From: Antedon mediterranea
Taxonomy: Eukaryota > Echinodermata > Crinoidea > Comatulida > Antedonidae
NCBI RefSeq assembly: GCF_964355755.1
Contig: NC_092676.1
Location: 10,398,288 to 10,462,287 of the forward strand
Reading direction: 5' to 3'
Length of the DNA: 64,000 nt
Below, in pieces: positions 1 to 64,000 of this stretch. The notes beneath the pieces were generated by a model. The model was not told the DNA's origin and ran no database searches. It saw only the letters and a program-made list of their open reading frames with translations. Positions within the stretch are counted from its first letter, which is position 1. Every line of letters begins with the position of its first letter. The translations under genes and the position numbers were made by a program.

Positions 1-1020
1 TATTATTTAATTTGATTACATGACATCATGTACTTGGCGGTAATTTTAAAAAGAGATACTTATGTATGCACGTGCAGGAGTTAATTAAAACTAGTTAATT
101 GAGGTTTTTTGCTTGATCTACGCCGACATAATCCAAAGACATAAGTCATTTTCTTCCGGATATTTAGGATTTGAAAATAAAGGTTATTTAAGTATGTACA
201 ATTAAGTAATAAAGTTATTCTTATTATTCTTTAACGACACGTACTTAACCATTTTCCGGACAATTTTAACAAAGGGGAGAAATCGAAATCATACGATGTT
301 AACCTACCGGTGTATGATAAGGAGTATATAAAAATACGTTAATTAATATACATTATAATATAAAATTATTAAATAATAAATAAAAAATATTTGGTGATGA
401 TTTAGTTGCTTGTGATGAGAACAAATGGTTTACAATGGTTGAAGTCAATAGGTGTTATGTTTCGGATATAATAATACAACGGTTAACATTGAGTAAGGAA
501 GTAAAATATTGTTGTAAGATTTGATAGATATTGATGGTATAGTCCGTTTATAGGTTGTTTTTACAAAATTGTAAATATTAGTCAGCTGTACAAATTACTG
601 AAAAAACAAATTACTAGGAAGTATGAAACAATAGGTATTGTGTTTCGGGGTATATAACAATAGATGTATTACCGTATATATTTAAATTAGTTACATGCTA
701 TCATGTTGTGTTGGTAACATTTATAGTGGGTTAATTCAGTATGTTGGCTACTATATGCTGTATGATATAAATTGTACAACTTGTAGTCCAGTTTTACAAA
801 GTAGGCCTACTGAAAAGTAAATGACTACGGAAGAATAAAACAAAAGTTGTTGTGATAGTATAACTAGTTAATTGAGATATCGAACCCACATATAATTAAT
901 AAGGGTAATTTGTTTCCGGATATTATAACAATGACAAAAAACAAAAAGATAAGAATGAATGAAGTTAAATAATAAGTATGTCTTGATTGAACTATACCGA
1001 CATCTAACGTGCATACCGGT
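1..1020. other. AT-rich non-coding segment
   Basis: No convincing coding sequence is seen here. Loosely similar phrases recur (a block near 8-40 resembles one near 682-715, and the phrase ACTAGTTAATTGAG occurs near 90 and 862), which suggests an old, diverged duplication. I cannot assign it to an element. Confidence 0.4.
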
Positions 1021-1520
1021 ATTGAACAAGAATTTGAAAACAGCAGTCTTAGCGGTAACGAGGAATTTTTGTTAGAAATTCTTAATGACAACGATGAAAT
1101 GGTAAGTTGAAGCAATTTGTATAAAAAAAAACACACAAAAATTTACGTATATTATTTTCCAAATGTTATTAAGAATGACTTCTTTGTTCTGTCTGTTACA
1201 TGGGTTTTGTTATTTAATTTTCAGATTCGATGTATAGAAGAGTTAGAAGAATTGATGATCAGAACGAATTATGTAATGAAATGGTAAGTTACTATTTCTA
1301 TAAATTTATTTTGAAAATGGTAATAATATATGATATTTAGTCTAATATAACAATTTTGTTTTACAGTACGGTATTTTGAATATAAGTAATAATGAAGGGG
1401 AAGAAACACTTCAATTAGAGAACGACATGGCAGTTCAAGGAATTTGCCGCATTGCAAGAAACAAAAGAGGTGATTTTGACAAAGAGGAAAATGTTAGAAT
1501 CAAAACAGGATTTTTAAATT
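1021..1520 (+). pseudogene. three exon-like segments of an unknown acidic protein
   Basis: Three open blocks are bounded by splice-like signals: 1021-1101 (followed by GTAAGT), 1225-1283 (preceded by TTTTCAG, followed by GTAAGT) and 1367-1522 (preceded by TTTTACAG, ending at TGA). They translate to acidic, Asn/Glu-rich peptides. The first two end in similar sequence (AATGAAATGGTAAGTT-like), so they may be duplicated exons. The reading phase of the first block does not join to the second, so an intact gene is not supported. The next ORF at 1744 is also acidic and could belong to the same unit. I do not recognise a family. Confidence 0.25.
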
Positions 1521-1743
1521 GAATGACATTGGGGAAGCTACTTAATGAAACAAAAGATACACGGCGCTTCGACACAATGTTCCAACAGGAAATACAACAA
1601 TGACAATTGGCTGAAACAAATTTAGTAAATGCCGAATGTAATCCTTTGACTGTATATAACTCTCGATTATTTTGTAATCTTTACCTCATTCTACAACGCT
1701 ACAGAGCTCGACAAGACAGACCAAAAACCAACAACTAGTTACT

Positions 1744-1981
1744 ATGGGTTCCGTGATTGAAATCATTGATCTTACTATGGACTCTGATGTCGAAGAAGAT
1801 GTTATATATATAAGCAGTGATTCAGAATTTGAAGACGAAGACATACTAGCTATGACTGGTGCCTATTTTACAGCAGAGGAGGAGGAAGAGATGAGGGAAG
1901 AGATGGGGGATATGACGTGTTTAATGGCGATTCAACCCCCACCTCCAATGAACGTTGATTTCAATAATGTATCTAATACTG
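1744..1981 (+). CDS. acidic ORF with SUMO-interaction-like motifs, 3' end lost to an insertion
   Basis: About 79 residues are open from an ATG until a TIR element begins at 1982; the frame then runs a few codons into the element. The N-terminus carries VIEIIDLT followed by acidic residues and then VIYISSDSE. Both look like SUMO-interacting motifs (a hydrophobic core next to Asp/Ser-rich acid). A Glu-rich run and a PPPPM stretch follow. The family is not recognised. It may be a terminal exon of the exon-like blocks at 1021-1520, or part of an older element. The function of the motifs is inference from pattern only. Confidence 0.35.
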
Positions 1982-2954
1982 TAGACTTGCCCCAAGTCTG
2001 TATTTATTGTCTTTTTTTTTAATTTATTTGTTTTTATTTCGACCGCGATTTTTGTCTGAAAATACAGACTTGTGAAACACGTATAGAAATCGATTTGCAA
2101 ACCGCAAACATCCAATAAGAATGACGTAGGTTATCATACCGTATTTGGCTATATGGGGCGGGCGGTATGTAAATATGGATTTCGAATCAACCAATGATCA
2201 TTTTGTTTCAAAATGAAAAAGATCGAGTACGTACGTACAGTATGCTGAATGTACGATGAGACTGAACAACTGTTGAAATATAAAATCGTGTTGCCAAGTT
2301 GTTTTGTTTATTAATTGTTTAGTCCTGGCCTAGGCCTCCTTCGTAGGGCTACTCAACTCGTACGTATGACCTTCCAAATAAAACGCCAATAAGGTAGGCC
2401 TACATACCACCACCGACCGGCACACAACAGGCTACACCACCACACAGAACAGGACAGGGTCTGGGTGGGAATTAAATCTAATTTTTTTCGCATAATAAAT
2501 GATCCATTCAATGTTTGATTTGGCGGAGAAGCTAGCCTATCATATCAAGACGAGTTTTCATGTTCTTGGGAAAAATCTCATCAAATGTTTACCAGACTAC
2601 TAGGCATATAAAATCATTTTTAGCCTTCGGAAACTTTCATCAATGTACCCGGCCAAGTACACATTGTCTAAACGTAACATAGCGCATGCGCATCGTTTAA
2701 GACGCGTCTTAGACGTTGAGTCTTTGAAATTCTGAAATATGAATATTAAAATGATGTACGAGTGAGTAGCCAATGGCATGCGGCTGAAACTAGTCAACTG
2801 GATAATTTATGCACCAAGAATTCTTGGTGTCAAACCACGTGACTTATGCGTGTTTCCCCAGACGGAGTATCCAAACTCAAGTAATACACGTATGAAACGC
2901 CATATGTGCAAAAATATTTATATTTTTACAAAACTCCGTCTGGAGCCCAGACTA
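1982..2954 (-). mobile_element. hAT-like non-autonomous TIR element, copy A
   Basis: This segment is repeated in inverse orientation at 50001-50961 with high similarity over its whole length. Its ends are TAGACTTGCCCCAAGTCT and, at the other side, a block reading TAGTCTGGGCTCCAGAC on the opposite strand. Each end can fold into its own small hairpin (AGACTTG/CAAGTCT and GTCTGG/CCAGAC). There is no transposase. The sister copy shows an 8-bp target duplication, which fits hAT elements. No clean duplication is visible around this copy. It interrupts the acidic ORF that starts at 1744. Confidence 0.7.
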
Positions 2955-3714
2955 TACTAAATAATGCAAAGTTATTCAAACTATGAGATCGATGTTCATC
3001 TAATTCTACGGACCTAGTCAGGCAGCAACATCATACGACAGAGACGCACATTGCAATCGCACCGTCGCCACCCCGCCAAACTCGCTCTGGACGACACGTA
3101 CATTGGCCACAAAAATTCAATGAGCATGACTGTACCTGAATACTTTTTACTAACTTTATGAACTTATTTTTTCTATCGCTCTCACCTAGCGGCAAAGAGC
3201 TAGGGGGAGCTATGTAGGAACTTCATACATATATATATTTGCGTGTGTGCGCTCAACGCGTAAAGTTATGCAAATTGCTGTTGTAAATATAGCGAACGCG
3301 CAACGAGCGATCTCTCTCTCTCTCTGCGTCAAGTTTTCAACGAGAAGACATCGACATTTTTATGAGCAAACCATATTGCGAGTTTTAGTACAAGTTTTAC
3401 GATAATAATTAGTTGTCCTAATTATTAGCACTATTACATTTTGATATTTAGCGTTTTAACTTTACATATTTTACTACGTGTTACTGTATGTTATCGTGTT
3501 TCAATTATTGTACCGTTGTATATAAATTATTGTCCTGAACTAGCCTAGCCTAACCTTACACTGCGCACGTACGTACGTGCTTCGTGTGGATATGTGGTTT
3601 CTACACTCCGTATAGTTTATTTACTTCGAGCCTAGGATACTTCCAGCTTTGGACATCGTTTGACTGCTACAATACTCCATTACCGTATTCTAAATAGGGT
3701 AAGTAAAGACCGAA
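2955..3714. other. no gene seen; short CT microsatellite
   Basis: Nothing codes convincingly here. A short (CT)n run lies near 3309-3324 and a TACG/ACGT-rich stretch near 3565-3582. A CpG-containing patch around 3230-3360 could be regulatory, but no motif supports that. Confidence 0.3.
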
Positions 3715-4222
3715 TTACGTATTCCCTAAAAAACTAGCATACTGCTGATTACTGACCAGAATGTTTTCTGGTTTGAGATCTCTGTGTGGAATTCCCTTTG
3801 AGTGTAAGTAGGAAAGCCCGGTTAAAATCTCTTTTCCAGCATAACATACTAAATGTTGAAAGTTATCACAGTCATATGTATCTAGTTTCAGTAAAAGACT
3901 GGAGAGGTTGCTAATTTGGTAGTCTTCACCAAATGGCTTCAAATCAAAATAAACGTATTCTAGCATAATTGCATAAGGTTGTTGGGACAATGAACATCTT
4001 TTTGTCTTCTGCATCAAGAAATTGCATCATCTTTTTGATTATTACGCATTCAGGCTGTGGCATTTCTGGGAGTTGATAAGTAGTTGTATATACCTGTCCA
4101 AAAGAGCCATTGCCAACAATGCGGTTTACAGGTAGCTGATTACATTCAAATTCATGTATGCCATCAAGTTTAATCACGTCTGATTTCCTTTTTTTCAACT
4201 GGGGAATTTTGAATTCAGCCAT
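3715..4222 (-). pseudogene. Ser/Thr protein kinase relic
   Basis: The minus strand encodes two halves of a protein-kinase domain. The upstream half (4222 to about 4010) has the glycine-rich loop GNGSFGQVY and a following VIIKKM that fits the ATP-binding lysine. The downstream half (about 4017 to 3715) has a hinge-like segment, SYLHSKG and the catalytic loop HRDLKPENILVSNQ. The halves lie in different frames, and the C-helix and beta-4/5 region between them is missing. The frame stops soon after the catalytic loop, before any DFG motif or C-lobe. The VSNQ ending resembles a kinase group seen in multiple copies in invertebrate genomes; that link is from memory. It is a dead fragment, not an active enzyme. 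Confidence 0.7.
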
Positions 4223-4371
4223 TTTTTATAGAACTGTTCTTCTGAAATTAATTTAAAAGTGTAAAGATCAGCATTCCAAATGTTTTGCATTTTACCAGTC
4301 GTGTCTGGTTTTTTTCTCTTTACAATTGCACAACGTAACTTATGCCGTTTACGCAAGTTTTTGGCGATGAT

Positions 4372-4625
4372 GAAATTGCGTCGATGATGAAAATTGCGTC
4401 GATGCAATGAAATTGCATCGATGTTATGAAAATTGCGTCAATGAATATAGTATCGATATATTAAAAATTGCGTCGATGTGATGAAAATTGCGTCGATGAA
4501 AATTGCATCGATGAAAATTGCATCGATGAAAATTGCATCGATGAAAATTGAATCGATGAAAATTGCATTGATGTAATGAATTGAATTGATTATGAAAATT
4601 CCATTAATGATTTTAATTCAATCAA
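4372..4625 (+). repeat. 15-bp minisatellite (GATGAAAATTGCATC-type)
   Basis: Near-perfect tandem copies of a 15-16-bp unit are strongest from about 4480 to 4570 and diverge toward both edges. It lies just upstream (in coding sense) of the kinase relic, and the short ORF on the minus strand at 4195-4407 is partly made of it. Confidence 0.85.
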
Positions 4626-4724
4626 TGATGAAAATTACTACTTACTACTAGTAAAGTAAATAATGATGTTAATAATGTTCTTATGTTGCTAAAAATTGAC
4701 TGTTTCTGAATAGTTTGATATGAT

Positions 4725-5064
4725 AAACATGTTTACCGCTTGTGCTAACGCGCGTTAAATACAAGCATCGGCAGGGGTTCGAGGCTCACTCACTCCATGG
4801 TTCTGGTGGTAGAACGAGTCTTCTCGGATAAGGACTATAAACCGTAGGTCCAGTGTACACAACTTGCTCGTGTGCACTTTAAAGAACCTAGTACATCTTT
4901 CGAGACAAGTAGGGGGTTACCCCGGTGTATTAGTACATCACAGCCACTGATCACCAACTGGGCCCTCTGGGAGATCAGTCTTTGACTGAAGAGGTCACCC
5001 AGTATAAAGATAAAACAAACAAACATGTTTACCGCTTGTGCTAACGCGCGTTAAAGACAAGCAT
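4725..5064 (+). mobile_element. 5'-truncated tRNA-derived SINE with an unusually long target duplication
   Basis: The SINE body (4769-5020) begins inside the tRNA-like head, just before a B-box-like GGGGTTCGAGGC. It runs through a body shared with the SINE at 53128-53425 and ends in an AAAC-rich tail (AAAACAAACAAAC). It is flanked by direct repeats at 4725-4768 and 5021-5064, 44 bp long with one mismatch. The body phrases GATAAGGACTATAAACC and GTGCACTTTAAAGAACC resemble conserved cores of widespread invertebrate SINEs; this is from memory. Integration was presumably driven by a LINE enzyme. Confidence 0.75.
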
Positions 5065-5575
5065 ACGGCGAGAGCGCACACTAAAACTGTGTTGAAATGC
5101 ACTGATTTAATTTTAGTGATTACAGTATTATTTTATTGTCAACACATAGCAATATTCCAGCGAAATGAGGTACGATAACATAGGTCAAAAACCAAATAAC
5201 ATTTTAAATTGAAACTTTGCAAAAGTTTAATTTATATCATGCGCAACTTCTGTTGAAAAACTATTGCGTCGTTTTCTTTCTTTTTCCACCTAGCTAGTAC
5301 CTATTCATTCATTACACTTTTCCGTGCACATAACAGCAGATAAACAATTGTTTTATGGTATAAACTAAACTAAATTACAACAACAAAATTGTATAGATAC
5401 TACGTAGGCCAACAATAGGGTATTTTAACTAGATCAACACCTACCCACCATGGATGGCCTACAAAATATAAAATAGGCCGACATGATAATTTAGTTAAAA
5501 TGGATATTCTATATTAAATGAAAACTAGGCTTCAATGCTAGAAATGTTGATTTTAAAAAGTCATTAAAGCTTACC
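5065..5575. other. no gene seen
   Basis: AT-rich DNA with no coding frame, repeat array or TIR that I can support. Confidence 0.4.
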
Positions 5576-5958
5576 ATGAAAAGCACTCCTCATGAAAAGC
5601 TTGACAACATCAACTGGACTTGGGATGATAAACCTACCAAGGTACCAATGGATCTAGTGTTGACAAAGTGCGAAGCACGACGAATATTTGTGCTGAGACA
5701 TCATTTCCAAACGTGCGAGGTATATGCAGCGAATAAACGGTAACTGATATGCTGATCAAAGAACATGCCACAACGATAAGAAGAGATTGATGAATTCTTG
5801 AACGCGTGTGAAAAGACTGTCATTTTGGAATACAAGGTTGACGTCCTAGAAGTAAGATGTATAAATGCTATGCTGTGCCTTTTAAAAGCTAAAAAGCGGG
5901 AGATTATTTCAAAAGCTGACACTAGTTTCGTAACATTTATTTACAAGCATAAAAGATA
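5576..5958 (+). CDS. two short open stretches of unknown coding status
   Basis: An ATG-initiated 55-codon frame (5576-5743) contains NWTWDDKP and several Cys/His residues. A second open stretch without an ATG (about 5780-5960) is predicted helical and charged, with LKAKKREIISKAD. They end just before the LTR element at 6031. No family is recognised and no splice signal joins them convincingly. They could be coding scraps of an older element or of a host gene split by the LTR insertion. Confidence 0.2.
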
Positions 5959-6030
5959 ATAACAAAATGATATGAGGTCAGACTTTGAGGCAGACTGGAG
6001 GATGAAGACAAATATATTGTGTTGGGCGAG

Positions 6031-6367
6031 TGTAGTGAATTATTTAAGTTGGTTCCGAGCTTTCTCAGGCGTATATATATAACTCCACGCGACGTACACT
6101 GTCACTGAATGATAACTCATACAAAAAGTATATTTAACTCAACTAGAACTTTTATTCCTTGTAATTCGATTAATACATCTTTCTACCACTACCAGTCAAG
6201 CCTTAATATTTTCTTTATCATCTTTCCGTTTATCTACTTTGATCTTATTCTCTCTTCTCCTCTAATATCTATTACATTCTACTTTTATACTGGATATGCA
6301 AATTTTAGGCTTCAGAGGAGGATAACATTTTCCCTCCAAAAATTATACGATTTTGATTGGCTAATAA
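6031..6367 (-). repeat. 3' LTR, first part (interrupted)
   Basis: Matches 17266 onward. It breaks off after GGCTAATAA, where the palindromic element is inserted. The remainder resumes at 10221. Confidence 0.95.
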
Positions 6368-7040
6368 TAGACTAGGCTATGAATGAGGTAGGTGCCACCC
6401 GGAGAGGTAGAAATTCTCATATGACTTTTCTAGACCAGTTTTTTCTGGGGAATCCAAATATATTGGGTAAACGGGCTGTAACCTGAGAACTTTCGCGTGA
6501 GGGCGCTTTTTTGAAAATGGCTACCAGTTACAGTAGACTATGATATCTTGGCAACCACTGGTCATAGAGAGGTGATTTTGGTGTCAAATTATTCGGAATG
6601 TACATGTTCCTATTTGATGTAATAGAACATTTTGTCAGAAAATGGCCGGAAATACCTCTATTGACCTTTGACCCAATATCTAACAGATATCATATCTCCG
6701 TAACTACTCGACACAGAAAGTTGTAATTGGTGTCAAACTCTCCAGAATATAGATGTTTATATTCAGACTAATAGAAAATTATCTGTAAAAATGACCGGAA
6801 ATAACGTTGCTGACCTTTGACCCAAAATGCAAGACATTTCTCCCATCTGATCACGTTAATCTTGTCAATTAATTCATTTTGTGCCAATTGGAGGTTGACA
6901 TTCTCATATTATTTTCTTGACCAGTTTTTCATGTGCAATCCGAATATATGAGATAAATAAGCCATAACAATTAGGCCAAGAATTTAATTCTTTTACTACA
7001 TACATGCTTCCCTTTAGTGTTTCAGACTGTATGTCGTGTA

Positions 7041-8518
7041 TTAATCTTCAAGATCGCTCACATCACTGCAATCTGAAAAGTCTTCATATTCATTATGTGT
7101 AAACAGTTCCTGGACATCAGTGGGCATCACTGTCTCAATCCATTTAGGCTCCATTTGTTCGTTCCATCCATTGTGTGTACTGTTGTTGACAAAATCATTG
7201 ACGTCTGCTGATTGCCATTCTTTAGTAATGAAGTGTGCTCTAAGTATATGAAACTCAATGGTCTGCTGACATAGTGGCAGTAATTATAATTTTTATATCT
7301 GTAATCTTGTTGTGTCTGGAAAACTTTCTGTTGAAGATATCATATCTTGCTTGATTTACACTTTTCCCCTTCACTCCATACAATAGTGAAACATACTCTT
7401 CAAATTCCTCATACAACTCTTTTGATGGAACATCTGACACTCCAATGTTGCAGAATGTGTCAACAAATTTTGCTTTTGATTCCAGAAGCTTCCAGCAGGT
7501 ACGTTTTCCTTTCCGAAAGAAAGCGGTGTTATAATCGTTACCTGTGAAAGCATGGAATCCAATAAGGGATGATTTCTGCGCTTTTGTTAAATCAATGTCA
7601 CTCAATTTCAGTACCTTTCGGTATTTCCCAGTGTTTGTATCAATAATTACCCTCTGTCCATCATCTATGAAATGAGATAGTGCAATGACTGGAATATCAA
7701 TGTCTCCAGAATGGGAACGAATTATTGCTACGCCTTGATTGTTATTTGTTAAAGCATGCTTTGCATGCAGGATGACTTTCGTGTAGGCTTCTTCTTCCGG
7801 CTACTATTAAGCTCCGGAACCAATACAACATCTCAGTTAGTAACGTAGATGTATTCTTTGTACGATGAAAAGTAGATAACATCACTCCTCATATCTGTTA
7901 GAATGCTTTCTTTCTTTGACACTAGTACACAGCGAATAAGCTCAATCAATCTGGTCTTGTTCTCGCCGTTGGCAAGGAAATTGTTGAAATCACGGGCCAA
8001 CTTTGATATTGTTGAGCTTACAATTACTTTTGGTGCAATACCGCGTATGTTTCTCTCAACAGACTTAATGCTTTTTGGCAGGTATTCATCGGTAACAATA
8101 TCAACACGCTTGTATCCTTTAGGGATGCTGTTGAAAACCTTTGCTACAAGATCCTCGTACGTATCAGGGTAAGATGTAAATGTTCTGATTAATGCCATCA
8201 AGTCAACAACATAGGCAATGACAGTAGCCTTTGCTGGCAGTGCCCGACCAGGATCTATAACATCTGTTGAACTTTCGATGAGAATTTCCATTAGGACACT
8301 TTTCTGAGTTGTTCGTCTTGTCCCATCTGCATTAGCAAGGCTTAGCGGGACAGGGGTAAGTGGATACTCAAAGGCTTTCTTAAAGTCAATTATTCTACCA
8401 TGCTTTGTTGAGGTGGCAAGAAGCTTTCCTAAAACATCCCGATTAGCTTATATTACTCTTACTTTCCCATTTGCCTTGATTTCGAGTTTCTTCCCACTAT
8501 TCGAAAATAAAGTGAGAT
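7041..8518 (-). pseudogene. C-terminal half of a FEN/PIN-like element protein (left arm plus centre)
   Basis: Minus-strand coding starts in the central spacer with ANRDVLGKLL after an in-frame TAA, and continues through a domain containing DEYLPKSIK. A segment beginning EEEAYTKVILHA follows, then SGDID and FHAFTGNDYNTAF with KGKRTCWKLL. The gene ends in an acidic SDVSDLED tail at 7041. The frame is broken near 7840-7800 (a stop and a shift) and near 7265. The spacing of EEA-T, SGDID and TGND-plus-KGK resembles the metal-binding and helix-two-turn-helix motifs of FEN1/XPG-type nucleases; this is my inference. I know the family as a multicopy, transposon-like invertebrate protein of unnamed function. 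The N-terminal half is absent here but present at 36614-39778. Confidence 0.7.
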
Positions 8519-9549
8519 GATGTTATGGATCCTGGTCGAGCACTGCAAGAAACAGACGCGGTATTGCACCAAAAGTAATTGTAAGCTCAAAAATATCAAA
8601 GTTGCCCCGTGATTTTAACAATTTCCTTGCCAACGGCAAAAACAAGACCAGATTGATTGAGCTTATTCGCTGTGTACTAGTGTCAAAGAAAGAAAGCATT
8701 CTAACAGATATGAGGAGTGATGTTATCTACTTTTCATCGTACAAAGAATGCATCTACGTTACTAACTGAGATGTTGTATTGGTTCCGGAGCTTAATAGTA
8801 GCCAAGAAGAAGCCGACACGAAAGTCATCCTGCATGCAAAGCATGCTTTAACAAATAACAATCAAGGCGTAGCAATAATTCGTTCCCATTCCGGAGACTT
8901 TGACATTCCAGTCATTTCACTATCTCATTTCATAGGGTGATGGGCAGAGGGTAATTATTGATACAAACACTGGGAAATACCGAAATGTACTGAAATTGAG
9001 TGACATTGATTTAACAAAAGTGCAGAAATCATCCCTTATTGGATTCCATGCTTTCACAGGTAACGAGTATAACTCCGCTTCGTTCGGAAAGGAAAACGTA
9101 CCTGCTGGAAGCTTCTGGAATAAAAAAAAAATGTGTTGACACATTCTGCAACATTGGAGTGTCAGATGTTCCATCAAAAGAGTTGTATGAGGAACTTGAA
9201 GAGTATGTTTCACCATTGTATGGAGTGAAGGGGAAAAGTGAATCAAGCAAGATATGATATCTTCAACAGAAAGTTTTCCAGACACAACAAGATTACAGAT
9301 ATATCATTACTGCCACTATGTCCGCAGACCCTTGAGTTTCATATACTTAGAGCAAACTTCATTACTAAAGAATGGCAATCAGCAGACTTCAATGATTTTG
9401 TTAACAACAGTACACACAATGGATGGAACGAACAAATGGAGCCTAAATGGATTGAGACAGTGATTCCCACTGATGTCCAGGAACTGTTTACACATAATGA
9501 ATATGAAGACTTTTCAGATTGCAGTGATGTGAGCGATCTTGAAGATTAA
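8519..9549 (+). pseudogene. C-terminal half of the same protein, right arm copy
   Basis: An inverted duplicate of the left-arm gene read on the plus strand. It keeps the canonical EEADTKVILHA, where the left arm has EEEAYT, and has SGDFD in place of SGDID. The last exon-like frame (9238-9549) is intact, with NQARYDIFNRKF and the acidic end SDVSDLED, where the left arm is frameshifted. Its own breaks are a roughly 190-bp internal deletion near 8560, a TGA near 8768, a TGA near 8940 and a frameshift in an A-run near 9125. Neither arm can make the full C-terminal domain, although each keeps pieces the other has lost. Confidence 0.7.
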
Positions 9550-10220
9550 TACACGACATACAGACTGAAACACTAAAGGGAAGCATGTATGTAGTAAAAG
9601 AATTAAATTCTTGGCCTTGTTATGGCTTATTTATCTCATATTACTCGGATTGCACATGAAAAACTGGTCAAGAAAATAATATGAGAATGTCAACCTCCAA
9701 TTGGCACAAAATGAATTAATTGACAGGATTAACGTGATCAGATAGGAGAAATGTCTTGCATTTTAGGTCAAAGGTCAGTAACGTTATTTCCGGTCATTTT
9801 TACAGATAATGTTCTATTAGTTTGAATATAAACATCTATATTCTGGAGAGTTTGACACCAATTACAACTTTCTGTGTCCAGTAGTTACGGAGATATGATA
9901 TCTGTTAGATATTGGGTCAAAGGTCAATAGAGGTATTTCCGGCCATTTTCTGACAAAAATTTCTATTACATCAAATAGGAACATGTATATTCCAAACAAT
10001 TTGACACCAAAATCAACTCTCTATGACCAGTGGTTGCCAAGATATCATAGTCTACTGTAACTGGCAGCCATTTTGAAAAAAGCGCCCTCACGCGAAAGTT
10101 CTCAGGTTACAGCCCGTTTACCCAATATATTTGGATTCCCCAGAAAAAACTGGTCTAGAAAAGTTATATGAGAATTTCTACCTCTCCGGGTGGCACCTAC
10201 CTCATTCATAGCCTAGTCTA

Positions 10221-10291
10221 TAATATAAGGCGGACCTGGTCTAAAGCATCCTTATCTAAACACAGAGAATCACAACATAAATAATATGACA
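10221..10291 (-). repeat. 3' LTR, second part
   Basis: The remaining 71 bp of the interrupted LTR, beginning with the TAA duplicated by the palindromic insertion and ending TATGACA. Confidence 0.93.
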
Positions 10292-10303
10292 TTCCCCTTA
10301 TTG
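10292..10303 (-). promoter_or_regulatory. polypurine tract of the LTR element
   Basis: On the minus strand AATAAGGGGAA abuts the 3' LTR start TGTCATA, the expected position for the plus-strand primer. Confidence 0.6.
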
Positions 10304-10392
10304 GGAAAAAGATTGTGTCAATCTTTCCAAAAATGTAACATTTAAAACCATTTTACTATAAACTATCTACAAATAACACCTCTATAATATTA

Positions 10393-10855
10393 TTATGCAC
10401 GGCTTAATCCATCTGCATTTCCATTTAATGATCCTTTCTTGTAAATAACTTTAAATTTATATCCTTGTAAAAACAGAGCCCATCTCATAAGTCTAACATT
10501 GGCACCCTTCATTGAGTCCATCCATCTCAATGCCTGGTGGTCAGTATGAACTTGAAATTCACAACCATACAGATAATACTTAAGTTTATTGATAGCCCAA
10601 ACAATAGAGAGGCACTCTTTTTCTGGCACAGAATATCTCTGCTCATGTACAGATAACTTTCTACTTAAGTACACAATGGGATAATCATTACCCTCACCAT
10701 CTATTTGGCTCAGCACTGCACCTATGCCATCATTTGAGGCATCGGTTTGCAATATAAACATCTTATCAAAATTTGGGGCTTTTAATACATTATCATCAGT
10801 AAGTCGTTTCTTTAAAGTTACAAAGGCCTTTTCACATTGTTCATTCCACTTTAAC
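10393..10855 (-). CDS. RNase H domain of the Gmr1-like element
   Basis: A minus-strand frame with the RNase H signature FILQTDASNDGIGAVLSQ, then YPIVYLSRKLS, EKECLSIVWAI and VHTDHQALRWMDS. It ends at the expected ADGLSRA stop. Asp of TDAS, Glu of EKE and Asp of HTDH are the catalytic carboxylates. It lies one frame away from the upstream RT; the shift is at about 10850, where RT runs into a premature TGA. It is the last pol domain, 102 bp from the 3' LTR, and nothing follows it, as expected when integrase lies upstream. Confidence 0.92.
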
Positions 10856-12328
10856 GGTATTACTTTTACTCTTTAAAGTTAAATCAATCAATGGCTTAGC
10901 AATATCGGCATAGTTCTGTACAAATTTTCTGTAATAGCCAGTTAATCCGAGAAATGATCGGACTTGTTTCTTAGACAAAGGTCTGGGGAACTTTTCCACA
11001 GCCTCAACCTTATCAATCATGGGTCTAATTTCTCCATTACCAATCTTATGCCCCAGAAATTCTACCTGTGCATAGGCAATTTTACATTTCAAAGGCTTTG
11101 CTGTCAATCCAGCACTACTTAATCTTTCTAATACATCATTCAAATGAAAAATATGATCTTTCCAAGTTTGACTATAAATACATATGTCATCTATATATGC
11201 CTTAGCATATCCCTCAGTACCTTGTAATACCTTATCCATTAATCTTTGGAAAGTACTAGAGCTATTTTGCATACCAAATGGAAGTACATTGTAACAATAC
11301 TGTCCAAATTGTGTAATAAATGCTAATTTGTCTTTGGTCTTAGGATCCAGAGGCACCTGGTAAAATCCTTTAGTTAGATCTAACGTAGTTATGTATATTG
11401 CGGATGATACCTCATCCAACATTTCGTCTATGCGAGGCATAACATAAGGGTCAAATTGTGTAGTCTTATTTAGTGATCTAAAATCTGTCACCATTCTAAT
11501 TTGATTCTGGCCTTTCTTCAGGGCAATAATAGGTGCAGCATAGGCACTAACTGTAGGTTCTATTATACCCATAGCCAACATACTATCTAATTCTTCTTTC
11601 AATTTACCCTTTAATGCTTGGGGCGTTCTATATGCCCTATGCCTTATAGGCATTTCACCACTAGTCTTAATTTCATGTGTCACTAAGTGAGTTCTACCTG
11701 GTACATCCGAGAATACATTCTGTTGGTACTTTAACAATTCTGTTAATTGTTTAGTTTGTGTATCATTTAAATTACTACTAACGTTAACATCTCTCCATGT
11801 TTGTGATTGATGATAAGACAATCCTATGTCTATTTCACTATCTAACTCATTGTCATGGACTGTTTCATTTAAGTCTACTTTTTCTATCGACTGAACATTT
11901 GTTACTACATAATAACCATCTTTACTTATTTCTACTTTATCATACCATCTCTTTAACATATTAACATGTAGAATTTGTTTTTCTTTTCTTCTACCTCCTA
12001 TGTATATTTCATAATTTACATCATTGACCTTTTTTGTAACAGTGAAGGGGCCTTGCCATTTACTGTCTAACTTACTATTTCCTACTGGAAGGAATATCAA
12101 CACTTTGTCCCCTTCTACAAATTCTCTATCAATAGCATTCTTGTTATAATTGTGGGACATAATTTCTTGTTGTTCAAGTTTGTTTACATTAGCATCTTTC
12201 ATTAATTCCTCCATTTTTTCTCTTATGTCTAACATGTATTTGATAACATCAGTAGATGTTTCTTCATCTTCTACCCAATTACTTTTGAGTAAACTCAAGG
12301 GTGCCCTCACCTCTCTACCATAAAGCAA
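10841..12328 (-). CDS. integrase C-terminus and reverse transcriptase of the Gmr1-like element
   Basis: About 495 residues. The first ~130 complete integrase, with the LLYGREVRAPL segment and a GPF/Y-type module (WQGPFTVTKKV). A linker precedes the RT: HRAYRTPQALKGKLKEEL, APIIALKKGQNQIRMVTDFR, then LDLTKGFYQVPLDP, LPFGMQNSSSTFQRLMD and the catalytic YIDDICIYS. The thumb/connection region with FLGLTGYYRKFVQNYA follows. The frame begins after an in-frame TGA that separates it from the rest of integrase and ends at a frameshift before RNase H. All RT catalytic aspartates are present. The coding gap to integrase is one codon, so they were one polyprotein. Confidence 0.94.
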   Translation of the reverse strand: MLYGREVRAPLSLLKSNWVEDEETSTDVIKYMLDIREKMEELMKDANVNKLEQQEIMSHNYNKNAIDREFVEGDKVLIFLPVGNSKLDSKWQGPFTVTKKVNDVNYEIYIGGRRKEKQILHVNMLKRWYDKVEISKDGYYVVTNVQSIEKVDLNETVHDNELDSEIDIGLSYHQSQTWRDVNVSSNLNDTQTKQLTELLKYQQNVFSDVPGRTHLVTHEIKTSGEMPIRHRAYRTPQALKGKLKEELDSMLAMGIIEPTVSAYAAPIIALKKGQNQIRMVTDFRSLNKTTQFDPYVMPRIDEMLDEVSSAIYITTLDLTKGFYQVPLDPKTKDKLAFITQFGQYCYNVLPFGMQNSSSTFQRLMDKVLQGTEGYAKAYIDDICIYSQTWKDHIFHLNDVLERLSSAGLTAKPLKCKIAYAQVEFLGHKIGNGEIRPMIDKVEAVEKFPRPLSKKQVRSFLGLTGYYRKFVQNYADIAKPLIDLTLKSKSNTVKVE

Positions 12329-12337
12329 TTTAAAAGG

Positions 12338-13138
12338 TCAATGGCCCGTCGCTTTACTAGGAACTTCTCTGTATGCAAACAGAAAGGGGGGTATGTAGTT
12401 ATCCCAATTTTTTCTTTGCTTAACTGTAAGTGTCCTTATCATATTTTTCAATGTACCGTGAAATCTTTCAACAAGCCCATTGCTTTGGGGGTGGTACACT
12501 GTAGTCTTTAATTGATTAATCCCCAACATACTACATATAGATTGCATAATTGAAGACATGAAATTAGTTCCTTGATCATGTACAATCTCTTCGGGTAATC
12601 CTACTCTAGTAAAGACTTCTATTAGAGCCCTGGCTACTGTTTCAGCTCTAACATTGGGTAACGGGATAGCATCCGGATATCTCGTAGCATAGTCAATTAT
12701 AGTAAGCATATATTTGTTATTACGGCTTGTTCTAGATAAGGGTCCAACAATGTCTATCGCTATCGGTAATGGTATCAAAGTATGTTTCCTTTTACTTTTA
12801 CCCTTATCTACCTTTTGGCATTCCTTACAGACTTTACAATAGACTACCACATCTTTAAATATACCTGGCCAATAGAATTGGTTCAGGATCCTACTTTTAG
12901 TTTTCTCAACACCCATGTGACCTGCAAATGGCACATTATGACCTAAGTGTAATACACCCTGTCTACACTGAGTGGGTAATACAATCTGTTCCACTTGGTT
13001 ATTCTTATCTTTAATACTACTCCAATTTCTCATCAATATACCTTGTCTCATAAAGAAACATACCCTATGCTGACCTATTTCTTCTATAGGGACTACCCTG
13101 TCAAACACTCCTTTGAGTGAGTCATCCTTAGTTTGCAA
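12338..13138 (-). CDS. integrase (zinc-binding and DDE core) of the Gmr1-like element
   Basis: 266 residues. An HH-CC zinc module comes first (LHLGHNVPFAGHMG...CKVCKECQ). The DDE core follows: Asp in AIDIVGPL, Asp in VHDQGTNFMSS and Glu in HPQSNGLVERFHGTLK. The frame ends at TGA just before the conserved PF-LLYGRE segment, in frame with the next ORF, so this is a single nonsense change. Being upstream of RT marks the element as Gmr1-like. The start shown is only the first Met; the frame continues upstream to the LINE insertion near 13161. Confidence 0.94.
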   Translation of the reverse strand: MQTKDDSLKGVFDRVVPIEEIGQHRVCFFMRQGILMRNWSSIKDKNNQVEQIVLPTQCRQGVLHLGHNVPFAGHMGVEKTKSRILNQFYWPGIFKDVVVYCKVCKECQKVDKGKSKRKHTLIPLPIAIDIVGPLSRTSRNNKYMLTIIDYATRYPDAIPLPNVRAETVARALIEVFTRVGLPEEIVHDQGTNFMSSIMQSICSMLGINQLKTTVYHPQSNGLVERFHGTLKNMIRTLTVKQRKNWDNYIPPFLFAYREVPSKATGH

Positions 13139-13160
13139 TTTGATCAGTTCTTGTTTAGTT

Positions 13161-14945
13161 ATTTTTTATTTTATTTTATTTTATTCAATCAAAACCAACA
13201 GCGATAAATACCGCCACTAACAGGTTTGAAACATAAAACAATACAACATCAAAAACGGTTAACAATAAAATACAGATAAAATATATATATATATATATAA
13301 AACATAGATTGGCATGCCATAAAAAATTTCAATTAAAACAGGTTATGCAGACTGTTCAAGAAGTGAACACATCATCGTCCTCTTAAAATAACCAAGTCTA
13401 TCATTAAAAATATCGATATGATTGCTATTTAGATTATTAAATGTATAAGGTAGTCTATGAAAAAGTCCCCTCTTAGTACAGTCGACACGGCTAAAAGGAA
13501 TATGCAATAAATGTCTATTTCGTGTACGACCAGGAACATTTAAACTAAATAGTGAAATTAATGAACAGTCATATTTAGAATTTAAAATATTATATAAAAA
13601 AACCATATCAGATATCGTTCGACGATTGCTGACAGAATCAATGGAAAAGGCAAAATTAACACAGTTATAAGACAGGAATCGAACAAACTTCCGTTGAACA
13701 GTGTCGATTCGACGGGCCTGACATGGAGAAATTGAATTGAAAATTGCGGAACAATATTCAAGGTGAGGACGTATAATAGATTTGTATAAAGATAAAAGTG
13801 CCCTGCCGTCGTTCATAAACCTACAATTTCTCCATATTAAGCCCATCATTCTATTAGCTTTTGACAACACATGATTAATATGTGAACAAAAATTTAATTT
13901 ACTATCAATAAAAATACCTAAATCTTTCCATACATAAACCATCTCAAGATCATGTCCACTCAGATTATAATTGAAGAGCACAGGCCTTTTTTTAAGTGTT
14001 ATAGATAAATATTTGCATTTATTAGCATTAAGTTTTATCCCCCACTTCTCCGTCCATTCCACGAGACCATCCAGATCCTCCTGAAGTGAAAAAGCATCCT
14101 GTGGAGTGGTAATCACTTTAAACAATTTCAGATCGTCAGCAAATAAAAGAGACTCGGAATGATTAAATTTTAAAGGAAGATCGTTGATAAATAAATTAAA
14201 CAAAAGCGGGCCCAGGATCGAGCCCTGCGGAACGCCCGATAACACAGGGAGCCAATCAGATGTCTCTCCCCCAATGACAACACGCTGTTGTCTATTAGTT
14301 AAATAGCTTTTAAACCAACTTAACAGTGAACCGGATAAACCAAATTTTGAAAGTTTAAAAATAAGCAAATCATGGGAAACGGAATCAAAAGCCTTAGAGA
14401 AATCAGTGTAAATCACATCGCACTGCTTCTTGCTGTTAATTGCATCGTATGATGTAGCAAGAAGCAGTGCGAGGTTGGTTTGACATGATCTCCCAGAGAC
14501 AAAACCATGCTGCCTAGGACTTAAAGCATTATCAACATGTGATGACAAACCATCATGCACAATGCGCTCAAAAATCTTAGACATAGTAGGCAATAACGAA
14601 ATAGGACGATAGTTACAGATTAGTTTTTTGGGACCACTCTTGTGAATTGGGACAATATTAGCGTGTTTCCAAGATGAAGGAAAAACCCCAGAATTAATAG
14701 ATAGCTGAAACAATTTGCAAAGCGGATAAGAGAGTGAGGAGGAGGCACCCTTTAAGACAACGTTACTAATCTGATCAATGCCAGTAGCTTTATTGATATC
14801 AATGTTACTAAGTGCCTTTTCCACAGAATGCTGATTCACAGACAGAGAACTTAAGTTATCCACCGCATAGTCAGGAAGACCTGGATAGTCCCGGGGAACG
14901 TCCGGAGAAGGCTCACTGAAAAAAGAATGAAAATAAGAACAGCTT
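13161..14945 (-). mobile_element. 5'-truncated non-LTR retrotransposon (Jockey/CR1-like) inside the LTR element
   Basis: Inserted in the same orientation as its host between the protease and integrase coding regions. The 3' end is an (AAAAT)n-type tail, seen on the plus strand as TTTTATTTTATTTTATTTTA at about 13164-13184. An (AT)n tract lies near 13280. The 5' end is close to 14940, just ahead of the RT domain, so the endonuclease is absent. A clean target duplication was not found by eye. Confidence 0.9.
13343..14945 (-). CDS. non-LTR reverse transcriptase (5'-truncated ORF2)
   Basis: About 530 residues with an uninterrupted non-LTR RT: KATGIDQISN, WKHANIVPIHKSG, NYRPISLLPTMSKIFE, HGFVSGRSC, TDFSKAFDSVSHDLL, GVPQGSILGPLLF, the catalytic FADD (LLFADDLKLFK) and GIKLNANKCK. 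The thumb and C-terminal region follow, with RPHLEYCSAIF. No C-terminal zinc knuckle is obvious. The upstream end of the frame (to 15010) is read in host-element sequence and is not native. Intactness over the whole RT suggests a recent insertion from an active LINE family. The clade (Jockey/CR1 group) is judged from motif style only. Confidence 0.93.
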
Positions 14946-16733
14946 GTGCAGTTGTTCATAAGTTTTATGTTTGACTGTTTTATCTTTAGCTCTATCCTCA
15001 TTTTCGTCAAACAAATTATTCATTTCTGTAACATTCATATCATCTAAACACTTAGTTTTATTTACTTTGTTGTCATTTACTACTGTTTTCAACAATTGTA
15101 CATTAGTTTCTTTAGGCGGCTCTTCTATCGGCTTAAAGTTACTATCTTTCCCTAACAATATCATTTCGTCTTGTATTCTAACATCATTTTCTATTCTGGC
15201 TTGCTCCCTAGTTAGGACGAACATTTCTTTAGCCATTGTTTCCCCACAATTTTGGTCCAAATCATGACCCAATAACATGTCCCTCTGTAATCCTTCGATT
15301 ACGGCTACAATCACTTTTCCTGTCACTATCTTACTTTCTATAGCTACCTCAGCTAAGGGGACGGTAATATCGCCTCCTATACCTCTTAACGTAACCCATT
15401 TTCCTGGCAAGTAACATTTGTTAGGCACTAGACTTTCCTTAACAGCTGACTGGGTACATCCCGAGTCTCTAAGCATAGTTATATCCTGTCCTTCTAATTT
15501 TCCTGGTATTGTACACTTCTCCATTTTATTTTCTACACTATCCATAACTACTTGGGGTCTATCTGATTTTATTTCTTCACATCTTAAGCCATCTTTCACA
15601 TTCGGGCCCTTCTTAGTGTCACTAGTCTTTCCTTTTGCTACCATCTTAGGACAATCCCCTATTTTATGTCCCTTCTCCTTACAATTAAAGCATAGGCCAT
15701 TAATCCATTCATTTGAAGGTTCTCTCTGTTGGAAATTTCTACCATAGTTATGGAATTTGCCTCCCCTTCCGCGATACCTATTGTATCCTTGCTGCCTAGC
15801 TCCAGGGTTATTCTGAGTTGTACTATTCTTAGGTTTACTATTTTCTTGGCCCTTATAATACGTAGGCTTATTTTCAGAATTTACGGCATTCCAATAGCCA
15901 CGGCCACCTCTATTAGCTATATAATCATCGGCTATCATAGCCATATCATAGCTCTTATTTACTTGTTTATCTTTAAGATAAAGCCTCAGATCTTCAGGCA
16001 TTTTATCAAGTGCCTGTTCCATTATAATCATTTCAATAATGCCTGCAGCATCATCTTCTTTTACATTAGCACATTTCATCCAACATTTTAAATAATGGGA
16101 GAGCTCATTCAGCCATTCCCTGATGGACATATCTTTAACTCTGTTTGAATTTCTAAATTTAAATCTGTAGGTCTCTGCGGACACATCATACTTTTCTAAG
16201 ATTGCCTTCTTTAAGGTATCATAATCTACACATTCTTTTACGGTTAAGGATGCATATGCTGTCCTAGCTTTACCAGACAGTTCAGGTGCTAACCTAGCGG
16301 ACCACGTATTCTTATCCCAACCTGTGGCTTCTGCCAAGTGTTCAAATGTTCTAAAATATATATCAATATCATCTGATTCCTTCAAAGTAGGAACCTTTAC
16401 CTTCATTTCATCTACTATATTCCTAGCATTATTGTAGCTAGACCTATTTTCTAATTCCATCATTTTCACTCTTTCTTGTGATTCAATTTTTCTTTGCTCT
16501 ATATCTGCTTCTAATCTTAACTTATTGTTTTCGGCCTCGAACTTCATTCGAAAATATTCGAGCATCATATCTTTAGGCATACCGCCGGGTATTTCGGGCA
16601 AATCAATATCCCTAGCCATTTTATCATATATTTCATTGACTTGGTCAACCTCTTCTTGGTCAACCATATCTTCCCTAGTATCTTTGTCTGACATAGTCTT
16701 ATCTATATTTTTACCCGATCTTAAAGTTGTCAT
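14940..16733 (-). CDS. gag-protease ORF of the Gmr1-like element
   Basis: About 600 residues starting MTTLRSGKNIDK, 533 bp downstream of the 5' LTR. A charged, coiled-coil-prone N-terminus precedes a gag core with AWSARLAPELSGKARTAY-like features (here WSARLAPELSGKARTAY) and a basic Arg/Gly-rich patch. A single CCHC zinc knuckle (CFNCKEKGHKIGDC) follows. The protease has the active-site variant DSGCTQS in place of the commoner DTG, and MLLGHDL later. The frame enters LINE sequence near 14940 and stops soon after, so the native junction to integrase is lost. Start choice: this is the first Met after the leader. Confidence 0.9.
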
Positions 16734-17247
16734 GCTAATAACAATTTTACTAATGAAATATGTAAACTTATGTATACAAAATATGTTATAAAAGTATTTG
16801 TATTACCTTGATTCCATTCAGATATGTAAAAAATATGAAATCCACATAAATTTTTAAATGCAATACAATATAAGACATTAATTTACTTCAAAGTCACAAA
16901 CAACGTTCCAAGTTCGCGCCGTACAAAAATTTACTTTCGAAATAAAAAATAGTTTACAAAGTCAGCTTTTCAAATCTTCTCAAAATTTACTGGGCTTCCT
17001 TCTGTTACTTCAGTTTTCTTCTTTCAGATCTCGGTGAATATATATCTCCGATGAATATCCAGCAGCCTTGAGCTCAACAGTACTTCTTCTTCGTTGTAAT
17101 ATCCAAACAACGCACGGTATAAAAACTGTCAGGAATCCAGATCTTCGTAACCATTTAACTTTTTGGTTACTGATTTAACAGGCCCGTAGAGTAGGCACTG
17201 TCACTTCTTCTTCTTTTTGATACTAAATCATGTATCTTAAACAAAAA

Positions 17248-17265
17248 TTTTCACCGCTGCCACCA
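17248..17265 (-). promoter_or_regulatory. primer binding site of the LTR element
   Basis: Directly next to the 5' LTR, the minus strand reads TGGTGGCAGCGGTGAAAA. It starts with the TGG expected for pairing with a tRNA CCA end. The tRNA cannot be named by eye. Confidence 0.6.
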
Positions 17266-17674
17266 TGTAGTGAATTATTTAAGTTGGTTCCGAGCTTTCT
17301 CAGGCGTATATACTGTATATAACTCCACGCGACGTACACTGTCACTGAATGATAACTCATACAAAAAGTATATTTAACTCAACTAGAACTTTTATTCCTT
17401 GTAATTCGATTAATACATCTTTCTACCACTACCAGTCAAGCCTTAATATTTTCTTTATCATCTTTCCGTTTATCTACTTTGATCTTATTCTCTCTTCTCC
17501 TCTAATATCTATTACATTCTACTTTTATACTGGATATGCAAATTTTAGGCTTCAGAGGAGGATAACATTTTCCCTCCAAAATTATACGATTTTGATTGGC
17601 TAATAATATAAGGCGGACCTGGTCTAAAGCATCCTTATCTAAACACAGAGAATCACAACATAAATAATATGACA
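17266..17674 (-). repeat. 5' LTR of the Gmr1-like element
   Basis: A 409-bp intact LTR with TG...CA ends, followed on the outside by the GCGAG duplication. It matches the split LTR at 6031-6367 plus 10221-10291 without substitutions. One indel lies in the TATA-like tract near 17310 and one in an A-run near 17577. The short ORF inside it is not a gene. Confidence 0.95.
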
Positions 17675-17809
17675 GCGAGCCTTAAATAAATAAATTGATA
17701 AATAAATAAACATAAATTCACGGTTTTTGCGATAAAAGTTGGGTTTTAATAATTTATGACCAAGCTCGTTGGTGGGTATTTGCAACACTCTTAATAAACA
17801 GGTATTATA

Positions 17810-18440
17810 TTAGGGAGTCTCGGGAAATCTTGAAAAAAGAGACCCCAAATATAATGAGACGTTTTAGTGGGGGTCTCTGTTTTCGAGTTTTTCTCGAAAA
17901 CAGAGACCCCCTATATAACGTAATATTGAGACGTTTTAGTGGGGGTCTCTGTTTTCGAGTTTTTCTCGAAAACAGAGACCTCCTATATAACGTAATATTG
18001 AGACGTTTTAGTGGGTGGGGGGGGGTCTATGTTTTCAAGAAATCTCGAAAAAAGAAACCCCCTATATAATGTAATATTGAGACGTTTTAGTGGGGGTCTC
18101 TGTTTTCGAGTTTTTCTCGAAAACAGAGACCCCCTATATAACGTAATATTGACTTAATTTTTGAGAAAAACTGGAGAACAGACCCCCTATATAATGTAAT
18201 ATTAAAACGTTTTAGTGGGGTCTCTGTTTTCGAGATTTTCTCGAAAACAGAGACCCCCACTAAAACATTTCAATATTACGTTATATAGGGGGTATCTGTT
18301 TTCGAGTAACGTTTTAGTGGGGGTCTCTGTTTTCAAAAACTCGAAAACAGAGACCCCCTATATTACTTAATATTGAGACGTTTTAGTGAGACCCTGGGTC
18401 TCGGGTCTCTGTTTTCGAGGTCTCTGTTTTCGAGACACCT
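17810..18440. repeat. 72-bp tandem array of perfect hairpins
   Basis: Units start GAGACGTTTTAGTGGGGGTC at 17856, 17928, 18000 and about 18079. Each unit holds GTCTCTGTTTTCGAG, a short T-rich loop and the exact reverse complement, giving a stem of about 19 bp. From about 18215 units also occur in the opposite orientation, so long-range pairing is possible as well. The short ORF across it is an artefact. Confidence 0.9.
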
Positions 18441-18526
18441 GTACAGTATGTGGTTTGCAAGGCTTTTCACCTTTTCTAATGCTAGAAACAACAAATCAGT
18501 AGTGCATAGAAATAGAATATATATAT

Positions 18527-18710
18527 GATGAAGGGCTATAAGTGTTGCCCGAAAGCTCTGCTAACTTTTCTGGCTGTTTACTTTATCGTTTTGATTTAGC
18601 TTTTCGTTTTTTTATTTGTATCTCCATTGAGATCCAGCCACTGATACCCACAGCATTGTCATTTTTTTCAGTAATTTGCCTTTGGATTTATATATATATA
18701 ATAAATAATA
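18527..18710 (+). repeat. 3' terminal relic of a Penelope-like element
   Basis: Nearly identical to 48250-48425 and 51342-51515, which flank a Penelope-like element. It begins GATGAAGGGCTATAAGTG and ends in a TA-rich tail. It includes most of a hammerhead-like core but lacks the initial C of CUGAUGA. Confidence 0.75.
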
Positions 18711-19460
18711 TTATTATTACTAAAGTATTTTTCTCAGTAATGACTGTACAGCATATTAATTCTCTGCAAAAATCACACTGTAAGATCACATTAACTTTAA
18801 TACAGTACTTAATAAAAATGAAAAAACACATTCTCCCTTCTTCATTTATGCAAACATTGTTTGTAAAATTTAAGATTTATTTGGGTTTTTTTTTTTAAAA
18901 AACAAACAGAATTGTGTGCTTTCCAGTGGGAAAAATTTGTGTATTAACATTCAAATTCCTTTCAGTACAAATTTATTACAAATTATTATAAAACTTACTT
19001 GTGATGTTGTGATTTTATATTGCTGATTATTTCCTGTTCCAAACTTAATGCACCTTAGTTTGTGCATGACAGGATTTAACAGTAGCTGTACTCTTTTGAA
19101 GTGATAATAGAAGGCACAAATTTGCCTCTTCTTCATAACATTCCTATCTGGCAACTGCTGCTGTTCTTCGACAATCTTTCAAAAAGACCGCCACTTCCTG
19201 ATTCTTGGATTGGCAAAATTCTGCAATCTTAAATGCATTGCCAGTTGGTGATGAAAATTTAATTTCATGGAGTGCTATTTAATTATCAATAATCAATAAC
19301 AACAAATTTAAACAGTAAATAATCAGAAAGCTGTTTATTTATCCTACAAAAAAAATCATCAACGTAACAAAACTTACCCATTACAACTTTTAATATTTGG
19401 AGTTTCGTGTATATTTGACTGTCTTTCCACCAACAAGTGAAACCTTGACTAAAAAACTTA
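18711..19460. other. no gene seen
   Basis: AT-rich; short ORFs on both strands show no recognisable domain. Confidence 0.35.
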
Positions 19461-19462
19461 TC

Positions 19463-20152
19463 TGTAACCACTATCTGGTTTTGTAAAGTGGAATTAGACT
19501 ATTTTCATTCAAAAACGAATAAATTACTGAGTGCACACATCTTTCTAAAATCTTCAATATAATCAGTAGTATTGAAATAGGCCTATAATTGTTTGTATTG
19601 CATTTGTCTCCCCCCCCCCCCCCCCTTGTAAATGGGTGTGACCAATGCATGTTTCCAATCTGCAGGATATTTTTCACATTGTATTGAGAGGTTCAATACA
19701 TGCGCTAACGATTGTAAGATAGGTCTATCATACTGAGATGCTATTTTAAGAATGTTCACACTAACTCCATCTGGACCTGTTCCTAGCAGACATAGATAAT
19801 ATTTGCTTTCGAACAAAATCTTCCGTGATATTAGGCAGTATACACGGTTGAGGTGGTTCGTAACGTGGAAGATTACGGATATTGATGTCCATATCAAATT
19901 CCGGTGCAATGTCGTCACTATTTGCCATACGATGTCCAATTGTGGAAAAATATTATTGAACGTATCAGCAATGCCAACATGATCGTCAATGTTCTTTCTA
20001 TCTTTGGAAAGGATTGAATTTGGGATAGATTTTTGTTTATTCGGAAGAACCTCTTTTAGTTTCTTCCACAGCATGGAAGAATCACTTCTGTTAGCTTTAA
20101 TGGCTGATGTGAAATATTCCCGTTTCTTTATACGGATGGTTACACTATTCAC
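19463..20152 (-). pseudogene. non-LTR retrotransposon RT relic
   Basis: Minus-strand frames carry the linker and start of a LINE RT. LWKKLKEVLPNK and a GPDGVSVNILKIAS segment are followed by YPADWKHALVTPIYKGG. In the next frame come NNYRPISILLIILKILERCV and a short FLNENSLIP stretch. A long C/G homopolymer at about 19606-19624 sits at the frame change and could be a slippage site or a sequencing problem. The palm with the catalytic Asp pair is absent. It differs in sequence from the LINEs at 13161 and 31763, so it is a third LINE lineage here. Confidence 0.75.
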
Positions 20153-20553
20153 TATACACTAGAATGGAGTTCATAACATTCCTTTTCTAATTTGTCCATT
20201 TTTTCACTTTCATATAATGGAACAGAAATTCATTCATTAATTGTTAATATTTGTTCTGACAATTTGCAGTCAAGCGATTTGATATCCGATTTGACATCTA
20301 ATATGGCTTTGAGTCGAAAAGGTTAAAGTAGGTTCTGTGATGGGTTCGTGTATAATAGCGTCAGTCCCTATGGTAACAGTGGTAATTTGTTTACATATCT
20401 TAGATTTGGGCTAACTTGTAGAGCTCAAATTGCATTATAAATATATAGGCTTTTTGTTACTATAATAAACAAGGCAATACCAACAACTTTAAAAATAGAA
20501 TAAAAGAATTCAATAACCAATGGCATGCGATACAAAATCAACCACTCGGCTGG
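20153..20553. other. no gene seen
   Basis: Contains one or two LINE-flank-like phrases but no supported feature. Confidence 0.3.
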
Positions 20554-20556
20554 TAA

Positions 20557-21872
20557 AGCCTGGTTTCCTGTCGACGTAAGAACATCACTTTTGTTGCGAC
20601 TATGTCGATTTGTCGTAAGAAATGCGGATTTTACAGGAAACCGATTACGATCGAAAATTTATAAAATCGACGCAACGTAAGAAAAATGGTAACGACAAAC
20701 GATTTTACAGGAAACCGATGACCTAACAAATGTTGCGTTACGACGTTTTCTTCCGTAATGTGTATGACCTTATATTGAAATAAAGCCGGACAATAACATT
20801 TGTATGTATTTACTACTATAATTTTAGCCCACTTTACAATGTTGTACATACTTTACAAATGCACAGTATAGTTTCAATAGAATAATGTTCTAATCAGGGA
20901 GTTTACAACTCATATCAAAATATAATACACTTATTTATGGACGTGCAATAAACAATCAGCATTTCAAAGAAACCGACATTCTTCTGTTCTATTTGTCGGT
21001 AGAAACGTCGCGAAAGGTGAACATTTGCAAGAAGATAAGATATAGAAAGCCCCTTTGTAAGAAATATAATATTATTATGTAACTTTTTAAAAAAAGTGTT
21101 TGCTTGATTTTGTATAATTTATATTGTTTTGTTAAATTTATTCTTATTATAGGCCTGTAAATAATGGGTATCCTACTGAGGTAGTACTATCTCATGCTCG
21201 ATTAGAGTATGCCTGGGCCCATAGGCCAAGGCCTAGCCTAGGGCATAAGTAGGTCTAATAATAATAGGAATCCCAAAATGATTTGCCTTTTTTTTAATTT
21301 TGAAAACTATTTAAGGCTAGGCCAGAATAATTAATTCATATTTTGATTCATACAATAGTACATAGGCCTACTAGCCTAGGCTCCTAGGCTAGTTTGATTA
21401 GATTTTGGTCAAATCAATTCCTATTACAGTATTAATCATGGAGTAAGTTATTACTAATTCTAGGGCCTAGCCTATCTACTAAAAATAATATGTTGGTGTG
21501 CTGCACTGACACTGCTGCTGAGTAGCTACAGATACAATAACATCATTCAACATTTCGCGCGAATGACAAAACCCGCTCTAAAAAGAAACACCAATCAGAG
21601 ATGTTGTTTCAAATACGTTATAAATCTGACCGACGTAAGAAAAAAATTTCAACTTTCGTAACAACACTAAAATCGACGTAAGCATACGACGTGTGTTTCA
21701 CAGCCAAAATTTCAACTTTCGGGAGCAGCATAACTACAGATGTTTCTCTGCGGCCCGACACGATCTTGACTAACGTCAACGACGTCAATTTTTTCTCAAC
21801 TTTCGTAAGAAACGTATGAAACGCAAGAATCGTTGCAAAATTCGACTTCTTACGTCGACAGGAAACCAGCCT
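20557..21872. mobile_element. Harbinger-like non-autonomous TIR element
   Basis: The ends are inverted copies of AGCCTGGTTTCCTGTCGACG (one mismatch: AGGCTGG at the right end), continuing into TAAGAA. TAA is duplicated at 20554-20556 and 21873-21875. TIR-related words (GGTTTCCTGT, CGTAAGAA, ACTTTCGTAA) recur inside both ends, so the termini hold several short sub-repeats. There is no transposase; the 72-codon minus ORF is unlikely to be real. The centre is rich in AGGCCTA words. TAA duplication fits PIF/Harbinger, but the superfamily is not proven. Confidence 0.75.
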
Positions 21873-21886
21873 TAAGGATACTTGCC

Positions 21887-22524
21887 TTATACTGTATTAG
21901 GCACTATCCTGTTTACAGTAATTACCATTAATCGATAATTCTCCTCATTTTGTAATTCTTTATTTGTTTTGTAATACTCTTCCATTGATTGTACTTTCTT
22001 AACATTTACCATCGGGTCTTTCGTTTCATCTAATACCAAGTTTATTTCAGAGTCTTTCGATTTAGTCAAAAATTTGAGCACTGTCATTTGAAATCCTGTA
22101 CAAAAATGGTTGTTTCTATGTACTCTTATGGCACCATTGGGTGTTGGACAAAATTTAATAAACTATACTCAGTATACTGAAAGTACTGCGGTGGCGTAAA
22201 TTGTGGCGGTTATAGTGGTGATCTAACTTCAATATCATCAAAACTGGAAGGAGAGTCTGAAAAAAAGTAAAAATTTAAATAAGTTTAATGGGATATGGAA
22301 AATGATTTATCTTAAACTAAAAAAAATGTGAAATAAAGTTGAAATGCTACTACATATTTTTATAATAGTTTCAAAATTAGTTTTAGTTGTATACCCATTT
22401 GAAAATCTGAGAAAGTTCGTTTTTTGGTTTTCCTCTTCCCCGGGCCAGTTGGCGTTTCATGGTTACTTGATTCGTTGGCGGTGGTATCATCACACGCCTC
22501 ACACTCATCCTTACTTTCTAAAAT
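21887..22524 (-). pseudogene. DUF4806-like gene fragment with two or three exons
   Basis: Minus strand. One exon-like block (about 22090 to 21920) is preceded by TTTGTACAG and followed by GTAATT. It reads MTVLKFLTKSKDSEINLVLD and then VQSMEEYYKTNKELQNEENY, the layout of DUF4806 domains (a helical start, then a Glu-rich segment at which residues of a second helix begin). Further upstream, a block near 22519-22400 after TTTTAG encodes an acidic stretch with HETPTGPGKRKTKKRTFS, a nuclear-localisation-like basic patch. A block near 22260 starting DSPSSFDDIEV has a stop. Family assignment is tentative. The 3' part is missing, and the adjacent TIR element at 20557-21872 may have contributed to the loss. 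Confidence 0.4.
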
Positions 22525-22924
22525 AAGAATGCAAAAAAAAAATTATTAATATTAGGCTAGATGTGGTTGAACAGCTTGAGTACAGCATCATGATGTTGAA
22601 GATAGGCTGATTTTCTTTAAAAATACTATTTCGATATAATATTTGTTTATACAAATGTATTGATTTACGATAAATGGAAATTCCAATCTCTCAGTCTCAG
22701 TATAATTTTTTGAGTAGTGATGTTGTTTCGGCGATGGTAGATCGACTTAAAATGGTCAGACTTCAATCTGAATCAACATTATACTTGTGACGTTGAATAG
22801 ACGAAGGTAGATTGACCTTAAATTGTCAGTCTTCAACCATCTGATTTCAATGTTGTATCGACTTAGTGACGTTGTATAGACGAAGGTTGATCAGATTTGT
22901 CAGATTTCAACCTGATAACAACAA

Positions 22925-23095
22925 TTTTGCGCAAAATTCACAGAATCTTGCACACAATTCACAGAATCTTGCACACAAATCACAGAATCTTGCACAAAAT
23001 TCACAGAATCCTGCACAAAATTCATAGAATCTTGCACAAAATTCACAGTATCTTGCACACAATTCACAGAATCTTGCACACAATTCACAGAATTT
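22925..23095 (+). repeat. 21-bp minisatellite, first array
   Basis: Copies of CACAGAATCTTGCACACAAT plus one base. The ORFs on both strands follow from the period being a multiple of three. Confidence 0.9.
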
Positions 23096-23507
23096 TTCGT
23101 GATTGGGATTTATAATCGAGATTTCCAGAAATGTTTTTAAATCCCAATTACGGACAAGATTTTATGTTTTTCTCTGACTGAAATACGGTATCACGTATGA
23201 TAACCCAATCATTTTAGCAGGAATTTTTATTGGTGTAAGATCGCGATTACTATTTTTATCCCAAATAAAATCCTGATCTTAAATCTTGTTGGTCAGTGCG
23301 TCCCATAGGCCCTAAATGATGACATTTCGTTGTCAGATTTCAACCTGAATCAACGTTATACTAATGACGTTGAATCGACGAAGGTAGATTGACCTTAAAT
23401 TGTCAGTCTTTAACCAGCTAATTTCAATGTTGTATCGACTTAGTGACGTTGTATAGACGAAGGTTGATTAACCTTTGAATTGTCAAATTTCAACCTGATA
23501 ACAATTT

Positions 23508-23712
23508 TGCACACAATTCATAGAATCTTGCACACAATTCACAGAATCTTGCACACAATTCACAGAATCTTACACAAAATTCACAGAATCTTGCACACAA
23601 TTCACAGAATCTTGCACAAAATTTACAGAATCTTGCACACAATTCACATAATCTTGCACACAATTCACAGAATCTTGCACACAATACAGAATCTTGCACA
23701 CAATTCACTGAA
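23508..23712 (+). repeat. 21-bp minisatellite, second array
   Basis: Same unit as the first array, with about ten copies. It lies at the equivalent position in the second duplicated unit. Confidence 0.9.
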
Positions 23713-23849
23713 TGAAATACGGTATCGCGTATGATAACCCAATAATTTTAGCAGGATTTTTTATTTGTATAAGATCGCGATTACTATTTTTTATTCCAAA
23801 TAAATTCCCAATCTTAAATCTTATTGGTCAGTGCGTCCCGTAGGCCCTA

Positions 23850-24754
23850 AATGTTGACATTTCTTTGATGGTTTTATTGACGACCTTGAAAATTCTGGTT
23901 ACATTTAATCAATCCTTTGGTACAACTGAAGATCTGCAATGATGTGATCAAAAACGCAACTGTAAAAAAAATAAGATAAGAAAGCGAAATTAAATTAAAT
24001 CAACTTTATTTTTATTTCATTTAAATTGAGAATGGGTATTGCGGCACATTTATAATTTTATTTATGTACTTGTTGTTGCGAATGGCTCTGATCTTATCGT
24101 CTTTTCTGTGTGGATACCTCGTCTTTCTGTGGATAGATACCAAAGAAAAAAGTTAGTAAATAAACGTAATATCTGGTATTATTGTTATATTTCTTGTTAT
24201 TTCTTTATGCATGGTAATTGTTTTGAACTTATGTTTTCTCTCTCTTTTGTGATGAACCACTTTATCTATTTCAAAATGTTATTGCAAAATAAGTATTTTT
24301 CATTTCATTTACCTTGTTTACGTTTATAATAATACAAACATATAGTACTAGCATGAATTTGCATTTGCTGACACACCTGACTGATGTGTGCAGGATGTTT
24401 GGCCCACTGTACAAATAAACTGTATAAATCAGTGAATGTCTTTTTAATGGATCAAGATTTGTTAATAGCCAAGTAAAGGATTTTGATTTTCAATGTTGTA
24501 TTGATACATGATTTGTACAGTATGTTAGTTACGTACAAATACAATCATGATGACTCTGATTTGCTTATTTAACTTTTATTTTATGTTTGATTAATATAGA
24601 TTTCAGTTGCTGTTGGTATGGCAAAGGGCCTACCATCATTAGTTACAGCAACTTTGCTTAATTCAGTTGAAATTTTCTACTTGATTTTTCACAATTTACA
24701 CTATATTTTACCCAAAAAACAAGCTAACAATATATATATATATTTTTTAGAGAT
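23850..24754. other. no clear gene
   Basis: Two short plus-strand ORFs occur. A VLVVANGSD phrase near 24068 could be another weak EAR-repeat scrap, but I cannot support it. Confidence 0.3.
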
Positions 24755-26850
24755 CACAGAAAACTGTGCCCATTTTGAATTGATTTCAAAAGTGCAATAC
24801 ACTGGGCAATTCAACCTCTATACAAAAGGAAGAAACACATTTTACTTGTGCGAGTACAGAAATAAGCAAGAGGAGTAATTGCAGTGTTGTGTACGGAAAG
24901 AAGAGAATGTAGATAGCTGTGGTCAATTAATTCACTTTATTTCCACAGATATGTGCCCATATGTGATCATCCAAGAATATCACCATATATCGTAAACCAC
25001 ATTCATTTAGTAAGGCCTGGACAGATAATAATGTTACCAGTGTCTTGTATCTGATTTAATTGTCTGTTCATTTATATACATGATCAAACCTATGTATCTG
25101 TTCCTAGGAACTAAATTAAATGTCAGCATATCGACCACGAAACCTAGAAAAACCGGGATGGTGTCCGACGGTGGATAGTTTACAACAGAATATTTTTTGT
25201 TTTTTTGTTGTCAATTTCAATATAATGCACTATCATATAGACCCCAAAACCTAGACCGGGATGGTGTCCGGCAGGGGATAGTTTACGTTTTTTTTGTTAA
25301 TTTCAATATAAATGCACTATCATATCGACCCCAAAGTTGTAATACAAATCCCAGTAATGGAACGGTATTTTAACGCGATGGTATTTCATCCCATCCCGGT
25401 GGGATGAGCCTATCCGAACAGGATTCCACCACATCCCGATCGGGATCCCGATGTCATTTTCTATAAAACAAAACCTTATGAAAATTGTGTCCTACCCTTT
25501 GATGTCCCTTGGCCCCAGCTTGACATTTCCACACTGCTCATACAGTAATAAGTATAGTTCCCAATTCCATATTATGATCATCAGTGTTCGGCTCAGTTGC
25601 TAATATTTCATATTGTGTTGATATTTTATTTTATATATTGTATAGGTTTCTTTGAACATGAAGAAATTGAAACACAGGGCGGATACATCATACTCAGAAT
25701 GGGCAACAAATCATTATTTACTTGTGGTCAACTTCTACGATAAGTCATCCATGATTTTAATTCATAGTGTATAAATGGAATTTTACCAGTAAACGTATTT
25801 CTAGAGTATTCTAAGCTACCAAGTCATGGAGGTTTATAGTGGTAAACTATTCTTAATGGATGATGTACTGTACGCAGCAAACTACTTCAATGGAATTAAC
25901 TATGCAGCTAAAGTCGGAGATTTGGAAAATAAACGAACATAGTGGTATGTACTGTAAACTTAATTTTTAATTTTTTTTATACATTTTTTTATACATATGT
26001 ATTAATGTAATTCACTCATTTAGATGTCAAACAAGCTCTTTTCACACTTTATTTCAGACATTCGCTAGACAATCAATAGAATAATCAGAGGCTGGATCAG
26101 TTGGAATAGACACATTCATAAATGGTGGAGATACTTACCTAGTAGTTGTCAAATTGTATTAATGCGTACAAAATATGATAGTGTATAGATGGGAAAGATC
26201 TTTAAAATTCATCAAGGTATTCCTGTAGAACATTGCTAATTTACATACCTACTATTTTCAGTAAGTAAGTAAATAAGAATGAAAGCAGATTGTAATATTC
26301 ATGAATTTAATTGCTTATGGTTATGACCATAGGCAATAAATTTCACAAAGATGAAGAAATCTGATAGAGATCCAGCCACCGATGATACCCACTTGATCAT
26401 TGTTTCGTTTTCATAAAATGTCACATGACTCAAGTAAAGAGTAAATTTTTTTTAATTAGACTGAAAAAAATAATAATTAGGAAAAAAATTGACTCACACA
26501 AGTTAACTTTTTACTTGATATGCACATGACGCATCATGAAGACGAAAAGTTTTGTAAAAAGTTTTGTAGAAAGACAAATGAATTTGTATATGGCAAAAAG
26601 ATCAGCTTTGTATTTGTATACAGTGGTACAGTAAGATCGCAGTTGGTCAAACTTCACAACATCCTTGCCAATAGTTAACCTTGAGGGCACTATGTTTGTA
26701 AAATACGACAGAACTATAACGTCACATGATTGTACGTCCATAACATATTTCGAGCAAGGTGGGGAGTACTTTTTAGGTCAATCATCTAAAATTAAAACAC
26801 TATTTTTAAATGTGTTTTTTCCAGATATTCATATTGGTGGTAATTTTAGT
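24755..26850 (+). pseudogene. degraded EAR/EPTP-repeat protein gene
   Basis: Several separate plus-strand blocks read like beta-propeller EAR (EPTP) repeats, about 45 residues each with a pattern of Phe, Gly, then YLxVANY. Examples: FELISKVQYTGQFNLYTKG then NTFYLCEYRN (about 24774-24870); SEWATNHYLLVVNFYDKSS (about 25690-25750); GKLFLMDDVLYAANYFNG (about 25840-25895); AGSVGIDTFINGGDTYLVVV (26093-26152); SITYFEQGGEYFLGQSS (about 26740-26790). Blocks lie in different frames with stops between them, and some are preceded by AG. EAR repeats occur in secreted or membrane proteins such as TSPEAR, LGI and ADGRV1. No signal peptide or start was found. The assignment rests on repeated similarity of scraps, not on one strong match. 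Confidence 0.45.
25130..25335 (+). repeat. ~120-bp tandem duplication
   Basis: Two copies of a block containing CCGGGATGGTGTCCG, GGATAGTTTAC and CAATATA-ATGCACTATCATA. It lies between EAR-like blocks. Confidence 0.65.
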
Positions 26851-26859
26851 TAGATTACT

Positions 26860-27900
26860 AAATTAAATTGGCATCACTAGATTACCAATAAAAATGGCTT
26901 CTTATATCGGTAACCATAGTATATTGGAAATAATGCAATGCTCAGGGCATTTATTTGATCTAATGAACATAAAGTATTCTTTTTAATTATTTTGTATGAG
27001 AAAGAAGAAGAAACTTCTCTTTAATTAGAATTAGGGATTTCACCATTCCAATACATACCAACAATATCTACAGACTTCGAATGAAATGAACTATAAATAA
27101 CACATTGCACATTTTTATGTTTTTAAATAAAGTGTTTGTGCAGTTTGATGCTCCTGATTCAAAATGTTACAATATTCATCTGCCATTTACAATCTCAATT
27201 AACGAAATCCTTAAATCAGTAGGTAGTTGGTTAAATTCAGTAAATTGTTTATTGGTTTTACATTATAACATTTGATATCTTGAAATTTATATGTTATCAT
27301 CTTTTTTAATGAATTGTATGTACTCTTCTATGAAACAAAGGAAAAAAATTGTATGTGTTTTATATGATTTATATGAATTCTATTTACACATTATTTATTC
27401 AGAACCTAGCATGTGATTTTATCACCTTCATGACATATTTATGGTGCCACCGAAACGCAGGGAAGGTGCTGTTAAATTAATATATTGTAATATTTAGAAT
27501 AAATAAATATTACATTTGTCCAAATAATATTTGTATTTGGTTTATTGTGTTCATAGTTGTGGTGATGTTTGATGACATATATTATGGGGAATGTTGACCA
27601 CTAAAAAAGACTATTAAATTACCAACCATAGACTGATTTTTAGTAGAACATAAAAGTGATTTTAAAAGTTCTTTGAATTTTTCTTATTTAAATGAGCACT
27701 TTCAGCTTTACCTTCATTCCAAAGAATCTGAATAAGGTCGGTCTTTAATTCTTCAGCTTGGATAAACTTGCTATGTGTGATAGATCCCAGCCATAATTAA
27801 GAAAAATGGTATAATGACTGCAAGTGCAAAACTTCCAAATTTACCTTCAATTATAACGACTATTTTTGTTATATTATTTCTTAAGGGCAACTACAATTGG
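26860..27900. other. no gene seen
   Basis: Strongly AT-rich; no open frame, TIR or array that I can support. Confidence 0.4.
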
Positions 27901-27910
27901 ATAGACAAAG

Positions 27911-29150
27911 TCACCACTTTCTTTCCCATGGCCATTTTAGTATGTACACAGCAAGAATATGAAGGAGGACAGCGTCAATGTCTCCTGAAGTAACAAACGC
28001 CAGGACAGAGTTACCTTCATTAAGTACTTTAAGTGCTTCGGGAAGCCAATCAATTTGTGCAGCTTCTCCTTCTCTTTTGCGTTGATGTATATCAACCAAA
28101 TGCTTATTTGTATGGCAGCCGTTTTCCCGGAACTGGACTTCAATAGGTGTACTGGACATATTTTCATCATCAAATAAGTAGTCACTGTAAAAAATTATTG
28201 AAAGTTTTCTACCCAAGACCTTAATACGTAATAACCATTTGCTTATTAAGGAATTTCCTGTTTGTGTTGACGTTAGGGCTGCTTCATTAAACTTTCCTTT
28301 GCTGAGAATCTCATTTTTGGTAAGAAAGTGATGACTTGTGATGGATTGTTAAATTATTCTTCCTTTTCGTGTGTCTAACTTAAGGAATTCGGGTGTGAGT
28401 GATTTTCTCACACATAATTATATGATGGCAATTTTTAAACAGAAACAAAACAATGACCGTTGTACATGTTCATAGTATTCGGCACGAGTTTGGACTTTGC
28501 TGCGAAACTTCTGACCGGCAACTGTTATGTACTTTACTGATGTTTTAAAATCACTGGGTAGCTTGTGTGGTTGTTGTGTGCTGTAAGAGATTAGAATTTG
28601 TTTTTTATAAATTAATTTTGTCCAGTGAGGAATCATCAACCAAAATCTCAAGAAGAGCTTGCTTTACTCCATTATGTTTTATTTGTTGGCAGTTTGTGGC
28701 CTTTCCAGTCAAACGATTGGCACAAATTGTAATCCCCTTGTAAATCTTTATTGATGTTACTTCTTTTTTTAACGTTACCTAGTATTTTCTTCTGCTTTCT
28801 TTCTTTGTTTGACATTTGTTTTATTGAAGTACTACATCTTCTGATTGTGTTTGCAGTTAATGCTAGGAAGTTCACATTAGTGACTTTGCAAGTTTGATCA
28901 TTACTACAATATTCAGGACTGTTCCAAGTCGCCCGATAGCACTAGTTGCCTTCTCAATATGAGCTGGACTTACAAGAGACTGTAAGTCATCTGCTTTATC
29001 ACTCATATGTTGAAATAGCGGGCGTATGCTTGATTTTTTGTATGCAGAAAGGAAAGTAACTATCTTTGATTTTCCGGCATGTATGAATTTGTCATAAAAT
29101 GAGCTACTCCTTACTAGTAGTCCTGGTAGCATTCTTGAAATTTATGATTC
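27911..29150 (-). pseudogene. relic of a conserved invertebrate multicopy gene with SGDID motif
   Basis: Minus-strand pieces in several frames run in gene order. A helical block SFYDKFIHAGKSKIVTFLSA through ATSAIGRLGTVLNIVVMIKL comes first (about 29130-28875). A basic block follows with KERKQKK and NINKDLQGDYNLCQSFDWKG (about 28830-28690). Next is LPSDFKTSVKYITVAGQKFR with RAEYYEHVQRS (about 28560-28460). Last is FYSDYLFDDENMSSTPIEVQ through GNSVLAFVTSGDIDAVLLHI (about 28190-27920). I know similar unnamed proteins as repeated genes in marine invertebrates. SGDIDA also matches the metal-binding motif position of FEN/PIN-type nucleases, as in the palindromic element. The downstream part that would hold the second acidic motif is missing. 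Frameshifts and stops make it non-functional. Confidence 0.5.
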
Positions 29151-29496
29151 AAGTGGGAAAACTATCTGATCTTTGTAACTATCACCAAGCTTCTCATACG
29201 TACCCTTCAATATTTCTGCAATGTTGTTACATCATTGTCTAACTACAGGATAAGGACGTACATGTAAATGATCTGTTGGTCAAACTTCAACTGCAGATGT
29301 ATTTATTGATGCCCTTGATTTGGGTGATCATTAAAATTGAGTTTCAAGTAGAAAATTACATTTAGATCACTCAGTTGCTTAATCCGAATGTCTGAATAGT
29401 CCTTTAATTCCCAACGTAGCTCCGGACTGAGATGTTATTGCAAAAACAGTTTTAATGTGGTAATGTAATAGTGCCAATTTTGGTTTAGTGCTGTGC

Positions 29497-30190
29497 GTCT
29501 TTTCACCTCTTTGAGAAATTGTGCTAACCATTCGGAAAATTGTGCTACCTCTTTGATAAATTGTGCTACCCATCGCGGAAATTGTGCTACCTTTTTGAGA
29601 AATTGTGCTAACCATTCGGGAAATTGTGCTACCTCTTTGAGAAAATGTGCTATCCATTCGGGTAATTGTGCTACCTCTTTGAGAAATTGTGCTAACCATT
29701 CGGGAAATTGTGCTACCTCTTTGAGAAAATGTGCTATCCATTCGGGTAATTGTGCTACCTCTTTGAGAAATTGTGCTAACCATTCGGGAAATTGTGCTAC
29801 CTCTTTGAGAAATTGTGCTATCCATTCGGGTAATTGTGCTACCTCTTTGAGAAATTGTGCTAACCATTCGGGAAATTGTGCTACCTCTTTGAGAAATTGT
29901 GCAATCCATTCCGGAAATTGTGCAATCCATTCCGGAAATTGTGCAATCCATTCCGGAAATTGTGCTACCTCTTTGAGAAATTGTGCTAACCATTTGGGAA
30001 ATTGTGCTACCTCTTTAAAAAATTGTGCTAGCCATTCGGCAAATTGTGCTACCTCTTTGAGAAATTGTGCTACCCATTGCGGAAATTGTGCTACCTCTTT
30101 GAGAAATTGTTCAATCCATTTCGGAAATTGTGCTACCTCTTTGTGAAATTGTGCTAACCATTTGGGAAATTGTGCTACCTCTTTCACATT
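29497..30190. repeat. 21-bp minisatellite open in several frames
   Basis: Alternating 21-bp units, TTGTGCTACCTCTTTGAGAA and TTGTGCTAACCATTCGGGAA (each plus one base), make about 33 copies. Because 21 is a multiple of three, frames of more than 200 codons exist on both strands. The longest (minus, 29435-30187) is a seven-residue repeat AQFLKEV-AQFPEWL. There is no plausible start context or flanking domain, so I treat this as a minisatellite, not a protein. Confidence 0.9.
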
Positions 30191-30199
30191 TTTTCATCC

Positions 30200-31190
30200 C
30201 CTTCATAATCCTTATTCCTATATCTGGCCATGCACCGACTCATTCAAAATATTAAAGGATACAAGATATACTGTGACGGGATTTAATATATGTGCCCACA
30301 ATACTTTATCGCATTATGCAGGTTCACATTTTTTTTTACGGACAGGTAAGTAACTATATATAAAATATGATTATAAAATACAGTATTTATTTGCTTAGAA
30401 TTTGAAATAGTATTACTGTACACATTAGAGGGGTGGCAAATCCACAGAGATCATTTTGAGATCTCAGAAGAACATGAAATAGTTTATAAATATAGTTTTC
30501 ATTTCAAAACAAAAGTTTTTGCTTTTCCAGCGATTTTAGTCTGGGTGCACAAAACACACATTTTTAATTTAAAATCATCTCTACAGTTCATTCTTTGGCT
30601 CCCTGCTGTTCGATTAGAACTGACCTTGCTAACCACAAGGCCACTTGCATTCTTTAATTTTGTGTGCAAAAAATGTACCCATGGTATAATGGTGGTTTCT
30701 AAATACAATGAGTGACCAATTCCAAAATAGGCTGTGCATTGCAGCCAATCAGAAGCAAGGAAGGCTGAGCCTGGAAGATGAACAAGGTGTTACGTGATTT
30801 ATTAATTGACTAAGAGAAGACATTAATGACTGGCTTTATGCAAAAATAAACAAGTAAGATGCCAGAGGCAAAAGCTCACGCTAAATAGGGCTAGTTCTCC
30901 TAATGCGTGTCCTTGTTATTATGCTGCTGCTGCTGCCGCCGCCGCCGTCATCGTTCCGCGCTCTCTGCTGGCACACGAAGATAGGAGCCAGACAACATAT
31001 CAAGGCCGTATTAATATAGGCCTACCGTTAATCTTCTAATTGTAACCCTGGGTTATTAAATATTATTCTTTGATTGTTTTTTAGGGTGGGTTACTATTAG
31101 AAGGGGGTTACTATTAGAGAAGTGGGTTACTACATGGGGTAAAGTACTCTATGGTTGCTATTACTAATCTTAAATTAGGCAACTGAAAAG
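30200..31190. other. no gene seen; short GGGTTACTATTAGA-type repeats
   Basis: A triplet run (CTG)n/(CCG)n lies near 30920-30950. Copies of GGGTTACTATTAGA occur at 31087-31140. Similar words recur at 35330-35385 on the other side of the next element, so this is probably the split target. Confidence 0.4.
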
Positions 31191-31762
31191 GTAGCCGATC
31201 ACTCCGGCCGCGCTTCACTCCGGCCGCCGTATCAGTTTAGCGCGATGTTATGCACTCCGGCCGCTATTCAATTCGACTTCCTGTGCAAAGGGGCCGTTAG
31301 TATGGAGCGCCCATATCTACGTTTTCTATACTGTTCAGTGTTACAACAAATTCTTGGTGAATTTAAATGGAATTAGTTGAATATTTATTAGCAACAATTT
31401 TACTTGTTTCAATAACAATAACATTCAACGAAGTTTTTTCCCGATTGTATCATTATCATCGTAAATAGCCTCTAGGACTTATCATGTAAGCTTTTAAAGA
31501 TGATGGTCAATGCTCTGTCGGTGTAAATAAGCAGTGAGTATTTTACCCCCATGATACCGCATCTATTGCCATTGGCTCGCCGTTGAAAGCACTGCAAGGT
31601 TAACTATTACTGTGCTAGCCATATGCAAATCAAAATCCTTCAATAAGGTTTCCAAACATCTGCGTCACTTATGCAAATTAGTAAATTTGGCCGAAATTAC
31701 CAGCTGTGATTGTGACCTGATATGTAAAACAGTGGTGGTACTGTATAAAAGCAAGTGTAATC

Positions 31763-32332
31763 ATGGCCCCGAAGTTAGATGTTGATAAGCTGAAGAAAGA
31801 CTTGCTTCAGGAGCTGACTACTTCTATTACTGAGACATTAAACAAAGCATTTGATAAGCTGCAGGAGCAAATCAGTAATATTGAAACCAGATTGGACTAT
31901 TTAGAACAATATTCACGTCGCAATAACCTTAGATTCTACGGTTTACAGGACTCGACAAAGTCAACTGATGATTTGGTGGCGGAGGTTATTCGCGACAAAA
32001 TGGGTATCACTTTCAAGTCCGACGATATTGAAGTATCTCATCGAATCGGTCCTATTACTGACAAGCCTAGGCCAATAATTGTTCGGTTCAATTCAATCAG
32101 GACGCGTAACAATGTGTTTGCAGCCAAATCCAAACTGAAGGGTATGCCGGTTTATATCTCGGAAGACTTAACAAAAGCAAATTTCAATCTCTTTTGGAAG
32201 GTTAGACACCATGATGGAGTTCAACGTGCCTGGACTAACAGATGCAAGATATGGGCCCTGTGTAAAGGTGAAGAAAAACCCAAGCATGTCAAGAATGAAA
32301 ATGATTTTGAACGACTGATTGCTGAACATTAA
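31763..32332 (+). CDS. LINE ORF1 protein (coiled coil and RRM-like)
   Basis: 189 residues, intact. A Lys/Glu/Leu-rich coiled coil (about residues 5-50) leads into LEQYSRRNNLRFYGL, the entry of the L1-ORF1-like / transposase_22 RNA-binding domain. SHRIGPITDKPRPIIVRF and a C-terminal basic region follow. Such proteins package LINE RNA and act as nucleic-acid chaperones. It precedes an RT-containing ORF2 in the same orientation, and the endonuclease expected between them is deleted. Start: the first ATG, after a non-coding leader, with the coiled coil complete. Confidence 0.85.
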   Translation: MAPKLDVDKLKKDLLQELTTSITETLNKAFDKLQEQISNIETRLDYLEQYSRRNNLRFYGLQDSTKSTDDLVAEVIRDKMGITFKSDDIEVSHRIGPITDKPRPIIVRFNSIRTRNNVFAAKSKLKGMPVYISEDLTKANFNLFWKVRHHDGVQRAWTNRCKIWALCKGEEKPKHVKNENDFERLIAEH

Positions 32333-32469
32333 GAACGTTTAGACTGTGCGGTGACATTAACAGTTCGTTTCTTACCGACGGAATATGACCATTATTTGTT
32401 GATTTTAGATAGCAAAAACGTGTTCTCTTGTTTTTATTTCAATGTTTACTATGTTCGTTTGGCTAAGTG

Positions 32470-34329
32470 TTCTCATATGTGCTAGCGTTTTTAAAGTGAG
32501 TACTTTACTTATTTTTTTTACTGATATAAGCCAAGGATATTTTCCTGTAGAATGGAAAAAATCAAATGTCATTCCTCTGCATAAAAAAGGCAATAAATCC
32601 CTTATTGAGAACTATCGCCCTATATCCATACTTTCCAACTTTGCAAAAATTTTTGAGCGTGCAGTTTTTGATATAGTATATAAATACTTTGTGGATAATA
32701 AACTTCTTACTCAATTCCAATCTGGTTTTACACCAGGTGACTCGACAACGTATCAACTTCTTTATCTTATAGATACATTTAATAGAGCTTTAGATTTAAG
32801 GAAAGAAGTAATCTCGGTATTTTTGGATATTTCCAAAGCCTTCGATAAAGTTTGGCATAATGGGATTATATACAAATTAAAGCAATATGGAATTAATGGC
32901 ACTCTTCTAAAATGGTTCCAAAGTTACTTAAACTCACGTGAGCAACGTGTTATTATTGAAGGAACTACCAGTCCTTGGGTGACCATTACAGCAGGAGTAC
33001 CCCAAGGATCTGTTTTGGGTCCATTTTTATTTATTGTATTCATAAATGATATGGTTGATAATATCAAATCTAATATTAGTTTATATGCAGATGATACTTC
33101 GTTATATGATATTTGTACAGATCGTAATATTTCAGAACAAAAATTAAATGGTGATCTTAATGTCATTTATAATTGGGCAAAAAAATGGAAAGTAACATTC
33201 AATGCTAACAAAACGAAAGCTATACTGTTTACACGTAAACATTTAGATAACTATGTTAGTTTAAATTTCAATAATGTAAATCTACAATTTGTAAATGATC
33301 ATAGGCATCTTGGTGTAATGCTTAATGCAAAACTCAAGTGGGATTCCCATAATCCAATCTGTAATTAACAAAGCGTCTTTATCTTTAAATATGCTACGTC
33401 GTGTCAAACATATTCTACCTCGACAAGCTCTCTGTCACATTTACACATCACACGTTAGACCATTAATGGAATATGCAGCTCCTGTTTGGTGTAATATTCC
33501 AGATAAATTAAGTGATGAACTAGAAAATATCCAGATTTCTGCAGGTAGAATATGTACTGGTGCGTGGAAACATACAAGTCGTAATGCATTAAGACAAGAA
33601 TTAGGCTGGTTATCATTGAAAAAACGTAGACAATTTCTTAACCTAATACTGTTTTTTAAAATTATTCATAAGTTAACACCAGTGTATCTTTACTCCTTAT
33701 TTAATTTTTCTGACAATATTGAAGTTTATAACTTGCGTAACATCCGAAATATAATAATTCCATTTTGTAAGACCACATCATATCGTTTATCTTTTGTCCC
33801 CTCTATTATAACACATTGGAATGAGTTAAATAATGAAATAAAAAATTCCTCATTTCTTGTTGAGTTTAAAAAATTGCTACTGAAATCCAATTTGTTTGAA
33901 ACAAAAAAACGTTCTTATTATGATACAGGTGATAAGAAGATTAACCAAATTCACACTAGAATCCGACTTGGTTTCAGCTGTCTCAATTCGCATTTATTCT
34001 TACATGGACTTCGGGACAATCCAAATTGTACTTGTGGCTTTAATGTTGAGAATCCGCTTCATTTCTTATGTTACTGCCCTAATTATAATACACAAAGAGA
34101 TATTCTACTTGTAAGTGCTAACTCAATTATTGAGGATATCTTAGCCAAGGATTTTTCTTTAACATTTAATTTTACATTTTTAAGTGAAATTTTATTTTTG
34201 GTTCCGATCTTCTTTCGAATTGTGAAAATGCTTTATTATTTTATTATGTACAACAATTTCTTGTTAATTCTGGAAGATTTAATTGATGTTTCTGTTAGTT
34301 GTTTTAAAATGTTGTATTTGTTAATCTGA
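32470..34329 (+). pseudogene. LINE ORF2 relic: reverse transcriptase and C-terminal zinc knuckle
   Basis: The frame at 32442-33368 enters the RT directly with SQGYFPVEWKKSNVIPLHKK, so the AP endonuclease and linker are missing. NYRPISILSNFAKIFER, DISKAFDKVWHNG, GVPQGSVLGPFLF and the catalytic YADD (SLYADDTSLYD) are present. A frameshift near 33340 moves to 33325-34329, which holds the thumb, HVRPLMEYAAPVW, an RIRLGFSCLNSHLF segment and a CCHC-like knuckle (CTCGFNVENPLHFLCYCP). The end is a Phe/Leu-rich tail. It is Jockey/CR1-type in style and more decayed than the LINE at 13161. ORF1 intact but endonuclease lost suggests an internal deletion in a once full-length copy. Confidence 0.9.
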
Positions 34330-34410
34330 GGCGCCTTGAAGCTAAGATGGTTCCATCTTGTAAGGCGCCTCTGTGTAATATACTGAATAAAAAAATAAAA
34401 AAAACGAAGT
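34328..34410 (+). terminator. LINE 3' end with conserved hairpin and A-rich tail
   Basis: An outer stem GAGGCGCCTT/AAGGCGCCTC (34328-34337 with 34362-34371) encloses an inner AAGATGG/CCATCTT stem. It is followed by GAATAAAAAAATAAAAAAAA. This is probably the recognition structure for the LINE RT; that role is inference. Confidence 0.65.
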
Positions 34411-35030
34411 TGGAACTGCTTTTTCTTTCAAACTAAACTTAACTTAATTAAATTCAATAATAAAATAATAATCAAATACCCGTCTAATTAATGCTTGAAT
34501 AACAATATTTAATTTCTTTCTATGTACATTTATTTTTATAGCTTTACATTTATTAACATTAAAAATTAGTTAAAACCCTTATTTTTATAACACTTTATCT
34601 TGCCAGTACCCATACTTACTAATTATAGTTAATAACAATAATTTACAATATTAATTAGTTTATTTCAAATAATCAAATATCCGTCTAATTAATGTTACCT
34701 GGAATTGTATCAAGAATTAATATATCATTTTTGTACAGTCCAATTTACAATGATTTTATATTTTAATTTATATATGATAAAAATAATATGACATATAGGG
34801 TACATTGCAATAAATTACATTAATTAATCACATTACAATTAATATACTAGCCTATTACATTGGATAAAACACATAAATTATTTTGTTCTAGCATTAGACC
34901 TAATTTAAAACACTTGTTGATGTTGTTGTGATCCTGAAAGAGAAAAAATATACTGTATTATTACAAATGTTTATTTTGATTCTCTACAAAAAACGTGTCT
35001 CGGTTGTAAAAGACTCATTGGGCGCTCCAT
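34410..35030. other. AT-rich interior of the MULE-like element
   Basis: No coding frame. A phrase TCAAATA-CCGTCTAATTAATG occurs twice (34474 and 34673), a short diverged duplication. Confidence 0.4.
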
Positions 35031-35097
35031 AGCTGCGGCCGGAATGAATCGCGGCCGGATTGAAGCGCGGCCGGAGTGAAGCGCGGCCGGAGTGATC

Positions 35098-35847
35098 TGT
35101 ATTCACTAAAAATAGTAACCCACCCCCAACTTTTCCGGTCAGCAACTCATAGCAAAATAATAAAACAGCAGTAGGCCTACGAATAGACAAATTTGGTTGA
35201 ACTCTAACTTTATTTTATAAACTCAATAACACTCGATCCTCCCCCACTCCCGAGATCTCCTTATTTTCAAAATATGGCTTCGCTGCATCATAAGTTTTTG
35301 TGATGGGTTAGTTAGGCCTACTATTAGAGAATTGGTTTATTATTATAGAAGATTGACTTATAAGGTGGGTTACTATTAGGTGGAGGCGTCTTCAGATAAT
35401 CTTCAAAAATCGTGTGAAAATGGGTGATATTCAATATTATCCATGACGGGTGGTAAATATGGTTAAAAATTCACTTTAGGCTAAAGATCAATTCCAGTAA
35501 TTTAGAAACAAGAGATAAAAATAAAAAGGGTGCGTAAAAACTAAAATTACCCATATCATCCGACCGTCCGTGCGCGTAGGTTTCAAATCATTGGCGGTCG
35601 ATCCTCCTCTTTTCTCTTTTTCTTCTCCGCCCGCCGGTTGTCTGTGCATCATCTTTATGCCGATTTTAGTACTGTAACATATTGATTGGTTGTGTGGCCG
35701 TTTTATTTCATTCAAAGGCTGTCGCATCAGCCGTTCCGTTGTTCTTCCACCTTCACCAAAAAAGAAGTTTGTAGAGGTAAATTTTTCTCATTGAATGAAG
35801 CAATTGTGATGCATAATACGGTGCCGAATGGAACTATGGTTCTAGAC
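35098..35847. other. no gene seen
   Basis: It contains GGGTTACTATTAGA-type words (35330-35385) matching those left of 31197, and a CpG-containing stretch near 35560-35640. No coding sequence is recognised. Confidence 0.35.
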
Positions 35848-36470
35848 CGGCAGCCCAGAGACATTTGGTTAGATGAGCTAGGTACCAATATCTGACTATT
35901 TAAGTGTGTTGGGGGTCACTTGAAGTCAATAAAAATGGGAGTCTGCCGGGTACCCCCCTGCTGCGTCTAGACCGGGGGACCCCGAAAGGTGCTAAAAAAT
36001 CGGCACAGGTTAGATGAGAGAGATACCACCTAATTTCACCACCATGGGATGCCCATTGGCATCCTCATACCAGTATCACAAACGACAGACTTTTTGTCTG
36101 CTGCAATAGGCCCGCCAGACTCCCCCGAGGGAGGGCCTAAAATGGGGGTAGCATAGATGAGTGAGGTACCACTCAAAATTAATGCCAAATGAACAAGTTG
36201 TGTTCATACAATACTAAATGGATAACAACAGACTATTGTCTGCTGCACCGCAAGTGCCAGACACCCTAAAGTTAGACTAGAGACCCCCGCCCCTTCCCCC
36301 AACTAGCCCAGCTTAGATATTGGAGATACCACCAGCAACCAATGTTATATGATTTAGCACATTGTAAGCAATACCAAATGACCTAGTACAGACTATCTGT
36401 ACACTGTCTTGAACCTGGCAGACCCCTCTAAAGGTCGACTAGAGACCCCATTTACCCCAAGTATCCTACC
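35848..36470 (+). repeat. long inverted arm L
   Basis: Starts near AGACCGGCAGCCCAGAGAC and runs through a block with ATGGGATGCCCATTGGCATC and one 158-bp-type satellite unit. It is the inverse of 45240-45868 (arm R), and they share private variants (TTGAACCTGGCAGACC, GGTCGACTAGAGACC) not found in the other arm pair. The outermost ~85 bp also match the outer end of the arm at 51520-52513. Confidence 0.8.
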
Positions 36471-36613
36471 TGTACTATACAATTTTAAGTAAAAAAAACG
36501 ATCTGTTGCCCAATGCTTTTTAGAAGAGTATAATAATAATTATTTGTAACATATGTGGTTATTATGTACTATTAACATTTAAACATAATTCTGACCAAAG
36601 CATGCAAGTAGTA

Positions 36614-39600
36614 TTAAATAAATAACAGGTGGAAGTTTGTGTTCTTTGAAATGACTACCATCATACGGATGAAACTGTCCTTCAAACTGTTAGCTGTTGT
36701 GGTAAACTTTGAAGTGTTTTTCTGCTTGGGTTCTGCATGCTCACTTGCAAAATTCTGAACTTTTCTTCGTTTGATTGGTTTCAGTAATCTGGAATTATTA
36801 TTAGCACACTCATTTCTAAATTTCTCGTGTAGATTATGGCCAGCTTCTAACGAATTTGTGAGGTACTCTTGCATTGACACCGAGGCCCCCTTCCCTGTGG
36901 CGATATTCAACAGCATTGTAGGTGTTGATGCGGGTGCAGAAAATGGATCACAAGACTCTGTCTGTCTGCATGAAGTAGAGCGTCGATTTGCTGGTTATCC
37001 TTCTTGATTCTGCTTGAATGAAGCTGTGTTCTTGCCTGTTCTTCTGGTAGAAGTCCTGCCAGTCGTCTTAACTGAGTAATGGCCATTCCTCGTTGGGTAG
37101 AAGTGATACACCATCGGCGAATAGCATTTGTAGAGTTATGGAAGCCAGTTATCCCTTTCATTGGTGATGCTGCATCTCTGTTTACCATTTGCTCGAGTGA
37201 CAAGTCTACTGCAGTTCTAGAGAAGTCTTTCATTGTCCGTCGAATAGAAAACGCTCCTTTCTTTAGAACTGACATAATCTTTGGGTCTGATGTTTTAAGC
37301 TTCTCCAGATACAGCACTCCCCAGCGAGCATAGTTAGGACGGTTAAGACCAAAAAAACATCAATAACTGCTGGAAGAATGGCAATATATTTTTCGACGTC
37401 ATTGGTACGCACAGCTCGCATAAGATCACGGTGTATGCGATTTATAATGTAAACATAAATACTCCAGTATTGTGCTGTTGGTCCCAAAACACCTTGCATG
37501 ACCCCAGTGAAGAAGTTCTCATATTGCTCAATATGCTCCCTGAATACCTGACTTGTTTCAAGAAACTCTTCCATCACGCTGCAATCGCTTGTGCATGTTT
37601 TAACCATGTGCATATTGCTTCCTGTTTTTCCTGTGGCAGACTTGACAGAAAACTGTTATAAAGCTTTCTTTCCATTGTTAAAGCCAAAATATCATGAATT
37701 CGGGTGCAGCGATTGTAGTATTTCCCTCGTATGAATCCATTTAGTGAACCTTCTGCCAATATTCCACTTTCTGTTAGGAGGTATTCTGCCCCAGATTCAT
37801 TTATGTAGGTTCCCATAGCACCATAAAATGATAACTCTAGATGAAAGTTACCCAACATTATCAACAGACGATCAAAAAGTGGAGCTTCAAGTGACTGAAT
37901 GGAGTATGCCTTAAGAGCAACTGCAAGATCATATGAAACAATGGCGTAGTCTTGATTTGTTTCCAAAGCTACCTTCATACTTCTCACCATAGTTTCTCGA
38001 ACGACGTCATTTCTTGTTGGTGGTGAAGCTATAGGATCCATGTAACATATTTTCTGCTTTGGTAATTCATCATGGACAAACTGTGAACAAATCCTACAAA
38101 GAGTGGCTGTGGCATAACTTCAAATCTCATTAGCCAATAGAAATCAATTTTACGTTGTGAGTTGCTATAATTTAATGTTGGTGCTCTGATGCTGACAGTT
38201 CAAAAGTCGCTTTACTCAGCTGATGGTGCATTGGTGTAATATCACGTTCTTTTCCGTTGAAATTATGCCTGTTTCTTCCACTCTTAGTGGAAAATGGTCT
38301 GTATGGTACTGGTTCTTCTGTTGTTTTGTTTTTTTTCTGGTAACAAATCCTGACAGTTGCATGTAAAGTATCTTTTCCATCTAATGTCTCCATGTTAACA
38401 TCATAGTTGTCCCAGGCAAGTCCTGTTCCAAGATCTGACTTTAACTCAATACCATCTGGTGAATCTGAATCATTTTCCTCTGTTGAAAATGCGAATTCGG
38501 TTTCTAAGGATTTTATTTCGTCGTAACTCAGGCTGTATCCTAAACGGTTCAGAATACGAAGAATCAATTTAGATCCTGTCAGTGTTCCTATGCCCAAACC
38601 AAGTACAGTGTGCTTCCATGGATGTACTGAGCCACGTGATGTATTGAACACGGCATCAGATGACATTGCTGTTACTTTTCTATCTATGATGGCTTTGTTA
38701 GTATCACCGGTAGATTTGTGAAGGCCACAGAGTAAGGTCCTAAAAAAGAACAGCAGATCCTCTGGTAGATCCGGTGAGCAGGTCTTTAAGGACTCAATGG
38801 ATGTAGGAGTAGGTGTTTCCCATTTAGGCATACACAAAATTTCTTTTCTCAGGTGAAGGGCTGCACTTCTTAGAGTATTGTGGTGTTTCTCTTTCTCATT
38901 CTGCAAACATGATTTTCCATCTTCCTCTGACAAAACTGAATTGTACACAAAATTCCCTTTATGGCGGTTAAAGAGCGTGATCGATATGTTATTTCCAAAT
39001 TTTTCTTAAATTTTTCTTGTTAAGGCCTGTGCTGTGTAGCAGTCGAATGCGTCTTCTGATCCTCCTTTCGCACAATATTCTGTCTTGTACAAGTCAAACA
39101 ATGATGAAACAAACATTGCCTGCTGATTTATGATCACCTCTGATTCAATTAATTCTCCAATAGAATTAAAAGTTATTTTATGTAGCTCTCTGTTTCTAAA
39201 GTTTGGTGTCTGCAAAGTACCGTAGGTTCTTCGACATGAGCCTCAGCCTTTTTGAAGAATTCACGACGACATGATTTGTGATATTGCGCCTCCTTGGCAA
39301 TAAGATCAATTCCACCACTGAGTAATGCTTTGACACGCTCATTCGTGCTACGAGGGGCTGCTTCAGCTATATTGTTGCAGCCTTCCTTTGTTAGACAATC
39401 TGATAGTTGTTCTACTCTCCGTCCTACTGTCTTTCTAATCTTTGTACAGAAGATACACGATCCCTTAAGTAAGCCTTTTGAGTCGCTTACAGGAAGAGAA
39501 CTATGTTTCCTAGTCTCTGGCTTTTTCGTAGGAGGCTCATGTACACTTTGACAAGCTGGTCGCTTTCTAACTGCAGTGAAATTTTTGTAACATGGTTTTG

Positions 39601-39778
39601 TATGATAGTATGCATTGAATCGGTTTGATTGCAAGTTAATTTCAGTTGTTATATCTACATATTTCAACTGCTTTTTTTAGAGTTTCCCATGTTTTATCGT
39701 CACACTCTCGCAAGTCTTTTTCGTCTGAAGTCTTGCAAATGATATATACGCTTTTTTGTTGTTGTTGATCAGTTTCCT
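36614..39778 (-). pseudogene. N-terminal half of the FEN/PIN-like element protein
   Basis: Minus-strand blocks in gene order. An exon-like start near 39778 (after TTATTAG) has SVYIICKTSDEKDL and KTWETLKKA. A Cys/His region follows with AYYHTKPCYKNF, CIFCTKIRK and EAQYHKSCRREF (39640-39230). Then come KHTVLGLGIGTLTGSKLILR and LAWDNYDVNMETL (38948-38172), QFVHDELPKQKICYMDP and GNFHLELSFYGAMGTYINES with IRGKYYNRCTRIHD (38120-37574), QYWSIYVYIINRIHRDLMRA (37613-37263), and MKDFSRTAVDLSLEQMVNRD with NAIRRWCITSTQRG (37317-36907), ending near 36614. At least three frameshifts and a TAA near 39008 break it. I recognise it as an unnamed multicopy invertebrate family. The half with EEADT and TGCD motifs is absent here and occurs in the palindrome at 6368-10220. 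Confidence 0.65.
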
Positions 39779-39799
39779 AATAAACAGAGTATACACTAA

Positions 39800-40139
39800 A
39801 TAAGAAATTATAGGCAAATGATTTCAAAAAGATAATTGCCAACTGACAGATGCTAAGATGCCCATTATGTACCGTAATAGATAATACACACATTTTTCAA
39901 AGAAAGCTTGCAATAAACCTAACCATTTGGAATGCAGAATCCAAAATGTCACCTTCCATTTCACTATGAATGACAACCATAGAATGATAAAACTTCTTAA
40001 TTTGTTATCTGGAACTTGAGAAACAAGGAAAATGTATTATTTACAAATAACTAAGTGCTAATTATACATTTTGCAAGATATTGTATTTAGAGTACCTCAT
40101 TCCCAGCTATAAACTATACCTAAGCCTATTTGTTTACAG
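39800..40139. other. no gene seen
   Basis: AT-rich spacer between the decayed gene and the MULE. Confidence 0.35.
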
Positions 40140-43100
40140 CCGAAACGGCCGCCAACTGAAACGGCCGCCAATTGAAACGCAATTAAATGTATGAAACGCC
40201 GCGTGTGCCGTTTATCATACAAAACGACGTGTGGTTTAATACAATTGTTTTACTTTTTTTTCAGATTGAAATGACTTTAGACGTATGTGACTTAATAAAT
40301 ATTAACAGATAGATGTTTTATAATTATTTATGTATTATTATGTTTATCGTATAATAATGAATATTGTGTAAACATAGTTGGGTTTTTTATATATTTTTTA
40401 AATGTAGGCCTATACAGTAAAAGTGTAAGGAAAAGAATTGGAATTTGACAAAATAAATGATAAATAATTACTATTATTATATTAAAATCTAAATTCTTCC
40501 TAGTACTAATACTGTAGTCAACCTATATAGTTAAGTTCAATAAATGTTTAAATATCCTTATTATTAAATTTTATTCTTTTTTTAAGATACATTACTTTTT
40601 TTTATTTACCGGTAACACTATTTCAAACAATTGTAGCGGTTTCGTTGCGGAATGTCATCATGTTCGCAATTAAATCATATAACATATAATTAATAACAAT
40701 TACGTTAGATAAGAAGACAACTTAGGGCGTTGACATCACAAACTCAACACAATCGATTCAACGCAACAATAGCGACTTTAATTACAAACAATACACACAC
40801 AGACACTAGCAAATGCTAAACAATACGCAACACGATTTTATTCAAAATACAAACGAGGACATTTTATTCAGATTATTGTTATTTTAAATTGTTTACAATT
40901 AGTGGTGGTCAAGGCCTTAATATTAAAAACAGATCATTATTTTTATTTCACATTACATTAAATATTATATTACAATTAGTAACCTGATTTATTTATGTAT
41001 TATGAATCAAAACGAACTTTATAATTAATTTATTTCATATATGTACAATAAAATAGATTTCAATAATCATTAATAATAATAATAATAAAATAATCAGATT
41101 GCTTAAATAAGTTAGTTTGCATACAGTAGATAGTAATTATAGAGAATTGATTTACACTTTATTTTTCAAAATATCTTAAATCAAATATGTTTGTACATTA
41201 GCTAAGTTAATTAAATATTACACTATTTGTATTAGTGAAGTCTTGATTTGTATTCTAAGGATTACGTGCGTTTCGGCTGATGACACGGCTTGATGCTAAC
41301 AGCAACGATCTTGCAGTTCGTGCACCTCTTACGTACTCGTCCCAGTATCCGTTCAATCGTTGTGTTGCAATGACGGCATGTCGTGACTGTCTTCGGATCT
41401 CATCCTCTCTAAAAATGAGCTCTGCATTGATGGCGACCATCTCACTCTCCTCGTGAAGAAGCTTACACAGCAAGTAGAAGTGAAGGTTCGCTGTAAAAGA
41501 GAACAAAACAATGTTAAATAACAAACTATACTAAAAACAAATGATGTTCAAAGAACAGAAAAAAAACTAACTTACCTCGCTTAGCTCTGTGAGTACGAAT
41601 TTGCTGTCGGAATATCACCCAATCCATTGGACTGTAGATGTCACCATTAATCCAGTAGTCGTCCATGTAAGTCAGAAGTTCCTGGAGTTGAGGCGATTGC
41701 CCGGCGTTGCGTCGCATCCGTCTGAAGACAGCCTCCACATGTTCCACTGGTAGCGTCGGGAGAGCCATAAGTTGTCTGATGAAAAGTCGTGTTGCTGCTT
41801 GTTGGCGGTACGCTCTCTGCAGACCGACATCCTGCACCTTCCGAAAAATTGCCTGTAAGAGAGAAAAATTAAATTGTTAGTTAAGAAAATTAAACGAAAA
41901 ACGCCGAACAACGCATTTGTTGTACAAATAAAATCAATAAATAAAAGACATCACATACCTGTGTGTAATGAAAAAGACATCCAGCAATTTCAACATTTGG
42001 TAGTACTTGGCGAATAGACTGCCATATGGATGCCTCATAGTCTGCCACCACTTTCACCACGTTGTTTTCCGGCAACATCCGCAAAACAGAGCGCAACACG
42101 GCCGTGTAGTCCACACTCCTCTTGCCTGACATCACAGCAAATAGTAGCGGTACTTGCTTCACCGATGTCCCCGTCCTGATAAAGCTGTGAATACTGAAGA
42201 GCTGGTAAAATGGATCTCTTATCAGCTTAAACGTACCGTCCAAGTACCTGTAAAGATAGTTTTAAAAATGTTATAAAAATGTTAAATGTTATAAAACAAG
42301 TATGTACATTGTAATTTAAACAAAATGAAAGTGTACAGGGAAAAATTCTTACCACACTCTTGCTCTTCCCAGTATGTCCATCATAGCATCAGTTGCAAAT
42401 AAAACATGCCGTCCACCATCAATGACCACATCGTCTCGAAGAAAGCCTGGTGCTATATGTTGGTTTTGGAGTTCGAATTGCAAGTTGGACGGATGCCTTG
42501 GTCTGGACAACTTTCGTCGTAGGTTGGCTTGTCTTGCGAGGCTGGAAGGTTTAGGCAGAGTAGGATGAAGAGCAATTTGACCAACACCGATGTCATCACG
42601 CATTATAGTGTCCCTGATTTCAGCTGCTGAGTCGAAAGGTCGTTCCAGAGCTGTAGCTTTTATCTTACGACGGATCACGGCCACCTTACCACGTCCTGTA
42701 GAGTAAAGAAGAAAGGGAAAAAGAAATACACACATTATTAATCATTAATTCACGATCATTTTGAGTAAAAGCGCATGATTTGCAAACATGTTTTTTTAGT
42801 TTTATATTGATCGAAACGTCGAGAAACTCAACAGTTTTCGGAACAGATATACGTGGTGTACTTTATCAAAAATTTGATTTTGCCATGCATAATATATTGC
42901 TGAATAAAAAAAAATGTGGATGTGAGATGATAAAAACTATAAATGCACGTACCTGGCATCATCCCGCATATGTGCTCGTGGAGTCCTCTAGTATATACCC
43001 CATCTCTTTCTAAAACCGTTGCTTTACAGGTTAAGGCAAGAGTCCTACGGTAGCACCGCCAAGTTGTGTTCGCTCGCCTCCGATCAACCTTCTTTGTATA

Positions 43101-44587
43101 TTGGTATCCTAGGCTATCTATCAAAGTTGCCTGTTAAATAAAAATGTCATATGATAATAAATCAAACGCAAAGAAAAGTTAGGAAAGTCATGTTTCAACA
43201 GTTGGAACTTGCTTCAGAAGATCAACAAATAAAGTTTAAAATATTAATTTATAATTGGACCTGCCTCACTTCTTCCGGAGATTGCTTTATATTATTACAT
43301 AAGAATAACATGTATAAGCACTGAAACAAATACTATCTAATACGGTATAATTATTTAAAATAACAATAAGAATGTAAATTAAATCAATTCCTTTTATATC
43401 CTAGACGGATCTACTTTTTTTTTCCGAAATAAAAGATGAATGAATGAATAACAAAAATAAATTCTGAACTATGAAAAGAGCTATATAAAATACACCCTTA
43501 CCTTTCCTTTCGCCGATGTGCCTTCCTCCACTACGTACTGGATTTCGTCACCCTCGTCGTCATTTCCTGCCACAGGATTCGGCTGTGGATAAGGATTCTC
43601 CATCTCGACTTCCTGATGTACTTCTGGCTCAACAAACTGTCCTAGGTCGGCGGCAAACACATCGATTTCATCTGGCATCGGTTGATCATTTTCAGAACAT
43701 TGTCGGCAACTCCATTCAATATAACCATTCTCCACTCCTCTTAAATACTCTGCTCGCGTCACTCCACTATCACACTCGCGATGTTGCCATCTATCACACT
43801 CCTCACATAGCAGTCCTTCTTGATTCTCGATAACAGGTTGTTGGCATTCAATACAAGCGTTCATGTTGATAATTTGATAAAAAGTAATGTTCAATTGGAA
43901 AAAACTCAATTTTAAAGGAAAACGCAAGCACCAAAAAGTGCGTGGCATTTCTGTGCAAATAATAGATTATTGTCTTTATGTAATGTTAGATGACGCCGAT
44001 ACGCGGAGCTCCACAGATAATGTGACTAGGCGCGGTTAATGCGCTAACATCTAACATAAATTCAAAACAATTAGCCCCGCGAAGGTGTTGTTGATACACA
44101 TAATAGTAAAACAATAGGACACAACTTCATTTAAAGTGCTTTATTTGCACGTTAGAATGTTTGAATATTATTCCACAATTTCATATGTTATTGAATTTAC
44201 TATAGACCTAATAAGTAACAATATAAATAGCTTTACTACATAACATATATTAATATTATTACAGTACATTTGTATTTGTTTTGCCTATTTCAACTTCAAT
44301 AATTGATACAGTATTTGTTTGAATACGTTAAATAAATTTATATTGCGCTTAGAATGGTGAATTATTATAATAAACATTATTTTTATAAAAACTTAACTAA
44401 AAAATACGTTTATTCTTTGATTTTATTCTTAAACATATATTGGTTGGTTTCATTTATTTTTTTTCTCCATCATGGTTTCATAGGCTTTACTGTACGTTTA
44501 TAATACTGCATTGGCTTGTTGTAGCTGCGGCGGTATTGGCGTCCCATAGAAAATGTTGGCGGCCGTTTCAGTCGGCGGCCGTTTCGG
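40140..44587 (-). mobile_element. apparently autonomous MULE with 16-bp modular TIRs
   Basis: The ends are inverted: the left begins with two 16-bp modules CCGAAACGGCCGCCAA and CTGAAACGGCCGCCAA; the right (read inward) has CCGAAACGGCCGCCGA and CTGAAACGGCCGCCAA, then CTATGGGACGCC further in. Between them is one spliced minus-strand gene for a MULE transposase with no visible defect. AT-rich non-coding sequence lies at 40180-41250 and 43980-44530. No clean 8-10-bp target duplication is visible (flanks TGTTTACAG and TCACACACC). It lies inside the interval bracketed by arms L and R. Confidence 0.85.
41255..43864 (-). CDS. MULE transposase with PHD-like and FLYWCH zinc fingers, six exons
   Basis: Exons inferred at 43864-43502, 43130-42953, 42695-42353, 42247-41959, 41852-41576 and 41490-41255. 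All introns are GT-AG and the phases join without a stop, giving 561 residues. Residues 4-56 form a C4HC3 PHD-like finger (Cys4, 7, 20, 23; His28; Cys31, 53, 56) with WQHREC. An acidic linker follows. Exon 2 is a FLYWCH finger (TWRCYRR, CKA, LHEHICG). Exon 4 holds the MULE core: DGTFKLI with the first Asp, KQVPLLFAVMSGK, VVADYEASIW with the second Asp, and GCLFHYTQ. Exons 5-6 are helical and complete the domain. It should cut and join DNA at the modular TIRs. The Met at 43864 was chosen over an upstream in-frame Met because the finger starts at once. Confidence 0.88.
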
Positions 44588-44699
44588 TCACACACCTTTG
44601 TATACTAACTGTACTATTTTTCATTGAAATAAATCGTAGACAACATAGTCATAGCAACAGCCGGCTCTTGTGCAAGCTCTTTCTTTAGATATGCCCGGT

Positions 44700-45239
44700 A
44701 TTACAGTTATTAAAGTAGCCTGATCAAGTTTGGATAGGTATGGTCCACTCACTACACCAACCCAGGCCTAGTCTAGTCATTGCCTGGCTACCTAAATGTC
44801 AGGCCTAGACCATCTAGTTTATACCTCCATGGGCCAAGTAATAAATAAAGGAAATTTTTAATCTATGCTATACTCATAATACAGTGTACTAACTTTATAA
44901 TATTGTAATAACGAAAATCGTTTCTATCCTAAAATAATGTAAATCCAAACAAATGATTATGGAAGAAAAACTTACCATAGACAGAATACAGTATACAACA
45001 GGAGATATTGCATGCATGACTGCATATGAACTATCAGCGAATTAAAAAGCTGCATTTTGCAGTATTGGAAACACTTTATTTTAATTTTTACAGTTAGGTT
45101 AAACATTGGTTAGATTCTATAAATTAAAAAGTTGCACGCATAACTGCACACCAACAATCAGCGAATTAGAAAGCTGCATGTTTCAGTATTATTGTAAAAA
45201 CTTTATAAATGTAAGTTTATTTTTTTACAGTTAGGTATA
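44700..45239. other. no gene seen; short tandem duplication
   Basis: Two diverged copies of a block with GAACTATCAGCGAATTAAAAAGCTGCAT (split here as GCGAATTA-AAAGCTGCAT) and ACAGTTAGGT occur at about 45020-45115 and 45140-45250. Confidence 0.45.
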
Positions 45240-45868
45240 ACATTGGTTGGGGCGGGGTAGAGGGTGTCTGTTAGGACCAAGGCATTGTATAGGTGGTCTA
45301 TAATAGGCCATTGTCATTTGGCATTGATTGCTGGTGGTATGGTATACTTATGATAAGGGGGTCTCTAGTCGACCTTTAGAGGGGTCTGCCAGGTTCAAGA
45401 CAGTGTACAGATAGTCTGTACTAGGTCATTTGGTATTGCTTACAATGTGCTAACATTGGTTGCTGGTGGTATCTCCAATATCTAAGCTGGGCTAGTTGGG
45501 GGAAGGGGGGGGGGGGGCTCTAGTCTAACTTTAGGGTGTCTGGCACTTGCGGTGCAGCAGACAATTAGTCTGTTGTTATCCATTTAGTATTGTATGAACA
45601 CAACTTGTTCATTTGGAATTGATTTTGAGTGGTACCTCACTCATCTATGCTACCCCCATTTTAGGCCCTCCCTCGGGGGGGGGGGGGAGTCTGGCGGGCC
45701 TATTGCAGCAGACAAAAAGTCTGTCGTTTGTGATACTGGTATGGGATGGGCTTCCCATGGTGGTGAAATTAGGTGGTATCTCTCTCATCTAACCTGTGCC
45801 GATATTTTAGCACCTTTCGGGTCCCCCGGTCTAGACGCAGCAGGGGTACCTGGCAGACTCCCATTTTA
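45240..45868 (-). repeat. long inverted arm R
   Basis: Reverse complement of arm L, truncated at its outer end (about 45868), where it abuts arm B+ head to head across short repeats of TTTTACCACCATGGGACTAA. Contains G-runs near 45506 and 45677. Confidence 0.8.
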
Positions 45869-47215
45869 CCACCATGGGACTAATTTTACCACCATGGGAC
45901 TAATTTTACCACCATGGGATGCCCATTGGCATCCTTATAACAGTATCACAAACGACAGACTTTTTCTCTGCTGCAAAAGGCCCGCCAGACCCCCCCCCCC
46001 CCCCCCCAGGGAGGGTCTAAAATGGGGTTAGCATAGATGAGTGAGGTACCACTCAAAATCAATTCCAAATGAACAAGTTGTGTTCATACAATACTAAATG
46101 GATAACAACAGACTAATTGTCTGCTGCACCGCAAGTGCCAGACACCCTAAAGTTAGACTAGAGACCCCCTTCCCCCAACTAACCCAGCCTAGATATTGTA
46201 GATACCACCAGCAACCAATGTTATATGATTTAGCACATTGTAAGCAATACCAAATGACCTATTACAGACTACCTAAACACTGCCCTGGCCCTGGCAGACC
46301 CCTCTAAAGTTAGACTAGAGACCCCTCTTTCCCCAACTAGCCCAGCTTAGATATTGTAGATACCACCAGCAACCAATGTTATATGATTTAGCACATTCTA
46401 AGCAATACCAAATGACCTATTACAGACTATCTAAACACTACCCTGGCCCTGGCAGACCCCTCTAAAGTTAGACTAGAGACCCCTCTTTCCCCATCTAGCC
46501 CAGCTTAGATATTGTAGATACCACCAGCAACCAATGTTATATGATTTAGCACATTGTAAGCAATCACCAAATGACCTATTAAAAACTATCTGTACACTGC
46601 CTTGGCCCTGGCAGACCCCTCTAAAGTTCGACTAGAGACTCCATTCCCCCAAGTATGGCCTAGGTTAGATATTGCAGATACCACCAGCAACCAATGTTAT
46701 ATGATTTAGCACATTGTAAGCAATACCAAATGACCTATAACAGACTATCTGTACACTGCCTTGGCACTGGCAGACCCCTCTAAAGTTCGACTAGAGACCC
46801 CATTTACCACAAGTATGGCCTACCTTAGATATTGTAGATACCACCAGCAGCAAAAAAAACACCCAAAACAACATGTTTAATTGAATAAAGTTTAACTTTA
46901 ATCGAACTAACACAAAACAATTGAAAATATATCACATCAATGACGATAAAATGACCATTACCATTCTAAAGGGAAAAATAGTTTAAGAGTTTCAATTAAA
47001 ACTTATATATTATTATAAGCAAAATATATATAACAAGTATGGATTCGGGTAAATTTAGCATTCCTTGCCTTTGGATGTCAAAGACACATCCGTCTGTAAC
47101 TCTTGGACATATTTTAAGAGAAAGCTTAGTAATCACCCTAATCAAATTCAGGATTGTAGGAACTTAATCTAAAGTGATTTGATTAATTAATAGTGGGTAA
47201 TTTTAAATGGTGTAT
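45869..47215 (+). repeat. long inverted arm B+
   Basis: Plus-orientation arm, inverse of 51520-52513. It extends past the satellite into a unique ~350-bp part (AACAACATGTTTAATTGAAT to GTGATTTGATTAATTAATAG) that is mirrored at 51550-51900. A C-run lies near 45991-46007. ORFs crossing the arm are artefacts of its G/C runs. Confidence 0.8.
46140..46860 (+). repeat. 158-bp satellite embedded in arm B+
   Basis: AACCAATGTTATATGATTTA starts units at 46213, 46371, 46529 and 46689, a period of 158-160 bp. The unit carries CTGGCAGACCCCTCTAAAG and GACTAGAGACCCC. Arm B- holds about two units, and arms L and R one or two. Confidence 0.9.
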
Positions 47216-47267
47216 ATTATAATCTTAATCCTGTATTCATATATATATATATGATAACTTTTCAATT

Positions 47268-47819
47268 TTGACTGAAGATAAATCCGCTACAAAAGATATT
47301 TTTCAAGAACCACCCATGATAGCTTACAGACGTGATCAAAGCATTAAAGACACTTTAGTTAAATCTAAATTACAAAACAAAGGTAATGAATCAATTGGAA
47401 CATTCAAATGTAATAGAAATAGATGTTCGACATGTAATTACGTTTCATGTTCAAACCAAATAGTAGGACCTTCTGGTAATTATGTGATCACAGATCGTAT
47501 TACGTGCACCACTAGAAATCTAGTTTATTGTATTTCGTGTACTAAATATAATATGCTTTATATTGGTGAAACTAAACGCAGGTTAGGTGATAGGTTTGTA
47601 GAACATTTAAGGTCTATTAAACTAAAGACTCCCGGATTACCTGTAGCCACCCATTTTTGTAATAATGAGCATTCCCTTTCGGATATTACTATTTCTGGTG
47701 TTAAAGTATGTAATGGTTCTGAGACATCTCGTAGAATTATAGAAGAAAGAATAATTGTAAAGCTTGGCACTCTTGCCCCTACCGGCATAAATGTACAATT
47801 TAGATCCTTTAAACATTAA
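47268..47819 (+). CDS. Penelope-like element GIY-YIG endonuclease end
   Basis: 183 residues, uninterrupted. It starts in the RT-endonuclease linker (PPMIAYRRDQSIKDTLVKSK), followed by a Cys-rich segment (CNRNRCSTC, then CTTRNLVYCISCTKYN) and the GIY-YIG core as MLYIGETKRRLGDRFVEHLR. The catalytic Arg context and VATHFCNNEHS come next, ending IIVKLGTLAPTGINVQFRSF. These enzymes nick target DNA for Penelope-like elements. The linker zinc motif (CxxxxxCxxC) is typical of non-telomeric Penelope elements. The ATG used is only the first Met; the native protein began far upstream with the RT. Confidence 0.9.
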   Translation: MTEDKSATKDIFQEPPMIAYRRDQSIKDTLVKSKLQNKGNESIGTFKCNRNRCSTCNYVSCSNQIVGPSGNYVITDRITCTTRNLVYCISCTKYNMLYIGETKRRLGDRFVEHLRSIKLKTPGLPVATHFCNNEHSLSDITISGVKVCNGSETSRRIIEERIIVKLGTLAPTGINVQFRSFKH

Positions 47820-48050
47820 TTTTGCCAGAGACATTCACATATTAACAATTATTTACACTTGAAGCTTTTGTCTTTGTTTTAAATTTCCTGCTTTATAAGC
47901 AACCATTCCTGCTTTGTACACCATAGCTTTTGGAGGCGTGCCTTTATAACTATGCCTTTTGTTTGTTAACATCTTTGATTGGTTGATTTGTTTTATTATG
48001 TAATTTTGTGACTTATAAGTTATATATGTTATCCTTTGTTACAATTCTTT

Positions 48051-48087
48051 TCACCTGATGATGGGCTATGCCCAAAACATGTCGTTA
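48051..48087 (+). ncRNA. hammerhead-ribozyme-like motif, Penelope element 1
   Basis: Core CTGATGA at 48055-48061. A GGGC/GCCC stem II with loop TAT follows, then AAAACATGTC, where ACATGTC gives a minimal stem III and the UC cleavage position. The bases before C3 and after the cleavage site can pair (C-G, A-U). One core position deviates (A where G12 of GAA is expected). Penelope-like elements are known to carry such motifs. Confidence 0.45.
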
Positions 48088-48163
48088 AAATAAATCTATA
48101 TTGAGGCAGTTTTAACTTATTTGATCTTGATTTTTTTCTATATCCTGCCTATGCAGCTCTTTG

Positions 48164-48164
<1 letters not shown>

Positions 48165-48219
<55 letters not shown>

Positions 48220-48222
48220 GTA
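48165..48222. repeat. (TA)n microsatellite
   Basis: Long uninterrupted TA run between two Penelope-like elements. Confidence 0.95.
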
Positions 48223-48243
48223 CGTTATCCAAATTCCTTCACT

Positions 48244-48290
48244 TGCACTGATGAAGGGCTATAAGTGTTGCCCGAAAGCTCTGCTAACTT
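48244..48290 (+). ncRNA. hammerhead-ribozyme-like motif, left terminal repeat of Penelope element 2
   Basis: CTGATGA at 48248-48254, stem II GGGC/GCCC with a longer loop, GAAA at 48274-48277, and GCTCTGCTA able to close a tiny stem III ending UA. Stem I pairing is poor by eye. The right repeat (from 51340) has A for the first C, and the 18527 copy also lacks it. Confidence 0.4.
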
Positions 48291-48849
48291 TTCTGGCTGT
48301 TTACTTTATCGTTTTGATTTAGCTTTTCACTTTTTATTTTTGTATCTCCATTGAGATCCAGCCACTGATACCCACAGCATTGTCATTTTTTTCAGTAATT
48401 TGCCTTTGGATTTATATATATATATTTATATAGATGCGTTGAGGCTGCAAACGTGCTCAATTGGAATCAAGAGCGAATATATATTTTTATAAAGTAGATG
48501 GAACACGGACGTCTATTACACAGTGTTTCACGTTAAACGATCTTCAGATAGACTGAACAATACCGTATCTCGATCGAAAAAAAAAAAAAAAAAAAATTAT
48601 AAATATATATAATTTTAATTTTTTTTATGTACTTTATGTAGATATGTAGTACTGTATCTATTAAAAAAGGTATTTGAACAAAATTAGAGATCTCAATGAG
48701 ATCCAAATTGACAATTGCCGCAAAATCCTCACTGAGTTTGACGTTGAAATTCACTCTAGAACTAAGAAGTTGAAAAGAGAACTTCCTATATCCTAGTTTC
48801 AAAACAAACTCAGGATTATCGCCAATGACTGCCGTAAACAATCAACGGT

Positions 48850-51120
48850 AATGGCCCGAAGGGAACATCACAAATTTGGTCTACCTGCAGACTTGGTCGG
48901 ATGACTTCAGGGCTTTTAGGAAACCCTGCAGAAGGTTCTTTGGGACATATAACAAGAATCAGAGCAACAACTCTGATTTAGTTGTTGAAATTAATTGTCG
49001 ACTTTCTGAAGGAGAGAAAAAACTTCTTTCCCGAGGACTTAAATTCTGCCCAAAACCAAGGCAGGTCCGCGCACAACAACTATCTTTGGATATAGAGTCT
49101 TTTTCTAGAAGATTACGATTACGTGAATATTTTGCTGATTCAGACAGCAGCACCACGCAAAACGAAGGCAACGTTAACAAATTTAAACCAAAAAGTTCCT
49201 GGAATCCACCTAAAAATCGTTGTCCAGCTTTAGAAACATTTATCCAGGCTATTGAGGAGGATGTACAAAACTACGTCCCGAGTCCAGATAAACGTGACAA
49301 TCTCTCAAAACAAGAGAGGCAGGCCATTGCCAAATTGCGTCAGCGTAATGATATCATCATTAAATCCGCTGATAAAGATTCTGCCACTGTTGCTATGGAC
49401 ATCAAATTTTATTAAGAGGAATCCTTAAAACAGCTTCATTATATATCGTAAACTCACAACGGAACCCACCCCGGAAATTGCGGATAAGGTGGCCAAATCT
49501 GTTTCTGTGATGGTAAAAAGACACTCCATCGATCCTAAGATTTACAGTTACCAAATCCACTAGTAGCGTTGATTTTGTGGACACTATAGTGACCATAAAA
49601 AATGGTACTCTCAAAACTGACCTATTCCATCAACCCACTGATAAAAATATGTACCTGCTCCCTAGCAGTTTTCATCCCCAACACTGTACTAAAAACATAC
49701 TGAACAGTAAAGCATTACGTATCAGACGTATCTGTTCTTCAGATTTAGATTTTCAGAATCGTACCGAAGAACTAACCGGACATCTCCGGAATGAATAATT
49801 GTCTAACCAAAAACGTCATTTATCTCATATACTGTAATATTTGTGGAAACAGTACGTCGGAGAAACAAAAAACACTCTCCGTATGAGAATGACACAACAC
49901 AGATCAGCTATCAAAACATTAAAGCTTGTTCAACCTGTAGCTGAGCATTTTAATTCAGCTGGTCACTCGATAACAAATTTCAGAGTTATTGCAATATTCC
50001 TAGTCTGGGTTCCAGACGGAGTTTTGTCTTAATATTAGTTAAAAGATAAATATTTTGGCACATATGGCGTTTCATACGTATACTACTTGATTTTGGATAC
50101 TCCGTCTGGGGAAACACGCACAAGTCACGTGGTTTGACACCAAGAATTCTTGGTGCATACGATTATCCGGTTGACTAGTTTCAGCTTCATGCGATTGGCT
50201 ACTCACTCGTACACCGTTTAAATATTCATATTTCAGAATTTCAAAGACTCAACAACTAAGATGATGCGCATGCGCTATGTTACGTTTAGACAATGTGTAC
50301 TTGGGTACATTTATGAAAGTTCTGAAGGCTAGAAATTATTTTATATGCCTAGTAGTCTGGTAAACATTTGATGGGATCTTTGAAACATGAAAACTCGTTT
50401 TGATATAATGATAGGCTAGCTTCTCCGCAAATCAAACATTGAATGGATCATTTATTACGCGGAGATAATTTTGATTTAATTCCCACCCAGACCCTGTCCT
50501 GTTCTGTGTGGTGGTGTAGCCCTGTTGTGTGCCGGTGTGGTATGTAGGCTAGGCCTACTTCATTGGCGTTTTATTTGGCAGGTCATACGTGCGAGTTGAG
50601 TAGGACCTACGAAAGAGGCCTAGGCCAAGGACTAAACAATTAATAAACAAAACAACTTGGCATTACTATTTTATATTTCAACAGTCTCGATACATTAAGC
50701 ACTGTAGGCCTACGTACTTGGATCTCTTTCATTTTGAAACAAAATGATCATTGGTTGATTCGAAATCCATATTTACATACCGCCCGCCCCATATAGCCAA
50801 ATACGGTATGATAACCTACGTCATTCTTATCGTATGTTTGCGGTCTGCAAATCGATTTCTATACGTGTTTCACAAGTCTGTATTTTCAGACAAAAATCGC
50901 GGTCGAAATAAAAAAAAAATAATAAAAAAAAAAAGATAATACAGACTTGGGGCAAGTCTACAATATTCCATGTGTCAAATGGAGCGACAAAACTCGCAAA
51001 GACAAGGAAAACCACTGGGAATTACAACTTAAAACCACAAAACCTTTTGTACTTAACATTAGAAACATACTCCCAGGTTGGTAAAATTATTCCACTGTCT
51101 ACCAAAATTTAAGTTTCAAT
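48850..51120 (+). pseudogene. Penelope-like polyprotein remnant
   Basis: The N-terminal part (48876-49415) has LSEGEKKLLSRGLKFCPKPR, SSWNPPKNRCPALETFI and LRQRNDIIIKSADKDSATVA, the entry into the RT. A few more RT residues follow in another frame (KLTTEPTPEIADKVAKSVSV). The catalytic palm is deleted. Coding resumes in the RT end with VDFVDTIVTIKNGTLKTDLF and LLPSSFHPQHCTKNILNSKA (49568-49790), then the GIY-YIG tail YVGETKNTLRMRMTQHRSAI and AEHFNSAGHSITNFRVI. A hAT-like element interrupts at 50001. The last codons continue after it (NGATKLAKTRKTTGNYNLKP). It is non-functional and belongs to a different family from element 1. Confidence 0.88.
50001..50961 (+). mobile_element. hAT-like non-autonomous TIR element, copy B
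   Basis: The inverted sister of 1982-2954. It is inserted in Penelope coding sequence with AATATTCC duplicated on both sides (49993-50000 and 50962-50969). Ends: TAGTCTGGGTTCCAGACGGA and, inverted, GTAGACTTGCCCCAAGTCTG. The 8-bp duplication fits hAT. Confidence 0.85.
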
Positions 51121-51519
51121 ATTAACCACCATTTAATCTGATTTTAGTCGGTCAGTCTGTCTGTCGGTCCGGTATCACTTATGCGTTTTAGCACGCGACT
51201 TATGGCTGTTGGCCTTGTTTAATTTCATTCCAAAATTGTTTATACTGTATCTCTACCAAGCTACCTTCTTTGTTTTCTACTCTTATTCAGACTCCACCCT
51301 GTCTCCTTTTGTTGTATTTCTTTTATTCCTGTCCACCCAATGATGAAGGGCTAGTGTTGCCCGAAAGCTCTGCTAACGTTTCTGGCTGTTTTACTTTATC
51401 CTTTTGATTTAGCTTTTCACTTTTTTTTTGTATCTCCTTGAGATTCAGCCACTGATACCCACAGCGTTGTCATTTTTTCAGTTATTTGCCTTTGGATTTA
51501 TATATATATAAATATATAT

Positions 51520-52513
51520 AGAGGATTAAGATTATAATTATACAGTATTTAAAATTACCAACTATTAATTAATCAAATCACTTTTGATTAAGTTACTACA
51601 ATCCTGAATTTGATTAAGGTGATTACTAAGCTTTCTCTTAAAATAGGTCGCAAGAGTTACAGACGAATGTATCTTTGACATTCAAAGGCAAGGAATTCCA
51701 GATCCTCACAATTCTAGCAGGAATGCTAAATTTACCCGAATCCGTATTTGTTTATATTTGGCTTATATAAGTTTGAAGTGAAACTATTTTTCCCTTTAAA
51801 ATGGTAATTGTTATTTTATCGTCATTGATGTGATATATTTTGTTTTGTGTTAGTTCGATTAAAGTTAAACTTTATTCAATTAAACATGTTGTTTTAGGTG
51901 TTTTTTTTTTTGCTGCTGGTGGTATCTACAATATCTAAGCTAGGCCGTACTTGGGGTAAAGGGGGTCTTTAGTCGAACTTTAGAGGGGTCTGCCAGGGCC
52001 AAGGCAGTGTACAGATAGTCTGTAATAAGTCATTTGGTATTGCTTACAATGTGGTAAATCATATAACATTGGTTGCTGGTGGTATCTACAATATCTAAGC
52101 TGGGCTAGTTGAGGGAATGGGGGTCTCTAGTCTAACTTTAGGGTGTCTGGCACTTGCGGTGCAGCAGAAAATTAGTCTGTTGTTATCCATTTAGTATTGT
52201 ATGAACACAACTTGTTCATTTGGCATTAATTTTGAGTGGTACCTCACTCATCTATGCTAACCCCATTTTATGCCCTCCCTCGGGGGGTCTGGCGGGCCTT
52301 TTGCAGCAGAGAAAAAGTCTGTCGTTTGTGATACTGTTATAAGGATGCCAATGGGCATCCCATGGTGGTAAAATTAGGTGGTATCTCTCTCATCTAACCT
52401 GTGCCAATTTTTTAGCACGTTTCACATTGACTTCAAGTGACCCCCAACACACTCAAATAGTCAGATATTGGTACCTAGCTTATCTAACCAAATGTCTCTG
52501 GGCTGCCGGTCTA
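51520..52513 (-). repeat. long inverted arm B-
   Basis: Reverse complement of arm B+, with about two 158-bp units in place of four to five. It keeps the complete outer end (to GGGCTGCCGGTCT), which also matches the outer end of arm L. Variants (CAGGGCCAAGG) group it with B+ rather than with L/R. Confidence 0.8.
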
Positions 52514-53105
52514 ATAGGCCTAGAGTAATAGTTGGCCTAAAGGCTGGTTTGATGTAAAGTAACAACAGTTCATAATCATATTCATATTGAGTTAACATAT
52601 TACTGTTGTGTAGACTACCCTAGTAGGCTACTGCCTAGTAGTAGCCTATCCCTAGACTAGCTAGCCTATATAAATAGGCCTAGTAGGGCCGGTCTGGAAC
52701 AAACAAACTCGAAACTTACCAAACAATGTTCAAAACCGTGGGTAGCAGGCGAGGCCTGAGGCAAGGTTTTCCGTTCCAAGTCGAAAACTTTACACACACC
52801 ACACCAGCTTCACATTGTTGATGGACGGCACCAAAGATAGACCTACTCATAGCTAGGCCTAGGGCCTGACCACCTCGGTTGGTATAAATACCTGTAGGCT
52901 AGGCCTCCTAAGAGCTACACACTCTTTGCAATAAAAATGGCGTGTCAATACTCGCACGTCACGAGAAGGGTGCGCGTGTGTGTGTTACAAAAAGCGCGCC
53001 GCCCCTTGATTGGCTAAAAAAATTGTCTGCAAACCCATATCATACATATTCATTAACTCGTTTAATAGATTTATATTCTATAGAATATAAATTAATTGTG
53101 TTTTA
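52514..53105. other. AGGCCTA-rich segment, possible 5' exon on the minus strand
   Basis: Dense AGGCCTA/CTAGGCCT words occur. On the minus strand a stretch with CCACGGTTTTGAACATTG is followed by a good donor (GTAAGTTTCG), so a non-coding first exon is conceivable, but nothing else supports it. Confidence 0.25.
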
Positions 53106-53127
53106 AGTTGAATTGAAATATATATTT

Positions 53128-53425
53128 ATACTGGGTAACCTCTTCAGTCAAAGACTGGTCTCCCAGAGGGCCCAGTTGGTGATCAGTGGCTGTGATGTAC
53201 TAATACACCGGGGTAACCCCCTACTCGTCTCGAAAGATGTACTAGGTTCTTTAAAGTGCACACGAGCTAGATGTGTATACTGGACCTACGGTTTATAGTC
53301 CTTATCCGAGAAGACTCGTTCTACCACCAGAACCATGGAGTGAGTGAGCCTCGAACCCATGCCGATGTTATGGCTACGTAATTACGGTTCCACTGTCTTA
53401 ACCGCTCGGCCACTCACTCACTCAC
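53128..53425 (-). mobile_element. full-length tRNA-derived SINE
   Basis: Read on the minus strand, the head has an A box (GTGGCCGAGCGGTTAAG) and a B box (GGGTTCGAGGC) spaced as in a class II tRNA. The body shared with 4769-5020 follows and ends CCAGTATAAATATATA. A short repeat (AAAACACAA-type) may be the target duplication. It also shows CACTCA-rich sequence at the head. It is not a functional tRNA gene: the head is unstructured beyond the promoter boxes. Confidence 0.8.
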
Positions 53426-53439
53426 TGAGTTGTGTTTTT

Positions 53440-54230
53440 GATTTTTTTAAAGATTAAAACTTTAACCGTGTAATCATTTTCCCCCGTGGCCATGCATTTT
53501 ACAAAACTGGCCACTTTTTAATACAGTTTCTATAGAAGTCTATACAATGAGTACTTTTTAAGGCTCTATCAGTATCAATTTCATCTATAAAAATATAGAA
53601 ATTCATTTAGAACTGTATATAAAATAAAGAAAATATATATAAAATCTCTTTAGAAATTCTACAAAATATCTATAAGCATTTATAGAAACTCTCTACACAA
53701 TTTATATAAACCTCTATACAAAATCTACAACAACTCTATCAAAAAGTCAATCAGATGTCATAGAATAAATATAGAATCTTTAATGGCTATCATTATTATA
53801 CTTTTCAGGTAATTTTAGAATTTAATTTATAGATAGTTCTATAGACTAAATTTATATAAATTATATTGTACGTCAATTGCCGTCAGAATTTCCATAGATA
53901 AAACATTTTATACAAATTCTATAAATTCTTTAAAGAGAATTTCTAAATTAAAAAGTTTATAGAAATTCTATATATTATTCTTTATATAGAATGTCTATAG
54001 GTTAAAAAGTTTATAAAAATTCTATATATTCTCTATATAAAATTTCTTTAGATTAAAAAGTTTATAGAAATTCTATATATTCTCTATATAGATTCATTTC
54101 TTTAGAATGTATTTATATATAAATATCTATATAAAAACATGGTTCTATAAACATTTCTATGAACTCTATAAACACTCTATAGAATTTCTATAGAATTCTA
54201 TCAAGTATATTTTCCTACGGGAAAGCAGAA
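53440..54230. repeat. AT-rich region with ~53-bp tandem units
   Basis: Units carrying TTAAAAAGTTTATAGAAATT and TATATATTCTCTATATA recur at about 53947, 54000 and 54053, with shorter TATAGAAATT/AATTTCTATA words over 53520-54210. Many units are self-complementary. No coding sequence. Confidence 0.7.
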
Positions 54231-54570
54231 AGAAAATGGAACGACGTTAAAGAAAAACTCCTTGATTCAATTATCTAAAAAGAAAAACAATCAATAAAAT
54301 TTAATTTAATTAAGAAATACACAAGAATAAACATAAACGTACGGTATACAGTATATTTTCTTGATTTAGATCAATTGTTAGTTTACCATCATTATTATAT
54401 TATTGTTTTCTAGGAGGCGCCCGAGTCCGGGATGACCGAGACGCAAGTGGTGCTAGCCAGGATTTAAACTAGAACTATTAAAATAAACCTGGCTAGCGAC
54501 GAGGGCGTATCCCCATACTTCGGTTTGGGTTTAGCTTTGCAATATTTATTAAGTTTGTTATTTTATCATA

Positions 54571-56008
54571 TCTATATTATAAGTGAGAGAGTTTGTCTGT
54601 CTGTTTGTCTGTCTGTTTGTTTGTTTGTTCGTTATACAAAATGTTGTTACTGCACATAATCTTACATATGGGGTATCAATTGTACCGGGAATGTTCTAAG
54701 CTATATTTCAACATCATCCGCCACCTAGGATCCAAGTTAGGGACCAAAATGTGGTCAAAACCCCCACTTTCGATGTTTGTTCGTTATAAAAAATTTCTGT
54801 TTCTGCATGTAACCATACGTATGGGGTATCAAAATGATAGCAATTGTACCCGGAAGGTTTTAAACTACATTTAAAAAAATTCCCCCGACTCCTGGGGTTT
54901 TTGTGGGAGGGGTGGGGGCGGGGGGTGGTGTGGTGGTTTGTGATGTCATTTTTTGCTAGGGCTCGGGGTTGTAGGCTATCGAATTGTAAAATTATACTAC
55001 AAAAGTTTTACAGTATTTTAATTATCCTCAGCAAGGCGTTTGGGGAAATATAGATATAGATATTTTATTCATTAACCAATATGACACCTATTCAATTACA
55101 CATTTAGCAAAGTACTTTAACCATATCCAGCTATGTATCGGTCTCTTGAATTGTCTCATTACAGACATCCATACCTGTGTGAACATACACATGTTGTTTA
55201 CTGTTACTGTGTTCAACTACATCACCAATCCTCCAAGGAAAAAACGTCAATTGTGGGACAGTGGGATTGGGAGATAGGGTTTGGGGTTTGGGAGTTTGGG
55301 TTCAGGGGATAGTGGGGATTTCGCTTACACCAGAATTGTGGTTGGAAAATGTATTTAATCATCCCTGGGAAGCGGATGGGAGTTTGGGGTGGGGATGTAG
55401 GCCTATCACCATGACCGAAACTGTATTTGGAATGTTTTAAACTACATTTGGAAACTGCCACTGAGGGATTATGGGTTGGGAGTGATAATAACATAATTTG
55501 TACTGGAACCGGCTTCAACACATCACCCAGTGTATCTGGGGTGTGTTTGTAGGGGGAGGAGGAGCGAAAATACTAGCGTAATGAAGTAGCCTATATGATT
55601 GTATTGTACTAGAAAAAGTTACTAAATTTGAACTGTCCAGGGGAGGAGTTAAGGTTTGTTGATGGTGGCTGGGTTGGTGAAAGGAGAAAGAAGGCTGGGG
55701 GACCGCAGTATCTAAATTACATATTTTAATTATCAGCCAATATGACACCTATTCATTTACACAATTTACAACGTACTTCAACCATTATTAGACCCATCGT
55801 AGCTATGCATACTCCTCTCAATTCGAAGCTTAGGTTGAATTGAATTTGTCCATCACTGGGAAGAATTTGTTTTTAAGAAAGAGTCTGGGGTATTATTGAA
55901 GAGGGGTGGAGGTTGATGAGTATAGACAGATACTGGCGTCGGGTGTTATGTACTGAGAAGACTGTAAACTAATTTTGACACCCGCCCTGGGGCGGGTATA
56001 ATTGCTAG
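54571..56008 (+). mobile_element. non-autonomous Helitron
   Basis: The 5' end TCTATATTATAAGTGAGAGA is preceded by A. The 3' end has an 8-bp-stem hairpin ACCCGCCC-TG-GGGCGGGT (55980-55997), then ATAATTG and the terminal CTAG (56005-56008), followed by T. This fits the Helitron rule of a TC start, a hairpin shortly before CTRR, and insertion between A and T without duplication. The interior contains diverged internal repeats (AATATGACACCTATTCA near 55077 and 55739; GTATCAA-TTGTACC near 54672 and 54825) but no Rep/helicase. Confidence 0.8.
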
Positions 56009-56505
56009 TAAATAATAAAAGCAATATTATGTTCAAAATGTAAAACTATACAATTTTATAAAAGTATTCAAACAAAACATAATCTTATAATGCAATATAC
56101 CATTTTATCATATACATAATACAGTATATTTATATTATATCGAATCTCTTTTTAATACTGAATATCAATCTTTATATCGTTTTAGCTGTGTAATATAAAT
56201 TTTCTCTGTATACATGTTTGTTTTATCTAGATTTCAACACAATATCAAAATATTTTATATAATCTTTTAACCTCTGTCTGTGTAATATCACTTAAATATT
56301 CATTGATAAATAGATAGATAGACATATAATATACTGTAACCTTCACCATATTGTTTATCATTGCAGTAAAAGTGGGTTGCCCCCACAAAAGAGAGAGAAA
56401 AAAAAGATCAATTTAAAGTAATATATGTTAGCTTAGTGTAATATCTGAAGATAATTTTTTCAGTGATTTGCCTAGGCCTTATGTGAAACTGAACATATTT
56501 TTCAG
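56009..56505. other. no gene seen; possible intron
   Basis: AT-rich, ending in a pyrimidine-poor tract and TTTTTCAG, the acceptor of the next exon-like block. Confidence 0.3.
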
Positions 56506-59500
56506 AACTTGAATTTTCAAATGTTTCAGAATTTGAAGACTACCTCTCCGTTGCGGATGATGGACGATGTGAGTACATAAGATTTAATTTGTTATAATTT
56601 GATGTCTCTTCTTCATATAAAGTTGCAATCTTTAATATATTTTTTAAAGGAAGCTTCCGTTATATATTTAATAAAAATGATTGAAAAACGCTTAAAATGT
56701 AAAAATCATTAATGTGTGTTGTGCTAATTAACTGTTGTTAATGGGTCATCTAAAAATTAGAAGTGTGATATGTTCGAGCAAACTTACCATCATATCTACT
56801 AGTGTAGTATGTTGCACAAGCGTCGTGTATTTCAGCGTTAAAGGTATATAACTGGGGGTGTCACGAAACCTAAGACCACGAAAGCTAAGACCCCTTAAGA
56901 CCTAAGATCACGAAAGCTAAGACCCAAGACCTAAGATTACAAATTCTAAGATATACTACAGCTTAAAAACAATACTTGTTTATCCATACATAATTTTAAA
57001 CACAGTAGGTTTCATTTATTACCATAAATATAATTAAATACTACCGCAAAACATAGATAAACTCACATTATTTTCGCCCGTTGAGTAAATGTATAGTTTT
57101 TCTTTACAACAAACAAACTTGACGGGTTGTTTGTTGGTATATATTTACTCCATTGTGTTGGTTCAGAGAATGTTTTTCTTACGCACCTGCCTTTCTTGTA
57201 TTTTGACTCCAAATTTGTTGACTAACTTTATCCTGAATACCACACTTTAAAATTAGGATTTATAAGTACTTTCAGAAGGAGAAACACATAAAAACAAATA
57301 AATAAATCCTTTAAATTGATGATTTTTAACAGACATGTTTCTTTGTATACTCATAGAGATAACTCCTCGAGCTCCCCCCATGCTCAATGTTTTTGTTTCT
57401 ATGAAGCGCCAAAAGAGCAACATATAGTACAAGTATAAAAACAGAAAGAAAACGAAACAAAAAAACTTATTATCATGATTTTTAAATTAAAATTTATTTG
57501 CCAGTATTTCTTTCTTTGTACTTGCATGATATACTATTATCATTACAATTTTAATTTTACATTGTTCCATCCACACTGTAGATGGACTCCACAGAGTTTT
57601 CAGCCCTCTATATAATTTTTGCTTTTTTGACATTCCATAGAAACAAAAACATTGAACAGGGGTAGGCCTACTGTACTCTGTAGGCTAGTCATGCGAAATT
57701 CGCAAACAGTTTGTGTGCGAGAAAAACGTCTGTAAAATCATCAATTTCAAATTGTATTTGTTACTTTTTATGTGATTCTTTTTCATAAAAGTGCCAATTC
57801 TAAGGTGTGGTATTCAGAATAAATGTTGGGAGTTAAAATACAAGGCAGGTGCGAAAGATAAATATTTGTAATCTTAGGTCTTGGGTCTTAGCTTTCGTGA
57901 TCTTAGGTCTTAGGGGGTCTTAGCTTTCGTGGTCTTAGGTTTCGTGACACCCATATAACTGGCCATGTTGATGTTCCTGGTATATCTTCAGTAGAATTTA
58001 TCCAATTACAAGTGTGTCATTTGGAGAAGAAACCATCCTAATCAAATAAAACTGCTCTACCATAATACACATAGTTTCATTCTTTTGTTATACCTGTAAA
58101 ATGAACCTGATTACCGCCCTTTCACATATTTCAGTTTAGCAAAAATCTGTTGTTTACACACATATGATGGGATACACAATATGTGTAAAGTCAGATCCAC
58201 TGAATAGATTGTTTCATTCTTAATGAAGGCGTACAAATACCAGCGGGGCAATGGCGGGAATCCCAATCGGTTTTTTTAAAAATTCAAGTCGGATCCCCAT
58301 GGGATTGTACTAATCCCAGCGGGAATCCCGACTATAAATCTTGGTGGGATCCCCGTTGGATTTTACGCAAATCCCAGCGGGATCCCACCGGAAATCCCGA
58401 TCGTTTTTTTCTATATAATTCAAGTGGGATGACGATAGGATTGTACGATAAAAATTGCAAGCGAGCAGTGTGGTATCATTAATTCTTGCAACTTCCTCGG
58501 TCCGTAATGGAAATTGATTAGTCAAACAGTTTTGGGGCGTGGAACTGAACGTGTCGCAGCCACAGATAAACCATTTGATCTCTGGAGGTCAGCATTATGA
58601 TCTTGTATTTTATGCTGTACATATCAGACTTTAGTGGGTTTGACGATTATCACTGTACGTTACAATTAAAGTTACCAGATTAGCATATACTGTAGTACTG
58701 TATTAGTAACAATTTGCTCAAAACAAGCAAATTGATTCTTACATACCAATTTTCTATTTTTTTTATTATTAACAAAAACTATGAAACTGTATTAGTAGTC
58801 ATAAAATAAACTGTTATTTAACACAATACTAATTTACATTATTTGCATACAATTTGCATATCTAAACTATTTATTTCCACTACCTCATCTATCGACAAAT
58901 CAAAGGATTTAGTACGGGACAGCCAACATACTAACACACAATTGATGAGAGTCTGTTTAGATAAGTGAAACTAGTGCTGTGTCTGAGCTTCTTAATACCC
59001 ATAAAGCAAGATAACCCACAGCAGGGACTCTTTCATTGCAAATAAATTTTTTCAAACATCATGACCAAAATCAAAAAATGGTTTATAGGGTTGTGCTCTA
59101 TTTGAATAAGCTTTGAGGGCCTGAAACACCCCTGTTCATCAATTGACACCAAAGATTATTTATGAAAGCTCTTAACCTTAGCTGCAGATTGCATATAAGA
59201 CGTTTTAGTTTTGTGTCTACAAGCTACATTTCAATTAAAATATAAACATTTATGACTTTAAATAAACAGCGGCCTCATTGAAGAAAATTGTCTAAACTCC
59301 ATGTACTATTTATTGCTTTGGCATGATGTGCCATCTTCAATTCTAAATATTGAATGTTGTTTTTAATAAAATCAATACAGTTAGTTGATATTCAGCTTGC
59401 CAAGTCCCATGGTTTCGTCACTATGAGCAGAGCATCAATCATCTATTTCTGCTTCATGGCCTTAAACACTCTGTCTGAAAGAGAATCCTATTAATGAATA

Positions 59501-59618
59501 ATATGATTTAGGTACAGCAGCCCGGGAGGAGGGGGGTGGAAGGGGAGATGCAGCCGACACTTCAAGACATGAGGCACTTGCGCTACCTGTTTTTCTAAAA
59601 ACAGGAGGACTAAAGTAA
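56506..59618 (+). CDS. possible last two exons of an unknown host gene
   Basis: Exon-like block 56506-56568 (acceptor TTTTTCAG, donor GTGAGT) reads ELEFSNVSEFEDYLSVADDG when one base is taken from upstream. It ends with one base of a split codon. Block 59512-59618 (after ATGATTTAG) supplies the remaining two bases and stays open as AAREEGGGRGDAADTSRHEA and LALPVFLKTGGLK to a TAA at 59616. The phases match across a 2.9-kb intron that contains the foldback element at 56856-57952. No family is recognised and no upstream exon was found. It is the best candidate for non-transposon coding sequence in this half of the window. Confidence 0.3.
56856..57952. mobile_element. foldback (long-TIR) element with 10-bp target duplication
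   Basis: Ends GGGTGTCACGAAACCTAAGA, inverted at the right. ATATAACTGG is duplicated at 56846-56855 and 57953-57962. The terminal ~100 bp consist of related 15-16-bp units (ACGAAAGCTAAGACC). Further inward the arms stay complementary in patches (CTCAATGTTTTTGTTTCTAT against its inverse near 57640; GAATACCACACTT against its inverse near 57800), so almost the whole 1.1 kb can fold back. The 10-bp duplication suggests a MULE-like transposase. No coding sequence. Confidence 0.88.
58230..58470. repeat. GGGATCCCG-type degenerate repeats
   Basis: AATCCCAGCGGGAATCCCG-like words recur about every 40-60 bp, often self-complementary. Similar words occur near 25370-25450. The minus-strand ORF here is an artefact. 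Confidence 0.5.
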
Positions 59619-59619
59619 A

Positions 59620-61500
59620 GAAGTAAAGAAATATAGAATCATAATGGTTTGCCTCACTTTTTGAAACTTAATAGTGAAACCTATGAAAAATCACCTAGTG
59701 TATGGTACTGTATGTCAAAAAGAAGTGAGTATACAATACCTTCATTCATTTATATCAAATCTTAAATCCCAATTGCCTCATACATTCTTTATGTGCTTCT
59801 ATTAAACTGGAACAGTTTTCTTCGCCTTTCTCCATTATACTACAATTCAATATCAATATATCCTTATTTAGAAGTTAAATAAAGTATTAACACACATTTG
59901 TCAAGGATAAATAAACAATAAATTGTTTTCAGATAAAATTTTGATTCAGCTTATTACTAAAAAAAAAGTGTGGGGGGGGGGGGGAAGGAATAATTTACTG
60001 TATAAATAAAAGTACTACAAAAGGAATTAATGTCTAAATGAATGAATTTGATTCATTCACATATTGCTAAGGCTGAGGTCTGTGATCTAGTTCTACTCGA
60101 CCATTACATCCATCTGTCAACAAATCATTATGGTTTTCTTGCACCTCTGACGTTTTTTGTAATGATTTACTCAACTCTATCCCATAGGCTACTTCAATTG
60201 CTTCTCTAAAAATTCACATCTTAAACTCTTTTTTCTCTTAGTTTTCCACTTTTTATTTCTTTTGTTGAGTGCATTGAGGCTTTGCATAATTAATGCGCTA
60301 TAAGCCCCATTACTTTTTTTATACAGTTGTGGTATTCATTTTTTAAATTATATATCTTTCTTTCTCCATTCTAAATGAATAAATGCCACAAATCACTAAT
60401 CACAGAGGCTGATCTTCAGTTTGGAAATGTATTTATTCTTGGTCCTCAAGCTTAACAGGAAACTGAGGAAATTTATAATAATAATATTACGAGGGTGGTC
60501 CATCCAGCCGAATAAAAATTAACACAAAAAAAACTTTAATTCGTTTCACGAGGAACATAAAAACAAGAAATATTTCTTACAAAAAACGCTGCTCGCTTAT
60601 TGAAAAATATTTTTTATTTCAAATGTTTTTGAATGTGTCATCATTTTATTGTCACATAATAGTTATTTTACCTGAAAAAAATGTAATTTAAAGCAACAAA
60701 TACTTAAATTGTCTGTCAGACAATGGTTTTTGGGTTTCTTTTATATGTGAATAAATATTATAAATATTATACTCAATTTCTGTCACTTTAGTTAATTCTA
60801 TTGCTAAGGTCAAGTCTAGGGGTCACTTCATCACCCTAGATATTTCAAGTGTGAAGTATCCTATTACAAACACAAACTTTCATGGACTGTTTCAATAATA
60901 ATTCAATGAATATCTGACAGTGAATATACCAGAAATGCTTTGGGATTTGTAATTTTAGTATCACATGTCCTAATAGACTCTTTTCCCAGACATAGCAGCT
61001 GGAATCAATAAATTATAGTGGAGTTTCAATTTTCGCAAAACTGTCGTCCTTAGAACTATAACTGCTGCTTGCTTTAGCTTCTGATTGAGTAGTCCTAATG
61101 GGACGTAGCGGGCTAGAGCAGCAGCGTGAAAATGTTATTTCTTATTTTATAGCCATATAGGCTAGGCCTAAATGACCATAACAGCCTCCTCTATAGATCG
61201 CCAAAATTCTTGATGTTCTGTGAGGCCTCCATCATACTTTTATCGGCAGATCTAGCGTTGATTTTCGCGAAGCTAAGCTGAAAATGGATTTCTGAAGGGT
61301 GCTCAATTAATAATTGATTAAAAATAGTTTAATTGAGTAATTTTAAGGGGTGGGTACGAAACTGTATTATTAGCGCCTGATTTTATTTTTAGACACTGAA
61401 GAATGACCCTTTAGTGAACATCTTTAAGTCTAGACTTGACAACTATTTTCGGCTAGAAATGGAATCTAATAGGCACTAGCCTAAACTATTTCCATCAAAC
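59620..61500. other. no gene seen
   Basis: AT-rich; a G-run lies near 59967. No coding frame or TIR was found. Confidence 0.35.
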
Positions 61501-61504
61501 ATTA

Positions 61505-61532
61505 AGTGTAAGTGTAAGTGTAAGTGTAGGCC
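61505..61532 (+). repeat. (TAAGTG)n microsatellite
   Basis: Four tandem hexamers followed by an AGGCCTA-rich segment to about 61640. Confidence 0.85.
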
Positions 61533-61942
61533 TTACTTATACCCTAGGCAATAGAATAGGTGGTATGTGATACTGATAGGCCTAGTATTATTAAGTTAGG
61601 CCTAGAGAGCCAGCCCTATACTAGCTAGGCTACACAAATGAGGCCTCTGGGGTAGGGTAGGCTATTCATTGTTCAGAATACTCAGACATCAGTCAGGACA
61701 CTCACTACTGCATGCAGAGGCTGAGAGAGAAACTAAAAACTGATGACTTACCAAGCATCTCTGGCTTTTTTAGTTTCCGGACAAGCACAACATGGCTTTA
61801 ATTTTGGTTTGTTCTCTTTTGTTCTTTCAGTATCGTTACATGTATCTGGCATTATATTTTTGTGCGTTATAAATCAAGTTTTGTCCTCCACTTTTAATTA
61901 ATAGCCTTAGTTAGGTTAGGCAGGGTAGTACAGTGGGGATCC

Positions 61943-63901
61943 AGTCAAGTCGCCCCATCGCAAAGTCGCCCCATACAAAGTCGCCCAATACAAAGTCGCC
62001 CCATCGCAAAGTCGCCCCAAAACAAAGTCGCCCCGGCACAGTCGCCCCATCGCAAAGTCGCCCCATTGCAAAGTCGCCCCATCGCAAAGTCGCCCCAACG
62101 CAAAGTCGCCCCATCGCAAAGTCGCCCACGGTTTTAATCATATTGGTTGCGTTTGATATCGATTGCGTTGTTACTTTGGTCGCGCTAATGTCGTATACAG
62201 TATAATGTTTATCCTATATACATAATTTGTGTTTTAATTTTTATTTTACAGGTTTTAATGGAGTGATGTGCTTTTTAAAAATCATTAAAAAAATAGTCCC
62301 TTGTTTGAAAGTTCTAAAAAGATTATCCATGATTTATAGTTTCGAAAATGTTAATTTAATATGATTTTAAAATTAGTTACCAGAGCCACAATTACGAATC
62401 TTTCTTCAACCTACGCGTGGATACCAGCTAATTTTTTAGGATAATATTATTATAATAAATGTATAAATGTGTAGTAGCCTAGGCCTTCCTATAGATTTAC
62501 AGTAGTTAAAACAATAACAGTGTTGTTAGACAATGAGTGTTATAGCAATAGGCTACTTATTGATCATTTTGCATTTATTGACAAGTCATGTGTCTTAATT
62601 TTATAATGACTTTTCAAAATAAAGAAATAAAAAAAAAAGGATTTCATCGCCGATATGATTGTTTTACATGCAGTAGTAAAATTAAAACGCTACATTTTGA
62701 CCATGGAAAAACCATCGTACAGTATCGTGTGCGTGTTTTGTAAAAAGGGGAATCCCCGACGGTCAGCAGAAAGACGGCGCAGCTCCGATTGGTTTCAGAG
62801 AATGTTTCAGATGGCGAGACGCCTTTCATTCAACAGCACAATGATAATTTTACTGAAGAAATTCTTTTCAACCCTTTTGGTTAGGCATAGAACATTCTAA
62901 TTATCATGCCTAATAAATATCCTCATATCGGGTATTTATTTAATTTTAAATTAAACAAGACCGTGAAGAGGCACGGAATAATACGTACACGGACGTACGA
63001 CGAATACACACACGCACGTCATCATTTACGACATATAGTGGTGATATGATGCAATTTTATAATGGATATAATGATGGAATTGCCTTTCCAGGCTTAATCA
63101 ATTGTTCATTGTAATTATGTATGTAATAGTAAACTGAATGTTTATAAATAAATTGTTTTACGTAATTTGTTGCATATAAAATAAAAGACACAGACGTAGC
63201 CTACGTTTCCTATAAAATATTTCACATTTAAATAATTATGTACTGTTAAATGACATTATGCTGGATAATATTATAATCTTAAACTATGTTTACAAATTAT
63301 TAATATAGGCCTAATAATAATAATACATATTCATCGACCAAAGTAAAAATAATCTAGATCGTATAACATCATTTTATCGCGACCAAATTTAAACGCGACC
63401 GATTTCGAACGCGACTGATATCATCGTAAAACTCCGGCGGGGTTTCCCCATCTTCAGATGGTGCGTTGTAGCGCGACAACGGCGGAGTAATTACGGGGGT
63501 TTCCCTCTGGTAAGCTAGCACGTTAGTGCGACCGCGGAGTGATTAGTCGGGGGCTTCCTCTCTGATGATGGTGGTGCGTGCCGATTGTGTGACCTGAGAC
63601 TACATGGCGGGGCTTCCCCTTTTTATGCCTACACGTTCCGTGTTATTTTGTGTATCATTGCGACATTTTACGCACTTGTAAACTATTTTTTAACGTTTTG
63701 GGGCGACTTTGCGATAGGGCGACTTTGTGATGGGGTGACTTTGCGATGGGGCGACTTTGCGTTGGGGCGACTTTGCGATGGGGCGACTTTGCGATGGGGC
63801 GACTGTGTCGGGGCGACTTTGTTTTGGGGCGACTTTGCAATGGGGCGACTGTGTAAGGGGCGACTTTGTATGGGGCGACTTTGCGATGGGGCGACTTGAC
63901 T
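61943..63901. mobile_element. TIR element whose ends are 16-bp tandem arrays
   Basis: Left end: AGTCAAGTCGCCCCATCGCA, followed by about eleven 16-bp modules GTCGCCCCATCGCAAA to about 62130. Right end: the inverse array from about 63698 to 63901, closing GGGCGACTTGACT. The first modules of both arrays agree in their private variants (the second repeat is CATACAAAG in each), which shows that they are true inverted termini. Inside the arrays, words such as TTTGGTCGCG near 62178 and CGCGACCAAATTT near 63379 are also inverted. No transposase is present; the ORFs over the arrays are artefacts. A target duplication was not resolved. Confidence 0.75.
62140..63690. other. interior of the modular-TIR element, no gene
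   Basis: Apart from a short plus ORF (62655-62900) without recognisable domains, and a GC-richer stretch at 63400-63620 with repeated GGTTTCCC/GGGGCTTCC words, I see nothing coding. Confidence 0.35.
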
Positions 63902-64000
63902 AGCATCCGTACAGTGTCAGTGACACCAAGACTATCTTTGGTTTATAGGGTCACACGTGAAACCTTGAGGGCAGCACAGTAAATTGATTACGTAATAAGT

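Follow-up and report, generated by a model that had tools for sequence, protein, structure and literature searches.

The element and its insertion site

At positions 6368-10220 of the window (the whole stretch of 64,000 nucleotides from Antedon mediterranea that was analysed) lies a 3853-bp copy of a palindromic (foldback) non-autonomous DNA transposon, with no strand assigned, which we delimited by self-inverted alignment and by comparison with an empty site. It is flanked by a 3-bp target-site duplication (TSD), TAA, at 6365-6367 and 10221-10223 on the plus strand, and it cuts a Ty3/gypsy-type long terminal repeat (LTR) at 6031-10291 on the minus strand. This is the 3' LTR of a minus-strand retrotransposon that has its RNase H open reading frame (from the ORF list) on the same strand, its partner LTR at 17266-17674, and a 5-bp duplication, GCGAG, at 6026-6030 and 17675-17679. 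The partner LTR has a single TAA at the corresponding site, and the two flanks, joined with one TAA removed, align with it over ~404 bases with 0 substitutions, the only differences being one 5-nt and one 1-nt indel. The first-pass annotation had described an insertion splitting an LTR with TAA at both edges, and this is borne out to the base.

Elsewhere in the genome, the LTR continues unbroken through the joined site in at least 40 copies, at 97-100% identity, and a second palindromic copy (C2:24258290-24262952) has at least 10 paralogous empty sites spanning its joined flanks. The boundaries are thus supported by two independent empty sites, and the check for empty sites that had been proposed earlier gives exactly 6368 and 10220 here. 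In the same search at C2:2345875, the left flank only partly matches repeats, none of the matches extending across the joined site.

The window holds other repeats. Just outside the retrotransposon (17851-18152) are tandem 72-bp repeats, each of them palindromic (GGGGGTCTCTGTTTTCGAG...CTCGAAAACAGAGACCCCC), and at 61943-63901 there is a foldback-like structure in which ~190-bp inverted arms of 16/46-bp tandem repeats (AAGTCGCCCCATCGCA) flank ~1.6 kb. One further repeat is present as two copies in opposite orientation (2012-5012 and 50035-53367), 91-97% alike in pieces and ~48 kb apart.

Architecture of the palindrome

The left arm (6368-8054, plus strand, 1687 bp) and the right arm (8548-10220, minus strand, 1673 bp) are 97% identical in inverted alignment, with 8 gaps and 49 mismatches over 1671 aligned bases. 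By the arm-diagnostic states described below, the left arm is of the long type and the right arm of the short type. As much as 87% of the element is palindromic, which is far above chance and agrees with the near-complete inverted repeat with arms of ~1.7-1.9 kb that had been annotated. Long terminal inverted repeats thus dominate the element and leave a short middle, as in foldback (FB-type) elements. This middle is a 493-nt loop (8055-8547), consisting of the upstream continuation of the long-type unit, which extends 2149 bp inward from the left end and hence beyond the left arm, and of the footprint of the centre junction. The footprint (8519-8552, minus strand) is an inverted copy of element positions 1863-1897 that is common to the sister copies, and it shows that the right arm once extended to 1897 and then lost 176 bp. 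The centre of the element is more complex than was earlier described. Classical FB elements and Tetris have tandem repeats in their arms; here, each arm has, near its end, only two 149-nt direct repeats (6539-6836 on the plus strand, mirrored at 9766-10049) that are 71-75% alike.

Both arms carry part of a transposon gene, as seen in the ORFs and by tblastn with the protein of a distant full-length relative (L070, described below). The left fragment (7041-8516, minus strand) and the right fragment (8548-9549, plus strand, including an ORF at 9238-9549) cover the same C-terminal region and read outward, with their stop codons at 7041-7043 and 9547-9549, respectively. The outward reading of one gene region on both arms had been correctly noted; the "half-gene" had not, as the arms correspond to residues ~869-1352 in a relative that is at least 1360 amino acids long, roughly the C-terminal third, and the frames are broken.

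A family of copies with a single origin

We searched the genome (354 Mb in 18 contigs) for the family terminus, TAGACTAGGCTATGAATGAGG. The 21-base terminus has 82 matches (42 forward and 40 reverse), as compared to 0 for the reversed control. The matching termini form 36 inverted pairs (including one partner with an indel that was added from a separate search), most of them spanning 3842-3855 bp. Overlapping loci were joined and then mapped to the 6368-10220 copy as reference, which verified 27 copies by sequence, all with a common centre, with some other copies placed by coordinates only. The search had been suggested as a way to find further palindromic copies, and it did so.

A 3-bp target duplication, AT-rich and variable, is found in 10 of the 11 copies for which both flanks were read (TTT, CAT, TAT, AAT, AAT, TAA, ATT, TAT, and TAA, together with TAA at 6368-10220), and in this, as in its empty sites, the family behaves as a mobile foldback element. 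The exception, lacking matching 3-bp flanks, is C1:30009455-30012885, a member of another derivative class. Two pairs of copies are near-identical (99.97-100%): C3:23153699 and C6:8313426 have 0 differences in 3386 compared bases, and C4:35364007 and C9:24938880 have 1 in 3817. In both pairs the copies lie on different chromosomes in unrelated flanks, and they are therefore transpositions and not segmental duplications. The 6368-10220 copy differs by 0.58% from its nearest relative, and it arrived after the retrotransposon that it interrupts, whose own LTRs are free of substitutions. Recent movement of the structure as a unit, which had been read from the window, is thus confirmed by empty sites, target duplications, and near-identical copies in unrelated surroundings.

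The 27 copies share one architecture: positions 1-2149 read inward, an inverted 1897-1863, a shared 176-bp deletion, and an inverted 1687-1. Long-type and short-type arms are told apart by 21 positions between 440 and 1680, whose states are kept in the correct arms in 26 of the 27 copies. Arms of the same type differ between copies by 0-1.7% (copy medians), as compared to 2.3-3.3% between the two arms within one copy, and the arm tree splits long arms from short arms. Given the common centre and the retained arm-specific sites, the palindrome formed once and was amplified whole, without its arms being homogenised. When compared with an outgroup (L071), about half of the 21 diagnostic changes fall on each arm; to judge by these sites, the arms would either have diverged after formation or have come from two slightly different templates.

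The one copy that departs from this pattern (L050, C6:9316449-9320207) has its arms swapped from 477 to 1329; between 1418 and 1644 both arms are of the long type, and at 1680 the original state is back. This is the signature that would be expected of an inter-arm crossover that inverts the centre, along with a conversion tract. The copy is a natural record of recombination between the arms of a palindrome. Shorter copies, of 2483 and 2729 bp, still combine a long-type with a short-type arm but the centre is gone, as is expected of unstable palindromes.

Two other derivatives of the same parent also have the 3' side of the gene at either end, and what sets the classes apart is the inward reach of each end. 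In addition to the main class, there is a ~3.4-kb class whose right arm stops at 994 (L071/L073) and a class whose right arm stops at 398 (L055/L076/L077), for a total of three classes.

The parent transposon and its superfamily

The best full-length relative among the loci read is L070 (C10:8463000-8471500). It has one uninterrupted frame of 1360 codons (L070:2114-6193), and its inverted ends are short, at 70-100 bp. It matches the gene fragment of the arms at ~38% and has subterminal motifs in common with the family, with part of the subterminal repeat region matching both of its ends. Full-length copies with single genes had been expected, and here the expectation failed: neither a close intact parent nor an active source of transposase was found in the assembly with the fragment, its upstream part, or the N-terminal and central parts of the relative as queries, and assembly gaps could hide a parent. 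Another stretch of the window (36614-39676, minus strand) holds a second, frameshifted member of this long-gene transposon group. It has the N-terminal part as well, and it is seen in the ORFs and by tblastn with the L070 protein, at 37087-39038. As for the L070 family itself, many of its copies (such as C1:28804693, C9:12772026, C10:15697519, and C8:4822982) start near one internal point, residue ~311 of the query, which suggests that it has its own amplified 5'-deleted derivative.

Whether the query was a sequence or an alignment, searches of the gene against Pfam, NCBIfam, and PDB profiles did not rise above noise; there were no relatives in viral contigs and no Rfam match within the 64-kb window. 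A structure model of the window's 152-aa piece has a pLDDT of 37. The acidic motifs VDGMAL, EEADT, SPDTDV, and GCDTTSAF are nuclease-like by eye only. The P superfamily has TSDs of 7-8 bp (PMC5199201), as opposed to the 3 bp of this family. Academ elements duplicate 3 bp (PMC5199201) and their autonomous members have a mean length of 5565 bp (PMC10294476), and the AcademX lineage of Academ is nuclease-encoding with TSDs of 3-4 bp (PMC10045372), a range that includes the value seen here. Like AcademX, the family has a 3-bp TSD of variable sequence, a related full-length element of ~6.6 kb with one long ORF, and acidic motifs that look nuclease-like by eye. The TSD length, together with a long gene that looks nuclease-like, would point to AcademX as the putative lineage; none of the profiles searched joins the gene to Academ.

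Discussion

Here, we propose that the element at 6368-10220 is very probably one copy of a clonal, non-autonomous foldback family of ~30 copies derived from an AcademX-like DNA transposon with a 3-bp TSD, and that the palindrome originated in gap repair and was then mobilised as a unit. Repair of an excision gap would have copied both broken ends inward from one template end, that of the gene's 3' side, which is conceivable if the terminal repeats of the parent were interchangeable, so that both broken ends could use the same template end. Presumably the copying extended over 2149 bp from one broken end and over 1897 bp from the other before the two products were joined, with a 3-nt filler, through ~2 bp of microhomology; junctions in the family have ~2 bp of microhomology, with a 3-nt filler in the main class. 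The product would have lost the 5' end and the N-terminal part of the gene and retained two functional termini. It would then have moved by cut-and-paste with a transposase supplied in trans. We infer the supply in trans because no close intact parent or active source was found in the assembly, and as both ends are intact, cut-and-paste in trans suffices. How such a palindrome is copied and mobilised was initially thought not to be obvious, and most of that puzzle is gone: the element has two intact termini, and its arms keep separate histories through transposition.

Misassembly is generally frequent at long palindromes, and an assembly artefact or a tandem-inverted collapse would be one way to account for the structure. 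However, 27 copies in unrelated flanks have one centre and one set of arm differences in common, and the empty sites agree exactly with the boundaries, and we reject this reading as exceedingly improbable. The palindrome might also have formed independently at each site, such as by a local inverted duplication after insertion, and the three right-arm extents (1897, 994, and 398) do point to more than one rearrangement in the wider family. Within the main class, however, independent formation is refuted by the one centre, the one 176-bp arm deletion, and the 21 arm-diagnostic sites of the 27 copies, and we give it virtually no credence. Thus, a single formation followed by transposition as a unit is the reading that we retain.

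Could the palindrome have been kept for what it encodes? The truncated arm ORF may be a KP-like repressor protein that regulates transposition, as every copy has the same C-terminal region, with open stretches of up to ~205 aa. However, the frames are broken in the 6368-10220 copy and in others, and the coding changes among long arms (28 synonymous, 86 nonsynonymous, and 5 stop) fit the neutral expectation (29.7, 84.8, and 4.5). The coding remnants drift neutrally with no detectable selection at the protein level, and a kept repressor, which is therefore unlikely, is largely refuted and in our estimate very improbable. Alternatively, the palindrome may be a mobile silencer, its read-through RNA forming a 1.67-kb hairpin and small RNAs against the transposase gene, with silencing-driven selection or drive having kept the palindrome and removed the parent. 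The inverted arms hold 3' transposon-gene sequence in all copies, a close intact parent is no longer present in the assembly, and in maize, Mu killer, in which mudrA is partly duplicated in inverted orientation and TIRA is present twice, silences MuDR (PMC3440606). The element also interrupts a retrotransposon at its 3' LTR, where the transcript of this host could cross it, and from the layout of the locus, read-through from the host's own 5' LTR promoter upstream is plausible; a transcript through any copy would fold into a hairpin of ~1.67 kb. On the other hand, ordinary titration or decay would equally account for the loss of the parent, and palindromicity is not visibly selected, given the neutral drift of the coding bases and the existence of centre-deleted copies. 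We regard this explanation as unlikely. By analogy, dispersed palindromes might have made double-stranded RNA that silenced the transposase gene and helped to extinguish the parent while the palindromes still moved, a mobile and multicopy Mu killer in an animal, which we consider a speculative and doubtful proposal. Gap repair followed by mobilisation as a unit is the account that we carry into the comparison with known systems.

Foldback elements with long terminal inverted repeats (TIRs) and no partner, ORF recruitment, and hairpin silencing are each already known, from Tetris, Galileo, and Mu killer among others. Galileo (P superfamily, Drosophila) has ORF segments recruited into its TIRs in D. 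willistoni copies, with the 3' end of the transposase ORF in both terminal repeats (>500 bp in one copy), and its defective copies were attributed to aborted or template-switched gap repair and to ectopic recombination; such recruitment was termed unique to Galileo in 2014 (PMC4168063). The Antedon family likewise has ORF 3' ends in both TIRs, but it differs in having ~1.2 kb of ORF per arm, an 87% palindrome, a TSD of 3 bp, one rearranged form amplified clonally to ~30 copies, and a gene that is unrelated by all searches run. The Tetris foldback element of D. virilis has TIRs of up to 1735 bp with internal repeats, a short middle, and no autonomous partner in the assembly (PMC4079207); the long TIRs, the short middle, and the missing partner have counterparts here, and the internal repeats may have one in the two 149-nt repeats per arm, whereas its TSDs are 8-10 bp and its tandem-repeat TIRs have no coding remnant (PMC4079207), as opposed to 3-bp TSDs and arms that contain a transposon gene. 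As in Mu killer (PMC3440606), part of the transposon gene is in inverted duplication together with a terminal repeat, making a hairpin RNA possible, but silencing has been demonstrated for Mu killer, which is one locus, and the Antedon family is mobile and multicopy and at most a putative silencer. What is new is a foldback element that was amplified clonally and in which transposon gene takes up most of each arm.

Thus, ORF recruitment into terminal repeats is extended beyond Galileo to another kind of transposon, and on a larger scale. Each of the arms is a potential hairpin against a transposon gene, and small-RNA sequencing could tell whether foldback elements silence. An 87%-palindromic structure can be replicated and transposed faithfully many times, its arms keeping separate histories, and the arm-exchange copy with its conversion tract is one exchange caught in the act.
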